DNA from: Natronomonas sp. CBA1123
GTDB lineage: Archaea > Halobacteriota > Halobacteria > Halobacteriales > Haloarculaceae
Assembly (NCBI RefSeq): GCF_009741925.1
Contig: NZ_WPCC01000019.1
Coordinates: 1-56,954 of the forward strand
Length of the DNA: 56,954 nucleotides
Direction: 5' to 3'
In this document: positions 1 to 56,954 of the stretch, piece after piece
How positions within the stretch are numbered: the stretch's first letter is position 1
How the letters are laid out: every line of letters begins with the position of its first letter
Notes under the pieces: model-generated
What the model was told of the DNA's origin: nothing
Database searches by the model: none
The model's input: the letters and a program-made list of their open reading frames with translations, nothing else
Translations under genes and position numbers: made by a program

Positions 1-1195
1 GCCGCTGACACCGAATCCGTCGTCCGGTTCCTCGAAGGCGAAACGGGCGTGCTCGCCGAACCCCCTGCGTCGTGAGATGGAGGCCGCCGCCGAAGCCGAG
101 GCCTTCGAGCGGGGCCGCGGCGCTCCGAGACAAAACTCGACGCCGTCGAGGCGTTCCACGAGGGGGGGGGGGGGCGGCGACGCGGTCGTGAGCCGCGAGG
201 AACGCGTCGTCGACGTGCTCGGCGTGGCAATCGAGGGCGAGCGGGCGACCGTCGCCCGACTCCACAGCGAGGACGGCAAGCTAGTCGACCGAACGCGCCA
301 CCGTGTCGACGCCCCGGAGGGCGAAGACCGCATCGCGGCGGTGCTGTCGGCGTTCGTCCCGCAGTTCTACGCCGACCGACCGCTGCCCGACGTGCTGTTG
401 TTGCCCGAACGCCACGGGGATTCGGACCTCGACCGCTGGCTGGACGCGGAGGGCGTCTCGGTTCGGGTTCCGGGAGCAGGCCGGGAGGCGACGCTCGTGG
501 AGTTGGCACTGAAGAACGCCCGCCGGAAGGCAGGTGAAGTCGACGCCGCGAGCGCACTCGCTCGCCGACTCGGCATCGACCGCCCCGAGCGAATCGAGGG
601 GTTCGACGTGAGCCACGCCCACGGGAAGGCCGTCGTCGGCAGCGACGTGACGTTCGTCGATGGCTCTCCCGCGAAGGCCGACTACCGCCGGAAGAAACTC
701 GGAGAGACCAACGACGACTACGCGAACATGCGCGAACTGGTGCGGTGGCGAGCCGAACGGGCCGTCGAGGGCCGCGACGACCGCCCGGACCCCGAGTTGC
801 TCCTCATCGACGGCGGCGATGGGCAACTCGGCGCGGCACGGGACGCCCTCGCGGAGACAGGCTGGGACGTTCCCGCCATCGCCCTCGCCAAGGAGGAGGA
901 ACTCGTGGTGACGGCCGGCGGCGTCGAGGACTGGGACGACGACGACCCCGCTCTCCACTTACTCCAGCGCGTCCGCGACGAGGCCCACCGATTCGCGGTG
1001 CAGTACCACCAGACCGTCCGCGACGAGGTGTCGACGCCGCTGGACGAGGTGCCCGGTGTCGGCCCCGAACTGCGGAAGCGACTGCTCCGACGCTTCGGAA
1101 GCGTCGGCGGCATTCGAGCGGCCTCCCGAACCGAACTGGCGAACGTCGAGGGCGTCGGCGAATCGACGGCGGCGGCTATCGACCGCGCGCTGTGA
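1..1195 (+). CDS. uvrC: UvrABC excinuclease subunit C, C-terminal part, with frameshifts
   Basis: Nucleotide excision repair nuclease subunit that makes the dual incisions with UvrB. The window opens inside the gene. From about base 190 the frame reads cleanly through the UvrC RNase H-like endonuclease domain ([25 protein letters not shown]) into a C-terminal double helix-hairpin-helix ([32 protein letters not shown]). Before that, the UvrB-interacting region can be read only by switching frames at four homopolymers: C5 at 61-65, G4 at 111-114, A4 at 132-135 and G13 at 162-174. Each is one base too long. With those four bases removed the reading gives [20 protein letters not shown], a normal UVR motif. 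I infer sequence error rather than a dead gene, but a real pseudogene cannot be excluded. Confidence 0.85.
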
Positions 1196-1252
1196 CGGCG
1201 GTCGGGGGCGAACGGCTCCAAAGCTTATTCCCCTGCGTTCTGAACGGCCCGC

Positions 1253-1915
1253 ATGGCACTGGTAGACATCGGCCTGTTGCTCGTCGGTCTCGTGTTGGTG
1301 TTCTTCGGCGCGGCGCTTTCGGTGTACGCCGTCTCGTTGCTCGGCTTCCTCATCGGCGCCGGCGGTGGCTACGTCCTCGCCCCCACCGTCCTCGGTGCCT
1401 TCGGCGCGCAGGGACTCGTCGGCTTCGCGGTGGCAGTCATCGTCGGCGGCCTCCTCGGTGCGGCGCTATCCTACGTCGCGCTGTCGTTTGCGACGGCCAT
1501 CCCGTCGTTCGTCGTCGGCGCCTACATCGGCTTGTACGTCATCACGCCGGTGTTCACCGAGGGCGGCCTGATTCGCTATCTCGTCGCCGCCGTCGCCGGC
1601 ATCGCCGGCGCAGTCCTCGGCTTCACGCTGACGAAGTTCGCGCTCGTGTTCATCACCTCCTTCGTCGGCGCGGCGCTGGCCTCCGGCGCGGTGACCGTAG
1701 CGAATCTCACGACCGCCCGCGATTCGTTCTCGCCGGAGCCGATTCTCTTCGACCCGCTGGCGACGACGCCGTTCGTCGGTTTCGAAGTGCCGCTGTTCGG
1801 CGTGTTGTTCGTCCTCGGAATCCTCTCGCAGGTGGGACTGTTCCGACTCGGGTGGGTCGCCAAGATAGCGACCGTCCTCCCGGGCGTCGGGAGCGTCGTC
1901 GGCGACGACGAGTAG
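1253..1915 (+). CDS. Multi-pass membrane protein, Gly/Ala/Val-rich
   Basis: A 220-residue protein of almost continuous hydrophobic segments, about six to seven predicted membrane spans rich in Gly, Ala and Val, ending in a short charged tail (VGDDE). It resembles the DUF4203-type family of small integral membrane proteins; no catalytic motif is visible and the function is unknown. A TATA-like box at 1223-1229 lies 27 bases before the ATG, which supports a leaderless transcript and this start. It lies 57 bases after uvrC on the same strand but probably has its own promoter. The family assignment is tentative; the membrane topology is clear. Confidence 0.8.
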   Translation: MALVDIGLLLVGLVLVFFGAALSVYAVSLLGFLIGAGGGYVLAPTVLGAFGAQGLVGFAVAVIVGGLLGAALSYVALSFATAIPSFVVGAYIGLYVITPVFTEGGLIRYLVAAVAGIAGAVLGFTLTKFALVFITSFVGAALASGAVTVANLTTARDSFSPEPILFDPLATTPFVGFEVPLFGVLFVLGILSQVGLFRLGWVAKIATVLPGVGSVVGDDE

Positions 1916-1960
1916 CACTGTCCCGGAGAGTATTTCCTCGCGGAACCCCCTCTCGAAGAC

Positions 1961-3115
1961 ATGTACGATTTCGTCGTCGTCGGTGCCGGCCCCGCGGGGT
2001 CGCGGTTCGCCCGCTCGGCCGCCGAGGCCGGCCGCGACGTGTTGGTGCTCGAATCCGGCGAAATCGGGCGACCGCTGGCCTGTTCGGGCCACGTCAGTCT
2101 CGACATTTGGGACTTTCTCCCCGGCGAGGGCGACCGACGGGAGTCCTCGGAATCGCGAGCGGTAAACGACGAGCGAAGCGAGTCGAGCGCCGCGAGCGCC
2201 CACGATGACCTCTTCCAAAACGACATCTACGGGGCGCGGTTCCACCTCGGCGGCGCCGACAGCGAGGCCCACACCTTCTACAAGGACGAACCGGTGTCGA
2301 ACGCCATCGACCGAGTCGGCCTCGATAAGACGCTCGCCGAATGCGCCGAGCAGGCAGGCGCCGAAGTCCGGGACGGCTACACTGTCACCGACGTCGACGA
2401 GAAACCGGGGCGTGTCGAAGTGACCGCGAAAGGACCGGACGGCGTCGAATCCTTCGAGTGTCGCATCGTCGCCGGCGCCGACGGCCCTCGCTCGCGAGTC
2501 CGCCAAGAAGTCGGCCTGCCGGACCCCGAGGAACTGCTCCACGGCGTGTTGGGCTTCGATTTCGAACCCGACGACGAGGACTACGTCGATGTCCACCTCA
2601 CCGTGCCGCGGTTTTTCGCGTGGCGCATCCCCCGCGGCGAGGCCGGTGTCGAGTACGGGCTGGCCGTCGCGCCGGGCGACGACGCCCCCGGACGCTTCGA
2701 GGAACTGCTCGAGGACTACGACGTCGAGTTGGACGAACGCTGTTCGGGCGCCATCCCAATCGGACCGCCCGAGCGGACGGTCGGCAAGCGGAGTTTCCTG
2801 GTCGGTGACGCCGCCGCCCAGACGAAACCGTTCACCGGGGGCGGCATCATCTACGGGATGCGCGCCGCCGACATCGCCGCCCGCGAAATCGACCCCGAAC
2901 AGCCGGCGACGCTGGAGAACTACGAGACGGCGTGGCGCGAGGAGCTGGCCAGCGAACAGCGTCTCGGGAAACTGATTCGGGCGGGGTACTCGATGCCGAA
3001 GCCAATCCAAAAAGCCGGGATGAAGGCGTTTTCCGGTGAAATCGGCGTCCACATGGACCGACCGACCTCGCTGTTCTCGAAGGCGCAACTCCGCGCGCTG
3101 CTTTCGTGGAACTAA
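1961..3115 (+). CDS. Geranylgeranyl reductase family FAD-dependent oxidoreductase
   Basis: A 384-residue flavoprotein. The N-terminal dinucleotide-binding motif (VVVGAGPAG, residues 6-13), the conserved CSGHVS around C41 and the second FAD motif (VGDAAAQTKPFTGGGI) are typical of the geranylgeranyl reductase family, which hydrogenates isoprenoid chains of archaeal lipids or quinones. Haloarchaea carry several paralogues, so the exact substrate is open. Residues about 57-80 are an extra Ser/Arg/Glu-rich stretch between the CSGHVS segment and the NDIYGARFHLGG segment. It is encoded by a palindromic haloarchaeal-type repeat (see findings). The reading frame stays open across it. Confidence 0.85.
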   Translation: MYDFVVVGAGPAGSRFARSAAEAGRDVLVLESGEIGRPLACSGHVSLDIWDFLPGEGDRRESSESRAVNDERSESSAASAHDDLFQNDIYGARFHLGGADSEAHTFYKDEPVSNAIDRVGLDKTLAECAEQAGAEVRDGYTVTDVDEKPGRVEVTAKGPDGVESFECRIVAGADGPRSRVRQEVGLPDPEELLHGVLGFDFEPDDEDYVDVHLTVPRFFAWRIPRGEAGVEYGLAVAPGDDAPGRFEELLEDYDVELDERCSGAIPIGPPERTVGKRSFLVGDAAAQTKPFTGGGIIYGMRAADIAAREIDPEQPATLENYETAWREELASEQRLGKLIRAGYSMPKPIQKAGMKAFSGEIGVHMDRPTSLFSKAQLRALLSWN

Positions 3116-3140
3116 TCCCCGGCGACGACCTACGACGGCT

Positions 3141-3725
3141 ATGACCACGACCGACGGCACCTCCCCGCGGACCGAGGGGCCGTTCCGCCTGCTGCCGGGA
3201 CGAACCGACGACGAGTGGCTGTTGCTCGACGCCGAGTCGGCGGACCCGACGTACGTTCCTCGCGAGGCGCTGCCCGACGACGCCGTCGTCGGCAATCGCA
3301 TCGACGCCGACATCTCCTGGGACGACGACGAGCCGGTCGTCGACGCCGCGAGTATCGAGACGGCCACGACCGTCGAGTTCGTCCGGACCGAGGCGGTCAT
3401 CTTCGAGGCCGCACAGAACTGTTTCGAGGCGGCCCGCGCCGAGGGCGAGGCGATGAACTCTCGAGTCACCTACAACACGGACAACGAGGCCAACGGCGTT
3501 CTCTACACCTTCGCCGAGCAGGCCGGCAGCCGTGACCTCTTCTCGGAGTTCCGTGATGGTCTGAAGCCGCTGGAGCCGCTCATCGCCCGCGCCGCTCAAC
3601 CGGAGGCAGTCGACCCGCCGTTTTCGGTGTTCGTCATCGACCCCGAGGAGCCGTTCGTCGTCGTCTACATCGTCCTCGACCCCGACGGGTTGCTGGACGA
3701 GACGGTCCGGGATACGTACCTGTAG
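3141..3725 (+). CDS. Conserved haloarchaeal protein of unknown function
   Basis: A 194-residue acidic soluble protein beginning MTTTDGTSPRTEGPFRLLPG. An N-terminal small beta domain (residues about 10-75) is followed by an alpha/beta part (FVRTEAVIFEAAQNCFEAARAEGE as a predicted helix). There is no signal peptide, membrane segment or metal-binding motif. The reading frame is open further upstream into the preceding gene, but the ATG at 3141 follows that gene's stop by 25 bases and gives the natural start. It looks like one of the haloarchaea-restricted DUF families (possibly DUF6663, from memory). It converges on the next gene with only 4 bases between stops. Confidence 0.75.
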   Translation: MTTTDGTSPRTEGPFRLLPGRTDDEWLLLDAESADPTYVPREALPDDAVVGNRIDADISWDDDEPVVDAASIETATTVEFVRTEAVIFEAAQNCFEAARAEGEAMNSRVTYNTDNEANGVLYTFAEQAGSRDLFSEFRDGLKPLEPLIARAAQPEAVDPPFSVFVIDPEEPFVVVYIVLDPDGLLDETVRDTYL

Positions 3726-3729
3726 GCGT

Positions 3730-4473
3730 CTACAGGTCGTCGTCTTCGTAGGCTTCCTCGTAGCGCTCCATCGCGTCCTCGTGGCCTCGGACGGCCGTCT
3801 CGTAGGTCGCTTTGAGGTCCTCGAGTGGCGTCTCCGTCGCGTCGACACGGAGGTTCTCGTAGGCCGGGTCGATGGCCCGTTCTTCGGTGGTTTCGACGAG
3901 CAGCGCGGCGCTCTGGACCGGCAGGTCCTCGCGTTTGTCGCCACCCTCGGCGTGACCCGCTTCGAGGGCGTCGATGAGTCGCTTGGCGAGCGGCTCCTCC
4001 CGGTCACTGTTGTCGTAGCTGTCGGCGACGGCATCGATGACTGCCTCGCCAGTCAGGAGGTTTCCGGCGACGGTGTACGCCCCACCGTCGGACACGTCCG
4101 ACGAGGCTCCGCTCGCGCTGCTCGCGGAACCCCCGTCGTGGTGGCCGAACCACGGCTTGCACTCCTCGCCGGAGAAGACGAACGACCCCTCGCGGTCGAC
4201 GCCGTGGAGTTGGCGGTTCTCGGCGCCGTCGTCGGCGTTGAGAAGCGACTGGAGGGCGTCCTCGACGGCCAGCCCGTCGTCGATGTACTCGATTCCCTTC
4301 TCACCCAACTCAACGTTGACGAGGCTCTGGGTGGCGACGGCGCCGTTCTCGCTGGCGAAGGGACACAGCGTGCCGACGCCCGCGAGTCGGGTCGTCACGG
4401 CCACGCCGAAGCGGTGCTGTTCGGTGCCGTCGTCGTCTTCGTATTCTTCGTGGACGCAGATGCTGAAGGTCAT
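3730..4473 (-). CDS. DUF1028 family Ntn-hydrolase-like protein
   Basis: Begins MTFSICVHEEYEDDDG and continues through the family landmarks FGVAVTTRLAGVGTLCPFA, GAVATQSLVNVELG and the YTVAGNLLTG block, all typical of DUF1028 proteins. These have an Ntn-hydrolase-like fold and an unsettled biochemical role. The first methionine of the open frame is 9 codons upstream, but the ATG at 4473 places MTFSI at the N-terminus as in the family. About 247 residues. Between FGHHDG and GGAYTVAGN is a Ser/Ala-rich insert coded by a palindromic repeat (4086-4103). I infer that this insert is a surface loop. Confidence 0.8.
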   Translation of the reverse strand: MTFSICVHEEYEDDDGTEQHRFGVAVTTRLAGVGTLCPFASENGAVATQSLVNVELGEKGIEYIDDGLAVEDALQSLLNADDGAENRQLHGVDREGSFVFSGEECKPWFGHHDGGSASSASGASSDVSDGGAYTVAGNLLTGEAVIDAVADSYDNSDREEPLAKRLIDALEAGHAEGGDKREDLPVQSAALLVETTEERAIDPAYENLRVDATETPLEDLKATYETAVRGHEDAMERYEEAYEDDDL

Positions 4474-4733
4474 ACGGGGGCGAACGGTCGGCAGCGACAA
4501 AAATGGAGACCACGAGGGCGGTGCTGCCGGGAGAGTTTCATGAGCATCCGCGAGCGCCCGGAAGGCGCGAGCGGTTCACGCCGCGCGAACGGAGTGAGCG
4601 CGGCGGCAAGGCGGGTGACCACCGGGAACCCGCCGCCGCTTTTTCATCGAAGTTTTTCCCGGCGGGCCGCAGGCCCGCCGTGGAAAAAGTTCGGAGGGTA
4701 AAACCTATGCCGCCAGCAACCACTCACGGTCGT
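4474..4733. repeat. Intergenic palindromic repeat block before sepF
   Basis: This 260-base spacer holds several short inverted repeats: GAGCGCCCGGAAGGCGCGAG near 4551, a GC-rich palindrome around 4580-4605, and the hairpin GGCGGGCC-gca-GGCCCGCC near 4661. A core CTTTTTCATCGAAGTTTTT at 4639-4657 recurs on the other strand, with one mismatch, at 52934-52952. No coding sequence is convincing here. The sepF promoter lies at its right end: a TATA-like GTAAAACC at 4698-4705, about 32 bases before the sepF ATG. Confidence 0.6.
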
Positions 4734-5087
4734 ATGGGCATCATGAGCAAGATTCTCGGCGGGAACTCCCACAGCGCCGAGGACTACGTCGAACTCGACA
4801 TCGACGACTTCGACGCCGACGCGGGCGACGCGACGGTGAAAGTACACTTCGCTGAAATCAGCGACAAGAACGACGTCATCGACATCAAGGACGCCGTCTA
4901 CGACGGCGACATCGTCATCGCCGACATCATCCGGCACACGACGACCGACCGGACGATGGAGCACATCTCCGACGAACTGAAACAGGTCGCCCACGAGGTC
5001 GGCGGCGACATCGTCCAGAAGGAGGACGACCAAATCGTCATCACGCCGGGCGGCGTCGGCATCTCGCGGGCGAAACTCGGGCGATAA
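4734..5087 (+). CDS. sepF: Cell division protein SepF (archaeal FtsZ membrane anchor)
   Basis: A 117-residue protein starting MGIMSKILGG, an N-terminal amphipathic membrane-targeting segment, then a DUF552/SepF domain with DDFDADAGDATVKVHFAEIS, DIKDAVYDGDIVIADI and the C-terminal strand IVITPGGVGISRAKLG. In archaea SepF links FtsZ to the membrane at the division site. An in-frame ATG lies 27 bases upstream, but the one at 4734 matches the family N-terminus and sits about 30 bases after the TATA-like box at 4698-4705. The stop codon directly abuts the stop of the convergent hydrolase gene. Confidence 0.95.
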   Translation: MGIMSKILGGNSHSAEDYVELDIDDFDADAGDATVKVHFAEISDKNDVIDIKDAVYDGDIVIADIIRHTTTDRTMEHISDELKQVAHEVGGDIVQKEDDQIVITPGGVGISRAKLGR

Positions 5088-7031
5088 TCAGGCGTCGGCG
5101 CCGACGAGCAGTACTGTCTTTTCGGTTCCCGAAAGCGTCCGCCACTCCTCGCCGTCCTCGCTGACTTCGACCGGGCCGAACGTGTAGACGTTCGTCTGGT
5201 CGACGCCCGACGGCGCACGAGCGATGTAGCCGCGGTCGTCGTCGGTCACCGCGCCGCGGAACTCGACGTAGTTCTCGCTGGTTTCGGGCGGTGCAGTCCG
5301 CGTGTAGGGATGGTCGGCCTCCGCGACAATCCAGCCGTCGGGGACGCGGTCGCGAACGAACGTCGGTCCGCCCTCGACGGTCAGTTCGTGGCGGTCGTGT
5401 GCACCGCCGGTGAACACCGACCCGTCGTTGGCGCGAGTGACGGCCACATCGTCGTTGTCGCCACCGTCGTCCCCATCGTCGCCGTCGTTACCGTCGCTTC
5501 CGCGAACCGGGAGCGTCAGCGTCGATGCGGCGTGGTCGACGACGACGCCGGTGCCGGCGCGGGCGGAGGTGAACCCGGCATCGGTCGAGGCCAGCGCGAG
5601 TCGGAGCGTGTCGCCCGCTTCGAGGTGACGTTGCGTGCCGACGAGTTCGAACTCGACGGTTTGGGACTCGCCGGGCGTGCCCTCGATTGCGACCGGTGCG
5701 ACCTGATTGTTGAGCAGCGTCGCCTCCCCGTCGGAGACGTGATACAGTTTTCCGAAGAGGAACGCACGCGCGCCGACGAGTGTCACCGAAAGGGACACCT
5801 CGGGCGTGCCGAGCAGTTCGATGTCGTCGCCGACTGCGAGGTCGAACTCGGCGACGGAGACGGGCGCGGCGTCGGTATTCTCGGGGCTGAAGTGACTCGT
5901 CGACGTGGGGGCGACGCTGTTGATGACCGGACTCTGGCCCTCGCCGGCGATGTCGGAAAGCGACGCCTCGAGTTCGTCGGCGTCGCTCGGTGGGAACCCG
6001 TCGGCTTCCCGGAACTCGCCGTTCTGGATGTCCCAGTACGTCAGCGACGCGATACCGGAGTCGCCGCCGTCACGGAGGTGTTGGTCGAACCACGACAGCG
6101 CCATCGACTCGATTTCGTTCACCTGTTCGTCGGGTTCGACCGTCTCCGTTCCGGTGTGGCCGCCGTTGAACAGCACGAACCGCGAATCGACGCCGTCCTC
6201 CCGGAGCGCCTCGACGATGCGGTGGCCCTCGTTCGGCGTAAAGAGGGTGTCGGGAAGCCCCTGGACGACCAGCGCGGGCGTGTCGATGCGGTCGGCTTTC
6301 GAAACCGTCGAGCGAACTTTCAGGAACGACTCCCCCTCCGGCGGCAGGCGGTTCTGTGACATCGACTTCGCGTAAATCTCGTGGAGCCGTGGGGAGACGC
6401 CGCGCTGGAGGTTCTCTTGGTCCGGATTCTGGACGCCGCGAGCGGCGGCGATTCCGGCACCGTACAGCAGTGTCGTCCAGCCGAGTTTCGGGACGCCGTT
6501 GGGCACCAGCGAAAACGAGAGGTCGTGCCACGGGACGACGGGGACGAGCGCGTCGATGCGGTCGTCGACCGCCGCGGCGTTGAGTTGGATGCCGCCCGCG
6601 TAGGAGGCACCGAGCATCCCGATTTTCGGTTCGCCGTCGTCGGCGTTGTCGATGCGTTCGTCCTCGCGAAGGAAGTCGATGAGCGCCGATACGTCGGCGA
6701 CTTCTTTCGGCCCCGAGAGGCCGACTTCGGCCGTCGACTCGCCGAACCCGCGCTGGTCGAAGGCGACGAGGGCGTAGCCGTGGTCGGTTACGAGCGGGCC
6801 GTACCCCTCCACGCTGGATTTCGAGCCACCCCAGCCGTGGGTCGCGAGGATGGCCGCGTCGGCGCCCCCCTCGGGGACGAACAGAGTCGCGGGTATCTCG
6901 ACGCCGTCGAAGGATTCGACGCGGTGGCCTTCTCTGGTGTAGCCGTCTTCCGCCGCGGCGACCGTTCCGGTCCCGAGCAGCGAGGCGAGGCCGATACTGC
7001 CGGCTGCAGTCACGAACGTCCGTCTATCCAT
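5088..7031 (-). CDS. Tat-exported X-Pro dipeptidyl-peptidase (S15)/CocE-type hydrolase
   Basis: A 647-residue protein. The N-terminus MDRRTFVTAAGSIGLASLLG is a twin-arginine signal ending near TVAAAED, so the enzyme is exported folded. An alpha/beta hydrolase core follows: ATHGWGGSKS oxyanion region, nucleophile elbow GMLGASYAGG (Ser), Asp in QGLPDTLF and His in FNGGHTG. A jelly-roll-like C-terminal domain (LGTPEVSLSVTL, GDTLRLALAS) is typical of S15/CocE acyl hydrolases. An Asp/Gly-rich linker (about residues 508-528) leads to an extra C-terminal domain of unknown role. Substrate unknown: peptide or ester. Confidence 0.85.
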   Translation of the reverse strand: MDRRTFVTAAGSIGLASLLGTGTVAAAEDGYTREGHRVESFDGVEIPATLFVPEGGADAAILATHGWGGSKSSVEGYGPLVTDHGYALVAFDQRGFGESTAEVGLSGPKEVADVSALIDFLREDERIDNADDGEPKIGMLGASYAGGIQLNAAAVDDRIDALVPVVPWHDLSFSLVPNGVPKLGWTTLLYGAGIAAARGVQNPDQENLQRGVSPRLHEIYAKSMSQNRLPPEGESFLKVRSTVSKADRIDTPALVVQGLPDTLFTPNEGHRIVEALREDGVDSRFVLFNGGHTGTETVEPDEQVNEIESMALSWFDQHLRDGGDSGIASLTYWDIQNGEFREADGFPPSDADELEASLSDIAGEGQSPVINSVAPTSTSHFSPENTDAAPVSVAEFDLAVGDDIELLGTPEVSLSVTLVGARAFLFGKLYHVSDGEATLLNNQVAPVAIEGTPGESQTVEFELVGTQRHLEAGDTLRLALASTDAGFTSARAGTGVVVDHAASTLTLPVRGSDGNDGDDGDDGGDNDDVAVTRANDGSVFTGGAHDRHELTVEGGPTFVRDRVPDGWIVAEADHPYTRTAPPETSENYVEFRGAVTDDDRGYIARAPSGVDQTNVYTFGPVEVSEDGEEWRTLSGTEKTVLLVGADA

Positions 7032-7162
7032 ACGCGTTCGTTGCGAGTTCTTCGGATAGGTTCGTCGCCGACAATGTAGGGTAGTTTAAATTCCGCGCCG
7101 GTCGGTGACACGCCGCGTCCGGCTTCAGCACCCTTAACCGGCCGAAGCGGCCCCTTCCCCAT

Positions 7163-8113
7163 ATGGAACCCGCGATACGCACCGACGGCCTCAGGAAGTC
7201 CTACGGGGACGTCGTGGCCCTCGACGGACTGACCTTCGAGGTCGATGAAGGGGAGTTCTTCGGCTTGCTCGGGCCGAACGGCGCCGGCAAGACGACGTTC
7301 ATCAACGTCCTCGTCGGCCTCGTTCGGAAGGACGGCGGCACCGCCGAGGTGTTCGGTTTCGACGTCGAAACCGAGTATCAGGAGGCACGGGACCGCATCG
7401 GCCTCGCGCCACAGGAGTTCAACGTCGACCGGTTCTTCCCCATTCACGAAGTGTTGGAGCACAAGGCCGGCTACCACGGCGTCCCGAGCGACGAGGCCGA
7501 ACGCCGTGCCGAGGAGGCGTTGAAGACGGTCGGTATTTACGACAAGCGCGACACGCGCTTCGATTGGCTCTCCGGCGGCATGAAGCGCCGATTCCTGTTG
7601 GCGCGGGCGCTCGTCACCGACCCGGACCTCCTCATCCTTGACGAACCGACGGCAGGTGTCGACGTACAGTTGCGGCGTGACCTCTGGGGCGTCATCGAGC
7701 GACTCAACGCCGAGGGGACGACGATTCTGCTGACGACCCACTACATCGAGGAGGCCGAACGGCTGTGTGACCGCGTCGCTATCGTCGATTCGGGACGCGT
7801 CGTCGAGGTGGCGACGCCCGACGACCTTCGGTCCCGCGGCACCGACCAACTGTATCTGACGCTCGACGAGACGCTGGACGCCGTTCCCGACATCGACCTC
7901 GACGGGGTCGTCGAGGCGCGGGTCGACGGCGACTCGCTCGTCGTCACTGCACAGGGTGGTAGTCGCCTCGCACCCTCGCTGCTCCGGGAGTTGGAGTACG
8001 AGGGTTACGAGGTGACGAACCTCGACATCCGGCGGGCCTCCCTAGAGGAGGTGTTCGTCGACATGACCAGAACCGACGACGAGGCCGAACAACTGGGGGC
8101 GATTCACCAGTGA
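7163..8113 (+). CDS. ABC-2 type transporter ATP-binding protein
   Basis: A 316-residue ATPase with all ABC landmarks: Walker A GPNGAGKTT (about residues 35-43), Q-loop IGLAPQEFN, signature LSGGMKRRFLLARAL, Walker B LLILDEPTAGVD and switch histidine TTHYIEEAE. The roughly 90 residues after the core form a regulatory extension typical of CcmA/NodI/DrrA-type exporters. A TATA-like box CCTTAACC near 7131 is about 30 bases before the ATG. Its last codons overlap the start of the permease gene by 4 bases (GTGA), so the two are translated as a pair. The exported substrate is unknown; drugs, lipids and polysaccharides are all possible for this family. Confidence 0.93.
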   Translation: MEPAIRTDGLRKSYGDVVALDGLTFEVDEGEFFGLLGPNGAGKTTFINVLVGLVRKDGGTAEVFGFDVETEYQEARDRIGLAPQEFNVDRFFPIHEVLEHKAGYHGVPSDEAERRAEEALKTVGIYDKRDTRFDWLSGGMKRRFLLARALVTDPDLLILDEPTAGVDVQLRRDLWGVIERLNAEGTTILLTTHYIEEAERLCDRVAIVDSGRVVEVATPDDLRSRGTDQLYLTLDETLDAVPDIDLDGVVEARVDGDSLVVTAQGGSRLAPSLLRELEYEGYEVTNLDIRRASLEEVFVDMTRTDDEAEQLGAIHQ

Positions 8114-8880
8114 GTTCGACGTTCGGCGTCGGCTTCCGGTCGCTGTTGAAGCGGGAAATCCTCCGGTTCGTCCGCCGACCCAAGAACACGTTCCTCCCGC
8201 CGGCCATCACGAACGTGCTGTACTTCGCCGTCTTCGGCGTCGTGTTGGGCCAGCGCATCGACGATATCGCCGGCTTCGACTACATCGTCTTCATCCTGCC
8301 CGGACTGGTCGTGTTGGGTGCCATCTCCAACGCCTTCGAGAACTCATCGTTCTCGATATTCCACGGCAGATGGAACGAGTACATCCACGAGACACTCACT
8401 TCGCCGCTATCCTATTCGTCGATGGTGTTGGCGTACATCCTCGCGGCCGCGTTGCGGGGGCTGGTCGTCGGCGTCATCATCGTCGCCATCGGTCTGCTGT
8501 TCACGCCGGTGCCGCTGGAGGAACCGCTGTTCCTGGCGGCGTTCATGCTCGTCATTCCGACGCTGTTCGCCGCCTTGGGCGTCGTCGGCGGCCTGCTGGC
8601 CGAGGACTTTGACCACCTCACCGTGATGAATCAGTTCATTCTCCGGCCGCTGGTGTTCTTCGGGGCGGTGTTCTACTCGCTGGACATCCTCCCGCCGCTG
8701 TACCGGACGCTGTCGCTGCTCAATCCGATGGTTTACATGGTCAACGGCGTCCGATACGGCTTCCTCGGCTTCCAAGAGGTCGACCCGATACTGTCGCTCG
8801 GCGTGTTGAGCGGGCTGACCGCGTGCGTCGTCGCCCTCGACGTGTACCTGTTCAAACGCGGCTACGGCCTCATCGACTAA
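8110..8880 (+). CDS. ABC-2 type transporter permease
   Basis: A 256-residue membrane protein with six predicted spans and the ABC-2 membrane fold. An N-terminal amphipathic helix (SLLKREILRFVRRPKNTFLPP) is followed by hydrophobic segments around residues 30-50, 60-80, 105-135, 140-165, 175-195 and 228-250. The start is a GTG overlapping the stop of the ATPase gene, a strong sign of a two-gene operon encoding one exporter. The conserved region ending in LSLLNPMVYMVNGVRYGFLG is typical of the family. Converges with the regulator gene, whose stop codon overlaps this one. Confidence 0.92.
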   Translation: MSSTFGVGFRSLLKREILRFVRRPKNTFLPPAITNVLYFAVFGVVLGQRIDDIAGFDYIVFILPGLVVLGAISNAFENSSFSIFHGRWNEYIHETLTSPLSYSSMVLAYILAAALRGLVVGVIIVAIGLLFTPVPLEEPLFLAAFMLVIPTLFAALGVVGGLLAEDFDHLTVMNQFILRPLVFFGAVFYSLDILPPLYRTLSLLNPMVYMVNGVRYGFLGFQEVDPILSLGVLSGLTACVVALDVYLFKRGYGLID

Positions 8881-9260
8881 TCTCCGTTCGGGAAGTCGTC
8901 GATACGGTCGTGGACGTACGCTGCCCACTCGTCGAGCGTCCGGTGCATCAACTCACGGGCCTCGTCGGGCGGCGTCGCCCGGTACTGGTAGACGTGACCG
9001 CCGGAGTCGAGCAGTCGGCGGCGGCGGTCGGCGAGGTCCTTCTCCATGAGCGTCGACAGCCCGCGGTTGACGTTGCTGCGGTCGCGGTCGACGGCGTTGG
9101 CCAGTTCCGCGACCGTGCTGTCGGGGGCGTCGAGCAGTTCCAGATACAGTCGCGCTTCGTGGTCCTGTACGCCGAAAACACACCGGAGCACCTCCTCGAA
9201 GCCCGGTTCGGAATCGAGCATCAAATCGCGGAACCGTGAAGGGTCCGGGTCGGGGTCCAT
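8877..9260 (-). CDS. TrmB-like winged helix-turn-helix transcriptional regulator
   Basis: A 127-residue protein starting MDPDPDPSRFRDLMLDSEP. Residues about 25-95 form a winged helix-turn-helix: GVQDHEARLYLELLDAP, STVAELANAVDRDRSNVNRG, then LSTLMEKDLADRRRR. This resembles TrmB-type haloarchaeal regulators. It lacks the sugar-binding C-terminal domain of full TrmB; a short helical tail (TLDEWAAYVHDRIDDF) may dimerise. An upstream in-frame start (9305) is possible, but the ATG at 9260 fits the family better. It converges with the exporter operon, so regulation of that exporter is a guess from proximity only. Confidence 0.8.
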   Translation of the reverse strand: MDPDPDPSRFRDLMLDSEPGFEEVLRCVFGVQDHEARLYLELLDAPDSTVAELANAVDRDRSNVNRGLSTLMEKDLADRRRRLLDSGGHVYQYRATPPDEARELMHRTLDEWAAYVHDRIDDFPNGD

Positions 9261-9332
9261 GCCCACGGATGGGGAACGCTCGGCGATAAAGCCACCCGAT
9301 ACCAATCGGTAACCCGCTTTCCGAACGCCCAG

Positions 9333-10226
9333 TCAGTCCAGCAGATACGTCAACAGCCCCTTCTGGGCGTGGAGGCGATTCTCGGCTTGGTCCCAGACGA
9401 TGGCCCGGTCGCTCTCCATGACGGCGTCGGTTATCTCCTCGCCGCGGTGGGCGGGCAGACAGTGCATCACTTCCTGGTCGTCGAGTAGGTCCTCGTTGAC
9501 CTGAAAGCCCGCACGCGAGAACGCTTCGAGTTTCTCGGCGCGTTCGGACTCCTCGCCCATGCTCACCCACACGTCGGTGTAGACGATGTCGGCGCCGTCG
9601 ACGGCCGCTTGTGGGTCCGCGACGATTTCGGGGGCGCTGCCGAGTTCCTCGGCGCGTTCCAACACGGCGTCGTCGACACCGTATCCCTCCGGCGTCGCGA
9701 CGACCAAATCGAGGCCGACGATGGCCGCACCCAACACGAACGACTGACAGACGTTGTTGCCGTCGCCGACCCACGCGACTCGGGCGTCGAAACCGTCGAA
9801 GCGCTCCCGAATCGTCAGCAAGTCGGCGAGCGTCTGACAGGGGTGGGCGTCGTCGGTGAGACCGTTGACGACGGGCACCTCGGCGTACTCGCCCAACTCG
9901 ACCACGTCGGCGTGGTCGAAGACGCGCGCCATGATGACGTCGACGTACCGACTGAGCGCTCGGGCGGTGTCCTTGACGGGTTCGCCGTGACCTAGGTGGA
10001 TGTCGTCGGGACCGAGGAAGATGGCGTGGCCGCCCAACTGCGTCGCACCCGTCTCGAAGGATACCCGAGTTCGGGTCGACGGTTTCTCGAATATCATGCC
10101 GAGCGTTTGGCCGTCCATGCCGTCTGCGGTCTTTCCACGGGCGGTCCGCTCCTTGAGGTCGGTCGCCCGCGTCAACACGTCGTCTATCTCCTCGCGGGAG
10201 AGGTCGTCGATGTTCAGGAAGTTCAT
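9333..10226 (-). CDS. argF: Ornithine carbamoyltransferase
   Basis: A 297-residue enzyme that makes citrulline from ornithine and carbamoyl phosphate. Visible motifs are the carbamoyl-phosphate loop STRTR (residues about 50-54), HPCQ for the second substrate site, DVWVSMG and the catalytic HCLPAHRG near the C-terminus. It is the last gene of the nine-gene arginine cluster and overlaps the end of argE by 4 bases (ATGA), which implies translational coupling. Length and motifs are normal for the family. Confidence 0.97.
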   Translation of the reverse strand: MNFLNIDDLSREEIDDVLTRATDLKERTARGKTADGMDGQTLGMIFEKPSTRTRVSFETGATQLGGHAIFLGPDDIHLGHGEPVKDTARALSRYVDVIMARVFDHADVVELGEYAEVPVVNGLTDDAHPCQTLADLLTIRERFDGFDARVAWVGDGNNVCQSFVLGAAIVGLDLVVATPEGYGVDDAVLERAEELGSAPEIVADPQAAVDGADIVYTDVWVSMGEESERAEKLEAFSRAGFQVNEDLLDDQEVMHCLPAHRGEEITDAVMESDRAIVWDQAENRLHAQKGLLTYLLD

Positions 10227-11296
10227 TGCAGGTCCTCCGCGACGGCTTCCAGGACCGCCGTCGCACGGTCGAGTTCGCGTAACTCGAGGTGTTCGTCGGG
10301 CGCGTGGTCGAGGTCCGAATCACCGGGACCGTACGTCGCCATCGGGCAGTCCCACGCCCCAGCGAAGATGTTCATGTCGGCGGTGCCGGTCTTCCGGAGC
10401 AGGCGGGGGTCACCGCCGGCCTCGCGGATGGCGACGCGGAAGGCCCGGCCCACTTCGGTCCGGGGACTCTGCATCGTCGGTTCGACCGCGTCCTTCCAGT
10501 TGACGGTGCCGGCACCCGACAGTTCGGCGTCGGCCAGCTCCCGGACCTCGTCGGTCGAGTACGACGGCGGAACGCGCAGTTGGGCGTCCAGCGTCGTCTC
10601 GACGGCGAGGCCGTCGTCGCTGGTTCCGCCCTCGATTTCCACCGGCTTGGGCGTCACGCGCTCGAAGACGGGGTCGTACTCGTCGCCGCCGAAGGTGTCC
10701 TCGACGGCCGACCACCACGCGATGGCGTCCTGAATCGCGTTGTTCTCCGGGCGGGAGGTGTGGCCGGACTCGGAGGTGGCGACGTAGGTGCCCTGCAGGA
10801 TGCCGCGGTAGCCGAGCGTGATGCCGTCCCAGCCGGAGGGTTCGCCGTTGACGACCGCCTCGGGCGCCTCGCGGTCTTCGATAAGGTGACGCGCGCCGCG
10901 GGAGTCGACCTCCTCGCCGACGACGCCGACGAAGGAGACGCCGGTTCGGACGGCGGCGACCGCAAGCGCAGTCAGCGGCCCCTTGGCGTCGACGGAGCCA
11001 CGACCCCACAACTCGGGGCCGTTTTCGCCGTCCTCGACTCGGACCGGGATATCGCCCGGTACCGTGTCGATGTGGGACGTATAGAGAACGCTGTCGTCGG
11101 CCGGTGCTCGGACGTTGCCCACCTCGTCGATGAACACCTCGCGGTCGTGTTCCTCGAAGAATTCGGCGAGTGCCTCGGCACACTCCGCTTCCTCGGGGGT
11201 CGGGGAGGGGATGGAGACGAGCGTCTCCAAGAGGTCGCGTGCCTCCTCGTCGGCGGCGATGGCGTCGCCGTCGGTGTTGGCGGCAGCGTCGCTCAT
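10223..11296 (-). CDS. lysK: [LysW]-ornithine/[LysW]-lysine hydrolase (ArgE/LysK)
   Basis: A 357-residue M20-family metallopeptidase-like amidohydrolase that releases ornithine (and perhaps lysine) from the LysW carrier. Metal and catalytic motifs are visible: [10 protein letters not shown] (His, Asp), [10 protein letters not shown] (bridging Asp), [11 protein letters not shown] (catalytic Glu pair) and a terminal DEHLEL histidine. Its place between argD and argF, with 4-base overlaps on both sides, fits the deprotection step before ArgF. Specificity for arginine alone or both pathways cannot be read from the sequence. Confidence 0.93.
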
Positions 11297-12420
11297 GCGA
11301 TGATGTCCTCCAGCGCCTCGACCACCCTGTCGGCGTGCTCGCGCTCGATGGTCAGCGGCGGCAGGAGGCGAACGACGCTGCGGCCGGCCGGTAACGCGAG
11401 GATGCTGTGGTCCAGCGCGAGGTCACGCAGGATGGGGTTGGCCCCCCGTTTCACCTCGACGCCGACCATCAGGCCGTTGCCGCGGACTTCGCGAACCTCC
11501 TCGCCGATTGCGGCGTCGAGTTCGTCGGTGAGGTACGAACCGATTTCGGCGGCGTGAGCGGGGATTTCCTCGCGTTCGATGACGTCGAGTGTCGCACCCG
11601 CCGCCGCCGACACCACCGGGCCGCCGGAGAACGTCGACCCGTGGTTGCCGCAGTCCTCGGCAATCCAGTCGCGAACGAGCGTCGCGCCGATGGGGAGGCC
11701 GCTGCCGAGGCCCTTCGCCGTCGTCACCACGTCGGGGACGACGCCGTGGTCGTCGGCGGCCCACAGCGACCCGGTCCGGCCGAGACCGGTCTGAATCTCG
11801 TCGAGAATCATCGCCGCGCCGGCCGCCTCGGTTTCCTCCCGAACCGTCTGCAGGTACGCCGTCGAGGCAGGGTTGATGCCGCCCTCGCCCTGCAGCGGTT
11901 CGACGATGACCGCCGCGGTCTCCTCGTCGACGGCTTCGGCAATCGCCTCGCCGTCACCGTAGGGAACGAACTCGAAATCGCCGGCCAGTGGGCCGAAGCC
12001 GTCCTTGTACTCGTCTTTCCACGTCGCGGCGAGCGACCCCATCGTCCGACCGTGGAAGCCCTGCATCGTCGCGACGACTTTCGAGCGCCCGGTAGCGTGT
12101 CGGGAGAACTTCAGCGCGGCCTCGTTGGCCTCGGTCCCCGAGTTACAGAGCCAGACGTTGTCGATATCGCCCGGCGCGACCTCGGCCAACTGCTCGTACA
12201 GCGCCGTTCGCGGGGCGTTGGGGTAGGAAGCCTGTACGTACATCAGCCGCTCTATCTGGTCGGTCGCGGCCTCGACGACGTCCGGGTGGCAGTGGCCGAC
12301 CGGCGTACAGGCGTAACTCGCGCCGAAGTCCAGGTACTCGGTTCCGTTCGTGTCGTAGAGGTGAACCCCCTCGCCACGGTCGATTTCGATGGGTTTCTCG
12401 GAAAAGACGAATCCGCTCAT
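11293..12420 (-). CDS. argD: [LysW]-glutamate/aminoadipate semialdehyde aminotransferase (ArgD/LysJ)
   Basis: A 375-residue class III PLP aminotransferase acting on the LysW-bound semialdehyde. Motifs are FGASYACTPVGHCHP near the N-terminus, NSGTEANEAALK (phosphate cup), GFHGRTMGSL, DEIQTGLGRTG (PLP-pyridine Asp) and TTAKGLGSGLPIGA with the Schiff-base lysine. It starts 15 bases after the argB stop and overlaps argE by 4 bases. All residues expected for an acetylornithine-type aminotransferase are present. Confidence 0.95.
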   Translation of the reverse strand: MSGFVFSEKPIEIDRGEGVHLYDTNGTEYLDFGASYACTPVGHCHPDVVEAATDQIERLMYVQASYPNAPRTALYEQLAEVAPGDIDNVWLCNSGTEANEAALKFSRHATGRSKVVATMQGFHGRTMGSLAATWKDEYKDGFGPLAGDFEFVPYGDGEAIAEAVDEETAAVIVEPLQGEGGINPASTAYLQTVREETEAAGAAMILDEIQTGLGRTGSLWAADDHGVVPDVVTTAKGLGSGLPIGATLVRDWIAEDCGNHGSTFSGGPVVSAAAGATLDVIEREEIPAHAAEIGSYLTDELDAAIGEEVREVRGNGLMVGVEVKRGANPILRDLALDHSILALPAGRSVVRLLPPLTIEREHADRVVEALEDIIA

Positions 12421-12435
12421 TGTTCTAATCAGGTG

Positions 12436-13256
12436 TCATTCCAGCGCGCTCGGGTAGACGTGCGTGCCGCCACCCGAAAGCGCCGACTGGATGGGGTTCT
12501 CGGCGTTGGCGCTGGCGACGACGACTTCGCTCGCGCCGCCCTCCAGAGCCTCCGTCGCCGCCATGACCTTCCGGCCCATGAACCCCTCGGCGGCGGCTTT
12601 CAGTTCCTCGTACTCGTCGGGCGTCTCGACGGACTCGATGAGCGTCGAGGCGTCCTCGGGGTCGCGATACACGCCCTCCACGTCGGTCAGCGAGACGAGC
12701 GTCCCGCCGAGCTCGGCCGCGGTCGCCGCCGACGCACGGTCGGCGTCGGTGTTGACCGCCACGCCGTCGTCCGCAAGCATCGGCGGCGAGGCCACCGGCG
12801 TGTAGCCGTCTTCGAGGAGCGTCGACAACAGGTCACCGTTGACTTCCTCGATTTTCCCGGAGTGTCGCCGCGGCGAATCTTCTTCTTGCCGTCTTCGACG
12901 ACGCGGACGGCGGATTTCCGTGGACCGTACAGCAGTTTCCCGTCGACGCCGGAGAGGCCGACCGCGTCGACGCCGTGGTTCTGCAGGCCGGTGACGAGGT
13001 CGGTGTTGACGAGGCCCGACATCGCCATCTTGAACACGTCCATCGTCTCCTCGTCGGTGAAGCGGCCGACGACGCCGCTCGGCGTCTCGACGTATTCGGG
13101 TTCGATACCCATCTTCTCGAGGGCGTCGTCGACGGCGGTCGACCCGCCGTGGACGACGGCCACGTCGGTACCGTCCTCGCGGACGGCGGCGATATCGGCG
13201 AGTGCGCCCTCCGGTTCGACGGCACGGGCGCCGCCGATTTTGACGACGACGGTCAT
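12436..13256 (-). CDS. argB: [LysW]-glutamate/aminoadipate kinase (ArgB/LysZ), frameshifted
   Basis: Amino-acid kinase family enzyme that phosphorylates the LysW-bound glutamate or aminoadipate. The N-terminal half reads MTVVVKIGGARAVEP... through VVHGGSTAVDDALEKMG to KKKIRRGD. The C-terminal half, in another frame, reads from SGKIEEVNGDLL through NTDADRASAATAAELGG to the end. Joining them needs one extra base near 12862-12864, which would turn GTGTCG into GTGGTCG and restore RRGDHSGKIEEVNG. The repaired protein is about 273 residues, normal for the family. Because all neighbouring pathway genes are intact, I infer a one-base deletion error rather than loss of function. Confidence 0.9.
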
Positions 13257-14294
13257 CTACGGCGCTCCCACGGGGTGCATCCCCGTGAACTCCAGTCCGG
13301 CCGTCTCCTCGAGTCCGAGGGCGATGTTGGCCGCGTGGACCGCCTGTCCCGCCGACCCCTTCATCATGTTGTCGATGGCCGAGAAGACGACGAGGCGTTT
13401 GTTTCGGGGGTCGACCTCGAAGCCGACCTCAGCGAAGTTCGAGCCAGCGACCGCCTTCGGTTCGGGGTATCGGTACACCCCGGAGCCGCCAGCGACCAGC
13501 CGGACGAACGGTTCCTCCTCGTAGCTACCGCGGTAGGCCTGCCAGAGGTCGCCCTTCGAGACCGGGCCATTGGGGTAGACGTGACAGGTCGCGGAGGCAC
13601 CGCGGGTCATGTCGACCGCGTGGGCGGTGAAGGAGACCTGCGTACCGAGGTACTCCTCGATTTCGGCCTCGTGGCGATGACCCGTGGGGGCGTAGGGCCG
13701 GACGACGCCGGACCGTTCGGCGTGCGAAGAGGCTTCCCCGCCGCCGGCGCCACCCTCCGAGGAGCCGACCTTCACGTCGACGACGATTTGCTCGTCGCCG
13801 GAGAGGATGTCGGCGTCGAACAGCGGCTTGAGGCCGAGGATGGCGGCCGTCGCGTTACAGCCGCCCGACGCGATGAGGTCCGCGCCGGCGAGGTTCTCGC
13901 GGTTGAGTTCCGGAAGGGCGTACTCGGATTCCGAAAGCAGTTCGGGTCGGTCGTGGCCGTCGTACCACTCGTCGTACTGTTCCTCGCGATTCAGTCGGAA
14001 GTCCGCGCTCAAGTCGACGACGGTGTCGGCGGCCTCCCGGAAGGCGTCGATGTGGTCCATCGTGACGCCGTGGGGCGTGCACGCGAAGAGCACGTCGACG
14101 GAGTCGAGTTCCTCGGGGCTGGAAAATCGGAGACTCATCCCCCGGAGGTTCGGGTGGACCGAACCGACGGTCTTGTTCTCGTAACTCCGAGAGGTGGCCT
14201 GGGCCACCTCGAATTCGGGGTGACCGTCGAGGAGTCGAAGGAGTTCGCCGCCGGTGAAGCCACTGGCCCCGACGACCGAGGCGGTGTAGCTCAT
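13257..14294 (-). CDS. argC: [LysW]-glutamyl/aminoadipyl phosphate reductase (ArgC/LysY)
   Basis: A 345-residue NADPH-dependent reductase. The N-terminal Rossmann motif VVGASGFTGGELLRLL, the catalytic cysteine region IASGGCNATAAILGLKPL and the substrate loop KVGSSEGGAGGGEAS identify the ArgC/LysY family. It reduces the phosphorylated LysW-bound intermediate made by ArgB. Its first codon overlaps the lysX stop (4 bases) and its stop abuts the argB start. Confidence 0.95.
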   Translation of the reverse strand: MSYTASVVGASGFTGGELLRLLDGHPEFEVAQATSRSYENKTVGSVHPNLRGMSLRFSSPEELDSVDVLFACTPHGVTMDHIDAFREAADTVVDLSADFRLNREEQYDEWYDGHDRPELLSESEYALPELNRENLAGADLIASGGCNATAAILGLKPLFDADILSGDEQIVVDVKVGSSEGGAGGGEASSHAERSGVVRPYAPTGHRHEAEIEEYLGTQVSFTAHAVDMTRGASATCHVYPNGPVSKGDLWQAYRGSYEEEPFVRLVAGGSGVYRYPEPKAVAGSNFAEVGFEVDPRNKRLVVFSAIDNMMKGSAGQAVHAANIALGLEETAGLEFTGMHPVGAP

Positions 14295-15154
14295 GCGGTC
14301 ACCTCGACGCCCTGTACCTTCGCCTCCAGCCAGTCGACGACCGTTCCGGGCACGTCCACGTCGCTGACCTCGTTGAGCGCCTTGAACTCGACGGTGTGGT
14401 TGACCTCGTGGACGGTGTAGGAGTCACCGGTCTCCATGAGGTCGACGCCGAGCAAGCCGCCGCCGACGGCATCGGAGGCGCGTTCGACGAGGTCGGTCAT
14501 CTCCTCGGTGACCTCGATGGGTTCGGTCTCGGCCCCCCGGGCGGCGTTGGTGAGCCAGTGGTCCGAGGAGCGAGCCATCGCCGCGACGGGTTCGCCGTCG
14601 GTGGCGACGACGCGGATGTCACGGCCCGGCTTCTCGACGAACTCCTGGATGTAGAACACCTTGTGTTCGTAGTGGCCGAGGGTCTCTTTGTGTTCGAGGA
14701 TGGCCTCGGCGGCGTCGCGGGAGTCGATTTTCGCCATCAGCCGGCCCCACGACCCGACGACGGGTTTCAGCACGCAGGGGTAGCCGAAGTGCTCGATTGA
14801 CTCCATGGCGGACTCCTTGGTGAACGCCACCTCGGTGGCGGGCGTCGGCACGTCCGCGTTCGCGAGGACGAGGCTGTTCCGTGCTTTGTCGGCGCAGATG
14901 GCCGCCGTCTCCGGTTCGTTGACGACCGGAATCCCGTAGGAATCGACGAATCGGGTGATGTAGCGCGACCGACTGGTCGCGAGACAGCGGTCGACCACGA
15001 TGTCGACGTCGTCGAAGACCTCCGGAACGTCGTGGACGCTGAAACGCTCCTTGCGGACGTCGATTTTCGTCACCTCGTGGCCACGGTCGCGGAGCTCGCT
15101 GAGCAGGAGCTTCTCGTCGCGACGGATGCGCGAGTAGAGGATGCCGACGTTCAC
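14291..15154 (-). CDS. lysX: LysW ligase (glutamate/aminoadipate-LysW ligase LysX/ArgX)
   Basis: A 287-residue RimK-type ATP-grasp ligase that attaches the alpha-amino group of glutamate (or aminoadipate) to the C-terminal glutamate of LysW. ATP-grasp features include GYPCVLKPVVGSWGRLMAKI, IQEFVEKPGRDIRV and the metal-binding LLGVDLMETGDSYTVHEVNHTVEF. The start is a GTG at 15154 giving (M)NVGILYSRIRRDEK. It is separated from lysW by a 113-base spacer with repeats and overlaps argC by 4 bases. Whether it is the ArgX or bifunctional type is not certain from motifs alone. Confidence 0.93.
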   Translation of the reverse strand: MNVGILYSRIRRDEKLLLSELRDRGHEVTKIDVRKERFSVHDVPEVFDDVDIVVDRCLATSRSRYITRFVDSYGIPVVNEPETAAICADKARNSLVLANADVPTPATEVAFTKESAMESIEHFGYPCVLKPVVGSWGRLMAKIDSRDAAEAILEHKETLGHYEHKVFYIQEFVEKPGRDIRVVATDGEPVAAMARSSDHWLTNAARGAETEPIEVTEEMTDLVERASDAVGGGLLGVDLMETGDSYTVHEVNHTVEFKALNEVSDVDVPGTVVDWLEAKVQGVEVTA

Positions 15155-15267
15155 GAACCGCCACCTCGTGACGGTTCGTGAGCTCGAAGCGCCGAAGGTG
15201 ATTCGGCGTTCATCGGCGAACCTCCTCGCTGGCCTTCGTACGGCTAGCTACGCCGACGTACATCGCC
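15155..15267. repeat. Intergenic spacer with short inverted repeats between lysW and lysX
   Basis: The spacer contains GAACCGCCA and a second GGTTCGTGAGCTCGAA stretch forming imperfect inverted repeats with neighbouring sequence (for example CACGAACCG at 15152 and CGGTTCGTG at 15173). No open reading frame of interest is present. In a co-directional operon such a hairpin could attenuate or stabilise the downstream lysX message, but that is inference. Confidence 0.4.
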
Positions 15268-15432
15268 TTACTCCCCCCAGTCCTCTTCCAGTTCGGGTGC
15301 CGTCTCCAGCTCGACGGGGTCGTCTCCGACCACTTCGAGTTCGGCACCGCAGGTCGCACAGTCGACGATTTCTCCGACTTCGAGGTCGTCGTGCAGGTCC
15401 AGTTCGGCCCCGCACTCGGGACATTCTGCCAT
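15268..15432 (-). CDS. lysW: LysW amino-group carrier protein
   Basis: A 54-residue protein beginning MAECPECGAELDLHDDLEVG, with four cysteines (CPECG and CATCG) forming a zinc ribbon, and ending in EEDWGE. The EDWGE tail is the signature of LysW; its terminal glutamate is the attachment point for the amino-acid intermediates handled by LysX, ArgB, ArgC, ArgD and ArgE. The stop is TAA at 15268-15270. A TATA-like box on the minus strand at 15460-15466 lies about 31 bases upstream, so lysW probably starts its own transcript. Identity is certain from the zinc ribbon plus tail. Confidence 0.97.
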   Translation of the reverse strand: MAECPECGAELDLHDDLEVGEIVDCATCGAELEVVGDDPVELETAPELEEDWGE

Positions 15433-15448
15433 TGTGCCCGATACTCGT

Positions 15449-15470
15449 CGCTATATTCACTTAAAGGCTT
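15449..15470 (-). promoter_or_regulatory. lysW promoter (TATA-like box)
   Basis: On the minus strand the sequence GCCTTTAAGTGAATATAG lies about 23-36 bases before the lysW ATG. The CTTTAAG core at 15460-15466 is at the spacing expected for a haloarchaeal leaderless promoter. A second AT-rich element (GTATAGTATAAC near 15481-15492) lies further upstream and could belong to a promoter in the opposite direction. Confidence 0.55.
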
Positions 15471-15625
15471 CGAACTTGTCAGTATAGTATAACAACGCGT
15501 ACCGGCCGCTATGCGGGAAAATGAGGCGTTTGAAGCGTTCGAGTGACGTTGCGTGTCAGTTTTGTGGTAGTATGTCCCCGGCCGGGGACGGCGGGGGTCG
15601 ACGCGGGGGGACGGACCGCCGTCGT

Positions 15626-17080
15626 TCAGACACGGCGGGTCACCTCCTCACGGCGCCGTTCGGCTGCCTCGGCCACCGCTTCTCGGCGGGCTTCCAGCGC
15701 CTCGTCGTCGACCTCGACGGCCGTCACCGCCCGGTCGAGCGCGCCGGATACCGCTTCGGGTGCCGGGCCGCCGAAGGAGTCGCGGGAGGCGACGCTTTCC
15801 TCGGGGTCAAGTGCGGCCTCGACCGACTCGCGGTCGACGCGCGCCTCGAGCGGTTCGCCGAGTACCTCCCGTGCCGCCGCATCGAGGGCCTCGTAATCCG
15901 ACCCCGATTCGGCGGCGAGCGCCACCATCTCGTGGGCGGTGCGGAACGGCACACCGTGCATCGCCAGTAGGTCGGCGACGCCGGTGGCCGTCGCAAAGCC
16001 CTCGCCTGCGGCGTCGGCGAGCGTCTCGGCGGGCCACTCGGCGGTCGCAACCGCGCCGGCAGCTACCTCGGTTGCCTCCCTGACGGCGTCGACGGCATCG
16101 AAGGCGTGGTTGTGGGCGCGCTGAAGGTCGCGGTTGTACGCCCGCGGCAGCCCCTTCAGTATCGTCAACAGGGCGTTCAACCCCGCCGATGCATCGCCGG
16201 AGGCCCCCCGGACCAACTCCATCGTGTCGGGATTCTTCTTTTGGGGCATAATCGAGGAAGTCGAGGAGTAGTCGTCCGAGAGGTCGACGAACCCCTTGTT
16301 GGAGAACACGACGAGGTCCTCGGCCAGCCCCGACAGCGTCGTCGACAGCGCCGCGACCGCAGCGGTCGTCTCGACGAGGAAGTCCCGCGCGGAAGCGGCG
16401 TCCATCGAGTTTTCGAGAACCGACTCGAAGCCGAGCAACTCGGCGACTCGCTCGCGGTCGATATCGAAGGGCGTCCCCGCGAAGGCGGCCGCCCCAAGCG
16501 GCGAGCGGTCGATGCGGTCGTAGGCGTCGAGCAGTCGTTCGGTGTCGCGGGCCAGCGCCGATTCGTAGGACAGCAGGTAGTGACCGACCGTCGTCGGTTG
16601 GGCGGGTTGGAGATGCGTAAAGCCCGGCATCACCGTCTCGGTGTGGTCGGCGGCGAGTTCGGTCAGCACCTCTCGGGTCTCGATGACTGTCGCGACGGTC
16701 GCCAACACGTCCTCGCGCAGGCGATAGCGGATGCAGGTCGCCACCTCGTCGTTGCGCGAGCGGGCGGTATGCATCCGGCCGCCGCGCTCGCCGACGTGCT
16801 CGATGACGGCCGTCTCGATTGCGGCGTGAACGTCCTCGCCGTCGGGTAGGGCGTCGTGGCCCGCCGCCTCCACGTCGTCGAGCGCCTCGAGGATGGCCGC
16901 GGCGTCGTCGCCGTCGATGATGCCCTGTTCGTCGAGCATCACGACGTGGGCGCGGTCGACGGCGAGGTCCGCCTCGAAGATGCGTTCGTCGGCCGCGAGA
17001 CTCGAGAGGAACCCGCGGGCGGGGCCGCCGCTGAAGCGCTCGCGGCGGACGACATCGTCGCTACCGTCCTCTTCGCTCAT
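15626..17080 (-). CDS. argH: Argininosuccinate lyase
   Basis: A 484-residue fumarase/aspartase superfamily enzyme that splits argininosuccinate into arginine and fumarate. Motifs are SRNDEVATCIRYRL, TVMPGFTHLQPAQPTTVGHYLL (catalytic His), SPLGAAAFAGTPFDIDRE and the superfamily signature SSIMPQKKNPDTMELVRG. The open frame extends 37 codons upstream into argG, but the ATG at 17080 gives MSEEDGSDDVVRRERFSGGP, the usual N-terminus, with 4 bases after the argG stop. Operon partner of argG. Confidence 0.96.
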   Translation of the reverse strand: MSEEDGSDDVVRRERFSGGPARGFLSSLAADERIFEADLAVDRAHVVMLDEQGIIDGDDAAAILEALDDVEAAGHDALPDGEDVHAAIETAVIEHVGERGGRMHTARSRNDEVATCIRYRLREDVLATVATVIETREVLTELAADHTETVMPGFTHLQPAQPTTVGHYLLSYESALARDTERLLDAYDRIDRSPLGAAAFAGTPFDIDRERVAELLGFESVLENSMDAASARDFLVETTAAVAALSTTLSGLAEDLVVFSNKGFVDLSDDYSSTSSIMPQKKNPDTMELVRGASGDASAGLNALLTILKGLPRAYNRDLQRAHNHAFDAVDAVREATEVAAGAVATAEWPAETLADAAGEGFATATGVADLLAMHGVPFRTAHEMVALAAESGSDYEALDAAAREVLGEPLEARVDRESVEAALDPEESVASRDSFGGPAPEAVSGALDRAVTAVEVDDEALEARREAVAEAAERRREEVTRRV

Positions 17081-17084
17081 GTGG

Positions 17085-18287
17085 CTATTCCTCGTTCTGA
17101 CTGTCGATGACGCGGTTGGCCAGACGCTCCTGGAAGCCGTGGTACTTCGCGACGCCGGTGGCGTCGTCCTGTTCGATGCCGCCGATGACATCCTCGGTGT
17201 TGAACGAGGCCGCTTCCGCGGAGTAGACGGCGAACTGCGAGGACCGGCCGACCGGACGGGCCTGACCGCCTTCGAGGCGAATCGTCACGCTGCCGGTGAC
17301 GCGGGTCTGGGTCTCCTCGATGAAGCCCTCCAGTGCACCGACCAGCGGCGCGTTGACGAGGCCCTGATACCCCTTCTCGGACCACTCGTGGTCGATTTGC
17401 TTCTTGAAGGAGCGCTCTTCCTTCGTGAGGACGAGGTCCTCCAGCGCCTGGTGGGCGTTGAGCAGCACCGTCGCCGCAGGGTGTTCGTAGTTCTCGCGAA
17501 CCTTCAGGCCGAGCATGCGGTCCTCCATGATGTCGGAGCGGCCGACGCCGTAATCGCCCGCGAGGTCGTTGAGCGTCTGGGTGAGTTCGACCGGCTCCAT
17601 CGCCTCGCCGTCGAGGCTGACGGGATAGCCGTTCTCGAAGCCGATTTCGAGTTCGCGCGTCTCGCCCGTGGGCGCGGTCGTCCACTCGTAGATGTCCTCC
17701 GGCGGAACGTAGCTCGGCTCTTCGAGTTCCGACCCCTCGATGGAGCGACTCCAGAGGTTCGTGTCGATGCTGTATTTGCCCTCGTCGCCGCCCTCGACGG
17801 GCAAGTCGCGCTCGGCGGCGTACTCCTGTTCGAACTCCCGTGTCAGGCCGAGTTCACGGACCGGCGCGATAACTTCCATATCGGAGTCACGCCAGACGGC
17901 CTCGAAGCGGAGTTGGTCGTTGCCCTTCCCGGTACAGCCGTGGGCGAGGCCGGTACAGCCCTGCTCTTCGGCGACTTCGAGAATCGCGGCGGCGATGACC
18001 GGACGGGCGAGTGCGGTGCCGAGGGGGTAGCCCTGATAGGAGGCGTTGGCGCGGACGGCGTCGAAACAGAGGTCTGCGAACTCGTCTTTCGCGTCGACGA
18101 CGTAGTGTTCGAGGTTCAGCGCCTCGGCGGTCTCTTCGGCTTCGGCGAACTCGGCTTCGGGTTGGCCGACGTCGACGGTGACGCCGATGACCTCGTCGTA
18201 GCCGTACTCTTCTTGCAGCAGCGGGACACAGACTGTCGTGTCGAGCCCACCGGAGAAGGCGAGCGCGACGCGTTCGTTGTCGGACAT
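17085..18287 (-). CDS. argG: Argininosuccinate synthase
   Basis: A 400-residue ATP pyrophosphatase that condenses citrulline and aspartate. The N-terminal PP-loop ALAFSGGLDTTVCVPLL, GVTVDVGQPEAEF, AHGCTGKGNDQLRFE and the citrulline-binding GRSDIMEDRMLGLKVRENYEHP are all present. It heads the arginine cluster. Upstream (18288-18556) is a spacer with inverted repeats that may hold the operon promoter. Length and motifs are normal. Confidence 0.97.
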   Translation of the reverse strand: MSDNERVALAFSGGLDTTVCVPLLQEEYGYDEVIGVTVDVGQPEAEFAEAEETAEALNLEHYVVDAKDEFADLCFDAVRANASYQGYPLGTALARPVIAAAILEVAEEQGCTGLAHGCTGKGNDQLRFEAVWRDSDMEVIAPVRELGLTREFEQEYAAERDLPVEGGDEGKYSIDTNLWSRSIEGSELEEPSYVPPEDIYEWTTAPTGETRELEIGFENGYPVSLDGEAMEPVELTQTLNDLAGDYGVGRSDIMEDRMLGLKVRENYEHPAATVLLNAHQALEDLVLTKEERSFKKQIDHEWSEKGYQGLVNAPLVGALEGFIEETQTRVTGSVTIRLEGGQARPVGRSSQFAVYSAEAASFNTEDVIGGIEQDDATGVAKYHGFQERLANRVIDSQNEE

Positions 18288-18556
18288 TGATATGGTGTTT
18301 TGGATGACGGACCGTCAACCGGACGGTTTTCGTTGAAAGCGAGGCGAGCGCGACTGGAGTGAGTACTATTCGGGCCTAACGGCCCGGTCGCGGTCGCCGA
18401 AGAATGGAGTACCCACCGGTAAGCACGGACGCGCCGGAGCGGTGGGTCTGCGTCATGTATCTCGTTCTATTCTCAGAGCGGTATTAAACGCTTGTGGAAC
18501 GGCGGTTCCGTGGCAGGAGATAGCGTGGCGTACGCCACCGGGACCGGTCGCTATGG
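18288..18556. other. Spacer upstream of argG with inverted repeats, no gene seen
   Basis: The 269 bases between argG and the next minus-strand gene contain CGGGCCTAACGGCCCG (about 18379-18394), a perfect hairpin with 6-base arms, and a longer imperfect pairing between ACCCACCG (about 18411) and CGGTGGGT (about 18440). An AT-rich GAGCGGTATTAAACGCTT sits near 18476. No convincing coding sequence and no tRNA were found. It presumably carries the argG promoter and possibly a terminator for the gene transcribed toward it. Confidence 0.4.
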
Positions 18557-19315
18557 TCACTCCTGTCGGCGCCGAATCGCGAGCAACGCGACGGCGACGG
18601 GGACGAGCGCGACCAGAAGCGCCCGGGCGGCCGTTCCGAACCCGGAGGGCTGTTCGCCGGGGGCGGCAGCAGTCGTCTCCGCCGTTGCGTCGGTCGGCGT
18701 CTCCGTACTCGGGTCGGTGAACTCCGCGTAGAATCGCGAGAAGTTCGAGGTACTGGGGTTCCACAGCGCGCTGTTGCGCCGAACCCGGAGCGCGCTCGGG
18801 TCCAACTGCCCCCGAACGTACCCTTCGGGACCGTGCATCGCGACCCGGCGACGGTCCTGGTCGAAGGGGTCGTAACTGCTGCGGAACGGTTCGGCGACGA
18901 TGACCCGGTCGGACTCGGCGTAGGCGAAGTTCTCCCACGTCACGTGGACTTCGAGGCGGCCGTACCCCTCGCCGTCCATCTCGTAGGTCTCGACGCTGAC
19001 GTTGTGAACCCGCATGTCGCGACCCGAGGCCGCACTGCCGTTCTCGGCCATCGACCGGAACTGCGCCGCTATCTCGTCTCGCCACTGCTGTCTCGCGGTT
19101 TCGTTCTCAGCGAACTCCTCGTACACCTGTCGCTCCTGGTCGTCGTCGAGGTCGTACGAGGAGACGTGATGGACCGACGCGTCACCGTCGGCATGCAGTT
19201 CGATGCCGATGAGGTTTCGGTCGGGTTCCTCGTGGGCGGCCGCGCCGACGCCGGCACCGACCGCGACGGCGAGACAGCAGACGACGGCCACGGCGCCCGC
19301 GAGCGTTCCTCGCAT
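18557..19315 (-). CDS. Secreted/membrane-anchored haloarchaeal protein of unknown function
   Basis: A 252-residue protein starting MRGTLAGAVAVVCCLAVAVG, an N-terminal hydrophobic signal or anchor. An acidic extracellular domain follows (IGIELHADGDASVHHVSSYDLD, LEVHVTWENFAYAESDRVIVAEPF), then a Thr/Ala-rich spacer (TPTDATAETTAAAPGEQ) and a C-terminal membrane helix (ARALLVALVPVAVALLAI) with an RRRQE stop-transfer end. The layout is that of a surface protein with its domain outside the cell. The upstream in-frame ATG at 19393 would add a non-signal stretch, so I prefer 19315. Function unknown. Confidence 0.75.
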   Translation of the reverse strand: MRGTLAGAVAVVCCLAVAVGAGVGAAAHEEPDRNLIGIELHADGDASVHHVSSYDLDDDQERQVYEEFAENETARQQWRDEIAAQFRSMAENGSAASGRDMRVHNVSVETYEMDGEGYGRLEVHVTWENFAYAESDRVIVAEPFRSSYDPFDQDRRRVAMHGPEGYVRGQLDPSALRVRRNSALWNPSTSNFSRFYAEFTDPSTETPTDATAETTAAAPGEQPSGFGTAARALLVALVPVAVALLAIRRRQE

Positions 19316-19431
19316 CGACCGTTGGTCTGTGACCCGGTGGCAAATCGGTTTCGCCTCGCAGTCGAAAAACGGCCACAGCGCTTTTGCGCACACCGCTCGG
19401 AGTCGACCGTATGCTCCCCGACAGGGCCGGT

Positions 19432-19596
19432 ATGGACGTAGAGGACCTACTGAAGATTATCCTCGTGCTCATCATCGTCTGGATTGCCGTCGACATCGTC
19501 CTCGACGTCCTGCAGTTCGCCTTCGGCGGCCTCAGCTCCGTCGTCGGGGTTCTCATCGTCGTGCTCATCGTCGCCTACTTCCTCGACTACATCTGA
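19432..19596 (+). CDS. Small two-span membrane protein
   Basis: A 54-residue protein MDVEDLLKIILVLIIVWIAV... with two hydrophobic helices separated by a short Gly/Ser turn (FGGLSSVVG) and ending FLDYI. Very like the short conserved membrane proteins common in haloarchaea (a DUF7554-like family, from memory). An in-frame ATG seven codons upstream (19411) is an alternative start. No function can be assigned. Confidence 0.7.
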   Translation: MDVEDLLKIILVLIIVWIAVDIVLDVLQFAFGGLSSVVGVLIVVLIVAYFLDYI

Positions 19597-19647
19597 CGGC
19601 GCGACCGTTCCACAGCGCCTATACCGTTCTCCCGCCGAGTACCGCCA

Positions 19648-20130
19648 GTGTACAGCCTGAACGTTCCCGTCCCCGGCGAGGTGTCGAAACTCGCCCGCGG
19701 CCTCGCGTCGGAGTGTCTCACCGCGACACCGCGGGACCGTCACACGCTCGTGGCGAAACGCCTCGGCGACGGCGACCCCGCGTCGCTCGGCCGCGACGTT
19801 CGGCAGGCGTTGGCCGGTCTCGACCCGTTCACCGTCGGAATTTCGGGCGTCGGTGTGTTTCGAAACCCACCGACTGGCCGCGGGCCGGTCACCTACCTCC
19901 GCGTGGAGTCACCGACACTGGAACGCCTTCACGCCGTTTTGTGTGACCGTTTTTCCCCCGTCGACGGCATCGAGGACGACGACTACGTCCCCCACGTCAC
20001 GGTCGCCCGCGGCGGCGATGCCGACCGCGTCGCCGGCAGCGACGTGAGCGCCGAGTGGACCGTCGATTCGCTCGTCGTCTGGGCCGCCGACTACGGCGAA
20101 CCGGTCGAACGCGTCTCGCTGCCCGCCTGA
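19648..20130 (+). CDS. 2'-5' RNA ligase/cyclic phosphodiesterase family protein
   Basis: A 160-residue 2H phosphoesterase superfamily protein. The two histidine motifs are DRHTLVAKRL (about residue 31) and PHVTVARGG (about residue 115). Archaeal members act as RNA 2',3'-cyclic phosphodiesterase or 2'-5' ligase (ThpR). The GTG at 19648 gives (M)YSLNVPVPGEVSKLARGL, the usual beta-strand start. Its stop is one base from the stop of the convergent HNH gene. Confidence 0.85.
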   Translation: MYSLNVPVPGEVSKLARGLASECLTATPRDRHTLVAKRLGDGDPASLGRDVRQALAGLDPFTVGISGVGVFRNPPTGRGPVTYLRVESPTLERLHAVLCDRFSPVDGIEDDDYVPHVTVARGGDADRVAGSDVSAEWTVDSLVVWAADYGEPVERVSLPA

Positions 20131-20131
20131 C

Positions 20132-20845
20132 TCAGAAGAAATAGAACGACGCGAACACGCCGAGGACGAGGAACAGGACCGTCAGTCCGATTGGGTTGAA
20201 CAGATAGCGCAGCGGCGTGTCGTAGACGAACCGCTCGAAGGCCGTCTCCGGCGGCCGCAGCGCCCGAACCGGACGGGAGGCGAGCAGCGCCGGCCGCACC
20301 GGCGCATCGCTGGCCCGCCTTTTCAATGACTCGGCGTCGAGTTCGCCGGCCACCTCGAAGTCCTCGGGGTCGTAGCCCGCCGCCAACAGCGCTCCAGCGC
20401 ACGGTTTACACAGGACGTAGTCGCTGCCGTCCTCTTGGTACGCCGCGAGGTTCATCGCCGAATCGGCGAGGTGTTGACAGCGCTGACAGACGTGCTGGCG
20501 GTCGCTCCGCATCGTCGCCACCGAGTCGGGCGCCTCGGGGACGGGAAACATCGGCGCGTCCTTCCGTACCTCACGGTAGGCCGGGTCGTCGGAGTGCAGC
20601 GTCGCGTGACAGGACCCACACAGCGTCATGGCGTTGTCGAGGTCGTCCAGCGACGGCGAGCCGTGTGCTGCGACGTGGGCCTCCAATCGTCGTTCCGGTT
20701 GGCCGCGTTCGGCCTGCCGATAGCCACACCGCTGGCAGGTGTAGTCGTCCCGCTCCAGTGTCTCCTCACGGAGGAGGTCCCAGCGGGGCCCCTCGCCGTC
20801 CCGCGTTCGGCGCTTCTCGGCCCGTGGTTCCCAATCGACGCTCAT
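20132..20845 (-). CDS. HNH nuclease-domain protein with C-terminal membrane helix
   Basis: A 237-residue protein. The N-terminal part has an HNH fold with a zinc ribbon: ERDDYTCQRCGYRQ, RRLEAHVAAHGSPSLDDLDN, then MTLCGSCHATLHS. A second cysteine pair set (HVCQRCQHLAD and YVLCKPCAGALL) suggests another zinc site at residues about 118-155. The C-terminus (NPIGLTVLFLVLGVFASFYFF) is a hydrophobic membrane span, unusual for a nuclease. The ATG overlaps the stop of the helicase gene by 4 bases, so the two are likely co-translated. Nuclease activity is inferred from family, not shown. Confidence 0.8.
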   Translation of the reverse strand: MSVDWEPRAEKRRTRDGEGPRWDLLREETLERDDYTCQRCGYRQAERGQPERRLEAHVAAHGSPSLDDLDNAMTLCGSCHATLHSDDPAYREVRKDAPMFPVPEAPDSVATMRSDRQHVCQRCQHLADSAMNLAAYQEDGSDYVLCKPCAGALLAAGYDPEDFEVAGELDAESLKRRASDAPVRPALLASRPVRALRPPETAFERFVYDTPLRYLFNPIGLTVLFLVLGVFASFYFF

Positions 20846-23013
20846 GGCGTCGGCGGGTCACCTCCCCACGAATCCATGTCGGTGTAGAAGTTCAGCATGG
20901 CGAATTTCAGTTTCTCCGGTGCGATGTCGATGTGTTCGCTGCGCTCCTCCGCCGGGAATGACGGGTAGACGCTGTAATCGCCCAACTCGGCGTGGTTCGA
21001 CGCCATGTACCGCTCGTCGATGAGCACCCGGGCGCCGAAGTCCTCCGGCGAGCGGATGACCCGGCCGAGCGCCTGCCGGGTCTTCCGAACCGTCGGGATT
21101 TCGACGGCGTAGCGCCATCCGGCATCGTCGTCTCCGTCCTCGCCGAAGGCGCCAGCGTAGGCGCGCTGGACGGCCTCCATCCGGTCGTCGAGGTGCGGAT
21201 ACGGGACACCGACGACGACGACGGACCGGGCGTCGTCGTCGTCGAAGCTGACGCCCTCGGCGAGGGTCCCCCAAAGCGACGTGAACAACACGGCGTCGTC
21301 GTCGTCGACGAACTCCTGTCGCAGTTCTTCGGCCCGCTTCCCGGGTTCGTCGAGATACGGCGTCGAGTCGCCCGAAAACCGGTGGTAGTAGCGTTCGGCC
21401 TCGGCGTAACTCGGGAAGAAGGCCAGCGTGTTACCGGGCGTAAACCGGACGGCGTCCTCGATGGTCTCCCCGACCGTCTCCTGAACCGTGGGGTCGTCGC
21501 GTTTGCTCGCGAACAGCGCCGGCGTCTCGACGGCGTAGGTGCGGCGGCGCTCCTCGGGAAACTGCTCGCCGTAGGCCATCGTCAGCGGGTCGTCGAGGCC
21601 GAGTACGTCCTCGGTCACGTCGAAGGGCCGCAGCGTCGCGCTCATCAGGATGGTCGCGTGTAACTCCTCGAACAGCGGCTCGGTCACCTGCCGCGGGAGG
21701 CAGGTGTACAACTCGGCGCGGCCGACGACGCCCGTCTCCGTCCGGCGAACCCCCAACACGGGATACTGTCCGGGTTCGACGCTGGATTCCATCCACTCCT
21801 CGATGAAGGCGGCGGCGGTCAGGGTCGGACACTCCTTTCTGGTCGTCGTCTCGCCGTCCTTGTAGGCCTGCTCGTAGCGTCGGTCCAACTCCTCGCCCAG
21901 CGCCAGCGCCTCCTCGAGGTCCGTGTCGAATCCCTGTCCGGTGTAGGCTTGGAGGAAGGCGACGGACAGTTCGTCGCGGCCCTCCTCGCGGTCGATAGAA
22001 ACGTCTTCCCACTCCTCGTCGACGGCCTCGCGCTCGCCGAAGCCGAAGGAGTCCTCGTAGGTGTCGACCAGCGCCGTTCGGAACGCTCCGACGACGTTGG
22101 CCGCCGACTCCGCACGGGCGTCGTCGCACTCGTCGAGTTCGTCTAAGGCGCCGTCGAGCGTTCGCTCGGCGAGCGTCCGGGTGGCGTGGTCCCGCGCCGC
22201 GTCGGCGACGTTGTGGGCCTCGTCGAAGACCACGATGATGTCCTCGGGGTCCCGACCGAGCCACCGGAAGAACTGCTCGCGAATCATCGGGTCCAGCAGG
22301 TGATGGTAATTGCAGACGACCAAATCGACGCCCTCCATCCCGTCTTTCAGGAGTTCGTACCCACAGAGGTTCGCCTCGTGGGCGTACTCGTAGATGTCGT
22401 CCGGCGTGCGCACGTCCTCGTAGAGCCACGAGTAGAACTCGTCGGTGTTGCCGGTGAGGTTGTTGTAGTAGCGGTCACAGATGTTCCGTTCCTCTTGGAG
22501 GGCTTCGATGCTCGTCTCGAGGTCGTCGAGTTCCTCCATCACGGCCCCGCGGGCCTCGGCGGCCTCGCCGTTGCCCTCTTTGCTCGCATCGAGCAGTTCC
22601 TCCTCCCGCTGTTCTAACTCCGCGATGTCCTGCTGTTTGTCGACCAACTCCCGGGTCGTATCCCGCAGGGCCTGACACTCCTCGTAGCCGACGTCGATGT
22701 GACACATCGACGCCTTCCCGCGGAAGACGACCGACCGAATCGGCTCCTGGGCGTTGATGGCGCGGGCCTCCTCGATGAACTGTCGGGTCTGCTGGTGGAC
22801 GTTCGTCGTGATGACGACCGTCTTCCCCGCCGCACGGCCGTACTCGAGGGCGGGCACCAACGAAGCGAGGGTCTTGCCCGTCCCACAGGCACCCTCGAAC
22901 AGCACGTCACGCTCTTCGACGAGCGCCTCGCGTATGCGTCCCATCGCGTCGTCCTGATGGTCGTAGGGCTCGTCGTAGGGGAAGAACCGCTCGTAGCCGG
23001 CCGACTCTGACAC
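20842..23013 (-). CDS. XPD/Rad3-type Fe-S DNA helicase
   Basis: A 723-residue superfamily 2 helicase. Walker A GACGTGKT (41-48), Walker B VVFDEAHNVAD (DEAH at 254-257), C-terminal motifs LFTSLWGTLAEGVSFDDD and ALGRVIRSPEDFG. Four cysteines at about 104, 113, 179 and 207 (SMCH, EECQ, NICD, LCGY) match the XPD iron-sulphur cluster pattern. A coiled-coil-like acidic stretch lies between the second and third cysteines (about 120-170). A DNA repair or recombination role is inferred from family. It is co-transcribed with the HNH protein downstream. Confidence 0.92.
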   Translation of the reverse strand: MSESAGYERFFPYDEPYDHQDDAMGRIREALVEERDVLFEGACGTGKTLASLVPALEYGRAAGKTVVITTNVHQQTRQFIEEARAINAQEPIRSVVFRGKASMCHIDVGYEECQALRDTTRELVDKQQDIAELEQREEELLDASKEGNGEAAEARGAVMEELDDLETSIEALQEERNICDRYYNNLTGNTDEFYSWLYEDVRTPDDIYEYAHEANLCGYELLKDGMEGVDLVVCNYHHLLDPMIREQFFRWLGRDPEDIIVVFDEAHNVADAARDHATRTLAERTLDGALDELDECDDARAESAANVVGAFRTALVDTYEDSFGFGEREAVDEEWEDVSIDREEGRDELSVAFLQAYTGQGFDTDLEEALALGEELDRRYEQAYKDGETTTRKECPTLTAAAFIEEWMESSVEPGQYPVLGVRRTETGVVGRAELYTCLPRQVTEPLFEELHATILMSATLRPFDVTEDVLGLDDPLTMAYGEQFPEERRRTYAVETPALFASKRDDPTVQETVGETIEDAVRFTPGNTLAFFPSYAEAERYYHRFSGDSTPYLDEPGKRAEELRQEFVDDDDAVLFTSLWGTLAEGVSFDDDDARSVVVVGVPYPHLDDRMEAVQRAYAGAFGEDGDDDAGWRYAVEIPTVRKTRQALGRVIRSPEDFGARVLIDERYMASNHAELGDYSVYPSFPAEERSEHIDIAPEKLKFAMLNFYTDMDSWGGDPPTP

Positions 23014-23065
23014 ACCAACTACTCAGGCTTTTTCGAATAAAAGGGTTCGCTGGGCGGGGCGAAAG

Positions 23066-23227
23066 TTAAGCCAGTGCGTTCAACATCAACACGAGGACGC
23101 CCAAGAGGACCCCGAAGGCGACGACCGTTCGGGGGTCCATCGTGGGCGTACTGGAATCCTCGCTATCGAAGTACCGGACGAGTCCGGCACTGGACATCAG
23201 CCCGCCGGAGTTCTGGCCGCTGCTCAT
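23066..23227 (-). CDS. Preprotein translocase subunit Sec61beta/SecG
   Basis: A 53-residue protein [20 protein letters not shown]..., with a Ser/Gly-rich cytosolic N-terminus, the conserved [10 protein letters not shown] region, PRTVV, and a single C-terminal membrane helix ([17 protein letters not shown]). This is the archaeal Sec61beta pattern, the small accessory subunit of the SecYE channel. Stop TAA at 23066-23068. It is shorter than usual gene-finding cut-offs. It lies upstream of the helicase gene on the same strand with a 52-base gap. Confidence 0.93.
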
Positions 23228-23334
23228 ACCCGTCAGTTCGGGGCGGCGACCCTAAGCGTTTCGGCCCAGCGTCGCCCTCACCGAGGGCCGGTTGGGAAAC
23301 CCTTATGCGCGCGGCTGGAATACGTCCGATAGTC

Positions 23335-23601
23335 ATGCCCGTCACCCTCAAGGACTTCTACGCGGACTGGTGCGGCCCGTGCAAAACGCAGGACCCGATT
23401 CTCGACGAACTCGAAGAGGACTACCCCGACGTGGCCTTCGAGAAGGTCAACGTCGACGAAGAGCAGGACGTCGCCAACGAGTACCAGGTGCGCTCGCTGC
23501 CGACGCTCATCGTCGAGAACGACGACGGCATCGTCGAGCGGTTCGTCGGCGTCACCCAGCGTGACGACATCGAGAGCGCCCTCGGCAAAGCCGGCGCCTG
23601 A
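23335..23601 (+). CDS. Thioredoxin family protein
   Basis: An 88-residue thioredoxin fold with the redox motif WCGPC (C13, C16), cis-proline loop RSLPTLIVEN and terminal helix IESALGKAG. It lacks the N-terminal strand-helix of full thioredoxins (about 105 residues), as in the short archaeal forms. The ATG at 23335 is preceded by a TATA-like CCTTATG at 23301-23307, about 30 bases upstream; this supports the short start. A T-rich stretch follows the stop. Confidence 0.92.
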   Translation: MPVTLKDFYADWCGPCKTQDPILDELEEDYPDVAFEKVNVDEEQDVANEYQVRSLPTLIVENDDGIVERFVGVTQRDDIESALGKAGA

Positions 23602-23624
23602 ATTTTTCGCCGTTTTCCCGTTTT
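23602..23624 (+). terminator. T-rich terminator after thioredoxin gene
   Basis: Directly after the TGA come three T runs (TTTTT, TTTT, TTTT) separated by CGCCG and CCCG, the pattern of archaeal intrinsic termination. It ends at the stop codon of the convergent esterase gene, which it may also serve in the opposite direction only weakly. Confidence 0.5.
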
Positions 23625-24291
23625 AGTACCGCTCTTCCAGCCACTCGACCACGTCGCTGATTTCCTGTGGCGTCGTTCCGTGGCCGACGCCGTACTGTTC
23701 GAAGCGTACGTCGGCACCGCCCTCGGCGAGCAGTTCGGCGGCGCGCTCGGCGCGTTCGGGCGGAATCACCTGGTCCATCGCGCCACAGCCGACGAACACC
23801 GGCTTGCCGTCGGCGTTGTCGACCTCGCCTTCGTGGGAGTCAGCGAGATAGCCGTTCAGCGCGACGACCCACCGATAGGATTCGGGCCGTTCGAGCAGCG
23901 CCGAGAGGCTGGTGATGGCACCCTGACTGAAGCCGAGTAAGCCGACGCGGTCGGGGTCGAGGTCGTAGGCCTCGACGGCCGACTCGACGAACTCGTGGAC
24001 CAAATCGAGACTTCTGCGGAACCCCTCGGGGTCCGGCTGACTCGAATGGAGGCCGCCGCCGGAGAGGTCGAGGTCGTACCACGTGTAACTGTTCGGCCCG
24101 CCCATCTCCTGTGGCGCGCGGACGCTGATGACGTGCAGTTCCTCGGGGAGTTGTGCGGCGATGGGAAGCAGGTCGCGTTCGTTCGTCCCGCGGCCGTGAA
24201 TCAACACGACGGCGGGGGCGTTCTCCGTGACGGTTCCCGGCCGGCTGACGTGGACCAGCGGCAGGTCCTCGGTCGCGTCGTCGGTGTCCAT
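23623..24291 (-). CDS. Phospholipase/carboxylesterase family alpha/beta hydrolase
   Basis: A 222-residue hydrolase beginning MDTDDATEDLPLVHVSRPG. Motifs are VVLIHGRGTNERDLLPIA (oxyanion hole), GLLGFSQGAITSLSALLE with the nucleophile serine in GFSQG, Asp in GCGAMDQVIPPERA and His in QYGVGHGTTPQE. This matches the YpfH/phospholipase-carboxylesterase group (DUF-type esterases on small acyl substrates). The frame is open far upstream, but no signal peptide fits and the ATG at 24291 gives the family length. Substrate unknown. Confidence 0.88.
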   Translation of the reverse strand: MDTDDATEDLPLVHVSRPGTVTENAPAVVLIHGRGTNERDLLPIAAQLPEELHVISVRAPQEMGGPNSYTWYDLDLSGGGLHSSQPDPEGFRRSLDLVHEFVESAVEAYDLDPDRVGLLGFSQGAITSLSALLERPESYRWVVALNGYLADSHEGEVDNADGKPVFVGCGAMDQVIPPERAERAAELLAEGGADVRFEQYGVGHGTTPQEISDVVEWLEERY

Positions 24292-24408
24292 ACCCGGCGT
24301 ACGTCGCTGTCGGTCAAAAGCCACCGGTAACGGTCGTTCCACGACACCACGACCCGTGACAGGTGCTACCACAGAGTTTATTGCTGATGTGGGCGTATCC
24401 GAACCCGT

Positions 24409-24582
24409 ATGGCCACTTCGAACGACGAACTTTTCGACGAATTCCTCTCGGACCGTGGACACGAGACCGAAACCGACTCCCGCAACTGGGAGCAGGATTA
24501 TAACAAGAAACGCTGTCCCGACTGCGGGGGGCTTCACGGGCTCGATGCAGTGTCGTGTACCGTCTGCGGCTGGCAGCCCTGA
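24409..24582 (+). CDS. Small zinc-finger protein, HVO_0416-like
   Basis: A 57-residue protein, MATSNDELFDEFLSDRGHET..., ending in a compact zinc ribbon KRCPDCGGLHG...CTVCGWQP with two CPxCG-type pairs. It closely resembles the haloarchaeal HVO_0416 family of zinc-finger micro-proteins. A TATA-like AGTTTATT at about 24374-24381 lies 28-35 bases upstream. Divergent from the esterase gene. No experimental role is known to me. Confidence 0.85.
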   Translation: MATSNDELFDEFLSDRGHETETDSRNWEQDYNKKRCPDCGGLHGLDAVSCTVCGWQP

Positions 24583-24654
24583 GGGCTCTTCTCGCCGTTT
24601 CCGCGTTCGTCGGAAGCCACGCTACTTATACCGGAGCGTAGCGTTAGACGGGTA

Positions 24655-26499
24655 ATGGCTGACTCCACCCACGTGACTCGACTCTTCGGTGGTCCCGGGA
24701 GTGGGAAGACCACGGCCCTGCTGGACCGCGTCGACGAAATGCTCGACGAGGGGGTCGCGGTCAACGACATCCTCGTCGTCTCCTACACCCGTGCGGCCGC
24801 CCAAGAGGTCCGCGAACGACTCGCCGAACGATTGGACTGTACGCCGAAGTCCCTGCGAGGCAACGTCTGTACGATGCACGCGAAGGCGTACGAACTGCTG
24901 AACCTCTCGCGTGGCGACGTGGTCGGCGAGAAGCACAAAGAGGAGTTCTGTGAGGAGTACGGACTCGAGTTCGAAGACGAGTACAAGTCCTCGCGTCGGC
25001 GCTCGGCGCGGTCGACGACGCTCGGCAACAAGATTATCGCCACCTCCCAGTGGCTCCAGCGAACCGAACGCGACGTGGCCGACTGGTACGACGTGCCCTT
25101 CCAGTGGGACGACGAGGAGGTCCGACTCCCCCCGGACATCGACGACAACGCCCAGACGGGTAACAAGTACACCCCGACGTGGCCCTCCTCGGACGACCGC
25201 ATCGATATCCCCGAGGCCATCCGAGCGTGGCGTTCCTACAAGGGCGAAGAGGGCGTCGTCGGCTTCGCCGACATGCTCGAACGCGTCCAGCAGCGCTCGC
25301 TGTTGCCGAACGTCGAGCACCTCGTCATCGACGAGTTCCAGGACATCACGACGCTGCAGTACGGCGTCTACGAGGAGTGGAAGCCGCACATGGAGAGCGT
25401 CTTAATCGCCGGCGACGACGACCAGGTCGTCTACGCCTGGCAGGGCGCCGACCCCAACCTCCTGCTCGACGAGGAGGTCGACGACGACATCGTGTTGCCG
25501 AACTCCTATCGACTCCCCTCGAAGATTCTCAACGTCGTCAACACCCAGATTAGCCACATCGAGAAACGCCAGGACAAGGACCTCAAGCCGCGCAAGCAGG
25601 GCGGGTCCGTCGAGGCCGTCCGGTCGCCGTCGATGCTGGACCTCGTCCGCAACGTCCGCGGCACCCTCGAACAGGACGAAGACGGCACCGTGATGGTGCT
25701 GTTCCGCGCGCGCTATCAGATGTTCCAGTTCATGGACGAGTTCATCGACGACGGCATGCCGTTTACGTCGCTGACCGACCAGCGGATGTGGACCGACCGC
25801 CTGCGCGATTACGTCGACGCCGTCGAATCGCTCGATTCGGGCGAGACCATCAACGGTCTGCAGGCCCAGCGACTCGGCGAGATGCTCGCCGACAGCGCCT
25901 TCGGCACCGGCGACCGCGACGACTACTTCGAGGCCTTCGACGCACTCGAAGAGGAGGCCGGCGTCGACGACCTCACCGAGATGACGGTCGACCCCGACTT
26001 CGTCGACGACCACGCCCCCTTCGCCCCCGGTCCGGCCTCCGCCGCCGACATGCTCACCAAGGTGTCGAACTTCCAAGAGCGCTCGGTGAAGGCGTACTTC
26101 AAAGGCGATTACCGCGGGATGGACCCCACCCGACTCCGACTGGGCACCATCCACTCCGCGAAGGGCCGTGAGGCCGACCACGTCTTCGTCGCGACGGACC
26201 TCACCGAGAAAGTCGTCGAGCAGATGGCGGCCTCCGTCGAGGACCCCACGGACGTTCCCGGCGTCACCGAGTTCACCAAACGGACCGACCCGGTGCCGAC
26301 GCTGACGGACAACGAACGGCGCGTGTTCTACGTCGGAATGTCCCGCGCTCGCGAGCGCCTCGTCCTCCTGGAGAACCTCGTCGACGGCGCACCCACCCTG
26401 CCTATCGACGTGCTGTTGCACAACGAGCCGGTCGACATGACGCTGGCGGAACTCATCGAGGACGCACAGGAAGCCGGCGTCGAAGCGACGGCCGACTGA
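24655..26499 (+). CDS. UvrD/Rep family superfamily I DNA helicase
   Basis: A 614-residue helicase. Walker A FGGPGSGKTTALL (about 11-23), motif Ia SYTRAAAQEVRERL, motif II HLVIDEFQDIT, motif III AGDDDQVVYAWQGADP, motif IV SYRLPSKIL, motif V TIHSAKGREADHVFVATDLT and motif VI VFYVGMSRARERLVLLE are all visible. Shorter than bacterial UvrD, with a reduced 1B/2B region, as in haloarchaeal members. The promoter has a TATA-like CTACTTATA at 24622-24630, 28 bases before the ATG. A role in repair or recombination is inferred. Confidence 0.93.
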   Translation: MADSTHVTRLFGGPGSGKTTALLDRVDEMLDEGVAVNDILVVSYTRAAAQEVRERLAERLDCTPKSLRGNVCTMHAKAYELLNLSRGDVVGEKHKEEFCEEYGLEFEDEYKSSRRRSARSTTLGNKIIATSQWLQRTERDVADWYDVPFQWDDEEVRLPPDIDDNAQTGNKYTPTWPSSDDRIDIPEAIRAWRSYKGEEGVVGFADMLERVQQRSLLPNVEHLVIDEFQDITTLQYGVYEEWKPHMESVLIAGDDDQVVYAWQGADPNLLLDEEVDDDIVLPNSYRLPSKILNVVNTQISHIEKRQDKDLKPRKQGGSVEAVRSPSMLDLVRNVRGTLEQDEDGTVMVLFRARYQMFQFMDEFIDDGMPFTSLTDQRMWTDRLRDYVDAVESLDSGETINGLQAQRLGEMLADSAFGTGDRDDYFEAFDALEEEAGVDDLTEMTVDPDFVDDHAPFAPGPASAADMLTKVSNFQERSVKAYFKGDYRGMDPTRLRLGTIHSAKGREADHVFVATDLTEKVVEQMAASVEDPTDVPGVTEFTKRTDPVPTLTDNERRVFYVGMSRARERLVLLENLVDGAPTLPIDVLLHNEPVDMTLAELIEDAQEAGVEATAD

Positions 26500-26515
26500 C
26501 GCTCAGTCGGAGGCG

Positions 26516-26746
26516 TCACTCGCCGCCGCGAATGTTTTTCAGCCGTTTTACACGACCGACCGTCCGGTCCGCGAGTCGAAGGTACATGTACTCGCTGACG
26601 ACCACGAGGCCGACGGCAGCCGCGAGGAAGAACGCTCCGAGCACGTATCGGCCCTCGATTACGTTGAGAACGCCGACGAGTGCGACGGGGCCGGCGACGA
26701 CGAGCGTCGCGATGAGCTGCAGCGAGCGAACGATGCCGAACGCCAT
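26516..26746 (-). CDS. Small two-span membrane protein
   Basis: A 76-residue protein MAFGIVRSLQLIATLVVAGP..., with two hydrophobic helices (about 8-28 and 36-56) and a basic tail RTVGRVKRLKNIRGGE, probably cytoplasmic. It starts 2 bases after the stop of the neighbouring 76-residue protein and resembles it in layout, so the two are likely partners. No known domain. The alternative longer frame upstream reads through the neighbour and is rejected. Confidence 0.75.
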   Translation of the reverse strand: MAFGIVRSLQLIATLVVAGPVALVGVLNVIEGRYVLGAFFLAAAVGLVVVSEYMYLRLADRTVGRVKRLKNIRGGE

Positions 26747-26748
26747 CG

Positions 26749-26979
26749 TCAGTCGGTGTCCTCCTCGGGGTCGGCAGGGACCCGACCCAGCAGTTTGTCC
26801 GCGACGGTACCCGAGAGGCTCGGTCGGAAGTACATCCCGGCGACGAGCCCGACCGCGACGGTGAGAAAGCCGACGCCGAGAGCCGTCCGTCCCCCGGCGA
26901 GGAACTCGGCACCGAGGAGGCCGATTGGCGCGGCCAGCGCCACCGTCCCGAACAGCCCGATGGTGTCGAGGAGGTTCAT
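26749..26979 (-). CDS. Small two-span membrane protein, partner of the next gene
   Basis: A 76-residue protein MNLLDTIGLFGTVALAAPIG... with two membrane helices (about 8-26 and 32-50), a loop with MYFRPSLSGTVADKLLGRV and an acidic tail PADPEEDTD. Resembles short conserved haloarchaeal membrane proteins (a DUF7533-like family, from memory). It is divergent from riboflavin synthase, with a 90-base gap. Function unknown. Confidence 0.75.
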   Translation of the reverse strand: MNLLDTIGLFGTVALAAPIGLLGAEFLAGGRTALGVGFLTVAVGLVAGMYFRPSLSGTVADKLLGRVPADPEEDTD

Positions 26980-27069
26980 TACCGGCCCGTAGGCGGGAGA
27001 CGCTCAAAAGCCCGCCGCCTCACGGCCGGATTCCGAGACGCTTTCACACCCGCCGACCGTAGCGGGGGT

Positions 27070-27660
27070 ATGTTTACCGGCATCGTCGAGGAGACGGGCG
27101 AAGTCGCCGCAATCGAGGACGGTCCCGAGGGGCGCCGCATCCGCGTTTCGGCGTCGTTCTGTGCGGACCTCGAACACGGACAGAGCGTCGCCGTCAGCGG
27201 GGCGTGTCTCACGGTCGAAGACGCCGACACCGAGAGCTTCGAGCTGTTCTGCTCCGAAGAGACGCTCGACCGGACGTATCTGGACGAAATCGAGGTCGGC
27301 GACCCGCTCAACCTCGAACGTGCGCTGCCGGCCGACGGACGCTTCGACGGCCACTTCGTTCAGGGACACGTCGACGGCGTCGGTGCGGTGACCGAAATCG
27401 AGCAGTTGGGGGACGACTGGACGTTCGGGTTCTCGCTGCCCGAACACCTCGGTCGATACGTCGTCGAGAAGGGCTCCATCTCCGTCGACGGCATCTCGCT
27501 CACGGTCGCCGAGCTCCGCGAGGAGGAGTTCACCGTCGCCATCATCCCGGCGACCTACGAGTTGACGACGCTTGCCGAGAAATCCGTCGGCGACCCGGTC
27601 CACCTCGAAGTCGACGTGGTCGCGAAGTACGTCGAGAGCCTGACCGAGGGCTACCGCTGA
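27070..27660 (+). CDS. ribE: Riboflavin synthase, bacterial (alpha-subunit) type
   Basis: A 196-residue enzyme converting two lumazines into riboflavin. It starts MFTGIVEETGEV, the invariant N-terminus of the bacterial/eukaryotic family. Two tandem lumazine-binding repeats follow: HGQSVAVSGACLTVED with YLDEIEVGDPLNLERAL, then GHFVQGHVDGVGAV, KGSISVDGISLTVAEL, and TLAEKSVGDPVHLEVD. This is not the archaeal MJ1184-type riboflavin synthase, in line with haloarchaea having acquired the bacterial form. Convergent with the MFS gene by one base. Confidence 0.95.
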   Translation: MFTGIVEETGEVAAIEDGPEGRRIRVSASFCADLEHGQSVAVSGACLTVEDADTESFELFCSEETLDRTYLDEIEVGDPLNLERALPADGRFDGHFVQGHVDGVGAVTEIEQLGDDWTFGFSLPEHLGRYVVEKGSISVDGISLTVAELREEEFTVAIIPATYELTTLAEKSVGDPVHLEVDVVAKYVESLTEGYR

Positions 27661-27661
27661 G

Positions 27662-28994
27662 TCACCCCGTTAACGACTCGTTCGACCGCCGGTGGAGTTC
27701 CAGCGCCGCGAGGAACGCGACGAGCGAGACGGCAGCCGCCAGCCCGAACGCCATCCGATAGCCGAACTCCGAGTACACGCGGGCGCCGCCGATGGTCTCG
27801 CCGGTCCAGTAGGTGTCCAGCGCCAGCCCCATCAGTGTCGGGAGGACGGCCGCCCCGGTGAACGCCATCGTGTTGACCGTCCCCGTCGAGACGCCGGAGG
27901 CGGCGGCGGCGTGGCGCTCCTTGACGACCGCGTAGGTGAGCGCGTAGCCGCCGGCGAGCGCCCCCGCGGCGAAGAAGACGATGGCGACGACGGCCATCGG
28001 CGGACGGCCGGTGACCGACAGGACGGCGAAGGATGCGGTGTAGAGCGCCATGCCGACGACGACGAGTCCCGTCCGCGAGCCGAGGCGGTCCGAAACCGCG
28101 CCGATGGTCGGCGGCCCGAGGAGCAACCCGGCGCTGCCGAGCAGCGTGAACGTCGAGGCGAACGTCACGCTCACGCCGTAGGTCTGGACGAGATACGGGA
28201 TGCCCCACAACCCGAAGACGGTGATGTTGATGCCGGTGCCGGCGAACAGCACGATTCCGCAAAGCCACGTCTCGGCCTCGGCGAGGACGCGTCGGGCGTT
28301 CGAGAGGACGGCACGGAGCGACGGCGCACCGGGCGTTTCGGCGCCGGCCATCGGCTCGAATCCCGCATCCGACGGCGAGTCCCGGGCGAGGAGATACGCC
28401 GTGGCCGCGAGCGCGAGACCGAGTACGGAGAGGCCGACGAGCGTCTCGCGCCAGCCAGCGGTCGCGACCGCGACTGCGAGCGGCGTCGTCGCCAGCACGC
28501 CACCGAAGCCCGCCACGGCCAGCGTCAGCCCGCTCATGCGTGCGAACTCGGAGGGGCGGAACCAGTTCGCACAGAACCGAAGGATAGCGATGAACAGCAC
28601 GCTGCCGCCGAAGCCGATGAGCGCACGGCCGGCGAAGGCCGCGACGTAGGTGTCGGCGAAGGCGAAGGCGAACCCCCCCGAGACTCATCACGACCGTACC
28701 GACGGCCACCGTCCGACGGGAGCCGAGTCGGTCGGCGAAGACGCCCGCCGGCAACTGCATCGCCGCGTACACGTAGAAGAACGACGCGTGGAGTGTCCCG
28801 AGCTGTGTGCCAGTCACCGAGAACGCCCGCGTCAACTCGTCGGCCAGCACGGCCGTCGAGAGTCGATAGACGGAAACCAGGGCGTACGTCGCCGCGAGCG
28901 CGCCGAAAGCCAGCCAGCGGCGCTGCTCGGGGTCGGTCCACAGCCGTCGGAGGCGTCCGTCCGTCACTATCGAAAATCGGGGGGTTCGGTTCAA
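27662..28994 (-). CDS. MFS transporter, frameshifted
   Basis: A 12-helix major facilitator superfamily permease of about 443 residues. The N-terminal part (WLAFGALAATYALVSVYRLS, LHASFFYVYAAMQLPAGVFADRLGSRRT, the MFS signature loop) is in one frame up to VVMSLGG. The remainder (FGGSVLFIAILRFCANWFRP..., ending NESLTG) is in another. The break is at a run of seven C at 28673-28679 (plus strand); six would give the continuous reading LGGFAFAFADTYVAAFAGRA. Either a base overcall or slippage inactivation. Substrate unknown. The start at 28994 could instead be a GTG at 28967. Confidence 0.85.
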
Positions 28995-29046
28995 AGGCGT
29001 GTCGAACCGTCGGCGGGTTTACGAGCGTTGCCGTCGACTCTCGTCT

Positions 29047-29484
29047 ATGGCATCCGACGCGTGGGAGCGTTTCTGGTCGAGACATTCGAACCCGAAGAGC
29101 GGCTGGTCGCGGCTGCTGACCGGCCCGCTGTTGCTCGCAGCGCTGTACCGTCGGTCGTGGCGTCTGCTCGCGGTCGCCGTCGGGTGGACGGCCCTGAACC
29201 CCATCGCCTTCGGCGCGCCGGAGGAGTCAACCGACGACTGGATGTACCGCGGCGTCCGCGCCGAACGCGCGTGGCTGGAAGAGGGTCGGCCGGTGTTCGG
29301 GGCCGGCTACCCCGAGATACTGAACGTGCTGAACCTCGGTGCGTTCGCCTACACGGTGTACGCCGCGCTCGCGCGGAAACCCGCACGGATGGCGCTCGCG
29401 TATGCCGTCTCGGTCGGCCTCAAATTCTGGTTCACCGAGGCGCTGATTCGGTGGCAACGCGCCGACGACGGCGCCGGCGGCTGA
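29047..29484 (+). CDS. DUF6653-like membrane protein
   Basis: A 145-residue protein MASDAWERFWSRHSNPKSGW... with hydrophobic segments around residues 26-40, 42-58, 90-110 and 112-130. The conserved pattern RHSNPKSGWSR and WTALNPIAF is that of DUF6653-type haloarchaeal membrane proteins (name from memory). An upstream in-frame ATG (28999) is possible, but 29047 matches the family start. Function unknown. Confidence 0.75.
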   Translation: MASDAWERFWSRHSNPKSGWSRLLTGPLLLAALYRRSWRLLAVAVGWTALNPIAFGAPEESTDDWMYRGVRAERAWLEEGRPVFGAGYPEILNVLNLGAFAYTVYAALARKPARMALAYAVSVGLKFWFTEALIRWQRADDGAGG

Positions 29485-29558
29485 TTCGTTGTAACGTTGT
29501 CGAGAACTAGCAGGAAAGACAAGAGTTAATCGGCCCCCGAGCGCGTATACGGACGAGC

Positions 29559-30473
29559 ATGACAAAGGTTAGCGTTATCGGAGCGGCGGGGACCGTCGGT
29601 GCCGCTGCGGGGTACAACATCGCGCTGCGCGACATCGTCGACGAGCTGGTTTTCGTCGACATCCCGGACCAGCGAGAGACCACCGTCGGGCAGGCCGCCG
29701 ACACGAACCACGGCATCGCCTACGACTCGAACACGACCGTCGTCCAGGGCGAATACGAGGACACCGCGGGGTCGGACGTGGTCGTCATCACGGCGGGCAT
29801 CCCGCGACAGCCGGGGCAGACCCGCATCGACCTCGCCGGCGACAACGCCCCCATCATGGAGGACATCGGGTCGTCGCTCGACGAGTACAACGACGACTAC
29901 GTCTCGATTACGACCTCGAACCCGGTCGACCTGCTGAACCGCCACCTCTACGAATCGGGTGACCGCGACCGCCACAAGGTCATCGGCTTCGGCGGCCGAC
30001 TCGACTCCGCACGGTTCCGTTACGTCCTCAGCGAACGCTTCGATGCGCCCGTCAGGAACGTCGAGGCGACCATCCTGGGCGAACACGGCGACGCACAGGT
30101 GCCCGTCTTCTCGAAGGTCCGCGTCGACGGCGAGGACCCCGAGTTCTCCGGCGACGAGAAGGAGGAGATTCTCGAAGACCTCCAGCAGTCGGCGATGGAC
30201 GTCATCGAGCGGAAGGGTGCGACCCAGTGGGGCCCGGCGACGGGCGTCGCTCACATGGTCGAGGCGGTTCTCAACGACACCGGCGAAGTCCTGCCGGGGT
30301 CGCTCGTATTGGACGGCGAGTTCGGCCACGACGACACCGCCTTCGGCGTCCCGGTCAAACTCGGTGCGAACGGCATCGAGGAGGTCGTCGAGTGGGACCT
30401 CGACGACTACGAGACCGAACTGATGGACGAGGCTGCCGAAAAGCTCTCCGAGCAGTACGAGAAAATCTCCTAA
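29559..30473 (+). CDS. mdh: Malate dehydrogenase
   Basis: A 304-residue LDH-like NAD-dependent malate dehydrogenase of the TCA cycle, very similar along its length to the well-studied Haloarcula marismortui enzyme. Motifs are [20 protein letters not shown] (Rossmann loop), [20 protein letters not shown] (substrate arginines), [23 protein letters not shown] and the catalytic histidine in [20 protein letters not shown]-like GAGTTAATC at 29523-29531 lies about 32 bases before the ATG. Confidence 0.97.
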
Positions 30474-30583
30474 CGGTCGTCGTCGGGGCCACACGGCCCG
30501 TATTCTTCGGGCAGTCGCTCACCGGTGAGCGATGCCCACTCACACAGTCGGTCGGACTCCCGCTGGTCGCTACGTGCAGTCAT
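30470..30583 (-). CDS. Possible 37-residue protein antisense to the mdh stop
   Basis: The minus strand encodes [20 protein letters not shown]... ending [10 protein letters not shown], 37 residues with two cysteines, from an ATG at 30583 to a TAG that overlaps the mdh stop codon. Composition (acidic, Arg/Asp-rich, high GC3) fits haloarchaeal coding DNA. I do not recognise the family, and chance cannot be excluded at this length. Confidence 0.35.
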
Positions 30584-30674
30584 GGGACACCCTCACGTGG
30601 AGTGACTTCATCTACCGTCTTAATGGTTCGGGCGTACGTGTTCGGGCCGAAGCCGTTCGAGCGAACGTGTTCGG

Positions 30675-30917
30675 TCAGACCACCTGTTCGCCGTCGTCGT
30701 CGTACACCTCGATGGCGTCGACGGGACAGGCCCGGGCCGCGAACTTCGCGTCGAGTTCGGCGCCGTCGGGGATTTCCCGCTCGAAGACGCCGTCCTCGAC
30801 TTCTTCGGAATCGGCTAGCACGGCTTTCCCCGCGTCTTCGTCCTTCTCGAAGGCGTCCCACTCGGCGACACACTGGAACATCCCGATGCAGGTGTCGCGG
30901 TCGTATCTGACTTTCAT
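30675..30917 (-). CDS. Single-cluster ferredoxin (3-cysteine type)
   Basis: An 80-residue acidic ferredoxin, [20 protein letters not shown]..., with cysteines at 10, 16 and 64 (CIGMFQC and ARACPVDAI). The CX5C spacing and only three cysteines suggest a [3Fe-4S] or labile [4Fe-4S] cluster, like actinobacterial P450-type ferredoxins, rather than the plant-type [2Fe-2S] ferredoxin usual in haloarchaea. Divergent from hel308. The redox partner is unknown. Confidence 0.88.
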
Positions 30918-30979
30918 GCCTGCACTTCGGCCGAGGGCATCAAAGGCGTGACGGGGGCGAGAGGGCAGCGAAAAGTGGG

Positions 30980-30987
30980 TTTAAAAG
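30980..30987 (+). promoter_or_regulatory. hel308 TATA-like box
   Basis: TTTAAAAG, about 28 bases before the hel308 ATG at 31011, at the standard spacing for a leaderless haloarchaeal promoter. It supports the short start rather than an in-frame ATG at 30948. Confidence 0.6.
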
Positions 30988-31010
30988 CCGTGACGAACAA
31001 TCGAGGGGTA

Positions 31011-33270
31011 ATGGACGTTTCCGAGGTCTCCGGCGTGCCGCCGTGGTTCGCCGACCACCTCCGCGAGGAGGGCATCGAATCGCTGTATCCGCCACAGGCC
31101 GAGGCCGTCGAGGCGGGCGTCGCCGACGGCCAGAGCGTCGTCGCCTCCGTGCCGACGGCCAGCGGCAAGACGCTCATCGCGCAGTTGGCGATGCTGTCTG
31201 CGGTCTCCCGCGGCGGCAAGGCACTGTACATCGTGCCCTTGCGGGCGCTGGCCAGCGAGAAACGCGAGGAGTTCGCCGCCTTCGAGGAATACGGTGTCTC
31301 TATCGGCGTCTCGACGGGCAACTACGAGGACGACGGCGAGTGGCTCGCCGAGAAGGACATCATCGTCGCCACCAGCGAGAAGGTCGACTCGCTGGTCCGG
31401 AACGGCGCGCCGTGGATAGGCGACCTCGACTGCGTCGTCAGCGACGAGGTGCATCTCGTCGACGACCCCAACCGCGGGCCGACGCTGGAGGTGACACTTG
31501 CGAAACTCCGACGGGTGAACCCGAACCTGCAGGTCGTCGCGCTGTCGGCGACGGTCGGCAACGCCGAGGTGATGGCCGAGTGGCTCGACGCCGCGTTGGT
31601 CGATTCGGAGTGGCGACCAATCGACCTCCGGAAGGGGGTCCACTACGGGCAGGCGCTGCACTTCGACGACGGCAGCCAACAGGAACTCCGGGTGAAATCA
31701 TCCGAGAAGCCGACCGAGGCCATCGTCCGCGATACGCTCTCGGATGGGGGGGTCGACGCTCGTCTTCGTCAACTCCCGGCGGAACGCCGAGGGCGCCGCC
31801 AAGCGACTGGCGAACACGACGACGGGGTGGCTGGACGACGAGGAGAAGGCCCGACTCGCCGAGATAGCCGAGGAGATACGCGGTGTCTCCGACACCGAGA
31901 CCAGCGACGACCTCGCCGACTGCGTCGAGAAGGGCGCGGCGTTTCACCACGCCGGCTGTGCGAGCGAACACCGCTCGCTCGTCGAGGACGCCTTCCGCGA
32001 GCGGCTCATCAAGGTGGTTTCGGCGACGCCGACACTGGCGGCGGGGGTCAACACGCCCTCCCGGCGCGTAGTGGTGCGGGACTGGCGGCGCTACTCCGGG
32101 GAGGCCGGCGGGATGCAACCGCTGTCGGTGCTTGAGGTTCACCAGATGATGGGCCGGGCCGGCCGACCCGGCAGGGACCCCTACGGCGAGGCGTTGCTGC
32201 TCGCGAACAGCCACGACGAACTCGACGAACTGTTCGAGCGCTACGTGTGGGCCGACCCCGAGGCCGTCGAGTCGAAACTGGCTCGGGAGCCCTCGATGCG
32301 GACCCACCTGCTGGCGACGGTCGCCTCGGGCTTTGCGGACTCCCGGGAGGCACTGCTGGAGTTCCTCGACCAGACGCTGTACGCCACCCAGTACCGGCAG
32401 GGTAGCGACGGCACCGACAACCTCGAACGGGTCGTCGACTCGACGCTCGAGTACCTGCGAGCGAACGACTTCATCGAGGACGACGGCGAACGGATACAGG
32501 CGACGAACCTCGGCCACACCGTCTCGCGGCTGTATCTCGACCCGATGAGCGCCGCCGAAATCATCGACGGGCTGGAAGCCGCGTCGAACCCGACCGCGTT
32601 GGGGCTGTTCCATCTCGTCTCCCGGACGCCCGACATGTACGAACTGTACCTCCGCTCGGGCGACCGCGAGGAGTACACGATGTTGGCCTACGAGCGCGAA
32701 TCGGAGTTCTGTGGCGACCTCCCGAGCGAGTTCGAGGAGGAACGGTTCGACGACTGGCTGTCGGCGCTGAAGACCGCCCGGATGCTCGAAGACTGGGCCG
32801 GGGAGGTCGACGAGGACGAGATAACCGAGCGCTACGGCGTCGGGCCGGGCGACATCCGCGGGAAAGTCGACACCGCCGAGTGGCTGCTCGGCGCGGCGGA
32901 GTCGCTGGCGAGTGAACTCGACCTCGCGACGGTGCCGGCCGTCCGCGAAGCGAGAAAACGCGTCCAACACGGCGTCGGCGAGGAACTCATCGACCTCGCA
33001 GGCGTCCGCGGCGTCGGCCGGAAGCGCGCCCGTCGACTGTTCGACGCCGGCATCGAGACCCGCGCGGACCTCCGGGAGGCCGAGAAGTCGGTCGTCCTCG
33101 GGGCGCTCCGTGGCCGTGAGAAGACCGCCGAGAACGTCCTCGAAGCGGCGGGCCATCAGTCGCCGTCGATGGACGGTGTGGCGCCGGACGCCGACGCCCG
33201 GCCCGAGGAGGAACCGGCGGAGGCAACCACGGACGACGGCGAGGGGCAGTCGAGCCTCGGTGATTTCTGA
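31011..33270 (+). CDS. hel308: ATP-dependent DNA helicase Hel308, frameshifted
   Basis: Archaeal superfamily 2 helicase for stalled replication forks. The first part (31011 to about 31752) carries [12 protein letters not shown] (Q motif), PTASGKT (Walker A), DEVHLVDD and LSATVGN. The second part in another frame carries [25 protein letters not shown]-like motifs, [16 protein letters not shown], then the winged-helix and ratchet domains and a helix-hairpin-helix ([19 protein letters not shown]). The break is at G7 (31746-31752): six G give [13 protein letters not shown]. The repaired protein is about 752 residues, normal for Hel308. Its TGA shares a base with the cgi121 ATG. Confidence 0.93.
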
Positions 33271-33788
33271 TGGAGCTAGTCGAAGGGGTCGTCGAAATCG
33301 GTACCGAGCGGTTCCCGGATGTCGGGGCGTTCGTCGAGGCACTCGGCGATGTTGCCGAAGACAACGCCGTGACTGTCCAGGCCTTCGACGCCCGGTACGT
33401 CGTCTCCCGACGACACCTCGAACGGGCCGTCGAGTTGGCCGACCGCGAACGCGGCCGCGGCCAGGCAATCGCTCGCGACAGAGGTGTCGAGATACTGCTG
33501 TACGCGGCCGGTCGCCGCCAGATTAACCGGGCGCTGGAACTCGGCGTCGGCGAGGGTGAGACGCCCGTCGTCGTCATCGTCGACGACGAGTCCGGCGACG
33601 CCGAGGCGGAAGCGGCGGCCGCCGACTCGGTGGCCGCGTTCGTCAACCCGGCGGAGACGCTCGGACGCTACGAGGAAGACCGCGTGCGGGAGTTCTACGA
33701 TATCGGCGCGGCCGAGTTGAACGCGACCGACGCCGGACTGGAGGCGCTGGTCCTCGAGCGGGTCGCACTGCTCGTCGTCGAGCGGTAA
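33270..33788 (+). CDS. cgi121: KEOPS complex subunit Cgi121
   Basis: A 172-residue protein [20 protein letters not shown]... with the Cgi121 features DARYVVSRRHLERAVELADRE, RGVEILLYAAGRRQINRALELG and the C-terminal AAFVNPAETLGRYE. Cgi121 binds tRNA and the Bud32 kinase in the KEOPS complex that makes the t6A tRNA modification. It is coupled to hel308 by a one-base stop/start overlap, an arrangement common in haloarchaea. Confidence 0.92.
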   Translation: MELVEGVVEIGTERFPDVGAFVEALGDVAEDNAVTVQAFDARYVVSRRHLERAVELADRERGRGQAIARDRGVEILLYAAGRRQINRALELGVGEGETPVVVIVDDESGDAEAEAAAADSVAAFVNPAETLGRYEEDRVREFYDIGAAELNATDAGLEALVLERVALLVVER

Positions 33789-33867
33789 GACCGTCTTACC
33801 GGCAGTTGTCCGGTTCCTAACCGCGAAGTGCCGCGATGGACAACGGTATGCGTTTGGGGGCGACAGG

Positions 33868-34731
33868 ATGGGTATGGAGTCGACGAGCGTCGCCTCCCGA
33901 CGGGTCCGGGTCGAGACGACCGACGGGCGCGGCGGACGCGACGAGACGGACGTGCGGTATCTGGTCTCCGGGACGGGCCCGCCCGTGGTGTTGCTCCACG
34001 GCATCGGCCTGGATTCGGCGACGGTTTCCTGGCGCCACCTGATTCCCGAGTTGGCCGCCGAGCGGACGGTGTACGCCCCAGATTTGCCCGGCCACGCAGA
34101 GAGCGGCCGGCCGAGCGTCCGCTACACGACCGGCTACTTCCGGAGCGTTCTCGAATCGTTCCTCGAAAAAATGGGACTGGAGACGGCGCCGCTCGTCGGT
34201 ATCTCGATGGGTGGCTGTCTCGCGCTCGGCCACGCCCTCGACAACCCGGTCGAGCGGCTCGTGTTGGTCGACAGCTACGGGCTGGGAACCGACGCTCCGT
34301 GGCGGCCCGCGGCGACGGCGATGCTGGGCGTCCCGGGCGCCTACTCGGGGTGGTGGGCGACCATCGGGTCCAGTCGGGGGGCAGTTCGGAGTCACCTACA
34401 AACGTTGACCGACGGCTCGCCGACCGACAGCCACGTCGAGGACGTGTATCGGGCGGTACAGGACGCCGCCGTCGGGCGAACCGTCTCGAGTTGGCAGCGA
34501 AGCGAGTTCCGCTACGGTGGTTTGGAGACCTGTTATCTCGACCGGCTCGACGAACTGACCGCCGAGACGCTGTTGGTTCACGGCACCGAGGACCCCCTGC
34601 TGCCGGCGTCGTGGTCCGAGCGGGCGGCCGAGCGGACCGGCGCGTCGCTGGAACTGATGGAGAACTGCGGCCACTGGCCCTCTCGGGAAGCCCCCGAGCG
34701 GTTCAACGAGACGGTCCGTGCGTTCCTCTAA
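33868..34731 (+). CDS. Alpha/beta fold hydrolase
   Basis: A 287-residue hydrolase. Canonical elements are VVLLHGIGLDSATVSW (oxyanion), YAPDLPGHAESG, nucleophile elbow LVGISMGGCLALG (Ser in GISMG), Asp in VHGTEDPLLPASW and His in ENCGHWPSREAPE. Membership of the epoxide hydrolase/haloalkane dehalogenase-like group is clear, but the substrate is not. Two ATGs lie in frame (33868 and 33874). It converges with the MaoC gene, with the stops overlapping. Closeness to the PHA genes hints at acyl or PHA-related chemistry, but that is only context. Confidence 0.85.
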   Translation: MGMESTSVASRRVRVETTDGRGGRDETDVRYLVSGTGPPVVLLHGIGLDSATVSWRHLIPELAAERTVYAPDLPGHAESGRPSVRYTTGYFRSVLESFLEKMGLETAPLVGISMGGCLALGHALDNPVERLVLVDSYGLGTDAPWRPAATAMLGVPGAYSGWWATIGSSRGAVRSHLQTLTDGSPTDSHVEDVYRAVQDAAVGRTVSSWQRSEFRYGGLETCYLDRLDELTAETLLVHGTEDPLLPASWSERAAERTGASLELMENCGHWPSREAPERFNETVRAFL

Positions 34732-35321
34732 TCTTCGATGAGAACGACTGCCTCGCCGTCGATGACGAGGTCGGCGTCAGTTTCGACGGTAGTTCGGAGT
34801 CGGTAGCGACCGCCGCCGAGGTCTTCGACGATGTCGACCTCGGCGGTGACACGGTCGTCGATGCGGACGGGCGCACGGAACTCGAGGTCCTGTGAGAGAT
34901 AGACGACGCCACCCGGGAGACGGGCGAGGGCGGCGCTGATGAGCCCTGCGGCGAGCGTTCCGTGGACGATGCGACCGCTGAAACGTGTGTCTTCGGCCCA
35001 CTCCTCGTCGAGGTGAAGGGGGTTCGTGTCGCCCGACGCGAGGGCGAAGCGCTCTACGTCCTCCTCCGAGAGGGTCTTGCTGAAGCGGACCGAGTCACCG
35101 ACGGATAGTTCGCCGTCGACATCGAGTTGCGTCTCCCATCCGGGAAGGTCACCTGCGGGTTCGACGCGGCGTTCAGTCTCGCTTTCTGCGTGGTCGCCGT
35201 TGGTGCTGGGAGTAGCGAAGGCGTCCATCGCGGCCCGGTTGGCCTCCATGACGCTGTCGAACATCCTCGAAGACGTCTCGGTCCACACGTCGAACAGCGT
35301 CGGATACGAGCTGTTACTCAT
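34728..35321 (-). CDS. phaJ: MaoC family (R)-enoyl-CoA hydratase, PhaJ-like, with N-terminal extension
   Basis: A 197-residue protein. Residues about 75-190 form a MaoC hot-dog hydratase: the motif FALASGDTNPLHLDEEWAED followed by FSGRIVHGTLAAGLISAALA contains the Asp-His hydratase pair. Such enzymes channel beta-oxidation enoyl-CoA into (R)-3-hydroxyacyl-CoA for PHA synthesis. Residues 1-40 (LFDVWTETSSRMFDSVMEAN) form an amphipathic helix resembling phasin/PhaE helices, followed by an acidic linker. It is divergent from phaR-phaE-phaC, which supports the PhaJ role. A TATA-like box lies at 35345-35354. Confidence 0.85.
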   Translation of the reverse strand: MSNSSYPTLFDVWTETSSRMFDSVMEANRAAMDAFATPSTNGDHAESETERRVEPAGDLPGWETQLDVDGELSVGDSVRFSKTLSEEDVERFALASGDTNPLHLDEEWAEDTRFSGRIVHGTLAAGLISAALARLPGGVVYLSQDLEFRAPVRIDDRVTAEVDIVEDLGGGRYRLRTTVETDADLVIDGEAVVLIED

Positions 35322-35459
35322 CTTATGACCTCTAGGGGATTGTCGTACTAAAGGCTACTGACCATATCGGCCGTGAATGACAGCAGATGGTACTGATTGA
35401 CTGCGAGTGGTAATTCTCGGAATATTTATCGGGTTGAAGCTCCTACCGTGGGGTATCCG
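35322..35459. promoter_or_regulatory. Divergent promoter region of the PHA locus
   Basis: On the minus strand GTACTAAAGG (35345-35354, read as CCTTTAGTAC) lies about 27-33 bases before the phaJ-like ATG. On the plus strand AATATTTATC (35421-35430) lies about 30-39 bases before the ATG of the PhaR-like gene. Both directions thus have TATA-like boxes at normal spacing, and the shared 138 bases are the likely target of the AbrB-type regulator encoded next door (inference from the Haloferax PhaR system). Confidence 0.6.
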
Positions 35460-35804
35460 ATGTCCGACGACAACAACTCCGTCACCTGGGGACCGAACCT
35501 TCTGAAGGCGGTCCAGGAGGTCTCCGAGCAGGCCACCAAACAGCAGCAGGAAGCACTCCAGCAACTCCTCTCGCGGGCTGGTGCTGCTCCCGGTGCGGCC
35601 GCCGGCGCCGGCTCCCCCGACCTCGGCGACATCTCCGAACAGCTCGGGAAGATGACCCAGATGGGAACGTTCAAGACTCGTGTCCAGAGCGGCGGCCGTA
35701 TCTCGATTCCCGACGCCGAACGGGAGGCCCTCGATATCGAAGAGGGCGACATCGTCCAGACCGTCGTCGTCCCAGTCAAGCGGAACCGCGACGACGACGA
35801 GTAG
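35460..35804 (+). CDS. PhaR-like PHA granule/regulatory protein with AbrB domain
   Basis: A 114-residue protein. N-terminal residues about 10-45 are a phasin-like amphipathic helix (NLLKAVQEVSEQATKQQQEA), then an Ala/Gly linker, then a C-terminal AbrB/SpoVT swapped-hairpin domain (FKTRVQSGGRISIPDAEREA, DIEEGDIVQTVVVPV). This two-part design is that of haloarchaeal PhaR, which binds both granules and its own promoter. The first gene of phaR-phaE-phaC. The ATG at 35460 follows the TATA box by about 30-39 bases. Confidence 0.85.
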   Translation: MSDDNNSVTWGPNLLKAVQEVSEQATKQQQEALQQLLSRAGAAPGAAAGAGSPDLGDISEQLGKMTQMGTFKTRVQSGGRISIPDAEREALDIEEGDIVQTVVVPVKRNRDDDE

Positions 35805-35855
35805 CCTAACACATCAAGCGACCGTCTTTTACCGGTAGCCTTCGTATACCGACCT

Positions 35856-36401
35856 ATGAGCGACAGTAGCGAGAACCCGACCCAGGAGTGGACGAAGCTT
35901 GTCGAGAACATGAACGACGCCGTCGCGGAGTCGATGGAGCAGAACATGAAGGCCTCCTCGGCGTTCATGGAATCGTGGAGCGACGCGATGGAGGAGTCGA
36001 TGCCCGAACAGGGGGAGATGGCCGAGGCGATGGAGGGGTACAACGACGCCTACGAGGTGTGGCTCGACGCCGCCGAACAGATGTTCGAGCGGACGAGCGA
36101 CGCCGCCGAGGGCGAAGACGTCGCGATGTCGGAGTTCCGCGACATCTGGCTGCAGAGCGCCAACGAGGCGTTCAAGCAAGTGATGAGCACGTCGGCGTAC
36201 GCCGCGGCCAACGGCCAGCTCGTCAGTGCGATGATGGACCTTCAAGAGCAAACCGACGAGATTAGCGAGGACACTCTCGAACAACTCGGTATGCCGACCG
36301 GCTCGGACATCGAGGAGGTCGGCGAACGACTCGTCGAACTCGAACGCCGACAGCACCGCGTCGAGAAGAAACTCGACCGCGTCATCGAGGCACTCGAATG
36401 A
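35856..36401 (+). CDS. phaE: PHA synthase subunit PhaE
   Basis: A 181-residue, mostly helical acidic protein ([40 protein letters not shown]) ending in a coiled coil [20 protein letters not shown]. This is the haloarchaeal class III PhaE partner, which forms the active synthase with PhaC on the granule surface. It overlaps phaC by 4 bases (ATGA), which fits stoichiometric co-translation. No catalytic residues are expected. Confidence 0.93.
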
Positions 36402-37858
36402 GCTCGAACGACCCCTTCTCCTTCGCGTTGAACGCCCAACGGGAGTTCTTGGATTCGGCCGTCGAGGCCGCCGAGAAGTCGACCGTCGCGGCCGACCAGA
36501 TGGAGAAAATCGAGGACGTCGACGTGGGGATGACCCCCAGCGAAGTCGTCTACACGGAGAACAAACTGGAGTTGCTCCACTACGAGTCGCTCACCGACGA
36601 GCAACATAAGACGCCCATCCTCATCGTCTACGCGCTCATCAACAAGCCGTTCATCCTCGATTTACAGCCCGACCGCAGCGTCGTCCGGCGACTGCTGGAG
36701 GCGGGCCACGACGTGTACCTCGTCGACTGGAACGAACCGTCGAAACTCGACCAGCACCTCACGCTGGACGACTACGTCAACCGCTACATCGACAACTGCG
36801 TCGACGTAGTCAGAGAGCGCTCCGGACAGGACAGCATCAACATCCTCGGCTACTGCATGGGCGGAACGATGACCGCGATGTACACCGCCCTCCATCAGGA
36901 GAAAGTCCGGACGCTGGGACTGATGGCCGCCGGACTCTGTTTCGACGACACCGGCGGCGTCCTCGAGTTGTGGGGCGACGACGAGTACTACGACCCACGT
37001 GACGTCGTCGACGTCTTCGGCAACGTCCCCGCGGAGATGCTCGACGTCGGCTTCGCGCTGATGGACCCCGTCGCCAACTACGTCTCGAAGTACGTCCGAC
37101 TGTACGACAACATCGAGAACGACGACTTCGTCGAGAACTTCGCCCGGATGGAGCGGTGGCTCGGCGAGGGCATCGACCTCGCCGGGGAGGCGTACATCCA
37201 GTTCCTCGAGGACATCTACCAGGAGAACAAACTGTACAACAACGAACTGTACCTGAACGGGAAGCACGTCGACATCACCAAAATCGACGTTCCCATCCTC
37301 CAGATTACCGGCGAGTACGACCACCTCATCCCCTCGGAATCGAGCAAGCCGTTCAACGAGGTCGTCGGCAGCACCGACACCGAAATCATCGAGTATCCGA
37401 CCGGCCACATCGGTCTCGCGGTGTCGGGGTCGAGTCACCGCGACGTCTGGCCCCGCGTCGCCGAATGGTACATCGAGAAGTCCACCGACGACCCCGAACA
37501 TCTCGATGCGGTCGAAACTGCCGTCGAGGAGGCGACCGACCAAATCGGCATCGAGGAAATCGACGTGGAACTCGACACCGACGAGGAGGCAATCGAGGCC
37601 GAAGCGGGCGCCATCGAGGAGGCCGTCGCCAAGGAGGCCGACGAGGAAATCGAAGCGGAGGCGGTCGACCCCGCCGGCACCGAGGGGTCGGACCTCGAAG
37701 AGCTCGACGGCATCGGGCCGACGTACGCCGAGCGACTCCGAGAGGCCGGCGTCCGAACCATCGCCGAACTCGCCGAAGCCGACGCCGAGGCCGTCGCCGA
37801 GGCTGCGGAAGTCGGTACTTCGCGTGCGGAAGACTGGATTCAGCAGGCGACGAACTGA
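36398..37858 (+). CDS. phaC: Class III PHA synthase subunit PhaC with C-terminal helix-hairpin-helix
   Basis: A 486-residue catalytic subunit. The lipase-like box [14 protein letters not shown] holds the catalytic cysteine (GYCMGG); the Asp in [13 protein letters not shown] and the His in [12 protein letters not shown] complete the triad. Residues up to about 370 are the synthase core. The tail is a Glu/Ala-rich acidic linker, then a helix-hairpin-helix unit ([20 protein letters not shown] and [20 protein letters not shown]). This tail is absent from bacterial class III PhaC. It polymerises 3-hydroxyacyl-CoA on granules. Confidence 0.95.
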
Positions 37859-37892
37859 TACGGCGGCGACGAACTGATTCGGCAGCGACGTG

Positions 37893-38708
37893 TTATGCCG
37901 CTGTCGGATGGCCGGCGGCGGCCGGTCGTGCCGGCGGGGCCGTCGGTTCCGGCGGCGTCGGTGGGTTCGACGCCGCAACGGCAGTGTCAGCCGGCGCGGT
38001 CATCCCCGAGAACTGCAGGCGAACGTAGCCGAGATACGGGACGCGAAGTTCGGCCGTGCCGATTATCCATTCGGGTTTGACGACCGTCGAGACGCCCATT
38101 ATCTGGTCGTAGTTGGGGTTGGCGTCGCCCAGCGTGACGAACCCGGCGTGGGGGGCCGGGCAGGTCCGGACCTGATTGCAACTGACGGAACCGCTGACGT
38201 CGGGGTCGGTCCGCTGGACCCAGTTCTCGCCGGCCTCGACCCACAGCATCGACCGATGTATCACCGGCGTCTCCGTCGGGTCGCCGTTCGGCATGAACAC
38301 GATTACGTCGCCGTATCTGTTGAACTCGGTGTGTCCCGTCTCGCGTGCGATGTCGGCCGGAATCACCCCCGTCGATTCCCCTTCGTGGACGGGAGCCTCT
38401 CCGGGAACGAACCGCTCGTTGTCGACGACGAACACGAGGTCGCCGGTCTGCATGTTGGGCACCATGCTCCCCGATTCGATGGCGACCATCGGTGGCCAGA
38501 TGCCGCTGATGGCGAAGAGAATCAGGCCGACGGCCAGGACGGCTGCGACGCTCGTCACCACGTCTCGCATGTACAGAACGACTTCCTTGTCGGTCGTCCA
38601 GAACCACTTGAACCAGCCGACCACGCCGGATGGTCGTTCCTCCCTCGGGGCGTCGCCGGCGTCGGACGGTCCGTTCGGCGGACCGGAACCGTCCTCTCGG
38701 TCGGTCAT
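37893..38708 (-). CDS. Signal peptidase I (archaeal S26B type)
   Basis: A 271-residue membrane protease. A long acidic cytosolic N-terminus is followed by a membrane helix (VVTSVAAVLAVGLILFAISG). Then come the catalytic serine box AIESGSMVPNMQTGDLV, the histidine box GDPTETPVIHRSM (Ser-His dyad rather than bacterial Ser-Lys) and the GDANPNYDQI box. The C-terminus is a Pro/Ala-rich tail without clear function. ATG at 38708 chosen because it directly follows the divergent spacer shared with the polymerase D small subunit. Confidence 0.93.
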   Translation of the reverse strand: MTDREDGSGPPNGPSDAGDAPREERPSGVVGWFKWFWTTDKEVVLYMRDVVTSVAAVLAVGLILFAISGIWPPMVAIESGSMVPNMQTGDLVFVVDNERFVPGEAPVHEGESTGVIPADIARETGHTEFNRYGDVIVFMPNGDPTETPVIHRSMLWVEAGENWVQRTDPDVSGSVSCNQVRTCPAPHAGFVTLGDANPNYDQIMGVSTVVKPEWIIGTAELRVPYLGYVRLQFSGMTAPADTAVAASNPPTPPEPTAPPARPAAAGHPTAA

Positions 38709-38786
38709 TGCAACCCCGTAGCGGCCCGGTCCGTTTGAACGTTCTGGGTCCGCTACGCTTTTGCCCGCCGACAGCAACCTCCGTCT

Positions 38787-40418
38787 GTGCCAAACGAGGA
38801 ACCGGCGCGTCTGGCCACCGAACTCGCCAGCCACGGCTACACCGCCGACCGGGAGGCGATTACGCTGCTCGCGCGTGCGGAGAACCCCGCCGAGGCGCTG
38901 TTGGTGGCCGTCGAGGCCACGCCCGACGACGCGCTGAAACTTTCGGCGGCCGACGTTCGCGACGCCCTCGACGGCACACCGAGAGGGCGACGGGACCCGA
39001 TTTCGGGAAGCGAGGAGGATGCGGCGGCCGACGCCACGATGGACACGGCAGCGACGACGGATGCGCCGGCGACGCCTGCAAGTGGTGCCGACCACTCGAC
39101 CGAAGACCCCTCTGTTTCAAGTGGAACCCCACAACCCCAATCGAGCGGTTCGGGGGGTGTGTCTCCAGTTGAAACGAAGGGGTCTTCGGGGAGCCGAGAC
39201 ACCGACCCCTCGCTGCGCTCGCTGGAAATCGGCAACGACATGACCGGCCACTCGACCGGGATCGGCGAGTACGAGGACTTCGTGGCGACGTTTCGGGACC
39301 GCTACGACCGGCTTTCGGGGAAACTGAAGGGCCGGGTCAACCACCGCAACGCGACGGCGCTGCAGGCCAGCCCTGGCGGCGGCGACGCCGGCATGGTCGG
39401 GATGGTCTCGGACGTCCGCTCGACCGCGAACGGCCACTGGATTATCGAGTTAGAGGACACGACGGGCGTGTTCCCCTGTCTCGTGATGAAGGACAAGGAC
39501 ATCGCCGACCTCGTCGAGGAGTTGCTGTTCGACGAGGTCATCGCCGTCGACGGGACGCTCTCTGACGACGGGAGCATCATGTTCGTCGACAGCCTCCACT
39601 TCCCGGACGTCCCCCGGACGTACAAGCCATCGACGGCGGACCGCCACGTCCAAGCCGCGCTCATCAGCGACGTCCACGTCGGCAGCGAGGAGTTCATGGT
39701 CGACGCCTGGCAGCGGTTCACGTCGTGGCTCCACACCGAGGAAGCCGAGAACATCGAGTATCTGCTGTTGGCCGGAGACATGGTCGAAGGCGTCGGCGTC
39801 TACCCCGACCAGGACGAGGAACTCGACATCGTCGACATCTTCGACCAGTACGAGGCGTTCTCGGAGCACCTCAAGGAGGTCCCCGGCGACATGGAAATCG
39901 TCATGATACCCGGCAACCACGACGCGGTCCGGCTCGCGGAGCCGCAACCCGGCTTCGACGAGGAGTTACGCGACATCATGACCGCCCACGACGCCCGCAT
40001 CGTCTCGAACCCGGCGATGGTCTCCGTCGAGGGCGTCTCGGTGTTGATGTATCACGGCGTCTCCTTAGACGAGGTCATCGCCGAACTCCCCGAGGAGAAG
40101 GCCAACTACGACGAACCGCACAAGGCGATGTACCAACTGCTGAAGAAACGCCACGTCGCCCCGCAGTTCGGCGGCCACACCCGACTGGCCCCCGAGGAGA
40201 AGGACTACCTCGTCATGGACGAGGTGCCCGACGTGTTCCACACCGGCCACGTCCACAAACTCGGGTGGGGGAAGTACCGGAACGTGCTGGCGGTGAACTC
40301 CGGCTGTTGGCAGGCCCAGACCGACTTCCAGAAGAGCGTCAACATCGACCCAGACGCCGGGTTCGCGCCGATTCTCGACCTCGATACGCTGGAGATGACG
40401 GTTCGGAAATTCACCTGA
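38787..40418 (+). CDS. polB: DNA polymerase D small subunit DP1 (3'-5' exonuclease)
   Basis: A 543-residue subunit. N-terminal residues 1-65 form a helical domain; about 66-160 are a low-complexity acidic Ser/Thr/Pro linker; an OB-fold follows (GMVGMVSDVRSTANGHWIIE). Then comes an Mre11-like calcineurin phosphoesterase with SDVHVGS, LAGDMVEG, PGNHDAVR, YHGVSLDE and HTGHVHKLGWG, the proofreading nuclease of PolD. The start is GTG at 38787. The linker coding DNA contains an inverted pair of ORB-like elements (39102-39188), described separately. Confidence 0.95.
   Translation: MPNEEPARLATELASHGYTADREAITLLARAENPAEALLVAVEATPDDALKLSAADVRDALDGTPRGRRDPISGSEEDAAADATMDTAATTDAPATPASGADHSTEDPSVSSGTPQPQSSGSGGVSPVETKGSSGSRDTDPSLRSLEIGNDMTGHSTGIGEYEDFVATFRDRYDRLSGKLKGRVNHRNATALQASPGGGDAGMVGMVSDVRSTANGHWIIELEDTTGVFPCLVMKDKDIADLVEELLFDEVIAVDGTLSDDGSIMFVDSLHFPDVPRTYKPSTADRHVQAALISDVHVGSEEFMVDAWQRFTSWLHTEEAENIEYLLLAGDMVEGVGVYPDQDEELDIVDIFDQYEAFSEHLKEVPGDMEIVMIPGNHDAVRLAEPQPGFDEELRDIMTAHDARIVSNPAMVSVEGVSVLMYHGVSLDEVIAELPEEKANYDEPHKAMYQLLKKRHVAPQFGGHTRLAPEEKDYLVMDEVPDVFHTGHVHKLGWGKYRNVLAVNSGCWQAQTDFQKSVNIDPDAGFAPILDLDTLEMTVRKFT
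39102..39188. other. Inverted ORB-like initiator-binding elements inside the DP1 gene
   Basis: The plus strand reads GACCCCTCTGTTTCAAGTGGAAC at 39105-39127 (split here as GACCCCTCTG and TTTCAAGTGGAAC). About 36 bases on, the minus strand reads GACCCCTTCG then TTTCAACTGGAG (39163-39184). Both match the origin elements at 50420-50442 and 50683-50705 (ACCCCTTTG-TTTCAACTGGAAC; minus-strand ACCCCTTCG-TTTCGAGTGGAAC), and the C-rich ends point outward in both places. No AT-rich unwinding region lies between them, so it is probably a binding site and not an origin. Confidence 0.65.
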
Positions 40419-40543
40419 CTACCCGTTTGTCGAACCGGCCACGTCTCATCGCCACTCGATGAAGCGTCGAGAGGATATTGACAAAAGCTAGCACATCTCT
40501 GATTTCTATAAATTGTTAATAAATATCGCGGCAAACAACGGTG

Positions 40544-40558
40544 TGTGACGGTGTCACA
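40544..40558. promoter_or_regulatory. Operator-like inverted repeat upstream of a small gene
   Basis: TGTGACGGTGTCACA is a perfect inverted repeat with 6-base arms and a 3-base centre. It lies just upstream of a TATA-like CCTTATGTA (40566-40574), itself 24-32 bases before the ATG at 40598. Position upstream of the core promoter suggests an activator or repressor site. The preceding 80 bases are AT-rich (ATTGTTAATAAATATCGCG near 40512). Confidence 0.5.
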
Positions 40559-40597
40559 TCGTCACCCTTATGTACTCAGTGTCAGCTATGCATATGC

Positions 40598-40765
40598 ATG
40601 GCACAGGACACGGCCACTCCGGAGACGGTTTCCGAACCCGAGGTCATGGCGTCCATCGACAGCGACGCGAGCGGCGAGCGACTCATCATCGCCGAGCTCA
40701 GCCGGGAGGACGCGTATCTCGCCATGTCCACGGGAGCCACCGTCGACGTAGACGACTGGCGGTAA
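40598..40765 (+). CDS. Small conserved haloarchaeal protein (DUF7556-like)
   Basis: A 55-residue acidic protein MAQDTATPETVSEPEVMASI... ending DVDDWR. The pattern EVMASIDSDASGERLIIAEL then AYLAMSTGATVDVDDW resembles the DUF7556 haloarchaeal family (name from memory). The upstream in-frame extension is rejected because the promoter elements lie within it. No function known. The inverted repeat just upstream suggests regulated expression. Confidence 0.75.
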   Translation: MAQDTATPETVSEPEVMASIDSDASGERLIIAELSREDAYLAMSTGATVDVDDWR

Positions 40766-40887
40766 CCGAGTGGTCCGGGGGAGGGGGATAGTGTAAACGG
40801 TGCAGCGGCCGCGCTGTCACGTTCCGAAACGAAACCGAGCGAGCGCGGGAGAACAGCTTTTTGCTCCCCGCCGTCGTTGCCGTGGAT

Positions 40888-41310
40888 ATGGATTACCAGC
40901 GCGTCGAGGGCGACCGCGAGTACGTCGCTCGACTGGAACACGGACGGGACTGGCGCGAGCAAATCGAGGCCTTCGCCGAGGCGGAAGGAATCGATTCGGC
41001 GTTCTTCTTCGGCCTCGGTGCGGTGCAGGACGCGACCGTCTACTTCTACGACCAGACCGAACAGGAGTACTACCCCGTCGAGTTCGACGAACCGTTCGAG
41101 GTGACGACGGCGCTCGGAAACGTCTCCCATCTCAACGGGGAGCGCTTCGCCCACACCCACGTCACCCTCTCCCGTGAGGACGGCTCGATGGTCGGCGGCC
41201 ACCTCGATTCGGCGACCACGTTCGCCGGCGAGTTGTACCTCCGGGAGTTCGACGCCCATCTCGAACGCGAACACGACGACGTGACCGACCTCGACCTCTG
41301 GCCGCTGTAG
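40888..41310 (+). CDS. PPC/DUF296 domain protein
   Basis: A 140-residue protein, MDYQRVEGDREYVARLEHGR..., with PPC (plant and prokaryote conserved) domain features: IDSAFFFGLGAVQDATVYFYD, ALGNVSHLNGERFAHTHVTL and MVGGHLDSATTFAGELYLREF. The GxHxH-like FAHTH and GGHL histidines could bind metal. PPC proteins form trimers; some bind DNA in plants, but the archaeal role is unknown. Its stop abuts the DP2 start codon, so it is probably co-transcribed with the polymerase. Confidence 0.88.
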   Translation: MDYQRVEGDREYVARLEHGRDWREQIEAFAEAEGIDSAFFFGLGAVQDATVYFYDQTEQEYYPVEFDEPFEVTTALGNVSHLNGERFAHTHVTLSREDGSMVGGHLDSATTFAGELYLREFDAHLEREHDDVTDLDLWPL

Positions 41311-44300
41311 ATGCGAGACGACGACGAAGCGTACTTCGAGCGGTTGGAAGACGGCCTCGACGAGGCGATGGAACTCGCCCGGGAGGCCCGACAGCGCGGC
41401 GGCGACCCCACCGAGGACGTGGAGATTCCCATCGCCAAGGACATGGCCGACCGCGTCGAGAACATCCTCGGCATCGACGGCGTCGCCGAACGCGTCCGGG
41501 AGATGGAAGAAAACCCCGACCTCTCCCGGGAGGAGGCCGCCCTCGAACTCGCCGAGGACTTCGCCGAGGGACGGGTCGGCGACTACGACTCGAAGGCAGG
41601 AAAGGTCGAGGGTGCAGTTCGTACGGCGGTCGCGCTGTTGACCGAGGGCGTCGTCGCCGCGCCCATCGAGGGCATCGACCGCGTCGAAATCCTCGACAAC
41701 GACGACGGCACGGAGTTCATCAACGTCTACTACGCCGGCCCGATTCGCTCCGCAGGGGGGACCGCACAGGCGCTGTCGGTGCTGGTGGCCGACTACACCC
41801 GAACGCTTATCGGCATCGAGGAATTCAAACCCCGCGACGAAGAGGTCGAACGCTACGCCGAGGAGTTGGCGCTGTACGACAACGAGACCGGCCTCCAGTA
41901 CAGTCCGAAGGACGCCGAGACGAAGTTCATCGCCCGGAACATGCCCATCATGCTCGACGGGGAGGCGACGGGCGACGAGGAGGTCTCGGGCTTTCGGGAC
42001 TTAGAGCGGGTCGACACCAACAACGCCCGCGGTGGGATGTGTCTCGTCTTGGGTGAGGGTATCGCCCAGAAGGCCCCGAAGATTCAACGCTACACCTCCC
42101 AACTCGACGAGGTCGACTGGCCGTGGCTCCAGGACCTCATCGACGGGACCTACAAGAAAGACAACGGAGAGAGCGGCGACGCCGAGGCGGAGGACGACAC
42201 CGAGGAAGAGGCCACGGGTGAGGCTGAGGGCGCCAAACCCGAGGAAGACGCCGAATTCGAGGGCAACGACGGCCCACCACGTCCCGAGCCCTCGACGAAA
42301 TTCCTCCGGGACCTCATCGCCGGCCGGCCCGTCTTCGGTCACCCCTCCGAAGAGGGTGGCTTCCGACTCCGCTACGGTCGCTCGCGGAACCACGGTTTCG
42401 CGACCGCGGGCGTCCACCCCGCGACGATGCATCTCGTCGACGACTTCCTCGCGACTGGCACCCAAATCAAGACCGAACGCCCGGGGAAAGCCGCCGGCGT
42501 CATCCCCGTCGACAGCATCGAAGGGCCGACGGTCAAACTCGCCAACGGCGACGTTCGCCGCGTCGACGACCCAGCAGAGGCCTTGGAGATACGCAACGGC
42601 GTCGAGGCCATCCTCGATTTGGGCGAGTACCTCGTCAACTACGGCGAGTTCGTCGAGAACAACCACCCGCTGTCGCCGGCCTCCTACACGCCGGAGTGGT
42701 GGAAACACGACCTCGCGGCCGCCGGCGCCGACGTACAGGCTCTGGAGGATTCCCCGCGCGTGGACCTCGAACACCCCGACACCGAACGCGTCCTCGAGTG
42801 GGTCGACGAGTACGACGCTCCCCTTCACCCCGAACACACACCCCTCTGGCACGACCTCGACATCGAGCGGTTCGAGGCGCTGGCCGAGGCAGCCAGCGAC
42901 GGCCACTGGGCCGAAGCCGACGGGATGGCGATGGACGCCGACGACACCGTCGACGGATTCGAGGCCGCCGAACGGACACTCGTCCTCCCCCGAACCGAAC
43001 CCGTCCGGGAGGCACTGGAGGTGCTCATCGTCGAACACACCCAGGGAGAAGAGACGCTGACGGTTCCCGACGCCGTGCCGCTGGTGCGTTCGCTCGGCCT
43101 CACCGACGACCTCGAACGGACGTGGGAGTCCGGCGAGCTGTCGTCAGCCGCTCGGAACTACGACGGGGGCGAAAACGCGGTGAAGGCGGTCAACGAGGTC
43201 GCACCCTTCGAGGTACAGGAGCGAGCGCCGACCCGCATCGGTTGTCGAATGGGTCGCCCCGAGAAATCCGAGAAGCGTGACCTCTCGCCGGCGGTTCACA
43301 CCCTGTTTCCCATCGGCGAGGCCGGCGGTTCCCAGCGAGACATCGCCGCCGCCGGCAAACACGCCGAAACCATGCAGGACACGCCGGGCATGGTCGAGGT
43401 GCAGGTCGGACGGCGGAACTGCCCCGATTGTGGCACCGAGACCCACCGGGCACGCTGTCCCGACTGCAACGCGGTTACCGAGCCCCACTACGTCTGTTAC
43501 GACTGCGACATCGACGTCGAACCCGACGAGGCCGGCCGGGCCATCTGTCCGCGCTGTGAGCGAGAGGCCGACGCCGTCCAGACGAAGACCATCGACGTCA
43601 ACGACGAGTACCGCACGGCGCTGTCGAACGTCAAAGAACGGGAGAACGCCTTCGACGTGCTGAAAGGCGTCAAGGGACTCACCTCCGAGCACAAGGTTCC
43701 CGAACCCATCGAGAAAGGCGTCCTCAGGGCGAAAAACGGCGTCTCATCGTTCAAGGACGGCACCGTCCGCTACGACATGACCGACCTCCCCGTCACGTCG
43801 GTCCGGGCGTCGGAACTCGACGTGACCGTCGGCCAACTGCAGGCGCTCGGCTACGAGGAGGACATCCACGGCCAACCGCTCACCCACGAGGACCAACTGG
43901 TCGAGTTGCGGGTCCAGGACGTGGTCCTCTCCGACGGCGCCGCCGAACACATGATTCGGACCGCCGACTTCGTCGACGACCTGCTGGAGCAGTACTACGG
44001 CCTCGACCGCTTCTACGAACTCGAGGACCGCGACGACCTCGTCGGCGAGTTAGTGTTCGGGATGGCACCCCACACCTCCGCCGCAGTTGTCGGAAGAGTG
44101 ATTGGTTTCACCTCGGCAGCGGTCGGATACGCGCATCCGTACTTTCACGCCGCGAAGCGTCGGAACTGTGACGGGGACGAAGATTGCGTGATGCTCCTCA
44201 TGGACGGACTTCTCAACTTCTCGAAGTCTTTTCTCCCGAATCAGCGCGGGGGTCGGATGGACGCGCCGCTGGTTATGTCTTCCCGCATCGACCCCGCCGA

Positions 44301-44919
44301 AATCGACGACGAAGCCCACAACATGGACATCGCTTCCTCGTACCCGCGAGAGTTCTACGAGGCGACCCGCGAGATGGCCGACCCCGGCGAGGTCGAGGAC
44401 CTCGTCCAAATCGGCGAGGATACCCTCGGAACCGAAGAGCAGTACCGCGGGTTCGAACACACCCACGACACGACCGACATCGCACTCGGCCCGGACCTCT
44501 CGGCGTACAAGACGCTGGGCGACATGATGGAGAAGATGAACGCCCAACTGGAACTGTCGCGAAAGCTCCGGTCAGTCGACGAGACCGACGTGGCCGAGCG
44601 GGTCATCGAGTACCACTTCCTGCCGGATATCATCGGGAACCTGCGGGCGTTCTCTCGGCAGGAGACGCGGTGTCTCGACTGTGGGGAGAAGTTCCGTCGG
44701 ATGCCGCTGACCGGCGACTGCCGGGAGTGTGGCGGCCGGGTGAACCTCACCGTCCACCAGGGGTCGGTGAACAAGTACATCGACACCGCGACTCAGGTCG
44801 CCGAGGAGTACGGCTGTCGGGAGTACACGAAACAGCGGTTGCGGATTCTCGACCGCTCGCTGGAGTCAATCTTCGAAGACGACACCAACAAACAGAGCGG
44901 CATCGCGGATTTCATGTGA
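41311..44919 (+). CDS. polC: DNA polymerase D large subunit DP2 (no intein)
   Basis: A 1202-residue catalytic subunit of archaeal replicative PolD. Visible features are YYAGPIRSAGGTAQALSVLV near residue 142, an acidic insertion at about 285-330, a zinc-binding module (CPDCGTETHRARCPDC, about 705), the active-site segment NCDGDED (N952 onward), FSKSFLPNQRGGRMDAPLVM, a second zinc site (CLDCGEKFRR, C1121, with CRECGG), and the C-terminal PCNA-binding motif QSGIADFM. No intein is inserted at the classical site before C953. The 66 codons around that site have atypical codon usage (see findings). It follows the PPC gene directly. Confidence 0.97.
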   Translation: MRDDDEAYFERLEDGLDEAMELAREARQRGGDPTEDVEIPIAKDMADRVENILGIDGVAERVREMEENPDLSREEAALELAEDFAEGRVGDYDSKAGKVEGAVRTAVALLTEGVVAAPIEGIDRVEILDNDDGTEFINVYYAGPIRSAGGTAQALSVLVADYTRTLIGIEEFKPRDEEVERYAEELALYDNETGLQYSPKDAETKFIARNMPIMLDGEATGDEEVSGFRDLERVDTNNARGGMCLVLGEGIAQKAPKIQRYTSQLDEVDWPWLQDLIDGTYKKDNGESGDAEAEDDTEEEATGEAEGAKPEEDAEFEGNDGPPRPEPSTKFLRDLIAGRPVFGHPSEEGGFRLRYGRSRNHGFATAGVHPATMHLVDDFLATGTQIKTERPGKAAGVIPVDSIEGPTVKLANGDVRRVDDPAEALEIRNGVEAILDLGEYLVNYGEFVENNHPLSPASYTPEWWKHDLAAAGADVQALEDSPRVDLEHPDTERVLEWVDEYDAPLHPEHTPLWHDLDIERFEALAEAASDGHWAEADGMAMDADDTVDGFEAAERTLVLPRTEPVREALEVLIVEHTQGEETLTVPDAVPLVRSLGLTDDLERTWESGELSSAARNYDGGENAVKAVNEVAPFEVQERAPTRIGCRMGRPEKSEKRDLSPAVHTLFPIGEAGGSQRDIAAAGKHAETMQDTPGMVEVQVGRRNCPDCGTETHRARCPDCNAVTEPHYVCYDCDIDVEPDEAGRAICPRCEREADAVQTKTIDVNDEYRTALSNVKERENAFDVLKGVKGLTSEHKVPEPIEKGVLRAKNGVSSFKDGTVRYDMTDLPVTSVRASELDVTVGQLQALGYEEDIHGQPLTHEDQLVELRVQDVVLSDGAAEHMIRTADFVDDLLEQYYGLDRFYELEDRDDLVGELVFGMAPHTSAAVVGRVIGFTSAAVGYAHPYFHAAKRRNCDGDEDCVMLLMDGLLNFSKSFLPNQRGGRMDAPLVMSSRIDPAEIDDEAHNMDIASSYPREFYEATREMADPGEVEDLVQIGEDTLGTEEQYRGFEHTHDTTDIALGPDLSAYKTLGDMMEKMNAQLELSRKLRSVDETDVAERVIEYHFLPDIIGNLRAFSRQETRCLDCGEKFRRMPLTGDCRECGGRVNLTVHQGSVNKYIDTATQVAEEYGCREYTKQRLRILDRSLESIFEDDTNKQSGIADFM

Positions 44920-44958
44920 CGCGACCTTTTTGCCCCATGCCGGCACAGTAGGGGGTAG

Positions 44959-46941
44959 ATGGAACGCGAGGAGTTGGAGACGATTCCGGGCGTCGGCGCG
45001 AAAACCGCCGAGCGCCTGGCCGAGCTCGAGGACCCCGAGGCCGCGCTCGCGGCGGGCGACGTGGCGACGCTGGCGAGGGCACCCGGCATCAGCGACGGGC
45101 GGGCGGCCCGCATCGCTCGCGCCGCGATTCGGGACCGACACGGCGACGACGGCGACTTCCTCGCGACCGCCCGTGCACGAGAAATCTACGAAGACGCGCT
45201 CGGATTGCTCCAGGAGCGTGCGGTCACCCACTACGCCGAGAAGCGATTGGAGACGCTGTATCCGAGCGCCTCGGAGTCGCGAATCGAGGAAGTTCGGGCG
45301 TTCGCCAGCGAGGCCGTCGAACGCGAACCGACGCCGGAGGTCCGCGAGGCGTTGGAGGGGGTCGAACCGCTCGAAGCACCGCGAGACGTTCGAGTACGGG
45401 ACCGGTGTCTGGCGACGAACGACGCCGAAACCTACTCGGAAGCGCGGGAGGCCGTCCCCGAGATGAGCGTCGAGTTGGTCGAAGACGCCCGCGGCATCGC
45501 CGATCTGGCGCGGGGGTACTCGACGGTCGTCGTTCTCGATGCCGGGTTCACCGGCGTCGAGGTCGACGGCGACGTTCGAGTCGAACCGAACGCACTGGAG
45601 GACCCGGTGAGCATCGTCCCCGAGCGGACGCTAGCCTTTTTCGCCCGCAATCGCGACCGACTCCGAGCCGCCGCGGCCGTCCATCGAGTTGCGGGCATCG
45701 ACGCACCCTGTGACATCGAGACGCTGGACGAGGCGCTATCGCGGCTCAACGAGGACGGAACCGTCGCCGGCGACGACGACCTCGAAGCCCTCGAAGACGC
45801 GGTTTCGGACCTCGATGCCGCCGTTTCGATGGCCGAGGGCGTCGCCAACGACCACCTCCGGGAGGCCATCGAAGAACGCGACGTGACAATCGAGGGGACC
45901 GACCTGCTGTCGTTGGTCGAGCGCGGCGCGGGCGTCGACTCGCTTCTCGAACGGGAGTTAGCCGACGAGTTCGCAGCAGCGGTCGAGGCGGCGCGGGACC
46001 GCTTCGTCGACACGCTGGGGGTCGAGGACTACGAATCGCTGGCGCGGCAGGCCTTCGGCGAGGAGCCGACGTTTCCCGTCGAACACGACGAACGCGTCGT
46101 CGAGCGGTTGCGCGAGGAGTTGACCGCCGAGCGCGACCGACGGGCCGCGCGGTTGAAGCGGGACCTCGCCGACGACCTCGGCGAGATGCGCGACCCCGCC
46201 GAGGAACTCGTCGACGCGGCGCTGGAACTCGATGTCGAGCTCGCAATCGCCAGGTTCGACGAGGACTTCGACTGCGTGTTTCCGACGTTCGAAGGGCGGG
46301 GGTTCGAAATCGAAGGCGGTCGGTCACCGCTGCTCGACGTTGACTTCGAGGCGGTCGAACCGGTCGATTACGGCGTCGAGGGCGTCGCGTTGCTCTCGGG
46401 CGTCAACAGCGGCGGGAAGACATCGACGCTGGATTTGGTCGGGCTGGTCGTCGTCTTGGGACAGATGGGGCTGCCAGTGCCCGCCGAGAGCGTCCGACTG
46501 GAGCGCTTCGAGGCGCTGCACTATCAGGCGAAGACACAGGGAACGCTGGATGCGGGCGCCTTCGAGTCGACCCTCCGGGAGTTCGGCTCACTGGTCGCTG
46601 GCGAGCGGACCCGTCTCGTGTTGGTCGACGAGTTGGAGTCGATAACCGAACCCGGCGCGAGTGCCGTCATCATCGCGGGTATTCTGGAAGCGTTAACCGA
46701 GAGCGATTCCACCGCGGTGTTCGTCTCGCATCTCGCGGGCGAGATACGGGAGGCCGCCGCTGTCGACGTAACCGTCGACGGAATCGAGGCCCTCGGCCTC
46801 GAAGACGGCGAACTGCAGGTGAACCGTTCGCCGGTCAAAGACCACCTCGCCCGGTCGACGCCGGAGCTCATCGTCGAGAAGTTGGCCGAAGAGGGCACCG
46901 ACGACGTGTTCTACAGCGATTTGCTTGAGAAGTTTGACTGA
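44959..46941 (+). CDS. MutS-family ATPase with N-terminal helix-hairpin-helix (MutS2/MutS5-like)
   Basis: A 660-residue protein. N-terminal helix-hairpin-helix units (LETIPGVGAKTAERLAELED, LARAPGISDGRAARIARAAI) are followed by a charged helical clamp-like region and a C-terminal MutS ATPase: GVNSGGKTSTLDLVGLVVVL (Walker A), TLREFGSLV, RLVLVDELESITEPG (Walker B) and VFVSHLAGEIREAA. It lacks the mismatch-recognition domain of MutS1, so it is closer to MutS2/MutS5; Haloarchaea carry several such paralogues. A recombination or DNA-structure role is inferred. It lies between DP2 and an Orc gene. Confidence 0.88.
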   Translation: MEREELETIPGVGAKTAERLAELEDPEAALAAGDVATLARAPGISDGRAARIARAAIRDRHGDDGDFLATARAREIYEDALGLLQERAVTHYAEKRLETLYPSASESRIEEVRAFASEAVEREPTPEVREALEGVEPLEAPRDVRVRDRCLATNDAETYSEAREAVPEMSVELVEDARGIADLARGYSTVVVLDAGFTGVEVDGDVRVEPNALEDPVSIVPERTLAFFARNRDRLRAAAAVHRVAGIDAPCDIETLDEALSRLNEDGTVAGDDDLEALEDAVSDLDAAVSMAEGVANDHLREAIEERDVTIEGTDLLSLVERGAGVDSLLERELADEFAAAVEAARDRFVDTLGVEDYESLARQAFGEEPTFPVEHDERVVERLREELTAERDRRAARLKRDLADDLGEMRDPAEELVDAALELDVELAIARFDEDFDCVFPTFEGRGFEIEGGRSPLLDVDFEAVEPVDYGVEGVALLSGVNSGGKTSTLDLVGLVVVLGQMGLPVPAESVRLERFEALHYQAKTQGTLDAGAFESTLREFGSLVAGERTRLVLVDELESITEPGASAVIIAGILEALTESDSTAVFVSHLAGEIREAAAVDVTVDGIEALGLEDGELQVNRSPVKDHLARSTPELIVEKLAEEGTDDVFYSDLLEKFD

Positions 46942-47018
46942 GACGGACCCGAAGTCCCGGCCGAGGCCTCCCCGCTCCCCCGAAGGCTTAACATCCGCCC
47001 CAGCGTGGTGAAAGTGAA

Positions 47019-48143
47019 ATGGCGGACGACGACATGCTGTCGTGGGACGAGTCGGTGTTCCGCGACGAGCACGTCCTCGAACTGGATTACCTCCCGGAGG
47101 CGTTCTTACACCGCGACGAGCAGATGGAGACGCTGAAGTACGCCCTCCGGCCGGCCGTTCGCGGCTCCCGACCGCTGAACGTGATGGCTCGGGGGCCCCC
47201 CGGGACCGGCAAGACGACGGCCGTCCAGAAACTGTTCGACGAACTCACGAGCGTCAGCGACATCGAAGTCGTCCGTGTGAACTGTCAGGTCGACTCGACG
47301 CGATACGCCGTGTTCTCGCGGCTGTTCGAGGGACTGTTCGACTACGAACCGCCGACCTCTGGCATCTCGTTCAAGAAACTGTTCGGACAGATTACCGACC
47401 ACCTCGTCGAGGAAGACGAGGTCCTCGTCGTCGCGTTAGACGACGTGAACTACCTCTTCTACGAGGACGAAGCGTCCGATACCCTGTACTCGCTGCTGCG
47501 AGCCCACGAAGCCCACTCCGGGGCGAAAATCGGCGTCATCGTCGTCTCATCGGACCTCGATTTGGACGTCATCGAGGAACTCGACGGCCGGGTTCAATCC
47601 GTGTTCCGGCCGGAGGAGGTGTACTTCTCGGCGTACGGCGAGCGCGAAATCGTCGACATCCTCCGGGAGCGCGTCGAACGCGGCTTCCGGGAGGGCGTCG
47701 TGGGGACGCGAGTCTTGGACCGAGTCGCTGAACACACCGCCGACAGCGGCGGCGACCTCCGGGTCGGTATCGACCTGCTCCGACGGGCGGGACTGAACGC
47801 GGAGATGCGCGGGTCGACCGAGGTGAGCGTCGAGGACGTCGACGACGCCTACGAGAAGGCCAAGTACGTCCATCTTTCCCGGCATCTTCGCGGGCTCTCG
47901 GAATCCGAAGCCGCCCTCGTCAGGGTGCTCGCGGAACACGACGGCGAACGCGCCGGGGACGTCTACGAGGCCTTCAGCGAGACGACCGACCTCGGCTACA
48001 CTCGCTACTCCGAAATCATCAACAAACTCGACCAGCTCGGCCTCATCGACGCGGAGTACACCGACGTCGAGGGACGGGGACGTTCGCGGGCGCTGTCGCT
48101 GTCGTACGATTCCGACGCGATTCTCGACCGACTGGAAGAGTGA
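47019..48143 (+). CDS. Orc1/Cdc6 family replication initiation protein
   Basis: A 374-residue AAA+ initiator. Walker A ARGPPGTGKTTAVQKLF, Walker B-like VLVVALDDVNYLFYED, sensor region GVIVVSSDLDLDVIEELDGR, a lid domain and a C-terminal winged helix (YTRYSEIINKLDQLGLIDAE). The Walker B reads DD where most Orc proteins have DE. Distinct from the larger Orc1 at 51141. Convergent with oapC and about 2.3 kb from the origin; its own target may be elsewhere. No ORB repeat was noticed directly upstream. Confidence 0.95.
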   Translation: MADDDMLSWDESVFRDEHVLELDYLPEAFLHRDEQMETLKYALRPAVRGSRPLNVMARGPPGTGKTTAVQKLFDELTSVSDIEVVRVNCQVDSTRYAVFSRLFEGLFDYEPPTSGISFKKLFGQITDHLVEEDEVLVVALDDVNYLFYEDEASDTLYSLLRAHEAHSGAKIGVIVVSSDLDLDVIEELDGRVQSVFRPEEVYFSAYGEREIVDILRERVERGFREGVVGTRVLDRVAEHTADSGGDLRVGIDLLRRAGLNAEMRGSTEVSVEDVDDAYEKAKYVHLSRHLRGLSESEAALVRVLAEHDGERAGDVYEAFSETTDLGYTRYSEIINKLDQLGLIDAEYTDVEGRGRSRALSLSYDSDAILDRLEE

Positions 48144-48176
48144 GAAGCGGGACTGCGTTCGGGAAGGCGTTCCGGG

Positions 48177-48932
48177 TCAGCGGTCGCCCGGTTCGTCGCC
48201 CATCCACTGCTCCGGCACCTGAATGACGTAGCGGCCGTTCTCCTGGAGGGCGATGATGTACTCCTCGCGGTCGTACAGCTCCATGAGGTTGAGTTCGTAC
48301 TGGCCGGGTTCGACGATTTTGATGGACTCGAACTGGTCGTTCAGTTGCTCGCGGAGTTCGGTGAGGTCGGGGTCCTCGTCGGACGGTTCGCTGACGACTC
48401 GACCCCCGGATTCGGGTTCGACGTCCGCCAATCCGCCGACATCACCGTCGTCGGAGTCGCCCGCTCGCTCGGATTCGGGGAGTTCGTTCGAGGACACCAC
48501 GTCGCTCCGGGCGCTCGCCTGTGCGTGGTCCTCGTCGTCGGCCTCCCGCTGTTTCCGGCGGGCGTCGGCGTCGATGATTTCGCCGTCGGACTCCGCCGTC
48601 GACGGATTCTCCGTCTCCGAACTCGAAGCCCCGGTTTCGCTCGGCCACTCCGCGTTCGGGTCGGGCGAGTCCTTCGGAGCGTCGGGCCTCGTGGAGACGA
48701 AATCACGGACTTTCGTCGTCGCACGACCGACCGTTTCCGCAACCGAAGAGTCCGGCGTCTCCGGTGACTCCGGCGGCTCTTCGGTCGAGGGAGTCTCTTC
48801 GGGATTCTCCGGAACCGGCTCACCTTCCGGATGGAACTGGAACTTGTTGCCACCACACTCCGGACAGCCGGACAGCATCTCCTTGGAGCCGTCGGCGAAC
48901 GTGTGGCCGCATCCGGTACACTGGTGTGGCAT
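48177..48932 (-). CDS. oapC: Origin-associated protein OapC (zinc ribbon, OapC/ArvC family)
   Basis: A 251-residue protein. The N-terminal zinc ribbon MPHQCTGCGHTFADG...GCPECGGNKFQF has four cysteines. A long disordered acidic/Ser/Pro/Glu-rich middle follows, then a conserved C-terminal domain (LREQLNDQFESIKIVEPGQY, LMELYDREEYIIALQENGRY). This fits the OapC/ArvC family encoded beside oriC1 in haloarchaea. It is third of the co-directional oapA-oapB-oapC set leading away from the origin. Confidence 0.9.
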   Translation of the reverse strand: MPHQCTGCGHTFADGSKEMLSGCPECGGNKFQFHPEGEPVPENPEETPSTEEPPESPETPDSSVAETVGRATTKVRDFVSTRPDAPKDSPDPNAEWPSETGASSSETENPSTAESDGEIIDADARRKQREADDEDHAQASARSDVVSSNELPESERAGDSDDGDVGGLADVEPESGGRVVSEPSDEDPDLTELREQLNDQFESIKIVEPGQYELNLMELYDREEYIIALQENGRYVIQVPEQWMGDEPGDR

Positions 48933-48950
48933 AGGGTGATGGTTCGCGCG

Positions 48951-49352
48951 TTACGTGCGCGTGATGAGGGTACTGATGAGGGTCTCGTCTTTGTGCAGTG
49001 TCTCGATGCGGTTCGCCGGACCGATGACGGTCAGTTTGTTCGGCTCGTCTTTCCCCATGAGTCGGCCGAGGAACCCGCTGTCGCCGCTGTCGCCACCCGG
49101 ATACGTTTCGATTTCGATGCCGGTGAAGCCGTCGGGGTTGATTTCCGACATCGTCACCTCGATGAGTTTCGACTCCTCTTCGGGTTCCAGTCCTTCCTCG
49201 AGGATGACGATGTTGCCATCGTGGACGCCGTCGAGGATGAGGCGAATTTTCTCCATGGTCCGCATGTCCTGCATCCGCTCGGCGCTTATCATGTCGATTT
49301 GGATGCCGTCGCCCAGTCCCTCGCCGTCGTCGTCGGTGGTTATTTCGGGCAT
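48951..49352 (-). CDS. oapB: Origin-associated protein OapB (OapB/ArvB family, DUF2073)
   Basis: A 133-residue protein MPEITTDDDGEGLGDGIQID..., with conserved AERMQDMRTMEKIRLILDGV, GNIVILEEGLEPEEESKLIE and RIETLHKDETLISTLITR. This matches the DUF2073/OapB family. It lies 4 bases after oapA and 18 bases before oapC, so the three form an operon. The molecular role is unknown; genomic linkage to oriC1 is the main clue. Confidence 0.92.
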   Translation of the reverse strand: MPEITTDDDGEGLGDGIQIDMISAERMQDMRTMEKIRLILDGVHDGNIVILEEGLEPEEESKLIEVTMSEINPDGFTGIEIETYPGGDSGDSGFLGRLMGKDEPNKLTVIGPANRIETLHKDETLISTLITRT

Positions 49353-49356
49353 GGTG

Positions 49357-49998
49357 TCACCCGAAGTACTCCGCTATTTTGTCGTACACTTCGTCCATGT
49401 TGTCTCCCTCCAGCGCCGACAGCGGAACCGTCTCGTGTTGGGGGAACGCGTTGCTGATTCGCTGAACGCTTGCCTCTTCGAGGTCGATTTTGTTCGCGAA
49501 AATCAACACCGGCAGGTCCTGGCTCTCGATGATGCCGATGAGCATCGTGTTCACCTGCGTGAACGGGTCCTCGGTCGCGTCGAGGACGTAGATGACGCCG
49601 TCGACGTCCTCCCGAAGCCAGTGCATGGCCTCGGCGACCCCTTCGGTCGCCTCGCGGGAGCGGCGGACGGCGTCGTCCTTCTCGATGTCGTGTTCGAGGA
49701 ACTCCTTGTAGTCGACTTTCGTCGTGACGCCGGGGGTGTCCACCACGTCGATGGTGACGGACTTGCCGTTTCGCTTGATTTCCACGTTCTCCTTGCGACG
49801 TGCGCGTCGCGTTTCGTGGGGAACGTGGCTCTCGGGACCGATGGCGTCGCCGGTCCAGTCGCGAGCGATACGATTGGCGAGCGTCGTCTTGCCCGCGTTC
49901 GGAGGGCCGTAAATGCCGATTCGCTTCGGCTCGCTGCCCGCAAACAGGCTCGACGTCGCCCGGGAAATACTCGATTTGAGTTCGGTTAGCAGTCCCAT
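49357..49998 (-). CDS. oapA: Era-like GTPase OapA
   Basis: A 213-residue small GTPase, MGLLTELKSSISRATSSLFA..., with G1 GIYGPPNAGKTTLANRI, G3 DVVDTPGV, G4 FANKIDLE and a G5-like PLSALEGDN. The switch region carries a basic cluster (ETRRARRKENVEIKRNGK). This is the Era-like member of the origin-associated oapABC operon. The frame is open 17 codons further upstream, but the ATG at 49998 gives the family N-terminus. It is divergent from orc1 across the origin, the arrangement usual for haloarchaeal oriC1. Confidence 0.92.
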   Translation of the reverse strand: MGLLTELKSSISRATSSLFAGSEPKRIGIYGPPNAGKTTLANRIARDWTGDAIGPESHVPHETRRARRKENVEIKRNGKSVTIDVVDTPGVTTKVDYKEFLEHDIEKDDAVRRSREATEGVAEAMHWLREDVDGVIYVLDATEDPFTQVNTMLIGIIESQDLPVLIFANKIDLEEASVQRISNAFPQHETVPLSALEGDNMDEVYDKIAEYFG

Positions 49999-50174
49999 CT
50001 CATCCTCCCGCGGCCCCGATTTCGACTCGAAATCGGAGTCGCTCTGCACGTACTACCATACCGCATTCACTTAACTGTGTGTCAGACACACGTAACGGAA
50101 CGGACAGAACCTTCGGCGTTTCGAGCGACGTAAGCCCCGAATCCCGACGTATCGGGGGACTCACTCGAAGGGCG

Positions 50175-50203
50175 TCGCCGTATTCATCGCCGTATTCATC
50201 GCC
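50175..50203. repeat. Tandem 12-bp repeat
   Basis: The unit GCCGTATTCATC occurs twice in a row followed by a partial third copy, in the spacer between oapA and the origin proper. It is not part of any convincing coding sequence. Confidence 0.6.
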
Positions 50204-50327
50204 GGATATGTACCGCACGAGTTCCGAGACTATGCACCACACGTACTCCGAGACGGTCGACGCGGGAAACTCCGACAGCACTCGGTCGGCGACCTCTCGG
50301 TCAGTGGCTGCTCAACCAGTGACTGCT

Positions 50328-50358
50328 GGTCAGTGGGTTGGGTCAGTGGGTTGGGTCA
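50328..50358. repeat. Tandem 13-bp repeat near the origin
   Basis: The unit GGTCAGTGGGTTG occurs twice head to tail (50328-50340, 50341-50353) and is followed by GGTCAC; related CAGTGGCTG and CAGTGACTG copies lie just upstream (about 50302-50326). It resembles a degenerate iteron block next to the first ORB element. Confidence 0.6.
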
Positions 50359-50413
50359 CTGACGGTTTACCTGTGGATTCTCGGTCGACTTCAAGCAGAG
50401 TCGATGGGCGAGA

Positions 50414-50442
50414 CACCCCCACCCCTTTGTTTCAACTGGAAC
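50414..50442 (+). other. Origin recognition box (ORB), left copy
   Basis: C-rich string CACCCCCACCCC directly followed by TTTGTTTCAACTGGAAC. It matches the haloarchaeal ORB design of a G/C string plus an inverted-repeat core, and is the inverted partner of the copy at 50683-50711. Confidence 0.8.
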
Positions 50443-50479
50443 GGTGAGAAGGGGCAGGGGTGTGTCGAGAAGAGGTGAG

Positions 50480-50640
50480 GAGTTGTTAGTGTATCTAGAT
50501 ATGGTGGACGAACTAGACTAGAATTTCGGTTGCTAGCTCCAGATTCCTAGCAACACAACAAGGAAAACAACTAGACTAATTCCTTTCTTCTCTAGTACGG
50601 CTTTGGTTTAAGTCTACTATATATAAATCTTACCTAGTTA
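50480..50640. other. AT-rich DNA unwinding element of the origin
   Basis: The AT content rises sharply here against a GC-rich background, with TCTACTATATATAAATCTTA at about 50611-50630 and several CTAG tetramers (for example CTAGACTAG near 50511). CTAG is normally rare in haloarchaeal DNA. Flanked by inverted ORBs, this is the expected melting site. Confidence 0.8.
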
Positions 50641-50682
50641 GGAGACGTCCCACCCACGACTACCCCCTCCCCACCTCTCCAC

Positions 50683-50711
50683 GTTCCACTCGAAACGAAG
50701 GGGTGTGGGGG
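50683..50711 (-). other. Origin recognition box (ORB), right copy
   Basis: GTTCCACTCGAAACGAAG followed by GGGTGTGGGGG: core then G-string, the inverted counterpart of the left copy, on the far side of the AT-rich tract. Confidence 0.8.
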
Positions 50712-51109
50712 TACTCCCCTCCGTTTCCCGTGCATCAACTGGAAATCTCATTCACCGCTATCTCGCCATCATCTCACCGGCTCCGAGACCTTCTCAAATG
50801 GGTCCCGACCAGCGACCGCGAGTCCCGAATTCGACCGTTACACTCGTCTTACCTCCTCGGAATTCACTCGTAGGCCCGTCCTAAACCCAGCTACTGAGCC
50901 CGTGTCCGTCACGACCCCTCGAGCGTGAGGGGCCGAATACAATCCCGTCGAGACTGAATCAATCGTGGTTTCAGGTAATCGCACCGCAACGTTTAATACC
51001 GCATTCCACCATCGGTTCCCCTGCATCAATTGGACGGCCGAATTCGACCTGATTCCACACAGCAGGCGTCTATCGCCTCTCTCTGGCCTGCTCGGCCGTC
51101 GCGCAGTGA

Positions 51110-51132
51110 CGTTCCACCTGAAACAGGGGGGT
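51110..51132 (-). other. Additional ORB-like element before orc1
   Basis: GTTCCACCTGAAACAGGGG with a trailing GGTTC lies 9 bases before the orc1 ATG. The core and G-string match the other boxes. Its location in the 5' leader suggests autoregulation by Orc1. Confidence 0.7.
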
Positions 51133-51140
51133 TCAGAACG

Positions 51141-52895
51141 ATGACAGACGACGATTCGAACACATCAACTGACGGAGGTGATAGTTCGGCGGTACCCGAC
51201 GACTCGAACGTAGGTACCTCGACCACCGAGAAGAGCCGTGGCTCCACCGACGACTCGGCCTCGACAGCGACGGATGGCTCCGAGAGGACCGACCCGGCGA
51301 CTGATGCGGATGAGGTACCGGCACCGGAATCCGAAGAAATAGCCCCAAACGACGGTGATTCTCCACCGGAAGCGGAGGGGTCGGCCGTCGACGCCAGCGT
51401 CGACGCCACGGACGTCGACACACAGGGTCGCAGCGTCGACGGGTTCTCCGGGGATGTCGATTTGGAGGACCTCGACCTCGACGCCGCCGCCGACGAGGAG
51501 ACCGACGAGGCCTCTCGTGGGCTGTTCGACGACTTGCTCGAAGGCGAACCCATCTTCGAGAACAAGGAAGTCCTCCGACCCTCCTACACCCCGCGGAAAC
51601 TCCCCCACCGCGAGGAGCAGATCAACAACATGGCGACCATCCTCGTCACGGCCCTGCGCGGGGAGACGCCGTCGAACATTCTCATCTACGGCAAGACGGG
51701 CACCGGAAAGACCGCCAGCGCGAAGTTCGTCTCCGAGGAGTTGGAGACAACCTCCGAAAAGTACGAGGTCCCCTGTGAAGTCGAGTACATCAACTGCGAG
51801 GTAACCGACACCCAGTACCGCGTGCTCGCACAACTCGCGAACAAGTTCATCGAGAAGAACGAGGCCTACATCGAGCGTCGACTCGACGAACTCGACGAAC
51901 TTCGTGACGACGCCGCGGCGGACCCCTCCGTTCTCGAGGGCACCGAGTTCGACAGCGTCGCGGCGGTCGAAACCAAGATTCGGGACCTCGAAGACGACCT
52001 CGAAGAGTTCGAACCCGTCCCGATGACGGGGTGGCCGACCGACCGGGTGTACTCGACGTTCTTCGACGCGGTCGACTACCACGAACGCGTCGTCGTCATC
52101 ATGCTCGACGAAATCGACAAACTCGTCGAGAAGTCGGGCGACGACACGCTCTACAACCTCTCGCGGATGAACTCCGAGCTGGAGAACTCCCGGGTATCGA
52201 TTATGGGCATCTCCAACGACCTGAAGTTCACCGACTTTCTCGACCCGCGGGTCAAATCCAGCCTCGGCGAGGAGGAAATCGTCTTCCCGCCGTACGACGC
52301 TACCCAACTTCGGGACATCCTCCAACACCGTTCGGAAATCTCGTTTAAACCCGACACGCTCTCGGACGACGTGATTCCGCTGTGTGCGGCCTTCGCGGCA
52401 CAGGAACACGGCGACGCCCGCCGTGCGCTCGACCTGCTTCGAACCGCCGGAGAACTGGCCGAACGGGACCGCACCGAGACCGTCGAGGAGAAACACGTCC
52501 GCCACGCCCAGGAGAAAATCGAACTCGACCGCGTCGTCGAAGTGGTCCGAACTCTCCCGACCCAATCGAAACTCGTCCTCTACGCCACCATCCTCTTGGA
52601 GGAAAACGGCGTCCACAACATCAACACCGGCGAGGTGTTCAACATCTACAAGCGACTCTGTCAGGAAATCGACGCCGACGTGCTCACCCAACGCCGGGTG
52701 ACCGACCTAATCAGCGAACTCGACATGCTGGGCATCGTCAACGCCGTCGTCGTCTCGAAGGGTCGCTACGGCCGGACGAAGGAAATCAGCCTCTCGGTTC
52801 CGCTCGACGAAACCGAAGCCGTCCTGCTGTCTGACTCCCGGGTCGGCGAGGTCGAGGAGGCCCAACCGTTCGTGCAGGCGCGGTTCGATAACTAA
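51141..52895 (+). CDS. orc1: Origin-linked Orc1/Cdc6 initiator with long acidic N-terminus
   Basis: A 584-residue initiator. Residues 1-130 are a disordered Asp/Ser/Thr/Glu-rich extension not present in most Orc proteins. The AAA+ core follows: VLRPSYTPRKLPHREEQINN, Walker A YGKTGTGKTASAKFV, a helical insertion (ERRLDELDELRDDAAADPSV), Walker B VVVIMLDEIDKLVEKSGDD, sensor SIMGISNDLKFTDFLDPRVK and HGDARRALDLLRTAGELAER. A C-terminal winged helix (RRVTDLISELDMLGIVNAVV) ends it. The ATG at 51141 is chosen over the in-frame TTG at 51030 because the latter would put ORB sequence inside the gene. Confidence 0.95.
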   Translation: MTDDDSNTSTDGGDSSAVPDDSNVGTSTTEKSRGSTDDSASTATDGSERTDPATDADEVPAPESEEIAPNDGDSPPEAEGSAVDASVDATDVDTQGRSVDGFSGDVDLEDLDLDAAADEETDEASRGLFDDLLEGEPIFENKEVLRPSYTPRKLPHREEQINNMATILVTALRGETPSNILIYGKTGTGKTASAKFVSEELETTSEKYEVPCEVEYINCEVTDTQYRVLAQLANKFIEKNEAYIERRLDELDELRDDAAADPSVLEGTEFDSVAAVETKIRDLEDDLEEFEPVPMTGWPTDRVYSTFFDAVDYHERVVVIMLDEIDKLVEKSGDDTLYNLSRMNSELENSRVSIMGISNDLKFTDFLDPRVKSSLGEEEIVFPPYDATQLRDILQHRSEISFKPDTLSDDVIPLCAAFAAQEHGDARRALDLLRTAGELAERDRTETVEEKHVRHAQEKIELDRVVEVVRTLPTQSKLVLYATILLEENGVHNINTGEVFNIYKRLCQEIDADVLTQRRVTDLISELDMLGIVNAVVVSKGRYGRTKEISLSVPLDETEAVLLSDSRVGEVEEAQPFVQARFDN

Positions 52896-53145
52896 CGACC
52901 TTTTTGCACGCTCGGCGCTGCGCGCCTCGCGGCAAAAACGTCGATGAAAAAGACACTGCGGGCCTCCCTACGGTCGGCCCTTGATCCCACGCTCGCGCCT
53001 GCGGCGCTCGCGTGGTGAAACGCCTCGCTATCGCTCGGCGTACAATAGCATCCACAAGCACCGCAGGCACGAGCGGCTCACTCCGTTCGCTCGCGGATGC
53101 TCGTCCTCCATCGAACCCCTTCGTTTCGTATGGAGAATCGTATCC
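52896..53145. repeat. Repeat-rich spacer downstream of orc1
   Basis: It contains several palindromes (for example CTCGCGCCTGCGGCGCTCGCG near 52992, quoted here as its two halves CTCGCGCC and GGCGCTCGCG). The core AAAAACGTCGATGAAAAAG at 52934-52952 matches the sepF-upstream repeat at 4639-4657 on the other strand with one mismatch. The T-rich CCTTTTTGC right after the orc1 stop (52900-52908) may terminate that transcript. No gene is seen. Confidence 0.6.
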
Positions 53146-53535
53146 TTACTCGCCGACGACGGCCTCGGCTTCCACCTCGACGACGTACTCGGGGCCGATG
53201 AGACTCGACACCTCGACCATCGTCGAGGCAGGGCGTACGTCCCCGAAGAACTCGCCGTGGACCTCACCCACCGTTTCCCAGTCGTCGGCGTCGACGACGT
53301 ATATCCGAGTTCGTACCACGTCCTCGCGACGACCGCCGGCATCCTCGATGGCGTCGACGACGATTTCCAGCGCTCTGCGGGTCTGTCGCTCCGGGTCGCC
53401 GGGCGCGACGGGCTCGCCGTCTTCGTCGGTCGCGGTCGTCCCCGAGACGAGGATTCGATTTCCGACCGCCACCGCTCGCGAGTACCCGACTTTCGGTTCC
53501 CACTCGGTACCCGTGGAGATGCGGCTCCGTTCCAT
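53146..53535 (-). CDS. RidA/YjgF family protein
   Basis: A 129-residue protein MERSRISTGTEWEPKVGYSR..., with the Rid motifs NRILVSGTTATDEDGE, LEIVVDAIEDAGGRREDVVR and RPASTMVEVSSLIGPEYVVE containing the conserved substrate-binding arginine (RPASTMVEV). Rid proteins hydrolyse reactive enamine/imine intermediates from PLP enzymes; this is a divergent subgroup, so the activity is not certain. Trimeric fold expected. Confidence 0.9.
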   Translation of the reverse strand: MERSRISTGTEWEPKVGYSRAVAVGNRILVSGTTATDEDGEPVAPGDPERQTRRALEIVVDAIEDAGGRREDVVRTRIYVVDADDWETVGEVHGEFFGDVRPASTMVEVSSLIGPEYVVEVEAEAVVGE

Positions 53536-53617
53536 ACGCCACCCCGGAGCGCCGACCGCATAACTCCGACGCGACGGAACTGAAGGCTTTAAACGGGTTC
53601 CCGCGGAACGCTCGCAT

Positions 53618-53707
53618 ATGAGTCAGGCCACCAAAGTCGTCCTCGGAACGGTCGGCATCTCGGTCATCGTCGCTCTCGCGTTGCTCGTCGTCATCTCGAT
53701 GGCGTGA
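53618..53707 (+). CDS. Tiny single-span membrane protein (29 residues)
   Basis: Reads MSQATKVVLGTVGISVIVAL plus a further nine residues ending VVISMA: one membrane helix after a short polar N-terminus. A TATA-like CTTTAAAC at 53587-53594 lies 27 bases before the ATG, an ideal leaderless promoter, and the gene ends 6 bases before the next ATG on the same strand. These facts favour a real micro-protein that may lead the following gene. No known family. Confidence 0.65.
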   Translation: MSQATKVVLGTVGISVIVALALLVVISMA

Positions 53708-53713
53708 AGCGAG

Positions 53714-54499
53714 ATGTTCGAACCACGTGAACTCGACGGAGAACTCGAAGCGCTCCGGGAAGCAGAGGCTCCCGGAGCAATCGTCCTCGACACGGAGGGC
53801 GACTTCGAGACGCTTCCACCCGAAGTCGCGGAGAACCTCCTCCCGGTAGTCGATTCGCTCGACCCGTTGTCGTACCCAGAGGCGTGGGTTCCCGACGACG
53901 CACCCGAAACGCTCCACCGAATCGCAGGTGGGGAGTTCACCATCGGCGCGCCGGGCGACGGCGGCGTCGCGTGGACCCGACAGACCGACCCGCCGGTCGT
54001 CTTCGTCAAACCGCGACTGGAGGGGTCACCACAGGGGTTCATCGACTTCCTCATCGCCAACGCCGTAGTCGAAATCGGAACCGGCCTCCCGGAACAGTTC
54101 CTCGGGTTCTTCGAGGACCGATACGTCGCGCTGGACGAGGCGGTGCCGCTGTCGTCGGCCGACACCTATCAACTCGCCGCGGCGCTGTTCGACGCCTACG
54201 TCGGCCTGCATACTCGCCATGTCTTCGAGAACTGGGCCGAGGAGTACCCGGGATTGTACGAGGAGTGGGTCGACGCCGGCGAGCGCCTCGAACCTCGGCT
54301 GTCGGGACTCTCCAGCGATGTCGCGAGCGGGCGGACCGACTTCGCCGACGGAGCCGAACTGGCCTGTGCCGCAGTGAAACACGACGTCGAGATTCCGACG
54401 CCGTTCGCGGCGCTGAACACGGATGCCTACCGCGACCACGGCGCCGATTTCGCCGTTCGGTGGGCCGAAAAGACGTTCGAGGCGCTGGAAAAAGACTGA
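53714..54499 (+). CDS. Conserved haloarchaeal protein of unknown function
   Basis: A 261-residue acidic soluble protein MFEPRELDGELEALREAEAP.... Blocks include LLPVVDSLDPLSYPEAWVPD, GDGGVAWTRQTDPPVVFVKP, and a helical C-terminal half (ADTYQLAAALFDAYVGLHTR, FAVRWAEKTFEALEKD). No catalytic motif or membrane span is apparent. It looks like a haloarchaea-specific DUF (possibly DUF7089, from memory). It follows the 29-residue membrane protein by 6 bases and probably shares its promoter. Confidence 0.8.
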   Translation: MFEPRELDGELEALREAEAPGAIVLDTEGDFETLPPEVAENLLPVVDSLDPLSYPEAWVPDDAPETLHRIAGGEFTIGAPGDGGVAWTRQTDPPVVFVKPRLEGSPQGFIDFLIANAVVEIGTGLPEQFLGFFEDRYVALDEAVPLSSADTYQLAAALFDAYVGLHTRHVFENWAEEYPGLYEEWVDAGERLEPRLSGLSSDVASGRTDFADGAELACAAVKHDVEIPTPFAALNTDAYRDHGADFAVRWAEKTFEALEKD

Positions 54500-54511
54500 G
54501 TCTCGTCGGCT

Positions 54512-55672
54512 TTACTGGAACGCCTGGAAGCCGGTGAGGTCCGAGCCGAGAATGAGGGTGTGGATGTCGTGGGTGCCCTCGTAGGTGTAGACGGTTTCGA
54601 GGTTCGTCATGTGCCGCATCGGCGAGTAGTCGGCGGTGATGCCGTTGCCGCCAATCATCTCACGGGCGATGCGTGACTGATTGCGTGCCATCCGGACGTT
54701 GTTGCGTTTCGCCATCGAGACGTGCTCCGGGCGCAGTTCGCCGCGCTCCTTGAGGTCGGTCAGCCGGTAGATGAGCAGTTGGGCGAGGGTAATCTGGGTC
54801 GCCATCTCGGCGAGTTTGTCCTGTTGGAGTTGGAACCGCGCGATGGGGCCGCCGAACTGTTCGCGGTCGGTGGCGTACTGCCGAGCCGTCTCGAAGCAGT
54901 CACGGGCGGCGCCGACGGCGCCCCAGGCGATGCCGAACCGTGCTTGCGTGAGACACGAGAGCGGTCCCTTCATGCCTTCGACGCCCGGAAGCACGTCGCT
55001 TTCCTCGACGCGCACGTCGTCGAGGTGGATTTCGCCCGTAATCGACGCGCGGAGCGAGAGTTTTTCCTCGATTTTGTTCGTCGTCACGCCCGCCTTGTCG
55101 GTGTCGACGAGGAACCCACGGACGGTGTCGTCGTCCGAGCGGTCCTTCGCCCAGACGAGAGCCACGTCGGAGATGGGGGAGTTCGTAATCCAGGTTTTCG
55201 CGCCGTTGAGGACGTAGCCGTCGCCGTCAGCTTCGGCGTGGGTCTCCATCGCCGAGGGGTTCGAGCCGTGTTCGGGTTCCGTCAGCCCGAAACAGCCGAC
55301 TTTCTCGCCCGACCCGAGGTCCCAGAGGTACTCCTCTTTCTGTTCCTCGCTGCCGAAGGAGTGAATGGGGTACATGACCAGCGCACCCTGCACGGAGGCC
55401 ATCGAGCGAAGCCCCGAATCGCCGGCTTCCAGTTCCTGCATCAGGATGCCGTAGGCTCGCTCCGAGAGGTTCGGCAGGCCGTAGCCCTCGAGGTTCGGCG
55501 CGTAAAAGCCCAACTCGCCCATCTCGGTGATGAGTTCCTTCGGGAAGGTGCCCTCAATCCAGTGTTCGCCGACGTCGGGCTTGACGCGGTCCTCGACGAA
55601 GTCGCGAGCGGTGTCTCTGACCATCCGCTCTTCTTCGGTGAGGTCCGCCTCCAAGTTCACGTAATCCAACAT
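54512..55672 (-). CDS. Acyl-CoA dehydrogenase, glutaryl-CoA dehydrogenase-like
   Basis: A 386-residue FAD enzyme. Motifs are CFGLTEPEHGSNPSAMETHA (FAD/substrate binding), KTWITNSPISDVALVWAK, REQFGGPIARFQLQQDKLAE, REMIGGNGITADY and the catalytic base in VYTYEGTHDIHTLILG. The segment SGLRSMASVQGALVMYPIHS is close to the glutaryl-CoA dehydrogenase pattern, with an arginine at the substrate carboxylate position. It feeds acyl-CoA oxidation and electrons to ETF. Exact chain specificity is inferred. Confidence 0.92.
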   Translation of the reverse strand: MLDYVNLEADLTEEERMVRDTARDFVEDRVKPDVGEHWIEGTFPKELITEMGELGFYAPNLEGYGLPNLSERAYGILMQELEAGDSGLRSMASVQGALVMYPIHSFGSEEQKEEYLWDLGSGEKVGCFGLTEPEHGSNPSAMETHAEADGDGYVLNGAKTWITNSPISDVALVWAKDRSDDDTVRGFLVDTDKAGVTTNKIEEKLSLRASITGEIHLDDVRVEESDVLPGVEGMKGPLSCLTQARFGIAWGAVGAARDCFETARQYATDREQFGGPIARFQLQQDKLAEMATQITLAQLLIYRLTDLKERGELRPEHVSMAKRNNVRMARNQSRIAREMIGGNGITADYSPMRHMTNLETVYTYEGTHDIHTLILGSDLTGFQAFQ

Positions 55673-55748
55673 ACCAACCCCTTGGAGTGCACCACCAAAA
55701 ACACTCGGCCACGCAGTCGGAGTTGTCGAGGGTCGACCGAGGAGAAAA

Positions 55749-56441
55749 TCAGTCGCCTGCGGCCTGCTCGGGCGTGGGGGTCACCGCTCGTCGGAAGTTT
55801 TCGAAAACACCCTTCGCCGCCAGCGCCTCGGCGTAGCGCTCCTCGGTAATGTCGGCACAGACCGATTCGATGCGCTCGTCGGCGAGGTGGTCCTTCCCGC
55901 GGACGACATCCTCGGCGGTTTCGGGGTCGTACTCGGGGTGGGACTGCAGTCCCCACACCCGACCGTGACGGAAGCCGTGGATGCCGTAGTCGTTTTCGGC
56001 GATGCGGTCGGCCCCGTCGGGGAGTTCGGTCACCGCATCGGAGTGCGTCGTGAACACGGTGAACGACTCCGGAACGCCATCGAAGATATCGTCATCGGTG
56101 TGCTCGACGGTCCGGTAGCCGAGTTCGTACTCGTCCATCGGTTCGACGGTGCCGCCGAGGGCGTCGGCGAGCAACTGGTGGCCCCAACAGATGCCGAGTG
56201 CCGGCAGGTCGTGTTCGATTGCGCCGCGAACCCACTCTCTGGTCGCCTCTATCCACGGTTCGTCGTCGTACACCGACGACCGCGACCCGGAGACGACGAC
56301 GCCGTCGAAGTCGTATCCCTCGGGAAGTCGGCCCTCCGAAACCCCGAACACCGAGAGGTCGGCGTCGAGTTCTCGTCGGAAGTTCCGTGGGGTGTTCGGG
56401 TCGCCGTGGGAGGCGTCCAACAGCGCGATGCGTGGTCGCAT
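55749..56441 (-). CDS. Class I glutamine amidotransferase domain protein
   Basis: A 230-residue stand-alone GATase. The nucleophile elbow LGICWGHQLLADALGG holds the catalytic cysteine and WGLQSHPEYDPETAEDV holds the His-Glu pair. It lacks a synthase domain, so it resembles the GMP-synthase-like/YfeJ group of unknown acceptor rather than GuaA itself. It may instead be a gamma-glutamyl hydrolase-type enzyme. No partner gene adjoins it. Confidence 0.88.
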   Translation of the reverse strand: MRPRIALLDASHGDPNTPRNFRRELDADLSVFGVSEGRLPEGYDFDGVVVSGSRSSVYDDEPWIEATREWVRGAIEHDLPALGICWGHQLLADALGGTVEPMDEYELGYRTVEHTDDDIFDGVPESFTVFTTHSDAVTELPDGADRIAENDYGIHGFRHGRVWGLQSHPEYDPETAEDVVRGKDHLADERIESVCADITEERYAEALAAKGVFENFRRAVTPTPEQAAGD

Positions 56442-56534
56442 TATCGCTCGGTACTGGCCGAATCGATAAAAGGGCCGCGCCGCCGGGAAGGTTCGCGTCG
56501 ACCTGTGACGCCGCTCGCCCGACCGAACCGTCGC

Positions 56535-56954
56535 TCAATCGTCGTCAGCAGCCGTCTCGTCGATAAAATCGGCTATCGCGTCCGTCACAGCCGCGGCGTG
56601 TTCGACGAAACAGAACCGCTTGCCTTCGACGGGCTCGAACCGGCCCCGCGGGAGGTCCTCGGCGAGTTCCTGTCCGGAATCGAGCGACACGACGGGGTCG
56701 TCGACGCCGTGACACACCAGCGTCGGAAGGGTCAGTTCGTACAGCGGGCCGGCCTCGAAGGAGCGGGCCGCTTCGAGGTGTCCGGTTCGGGCCTCGCCGG
56801 TGGCGTCTTCTTCGCGGCGCCACTCGACGATGCGGTCGACGAGTCCGGTTTCGGCGAAGAATCGGTCGGAAAACGCCAGCGACAGCGACTCCCGAAGCCG
56901 CGTCGGGTCGGCGGGATGCAGCGTCGCCAGTGTCTCGCCGTCGACGCGGTCGCC
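56535..56954 (-). CDS. Alpha/beta hydrolase, C-terminal part (cut by window end)
   Basis: The last 139 residues of a hydrolase whose N-terminus lies beyond the window. The cap region (HPADPTRLRESLSLAFSDRF) is followed by the acid residue in LPTLVCHGVDDPVVSLDSGQ and the catalytic histidine in FVEHAAAVTDAIADF. The nucleophile is not in view. The substrate cannot be deduced. Confidence 0.8.
   Translation of the reverse strand, partial: GDRVDGETLATLHPADPTRLRESLSLAFSDRFFAETGLVDRIVEWRREEDATGEARTGHLEAARSFEAGPLYELTLPTLVCHGVDDPVVSLDSGQELAEDLPRGRFEPVEGKRFCFVEHAAAVTDAIADFIDETAADDD

Follow-up and report, generated by a model that had tools for sequence, protein, structure and literature searches.

The gene for the small subunit of DNA polymerase D (DP1) in Natronomonas sp. 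CBA1123 contains an inverted pair of origin recognition boxes (ORBs), which very probably constitutes a selected binding site for the initiator Orc1. The reading that fits best is that the pair is a conserved element outside the origin that binds Orc1, holds it off oriC1 and thereby damps re-initiation; we put the probability of this role, negative control of initiation, at about one half. The comparisons described below show that the boxes match the ORBs of oriC1, are selected as DNA, keep a fixed orientation and a mostly fixed spacing, and survive in the absence of DP1.

Position and rarity of the box pair

The window is the whole stretch of DNA that was analysed, 56,954 nucleotides in length. 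The initial annotation had proposed an inverted ORB-like pair within DP1 with the C-strings facing outward, and this arrangement is borne out by the following features.

38787–40418, + strand: DP1, DNA polymerase D small subunit, host gene of the boxes (NCBIfam NF003116, E 1e-293)
39100–39189, no strand: whole inverted repeat, with arms at 39100–39143 and 39146–39189
39106–39127, + strand: left origin recognition box, a C-string plus GTTTCAAGTGGAAC, inside DP1 (sequence match; codon-level selection in relatives)
39128–39161, no strand: 34-bp spacer, its length kept and its sequence drifting
39162–39183, − strand: right origin recognition box, inverted, inside DP1 (sequence match; codon-level selection in relatives)

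The left box reads ACCCCTCTGTTTCAAGTGGAAC and the right box, on the minus strand, reads ACCCCTTCGTTTCAACTGGAGA. Both fit the C/G-string and GTTTCnAsTGGA core of the oriC1 ORBs of the same genome. The gap had been given as 36 bases; 34 bp separate the 22-bp boxes, and a value of 36 depends on where the boxes are cut. The arms of the inverted repeat are 44 bp long and 77% complementary, longer than had been stated. The profile matched by DP1, NF003116, is that of the DNA polymerase II small subunit, and the pair falls after the N-terminal region and before the OB fold, 320–400 bp from the start codon. The origin and its surroundings comprise the following.

50421–50442, + strand: left ORB of oriC1 (full-box match)
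50443–50682, no strand: AT-rich DNA separating the two ORBs of oriC1 (overall AT 0.54; highest 40-bp value 0.75)
50683–50704, − strand: right ORB of oriC1 (full-box match)
51111–51132, − strand: single ORB just upstream of orc1 (full-box match)
51141–52895, + strand: orc1, which encodes the Orc1/Cdc6 initiator presumed to recognize the boxes
53115–53136, + strand: single ORB just downstream of orc1 (full-box match)

The oriC1 ORBs flank AT-rich DNA upstream of orc1. The DP1 pair is ~11.2 kb from the first of them, in agreement with the ~11 kb given previously. The absence of AT-rich DNA between the boxes, which had also been pointed out, is confirmed by an AT content of 0.32 in the spacer versus 0.54 between the oriC1 ORBs; no AT-rich stretch is found around the pair, where the maximum AT per 40 bp is 0.475 across 38850–39490.

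The box is rare. Its core has five matches in the window with no more than one mismatch, against 0.5 expected, and none of 100 shuffles reached five. Pattern searches of the 3.45-Mb assembly find the full box, CCCCNNNGTTTCNNNTGGA, at seven exact places (one for the reversed control), so that the genome-wide search suggested with the initial annotation returned few stray matches. Six of the seven are in the window, two in DP1, two in oriC1 and one on each side of orc1, and one is elsewhere. In other Halobacteria, too, a genome contains only a few full boxes, and most of these are at oriC1/orc1 and DP1. Because of this scarcity the DP1 pair makes up a large share of a genome's stock of high-quality ORBs. 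Taken strictly, as inverted cores with 28–50 bp between them, the paired pattern has a single occurrence in CBA1123. Within the class, 137 of 391 genomes contain it, almost always as a single copy, and the matches listed include no reversed-control pair. A relaxed survey at exact spacings gives 259/391, which is an upper estimate, as ~15 genomes have a reversed-control match and the places are only partly confirmed to be in DP1. A chance match as the source of the pair is ruled out by the shuffles, the reversed controls and the genome-wide rarity.

Conservation and selection of the boxes

We compared 161 distinct halobacterial DP1 loci, a sample enriched for close relatives. With a good box defined as 17/20 or better, both boxes are good in 108 loci, one in 37 and none in 16, and the inverted pair spans several families of Halobacteria. 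The spacer is 34 bp long in 99 of the 108 intact pairs and 31, 46, 49 or 52 bp in the remainder, and the stretch separating the right box from the conserved core comes in 34 different lengths between 32 and 395 bp. Position by position, the boxes are near-invariant and the spacer and flanks are close to free. The proposed check on the linker DNA of relatives, whether the boxes persist there, was therefore answered in favor of the element, with spacer sequence and linker length drifting around it. Because Halorubrum has the right box only, the left box is degenerate in Haloferax and some other halobacterial lineages have neither, the pair is evidently not universally needed.

Codon usage within the boxes was evaluated in a non-circular manner: loci were selected by one box alone, and the other box was then read at a constant offset from it. 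In the left box, Val is encoded by GTT in 100% of cases, where 4% is expected from codon use in the same genes, Thr by ACT in 100% (4%) and Gly by GGA in 99% (7%). A similar pattern is seen in the right box, with TCT for Ser in 96% (1%), CCA for Pro in 99% (5%), GAA for Glu in 100% (23%) and GGG for Gly in 100% (24%). The peptides encoded are DPSVSTGT in the left box and SPVETKGS in the right, and since the opposite reading orientations yield these unrelated peptides, only the DNA motif is common to both. Codon usage thus biased shows selection at the level of DNA rather than protein. The codon test, together with the encoding on opposite strands, leads us to reject a protein motif as the cause. 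These data illustrate that coding DNA can be held almost unchanged for a function exerted at the DNA level.

Role of the pair

In the mechanism that we favor, two Orc1 molecules would bind the DP1 pair facing each other, and as the boxes enclose no AT-rich DNA, this complex would open no DNA. The pair would hold Orc1 away from oriC1, by sequestering it or by promoting an inactive state, and re-initiation would be damped, as it is by oriC2D for oriC2 and by datA for DnaA. The conserved spacing hints at a defined complex of two Orc1 molecules rather than a passive sink, and, judging from Halorubrum with its one box, part of the function may be fulfilled by a single site. Two points count against titration in its simple form: two boxes are a small sink, above all in polyploid cells, and neither fixed spacing nor inversion is required by it. 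Among the three roles put forward in the initial annotation (repression of the polymerase gene, titration of the initiator in the manner of datA, and an old origin turned coding), titration nevertheless gives the best fit, because the pair is on the orc1 chromosome, its distance from orc1 is variable, it lacks unwinding DNA and oriC2D provides a precedent. The other two are disfavored, as discussed below.

The pair is usually 2–12 kb from orc1. Intact pairs are also present in G066 and G067, where 87 kb and 131 kb, respectively, separate DP1 from orc1, and both boxes are kept in 11 of 14 loci without orc1 nearby, so the pair need not adjoin oriC1. A dependence on closeness to oriC1 was considered and rejected, as intact pairs in linked and unlinked genomes leave no simple link. 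As would be expected of a titration locus, the boxes are outside the origin, are conserved on the orc1 chromosome and have no need of immediate proximity to the origin. A role in long-range architecture, in which Orc1 on the DP1 pair would contact Orc1 at oriC1 (by looping or handcuffing) or would serve to organize or segregate the origin region, is possible, and we regard it as the less likely reading. The inverted pair and its kept spacing suggest a defined complex, the usual distance is short, and the pair stays on the orc1 chromosome in Halocatena; however, specific looping would be harder at 87–131 kb, and single boxes persist in Halorubrum.

The genus Halocatena separates the boxes from DP1. 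In five genomes (G039, G042–G045), DP1 is on a contig apart from orc1 and is without boxes. The contig in question in G043 (C2) corresponds in length and in the position of DP1 to a plasmid of 532,509 bp in Halocatena salina AD-1 (NZ_CP096020.1), and contig structure points to a plasmid location in the other four. Because a tree places these plasmid-type DP1 proteins apart from the chromosomal DP1 of G040, of the same genus, the data suggest replacement by a foreign copy (a xenolog). No similarity to DP1 is left in the five genomes at the old site beside orc1 and a signal-peptidase-like gene. The inverted ORB pair is still found at the vacated, non-coding site in three of the five species (G042, G043 and G044).

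L256, 10050/10123: intergenic pair
L257, 9606/9682: intergenic pair
L259, 4557/4633: intergenic pair

The other two species (G039 and G045; L255, L258) have the right box alone. At 73 or 76, the spacing of the intergenic pairs does not preserve the reading-frame register of DP1, as would be expected in non-coding DNA; in G040, where DP1 is in place, the pair is inside the gene at a spacing of 77 (L254). The replacement counts as one evolutionary event in five species, not five. Because boxes are evidently maintained here without DP1, and DP1 evidently works without boxes, we infer that the element is not there for the DP1 protein or for DP1 expression. As a separate observation, the only DP1 detected in Halocatena (L251–L253, L260, L261; NZ_CP096020.1), part of the replicative PolD, is borne on a megaplasmid and apparently horizontally acquired.

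These genomes bear on the proposal that Orc1 binding in the gene body regulates DP1 transcription, coupling polymerase supply to initiation. The pair is within DP1 in most haloarchaea examined, and DnaA binds near polA in E. coli (PMC11317965). In Halocatena, however, the boxes are not inherited together with DP1 as a regulatory site of that gene would be, and the DP1 of the outgroups described next is also box-free, so that this role, including the repression proposed initially, is improbable.

Outside the class, the DP1 linker is box-free in the 20 genomes sampled (Methanosarcinia and relatives), where DP1 often lies a short way downstream of orc1. A left box is present in G164 (L209), a divergent member of the order. 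Because outgroup DP1 lacks the boxes and this divergent genome has one, the element looks like an early halobacterial acquisition. The pair could also be an origin, either an auxiliary or dormant one or a former one since converted to coding DNA, given that its layout of inverted ORBs with outward C-strings is that of oriC1. This is quite unlikely: an origin has inverted ORBs flanking an AT-rich unwinding region, whereas the DP1 pair has no AT-rich DNA, its Halocatena intergenic copies are not visibly AT-rich, its spacing is 34 bp versus roughly 200–260 bp in oriC1, and outgroup DP1 has no boxes even though the orc1–DP1 linkage is kept in many of the outgroups sampled. Least credible is selection on the peptide or on an mRNA hairpin instead of Orc1 binding. 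In its favor, the amino acids are fairly conserved, and of three species whose repeat was folded as RNA, two gave a strong fold (z −5.3, −6.8, −1.6). Against it, synonymous constraint is extreme, single-box lineages exist, and the pair persists out of frame register in non-coding DNA of Halocatena. In 72 of the 108 pairs, moreover, the variable triplets of the two boxes are not the same, and pairing at variable positions is only slightly above shuffles (63/2000), at most a weak excess of covariation.

Known systems and significance

The closest parallel to an extra-origin Orc1 site restraining oriC1 is oriC2D of Haloarcula hispanica. In the available text of PMC3936714, oriC2D has 11 ORBs downstream of cdc6E and shows no autonomous replication, can be deleted only if oriC2 is deleted too, and lowers the copy number of an oriC2 plasmid, which is attributed to initiator titration. 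The same text describes nothing comparable for oriC1. The DP1 pair would be the natural candidate there. The two have in common ORBs outside the origin for a local initiator, on the same chromosome and without origin anatomy. However, oriC2D is intergenic, holds its 11 ORBs in 722 bp and serves Cdc6E/oriC2, whereas the DP1 element has two boxes at a mostly fixed 34-bp spacing, is embedded in a coding gene, is of oriC1 type and is spread across the class. The E. coli locus datA damps re-initiation by DnaA and has been proposed to act as a sink or an inactivator. Like datA and the DnaA-box clusters outside oriC, the DP1 pair consists of initiator boxes that do not adjoin the origin; the initiator is a different one, and the DP1 boxes are embedded in coding DNA. 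The archaeal oriC1 ORB pair shares with it the box consensus, the inversion and the outward C-strings, but the DP1 pair has no AT-rich unwinding region, is much more closely spaced, is inside a gene and is not always beside orc1.

To our knowledge, how archaea prevent over-initiation at oriC1 is poorly understood, and in the literature searched we found cis control of this kind demonstrated only for oriC2, by oriC2D. That literature, the main text of openly accessible papers, makes no reference to ORBs in DP1; in one review, from 2020, DP1 is noted only for its location near oriC1. Origin searches limited to intergenic regions, as in PMC3528665, miss the pair. What is new here is a class-wide Orc1-type site selected as DNA, a coding-embedded variant of extra-origin initiator boxes with a probable regulatory role. 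Its two boxes are precisely defined and conserved across the class, and synonymous changes to them can be studied in haloarchaea that are amenable to genetics.

In Methanosarcinales, taw1 (TIGR03972) contains one isolated full ORB, on the minus strand (L268–L297; L180, L181, L186–L188). The gene follows DP1 in several species of this group, and the box persists where taw1 is some 40–60 kb from DP1. Across 30 genomes, its codons are TCT for Ser in 29/30 (16% expected), CCA for Pro in 30/30 (24%), GGG for Gly in 28/28 (10%) and GTG for Val in 22/23 and 24/25 at two places (15–17%). This pattern suggests that Halobacteria are not alone in having initiator sites within coding DNA. A dedicated archaeal locus for Orc1 control, a counterpart of datA hidden in coding DNA as a phased pair in halobacterial DP1 and a lone ORB in Methanosarcinales taw1, and perhaps arisen more than once, is a tentative extension of these data.

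Several further observations concern the neighborhood of orc1. Single ORBs occur right before and after the gene (51111–51132 and 53115–53136), as they do in several relatives, and possibly serve autoregulation or as extra sinks. A second, shorter ORC1-type gene is located at 47019–48143, ~2.3 kb from oriC1. Finally, in G149 (L193, L264), the oriC1 boxes are ~156 kb from DP1, beside the usual oriC1 neighbor genes, and orc1 is still ~4 kb from DP1; the origin and the initiator gene appear to have been split apart in this genome.

Follow-up and report, generated by a model that had tools for sequence, protein, structure and literature searches.

Codon-usage islands over vacant intein targets in haloarchaeal DNA polymerase D and other genes

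Introduction

Why should the codons around an intein target that holds no intein depart from the usage of the gene in which they lie? The question is raised by a 56,954-nucleotide stretch of Natronomonas sp. CBA1123 (contig NZ_WPCC01000019.1; hereafter the window), which carries at 41311-44919, on the forward strand like all features below, an intein-free gene for the large subunit (DP2) of DNA polymerase D. Its product of 1202 aa matches the family models of this subunit over its full length (NCBIfam PRK14714, PRK04023 and TIGR00354; Pfam PF03833, PF24844 and PF24846). The initial annotation of the window had described a tract rich in A- and T-ending codons around the empty intein junction of DP2, and had explained it by co-conversion from an intein-bearing donor.

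Results and discussion

A codon-usage island in DP2

Codon 925 of DP2 begins at 44083, so that codons 925-990 correspond, in frame, to 44083-44280. Within this segment 22 of the 66 codons end in A or T (15 T, 7 A), as originally counted, against a whole-gene mean of 15.7%; the flanks are at 9.2% (codons 860-924) and 13.8% (codons 991-1055). After correction for amino acids, no other stretch of 66 codons among the 1202 of the gene deviates as strongly (z=4.57; permutation p of 0.002 over 5000 synonymous shuffles), which confirms the observation. It is centred, as had been proposed, on the C953 codon at 44167, that is, on the pol-IIa intein junction N952/C953 (44166-44167), where most relatives carry insertions of ~170-520 codons and where the present gene has an intact NCDGDED motif and no intein. 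The bounds and the nature of the tract, in contrast, had to be revised. Per-genome segmentation and the class-wide profile place its edges at codons ~923-978 (44077-44244) instead of 925-990, a reach of ~80 bp on each side of the junction (the best segment from this genome alone is wider, codons 914-990), and what is lost is the preference for C-ending codons, which is not an AT shift alone. A second intein site is also vacant. It lies after codon 982 and before codon 983 (44256-44257), and we infer it to be the pol-IIb site, an allele listed in PMC4071816; of the 161 alleles compared below, 28 have insertions of ~450-530 codons there, and a single further insertion is short.

The island is a class-wide feature and is strongest in empty alleles

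Codon-by-codon mapping of DP2 in 161 haloarchaeal genomes shows that this tract is one case of a feature of the whole class, a ~56-codon island over the intein target. Insertions at codons 952/953 were sorted by size into full-length (~450-520 aa) and mini-inteins (~170-260 aa), and we infer from this length and from PMC4071816 that the latter are devoid of endonuclease; the empty class comprises the 58 alleles vacant at both intein sites. The fraction of A/T-ending codons (AT3) in the tract is 0.307 in these empty alleles versus a background of 0.113 (excess +0.194), 0.237 versus 0.125 in the 33 full-intein alleles (+0.112) and only 0.145 versus 0.123 in the 41 mini-intein alleles (+0.022). 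The best AT3 window of the entire gene lies at the junction in 50 of the 58 empty genes, in which the excess amounts to +0.22 at codon 925 and +0.04 in the next window; no island is seen to the right of the second intein site. Segmentation of each genome separately finds an island over the junction in 46/58 empty, 18/33 full and 7/41 mini alleles, with median edges at codons 924.5 and 978.5 in the empty ones. To the left of the junction the island is mostly retained in full-intein alleles, and several empty alleles (e.g., G074, G082 and G035) have none.

Within genera, AT3 is higher in empty than in mini alleles by 0.134 (9 genera, p=0.001). Independent phylogenetic pairs, taken from a gene tree built without the tract, also favour emptiness, by 12.7 to 1.5 (median p 0.004). 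Broken down by class, these pairs separate empty from mini alleles (p 0.04) and show no difference between full and mini alleles, while empty and full alleles alone do not differ significantly (p 0.07 from the pairs, p~0.07-0.09 when the within-genus comparison is included). The only sub-window that separates empty from intein-bearing alleles as classes is codons 953-959 (44167-44187), just 3' of the junction, which are more alike among intein-bearing alleles than among empties; this class effect rests mainly on codons 954-959, because codon 953 of the intein-bearing rows was read from the first Cys of the intein. An apparent replacement of DGD by FHP at codons 954-956 in mini-intein loci (L038, L040, L041 and others) proved to be an alignment artefact, in which the intein start CFHPE had been placed past C953.

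Islands occur at intein sites of other genes

A tie between islands and intein sites is strongly supported by three other replication genes. Intein-free MCM genes (n=30) have their top AT3 windows over intein sites (+0.17 at codon 309 and +0.09 at codon 375), as part of an excess over codons 311-430 that peaks at +0.33 in codons 331-340, and the insertion points known from relatives, codons 331, 358, 396 and 411, all fall inside this range. In intein-free PolB, the two highest AT3 windows (codons 561-616 and 628-683) lie at sites b and c, and site a has no island; in intein-free RFC, the highest window coincides with the Walker-A intein site, though more weakly, and the second intein site has no island. 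Uninvaded motifs were represented by two controls only, and neither has an island: CDC48, an intein-free gene with two Walker-A motifs, gives bins of -0.03 to -0.055 over these, and the MCM paralogs (n=20), which share the Walker-A motif and in which no intein was found, give -0.03 on a high AT3 background of 0.32. Over eleven sites, island strength correlates with occupancy (Spearman 0.76, p=0.006), a value that is indicative only, with occupancies taken among the matches listed and several strengths rounded by eye. The initial annotation was right to tie the island to the intein site.

Nature of the codon shift

At fourfold sites the tract of empty alleles is composed of A.17, C.29, G.38 and T.16, versus A.04, C.61, G.31 and T.05 in the DP2 gene. 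C-ending codons thus give way to A, T and, to a small extent, G; the change is the same to the left and to the right of the junction and covers a normally conserved protein segment. The resulting values are near those of the full inteins (A.15, C.35, G.34, T.16), and tract AT3 correlates per genome with intein AT3 (rho 0.57 overall, 0.66 among minis). Distant empty alleles have a synonymous identity of 0.43 in the tract versus 0.62-0.68 elsewhere. The composition-corrected divergence of close pairs is 0.31 in the tract and 0.32 in the control; that of intermediate-distance pairs is 0.75 versus 0.56, and at this distance 29% of the pairs exceed 0.85, i.e., have practically unrelated tracts, versus 2-19% in other windows. 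Since close pairs diverge equally and intermediate pairs diverge more in the tract, we regard it as being at a different codon equilibrium and not plainly under a higher mutation rate.

Three other causes were discarded. Local hypermutation is disfavoured by the equal divergence of close pairs. Deamination of cytosines in resected single strands predicts T to the left and A to the right of the cut, and both bases rise on both sides. A conserved RNA element is disfavoured by the fold of the tract, not unusually stable compared with shuffles (z=+0.87), by Rfam, which detected no known family in the tract and gave one sub-threshold match outside it, and by the lower synonymous likeness of distant empties.

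Proposed selection at exposed, vacant sites

Our preferred explanation, which we hold tentatively, is that wherever a site stands vacant and endonucleases can reach it, selection favours synonymous changes that take the DNA away from the homing target, and that the island reflects this. Homing endonucleases (HEN) that come in with inteins would find vacant sites open to attack. The protein hardly varies at the site, so that only synonymous change could weaken the DNA as a target. Such changes would make it a poorer substrate for cutting and a poorer homologue of the intein-bearing donor DNA in repair. As the genome uses mostly C/G-ending codons, selection away from the canonical target would surface as A/T-ending, rare codons. 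Haloarchaea are polyploid, and a cut might then be repaired from an identical intact sister copy, so that conversion would be avoided. Once a HEN-less mini-intein sits in the site, exposure would be over and codon preference could return. The DP2 gene of the window would represent a vacant, exposed allele.

Such selection is consistent with the specificity of the island for intein sites among the genes examined, with its link to vacancy, with the class difference at codons 953-959, with the equal divergence of close pairs, which speaks against hypermutation, and with the vertical persistence of the tract in the AU test described below. In Haloferax, homing depends on the length of the flanks, being 90% when they measure 850 bp and 20% when they measure 250 bp (PMC3024317), and escaper mutations in the extein target have been recovered (PMC10643990). 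A typical HEN site measures 14-40 bp; the 80-bp reach is far larger than this, which counts against selection and is easier to reconcile with conversion or repair than with recognition by itself. Single synonymous changes are tolerated by HENs (PMC3024317), which also counts against selection, as do the Natronomonas island that is independent of intein state (see below), the left half kept by full alleles, the marginal difference between empty and full alleles, the greater tract divergence of intermediate pairs and the absence of islands at PolB site a and the second RFC site. Moreover, the composition of the tract is close to that of inteins, as would be expected of a mere absence of codon selection, which may account for it as well as active avoidance would. 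The stronger proposition, that in essential replication genes ~160-170 bp round vacant intein targets are kept off preferred codons and lower cutting or conversion in this way, as a synonymous resistance at the DNA level, is one that we consider conceivable but doubtful.

Break repair as the main rival

The main rival to selection, which we judge possible though rather unlikely, is a footprint of break repair: recurrent HEN cuts followed by gap repair or conversion might re-copy ~80 bp on each side without any resistance benefit. By the same doubtful account, weak codon selection could fail there, so that third positions would drift towards the make-up of DNA that is mobile or under no selection. 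The island would then correspond, for archaeal inteins, to the exon diversity reported beside mobile introns in mitochondria, which offers a precedent (PMC5378118). This would accommodate third positions of empty tracts that are near those of full inteins and far from those of the gene, the correlation between tract and intein AT3, the symmetric extent with its recurring edges and the unrelated tracts in some mid-distance pairs. However, close-range divergence is not raised, both sides of the junction shift alike with no strand-specific signature of deamination, and distant species share haplotypes of the tract no more often than those of other windows.

Apparent inheritance of the tract

According to the co-conversion proposal, the site was once converted by an intein whose flanks were foreign, and precise loss of that intein followed; the tract should then group with intein-bearing alleles and depart from the rest of the gene. 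Neither was borne out. In the tract as in the rest of DP2, the alleles nearest to the present one (G000) belong to the two most closely related species, of which G002 is empty and G003 intein-bearing. AU tests on the 171 columns of the tract, whose shortness and near-saturated synonymous sites limit power, did not reject a clade of G000, G002, G003, G004 and G008 (p 0.75) or one of all sampled Natronomonas (p 0.64). Distances in the tract do not follow those of the intein beyond the gene (partial Mantel r=0.02, p=0.33, for 33 full-intein alleles with synonymous sites near saturation); the distances of full inteins correlate little with those of the host gene (r=0.23), whereas mini-inteins do follow the gene (r=0.66 synonymous, 0.85 amino acid). 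Natronomonas shows no island difference by intein state and shares the island with and without the intein, a pattern common to close relatives that tells in part against co-conversion. As judged from these sequence comparisons, the island appears to be inherited within Natronomonas and not to be the scar of a recent intein exchange.

No match to a distinct tract donor was obtained among phage or plasmid records, and the sole IMG/VR candidate (L215) was set aside as a distant DP2 of another archaeal type. Individual tracts are alike across families (G000 with G124, 90% over 168 bp; G113 with L142, z=4.5); surplus trading of tract haplotypes between families was rejected, cross-family likeness being no commoner than in other windows.

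Co-conversion is thus very improbable as the source of the island. The centring on the junction, the greater sharing of codons 953-959 among intein-bearing alleles and the report of tracts that outlast intron loss in plant cox1 (PMC3192709) would suit it, but the strength of the island falls from empty to intein-bearing alleles and almost to nothing in long-resident minis; nor does the tract track the intein phylogeny or reject a Natronomonas clade, no distinct donor emerged from phages, plasmids or IMG/VR, and the islands show the same spread across dozens of lineages. It is hard to credit, too, that slow codons over the catalytic core aid folding or assembly and that inteins insert there by chance: recurring edges and rare codons over a conserved active-site segment would agree with such a role, but the Walker-A motifs of CDC48 and the MCM paralogs are free of islands, mini-intein alleles and the island-less empties named above manage without one, conserved residues just past codon 981 are encoded almost only by G/C-ending codons, and the RNA fold is ordinary.

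Relation to known systems

The closest parallel is the elevated exon diversity near mobile introns of yeast mitochondria (Repar and Warnecke 2017, PMC5378118), where third positions are likewise altered near the site of an endonuclease element, protein constraint is not relaxed and mobility is implicated. That case concerns within-species nucleotide polymorphism at mitochondrial introns, whereas here a stable, class-wide codon shift is found at archaeal inteins, strongest when the site is vacant and with edges at ~80 bp. In plants, the cox1 intron has co-conversion tracts (Sanchez-Puerta et al. 2011, PMC3192709) that also consist of synonymous differences beside a homing site and can outlast the element; they are, however, donor-shared and mainly downstream, unlike the two-sided DP2 island, which is most pronounced where the intein is missing and does not follow its phylogeny. 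The same gene and intein allele were surveyed by Soucy et al. (2014, PMC4071816), who reported a wide distribution of the haloarchaeal pol-IIa intein with many mini-inteins, as also found here; a term search of that survey returned no mention of codon usage or GC content. For the MCM inteins of Haloferax, target alleles that resist or escape are known (PMC10643990), and they agree with the present case in that vacant targets can resist invasion and that extein flanks matter; the natural resistance described for them is due to a proline residue that blocks splicing, whereas the divergence seen here is synonymous and on an 80-bp scale. The open-access literature that we searched does not describe codon islands at intein sites, although such a report may exist elsewhere.

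If the tie to homing is true, inteins influence codon choice in the essential genes that they target, most where they are absent, and a codon scan could flag target sites under homing pressure. If the resistance reading is true as well, one genome would suffice to read past and present homing pressure from its codon islands. An old question, that of host resistance to homing elements where the active-site protein cannot change, is made directly testable. Third positions near intein sites would also be unsafe for codon-adaptation statistics.

Inteins of close relatives and neighbouring genes

Three very close Natronomonas genomes differ in intein state gene by gene and form a natural set for gain and loss (loci L031, L035, L304 and L255). 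The present genome is intein-free in DP2 and MCM, but its PolB gene is invaded at site b by an intein of ~400 aa (N/SLYG; G000:C51:2114-6133; loci L251, L253 and L382); G002 has an MCM intein at codon 358 and none in DP2, and G003 has a DP2 intein and no MCM intein.

Within the gene set of the window, AT3 rises above that of the DP2 island only at the 5' ends of open reading frames, far upstream of recognised domains, and these are probably over-extended starts. The frame upstream of DP2 (38787-40418), whose domains of DP1, the small subunit of DNA polymerase D, begin at aa ~204, is very AT3-rich in codons 78-133 (39018-39185; z=6.9), and its start is perhaps over-extended. The gene directly 3' of DP2 (44959-46941) has helix-hairpin-helix and MutS domain V matches. 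The Orc1/Cdc6 gene (51030-52895) is AT3-rich in its first ~60 codons, with a domain that starts at aa ~190, and its start is likely miscalled; a replication origin region possibly lies nearby.
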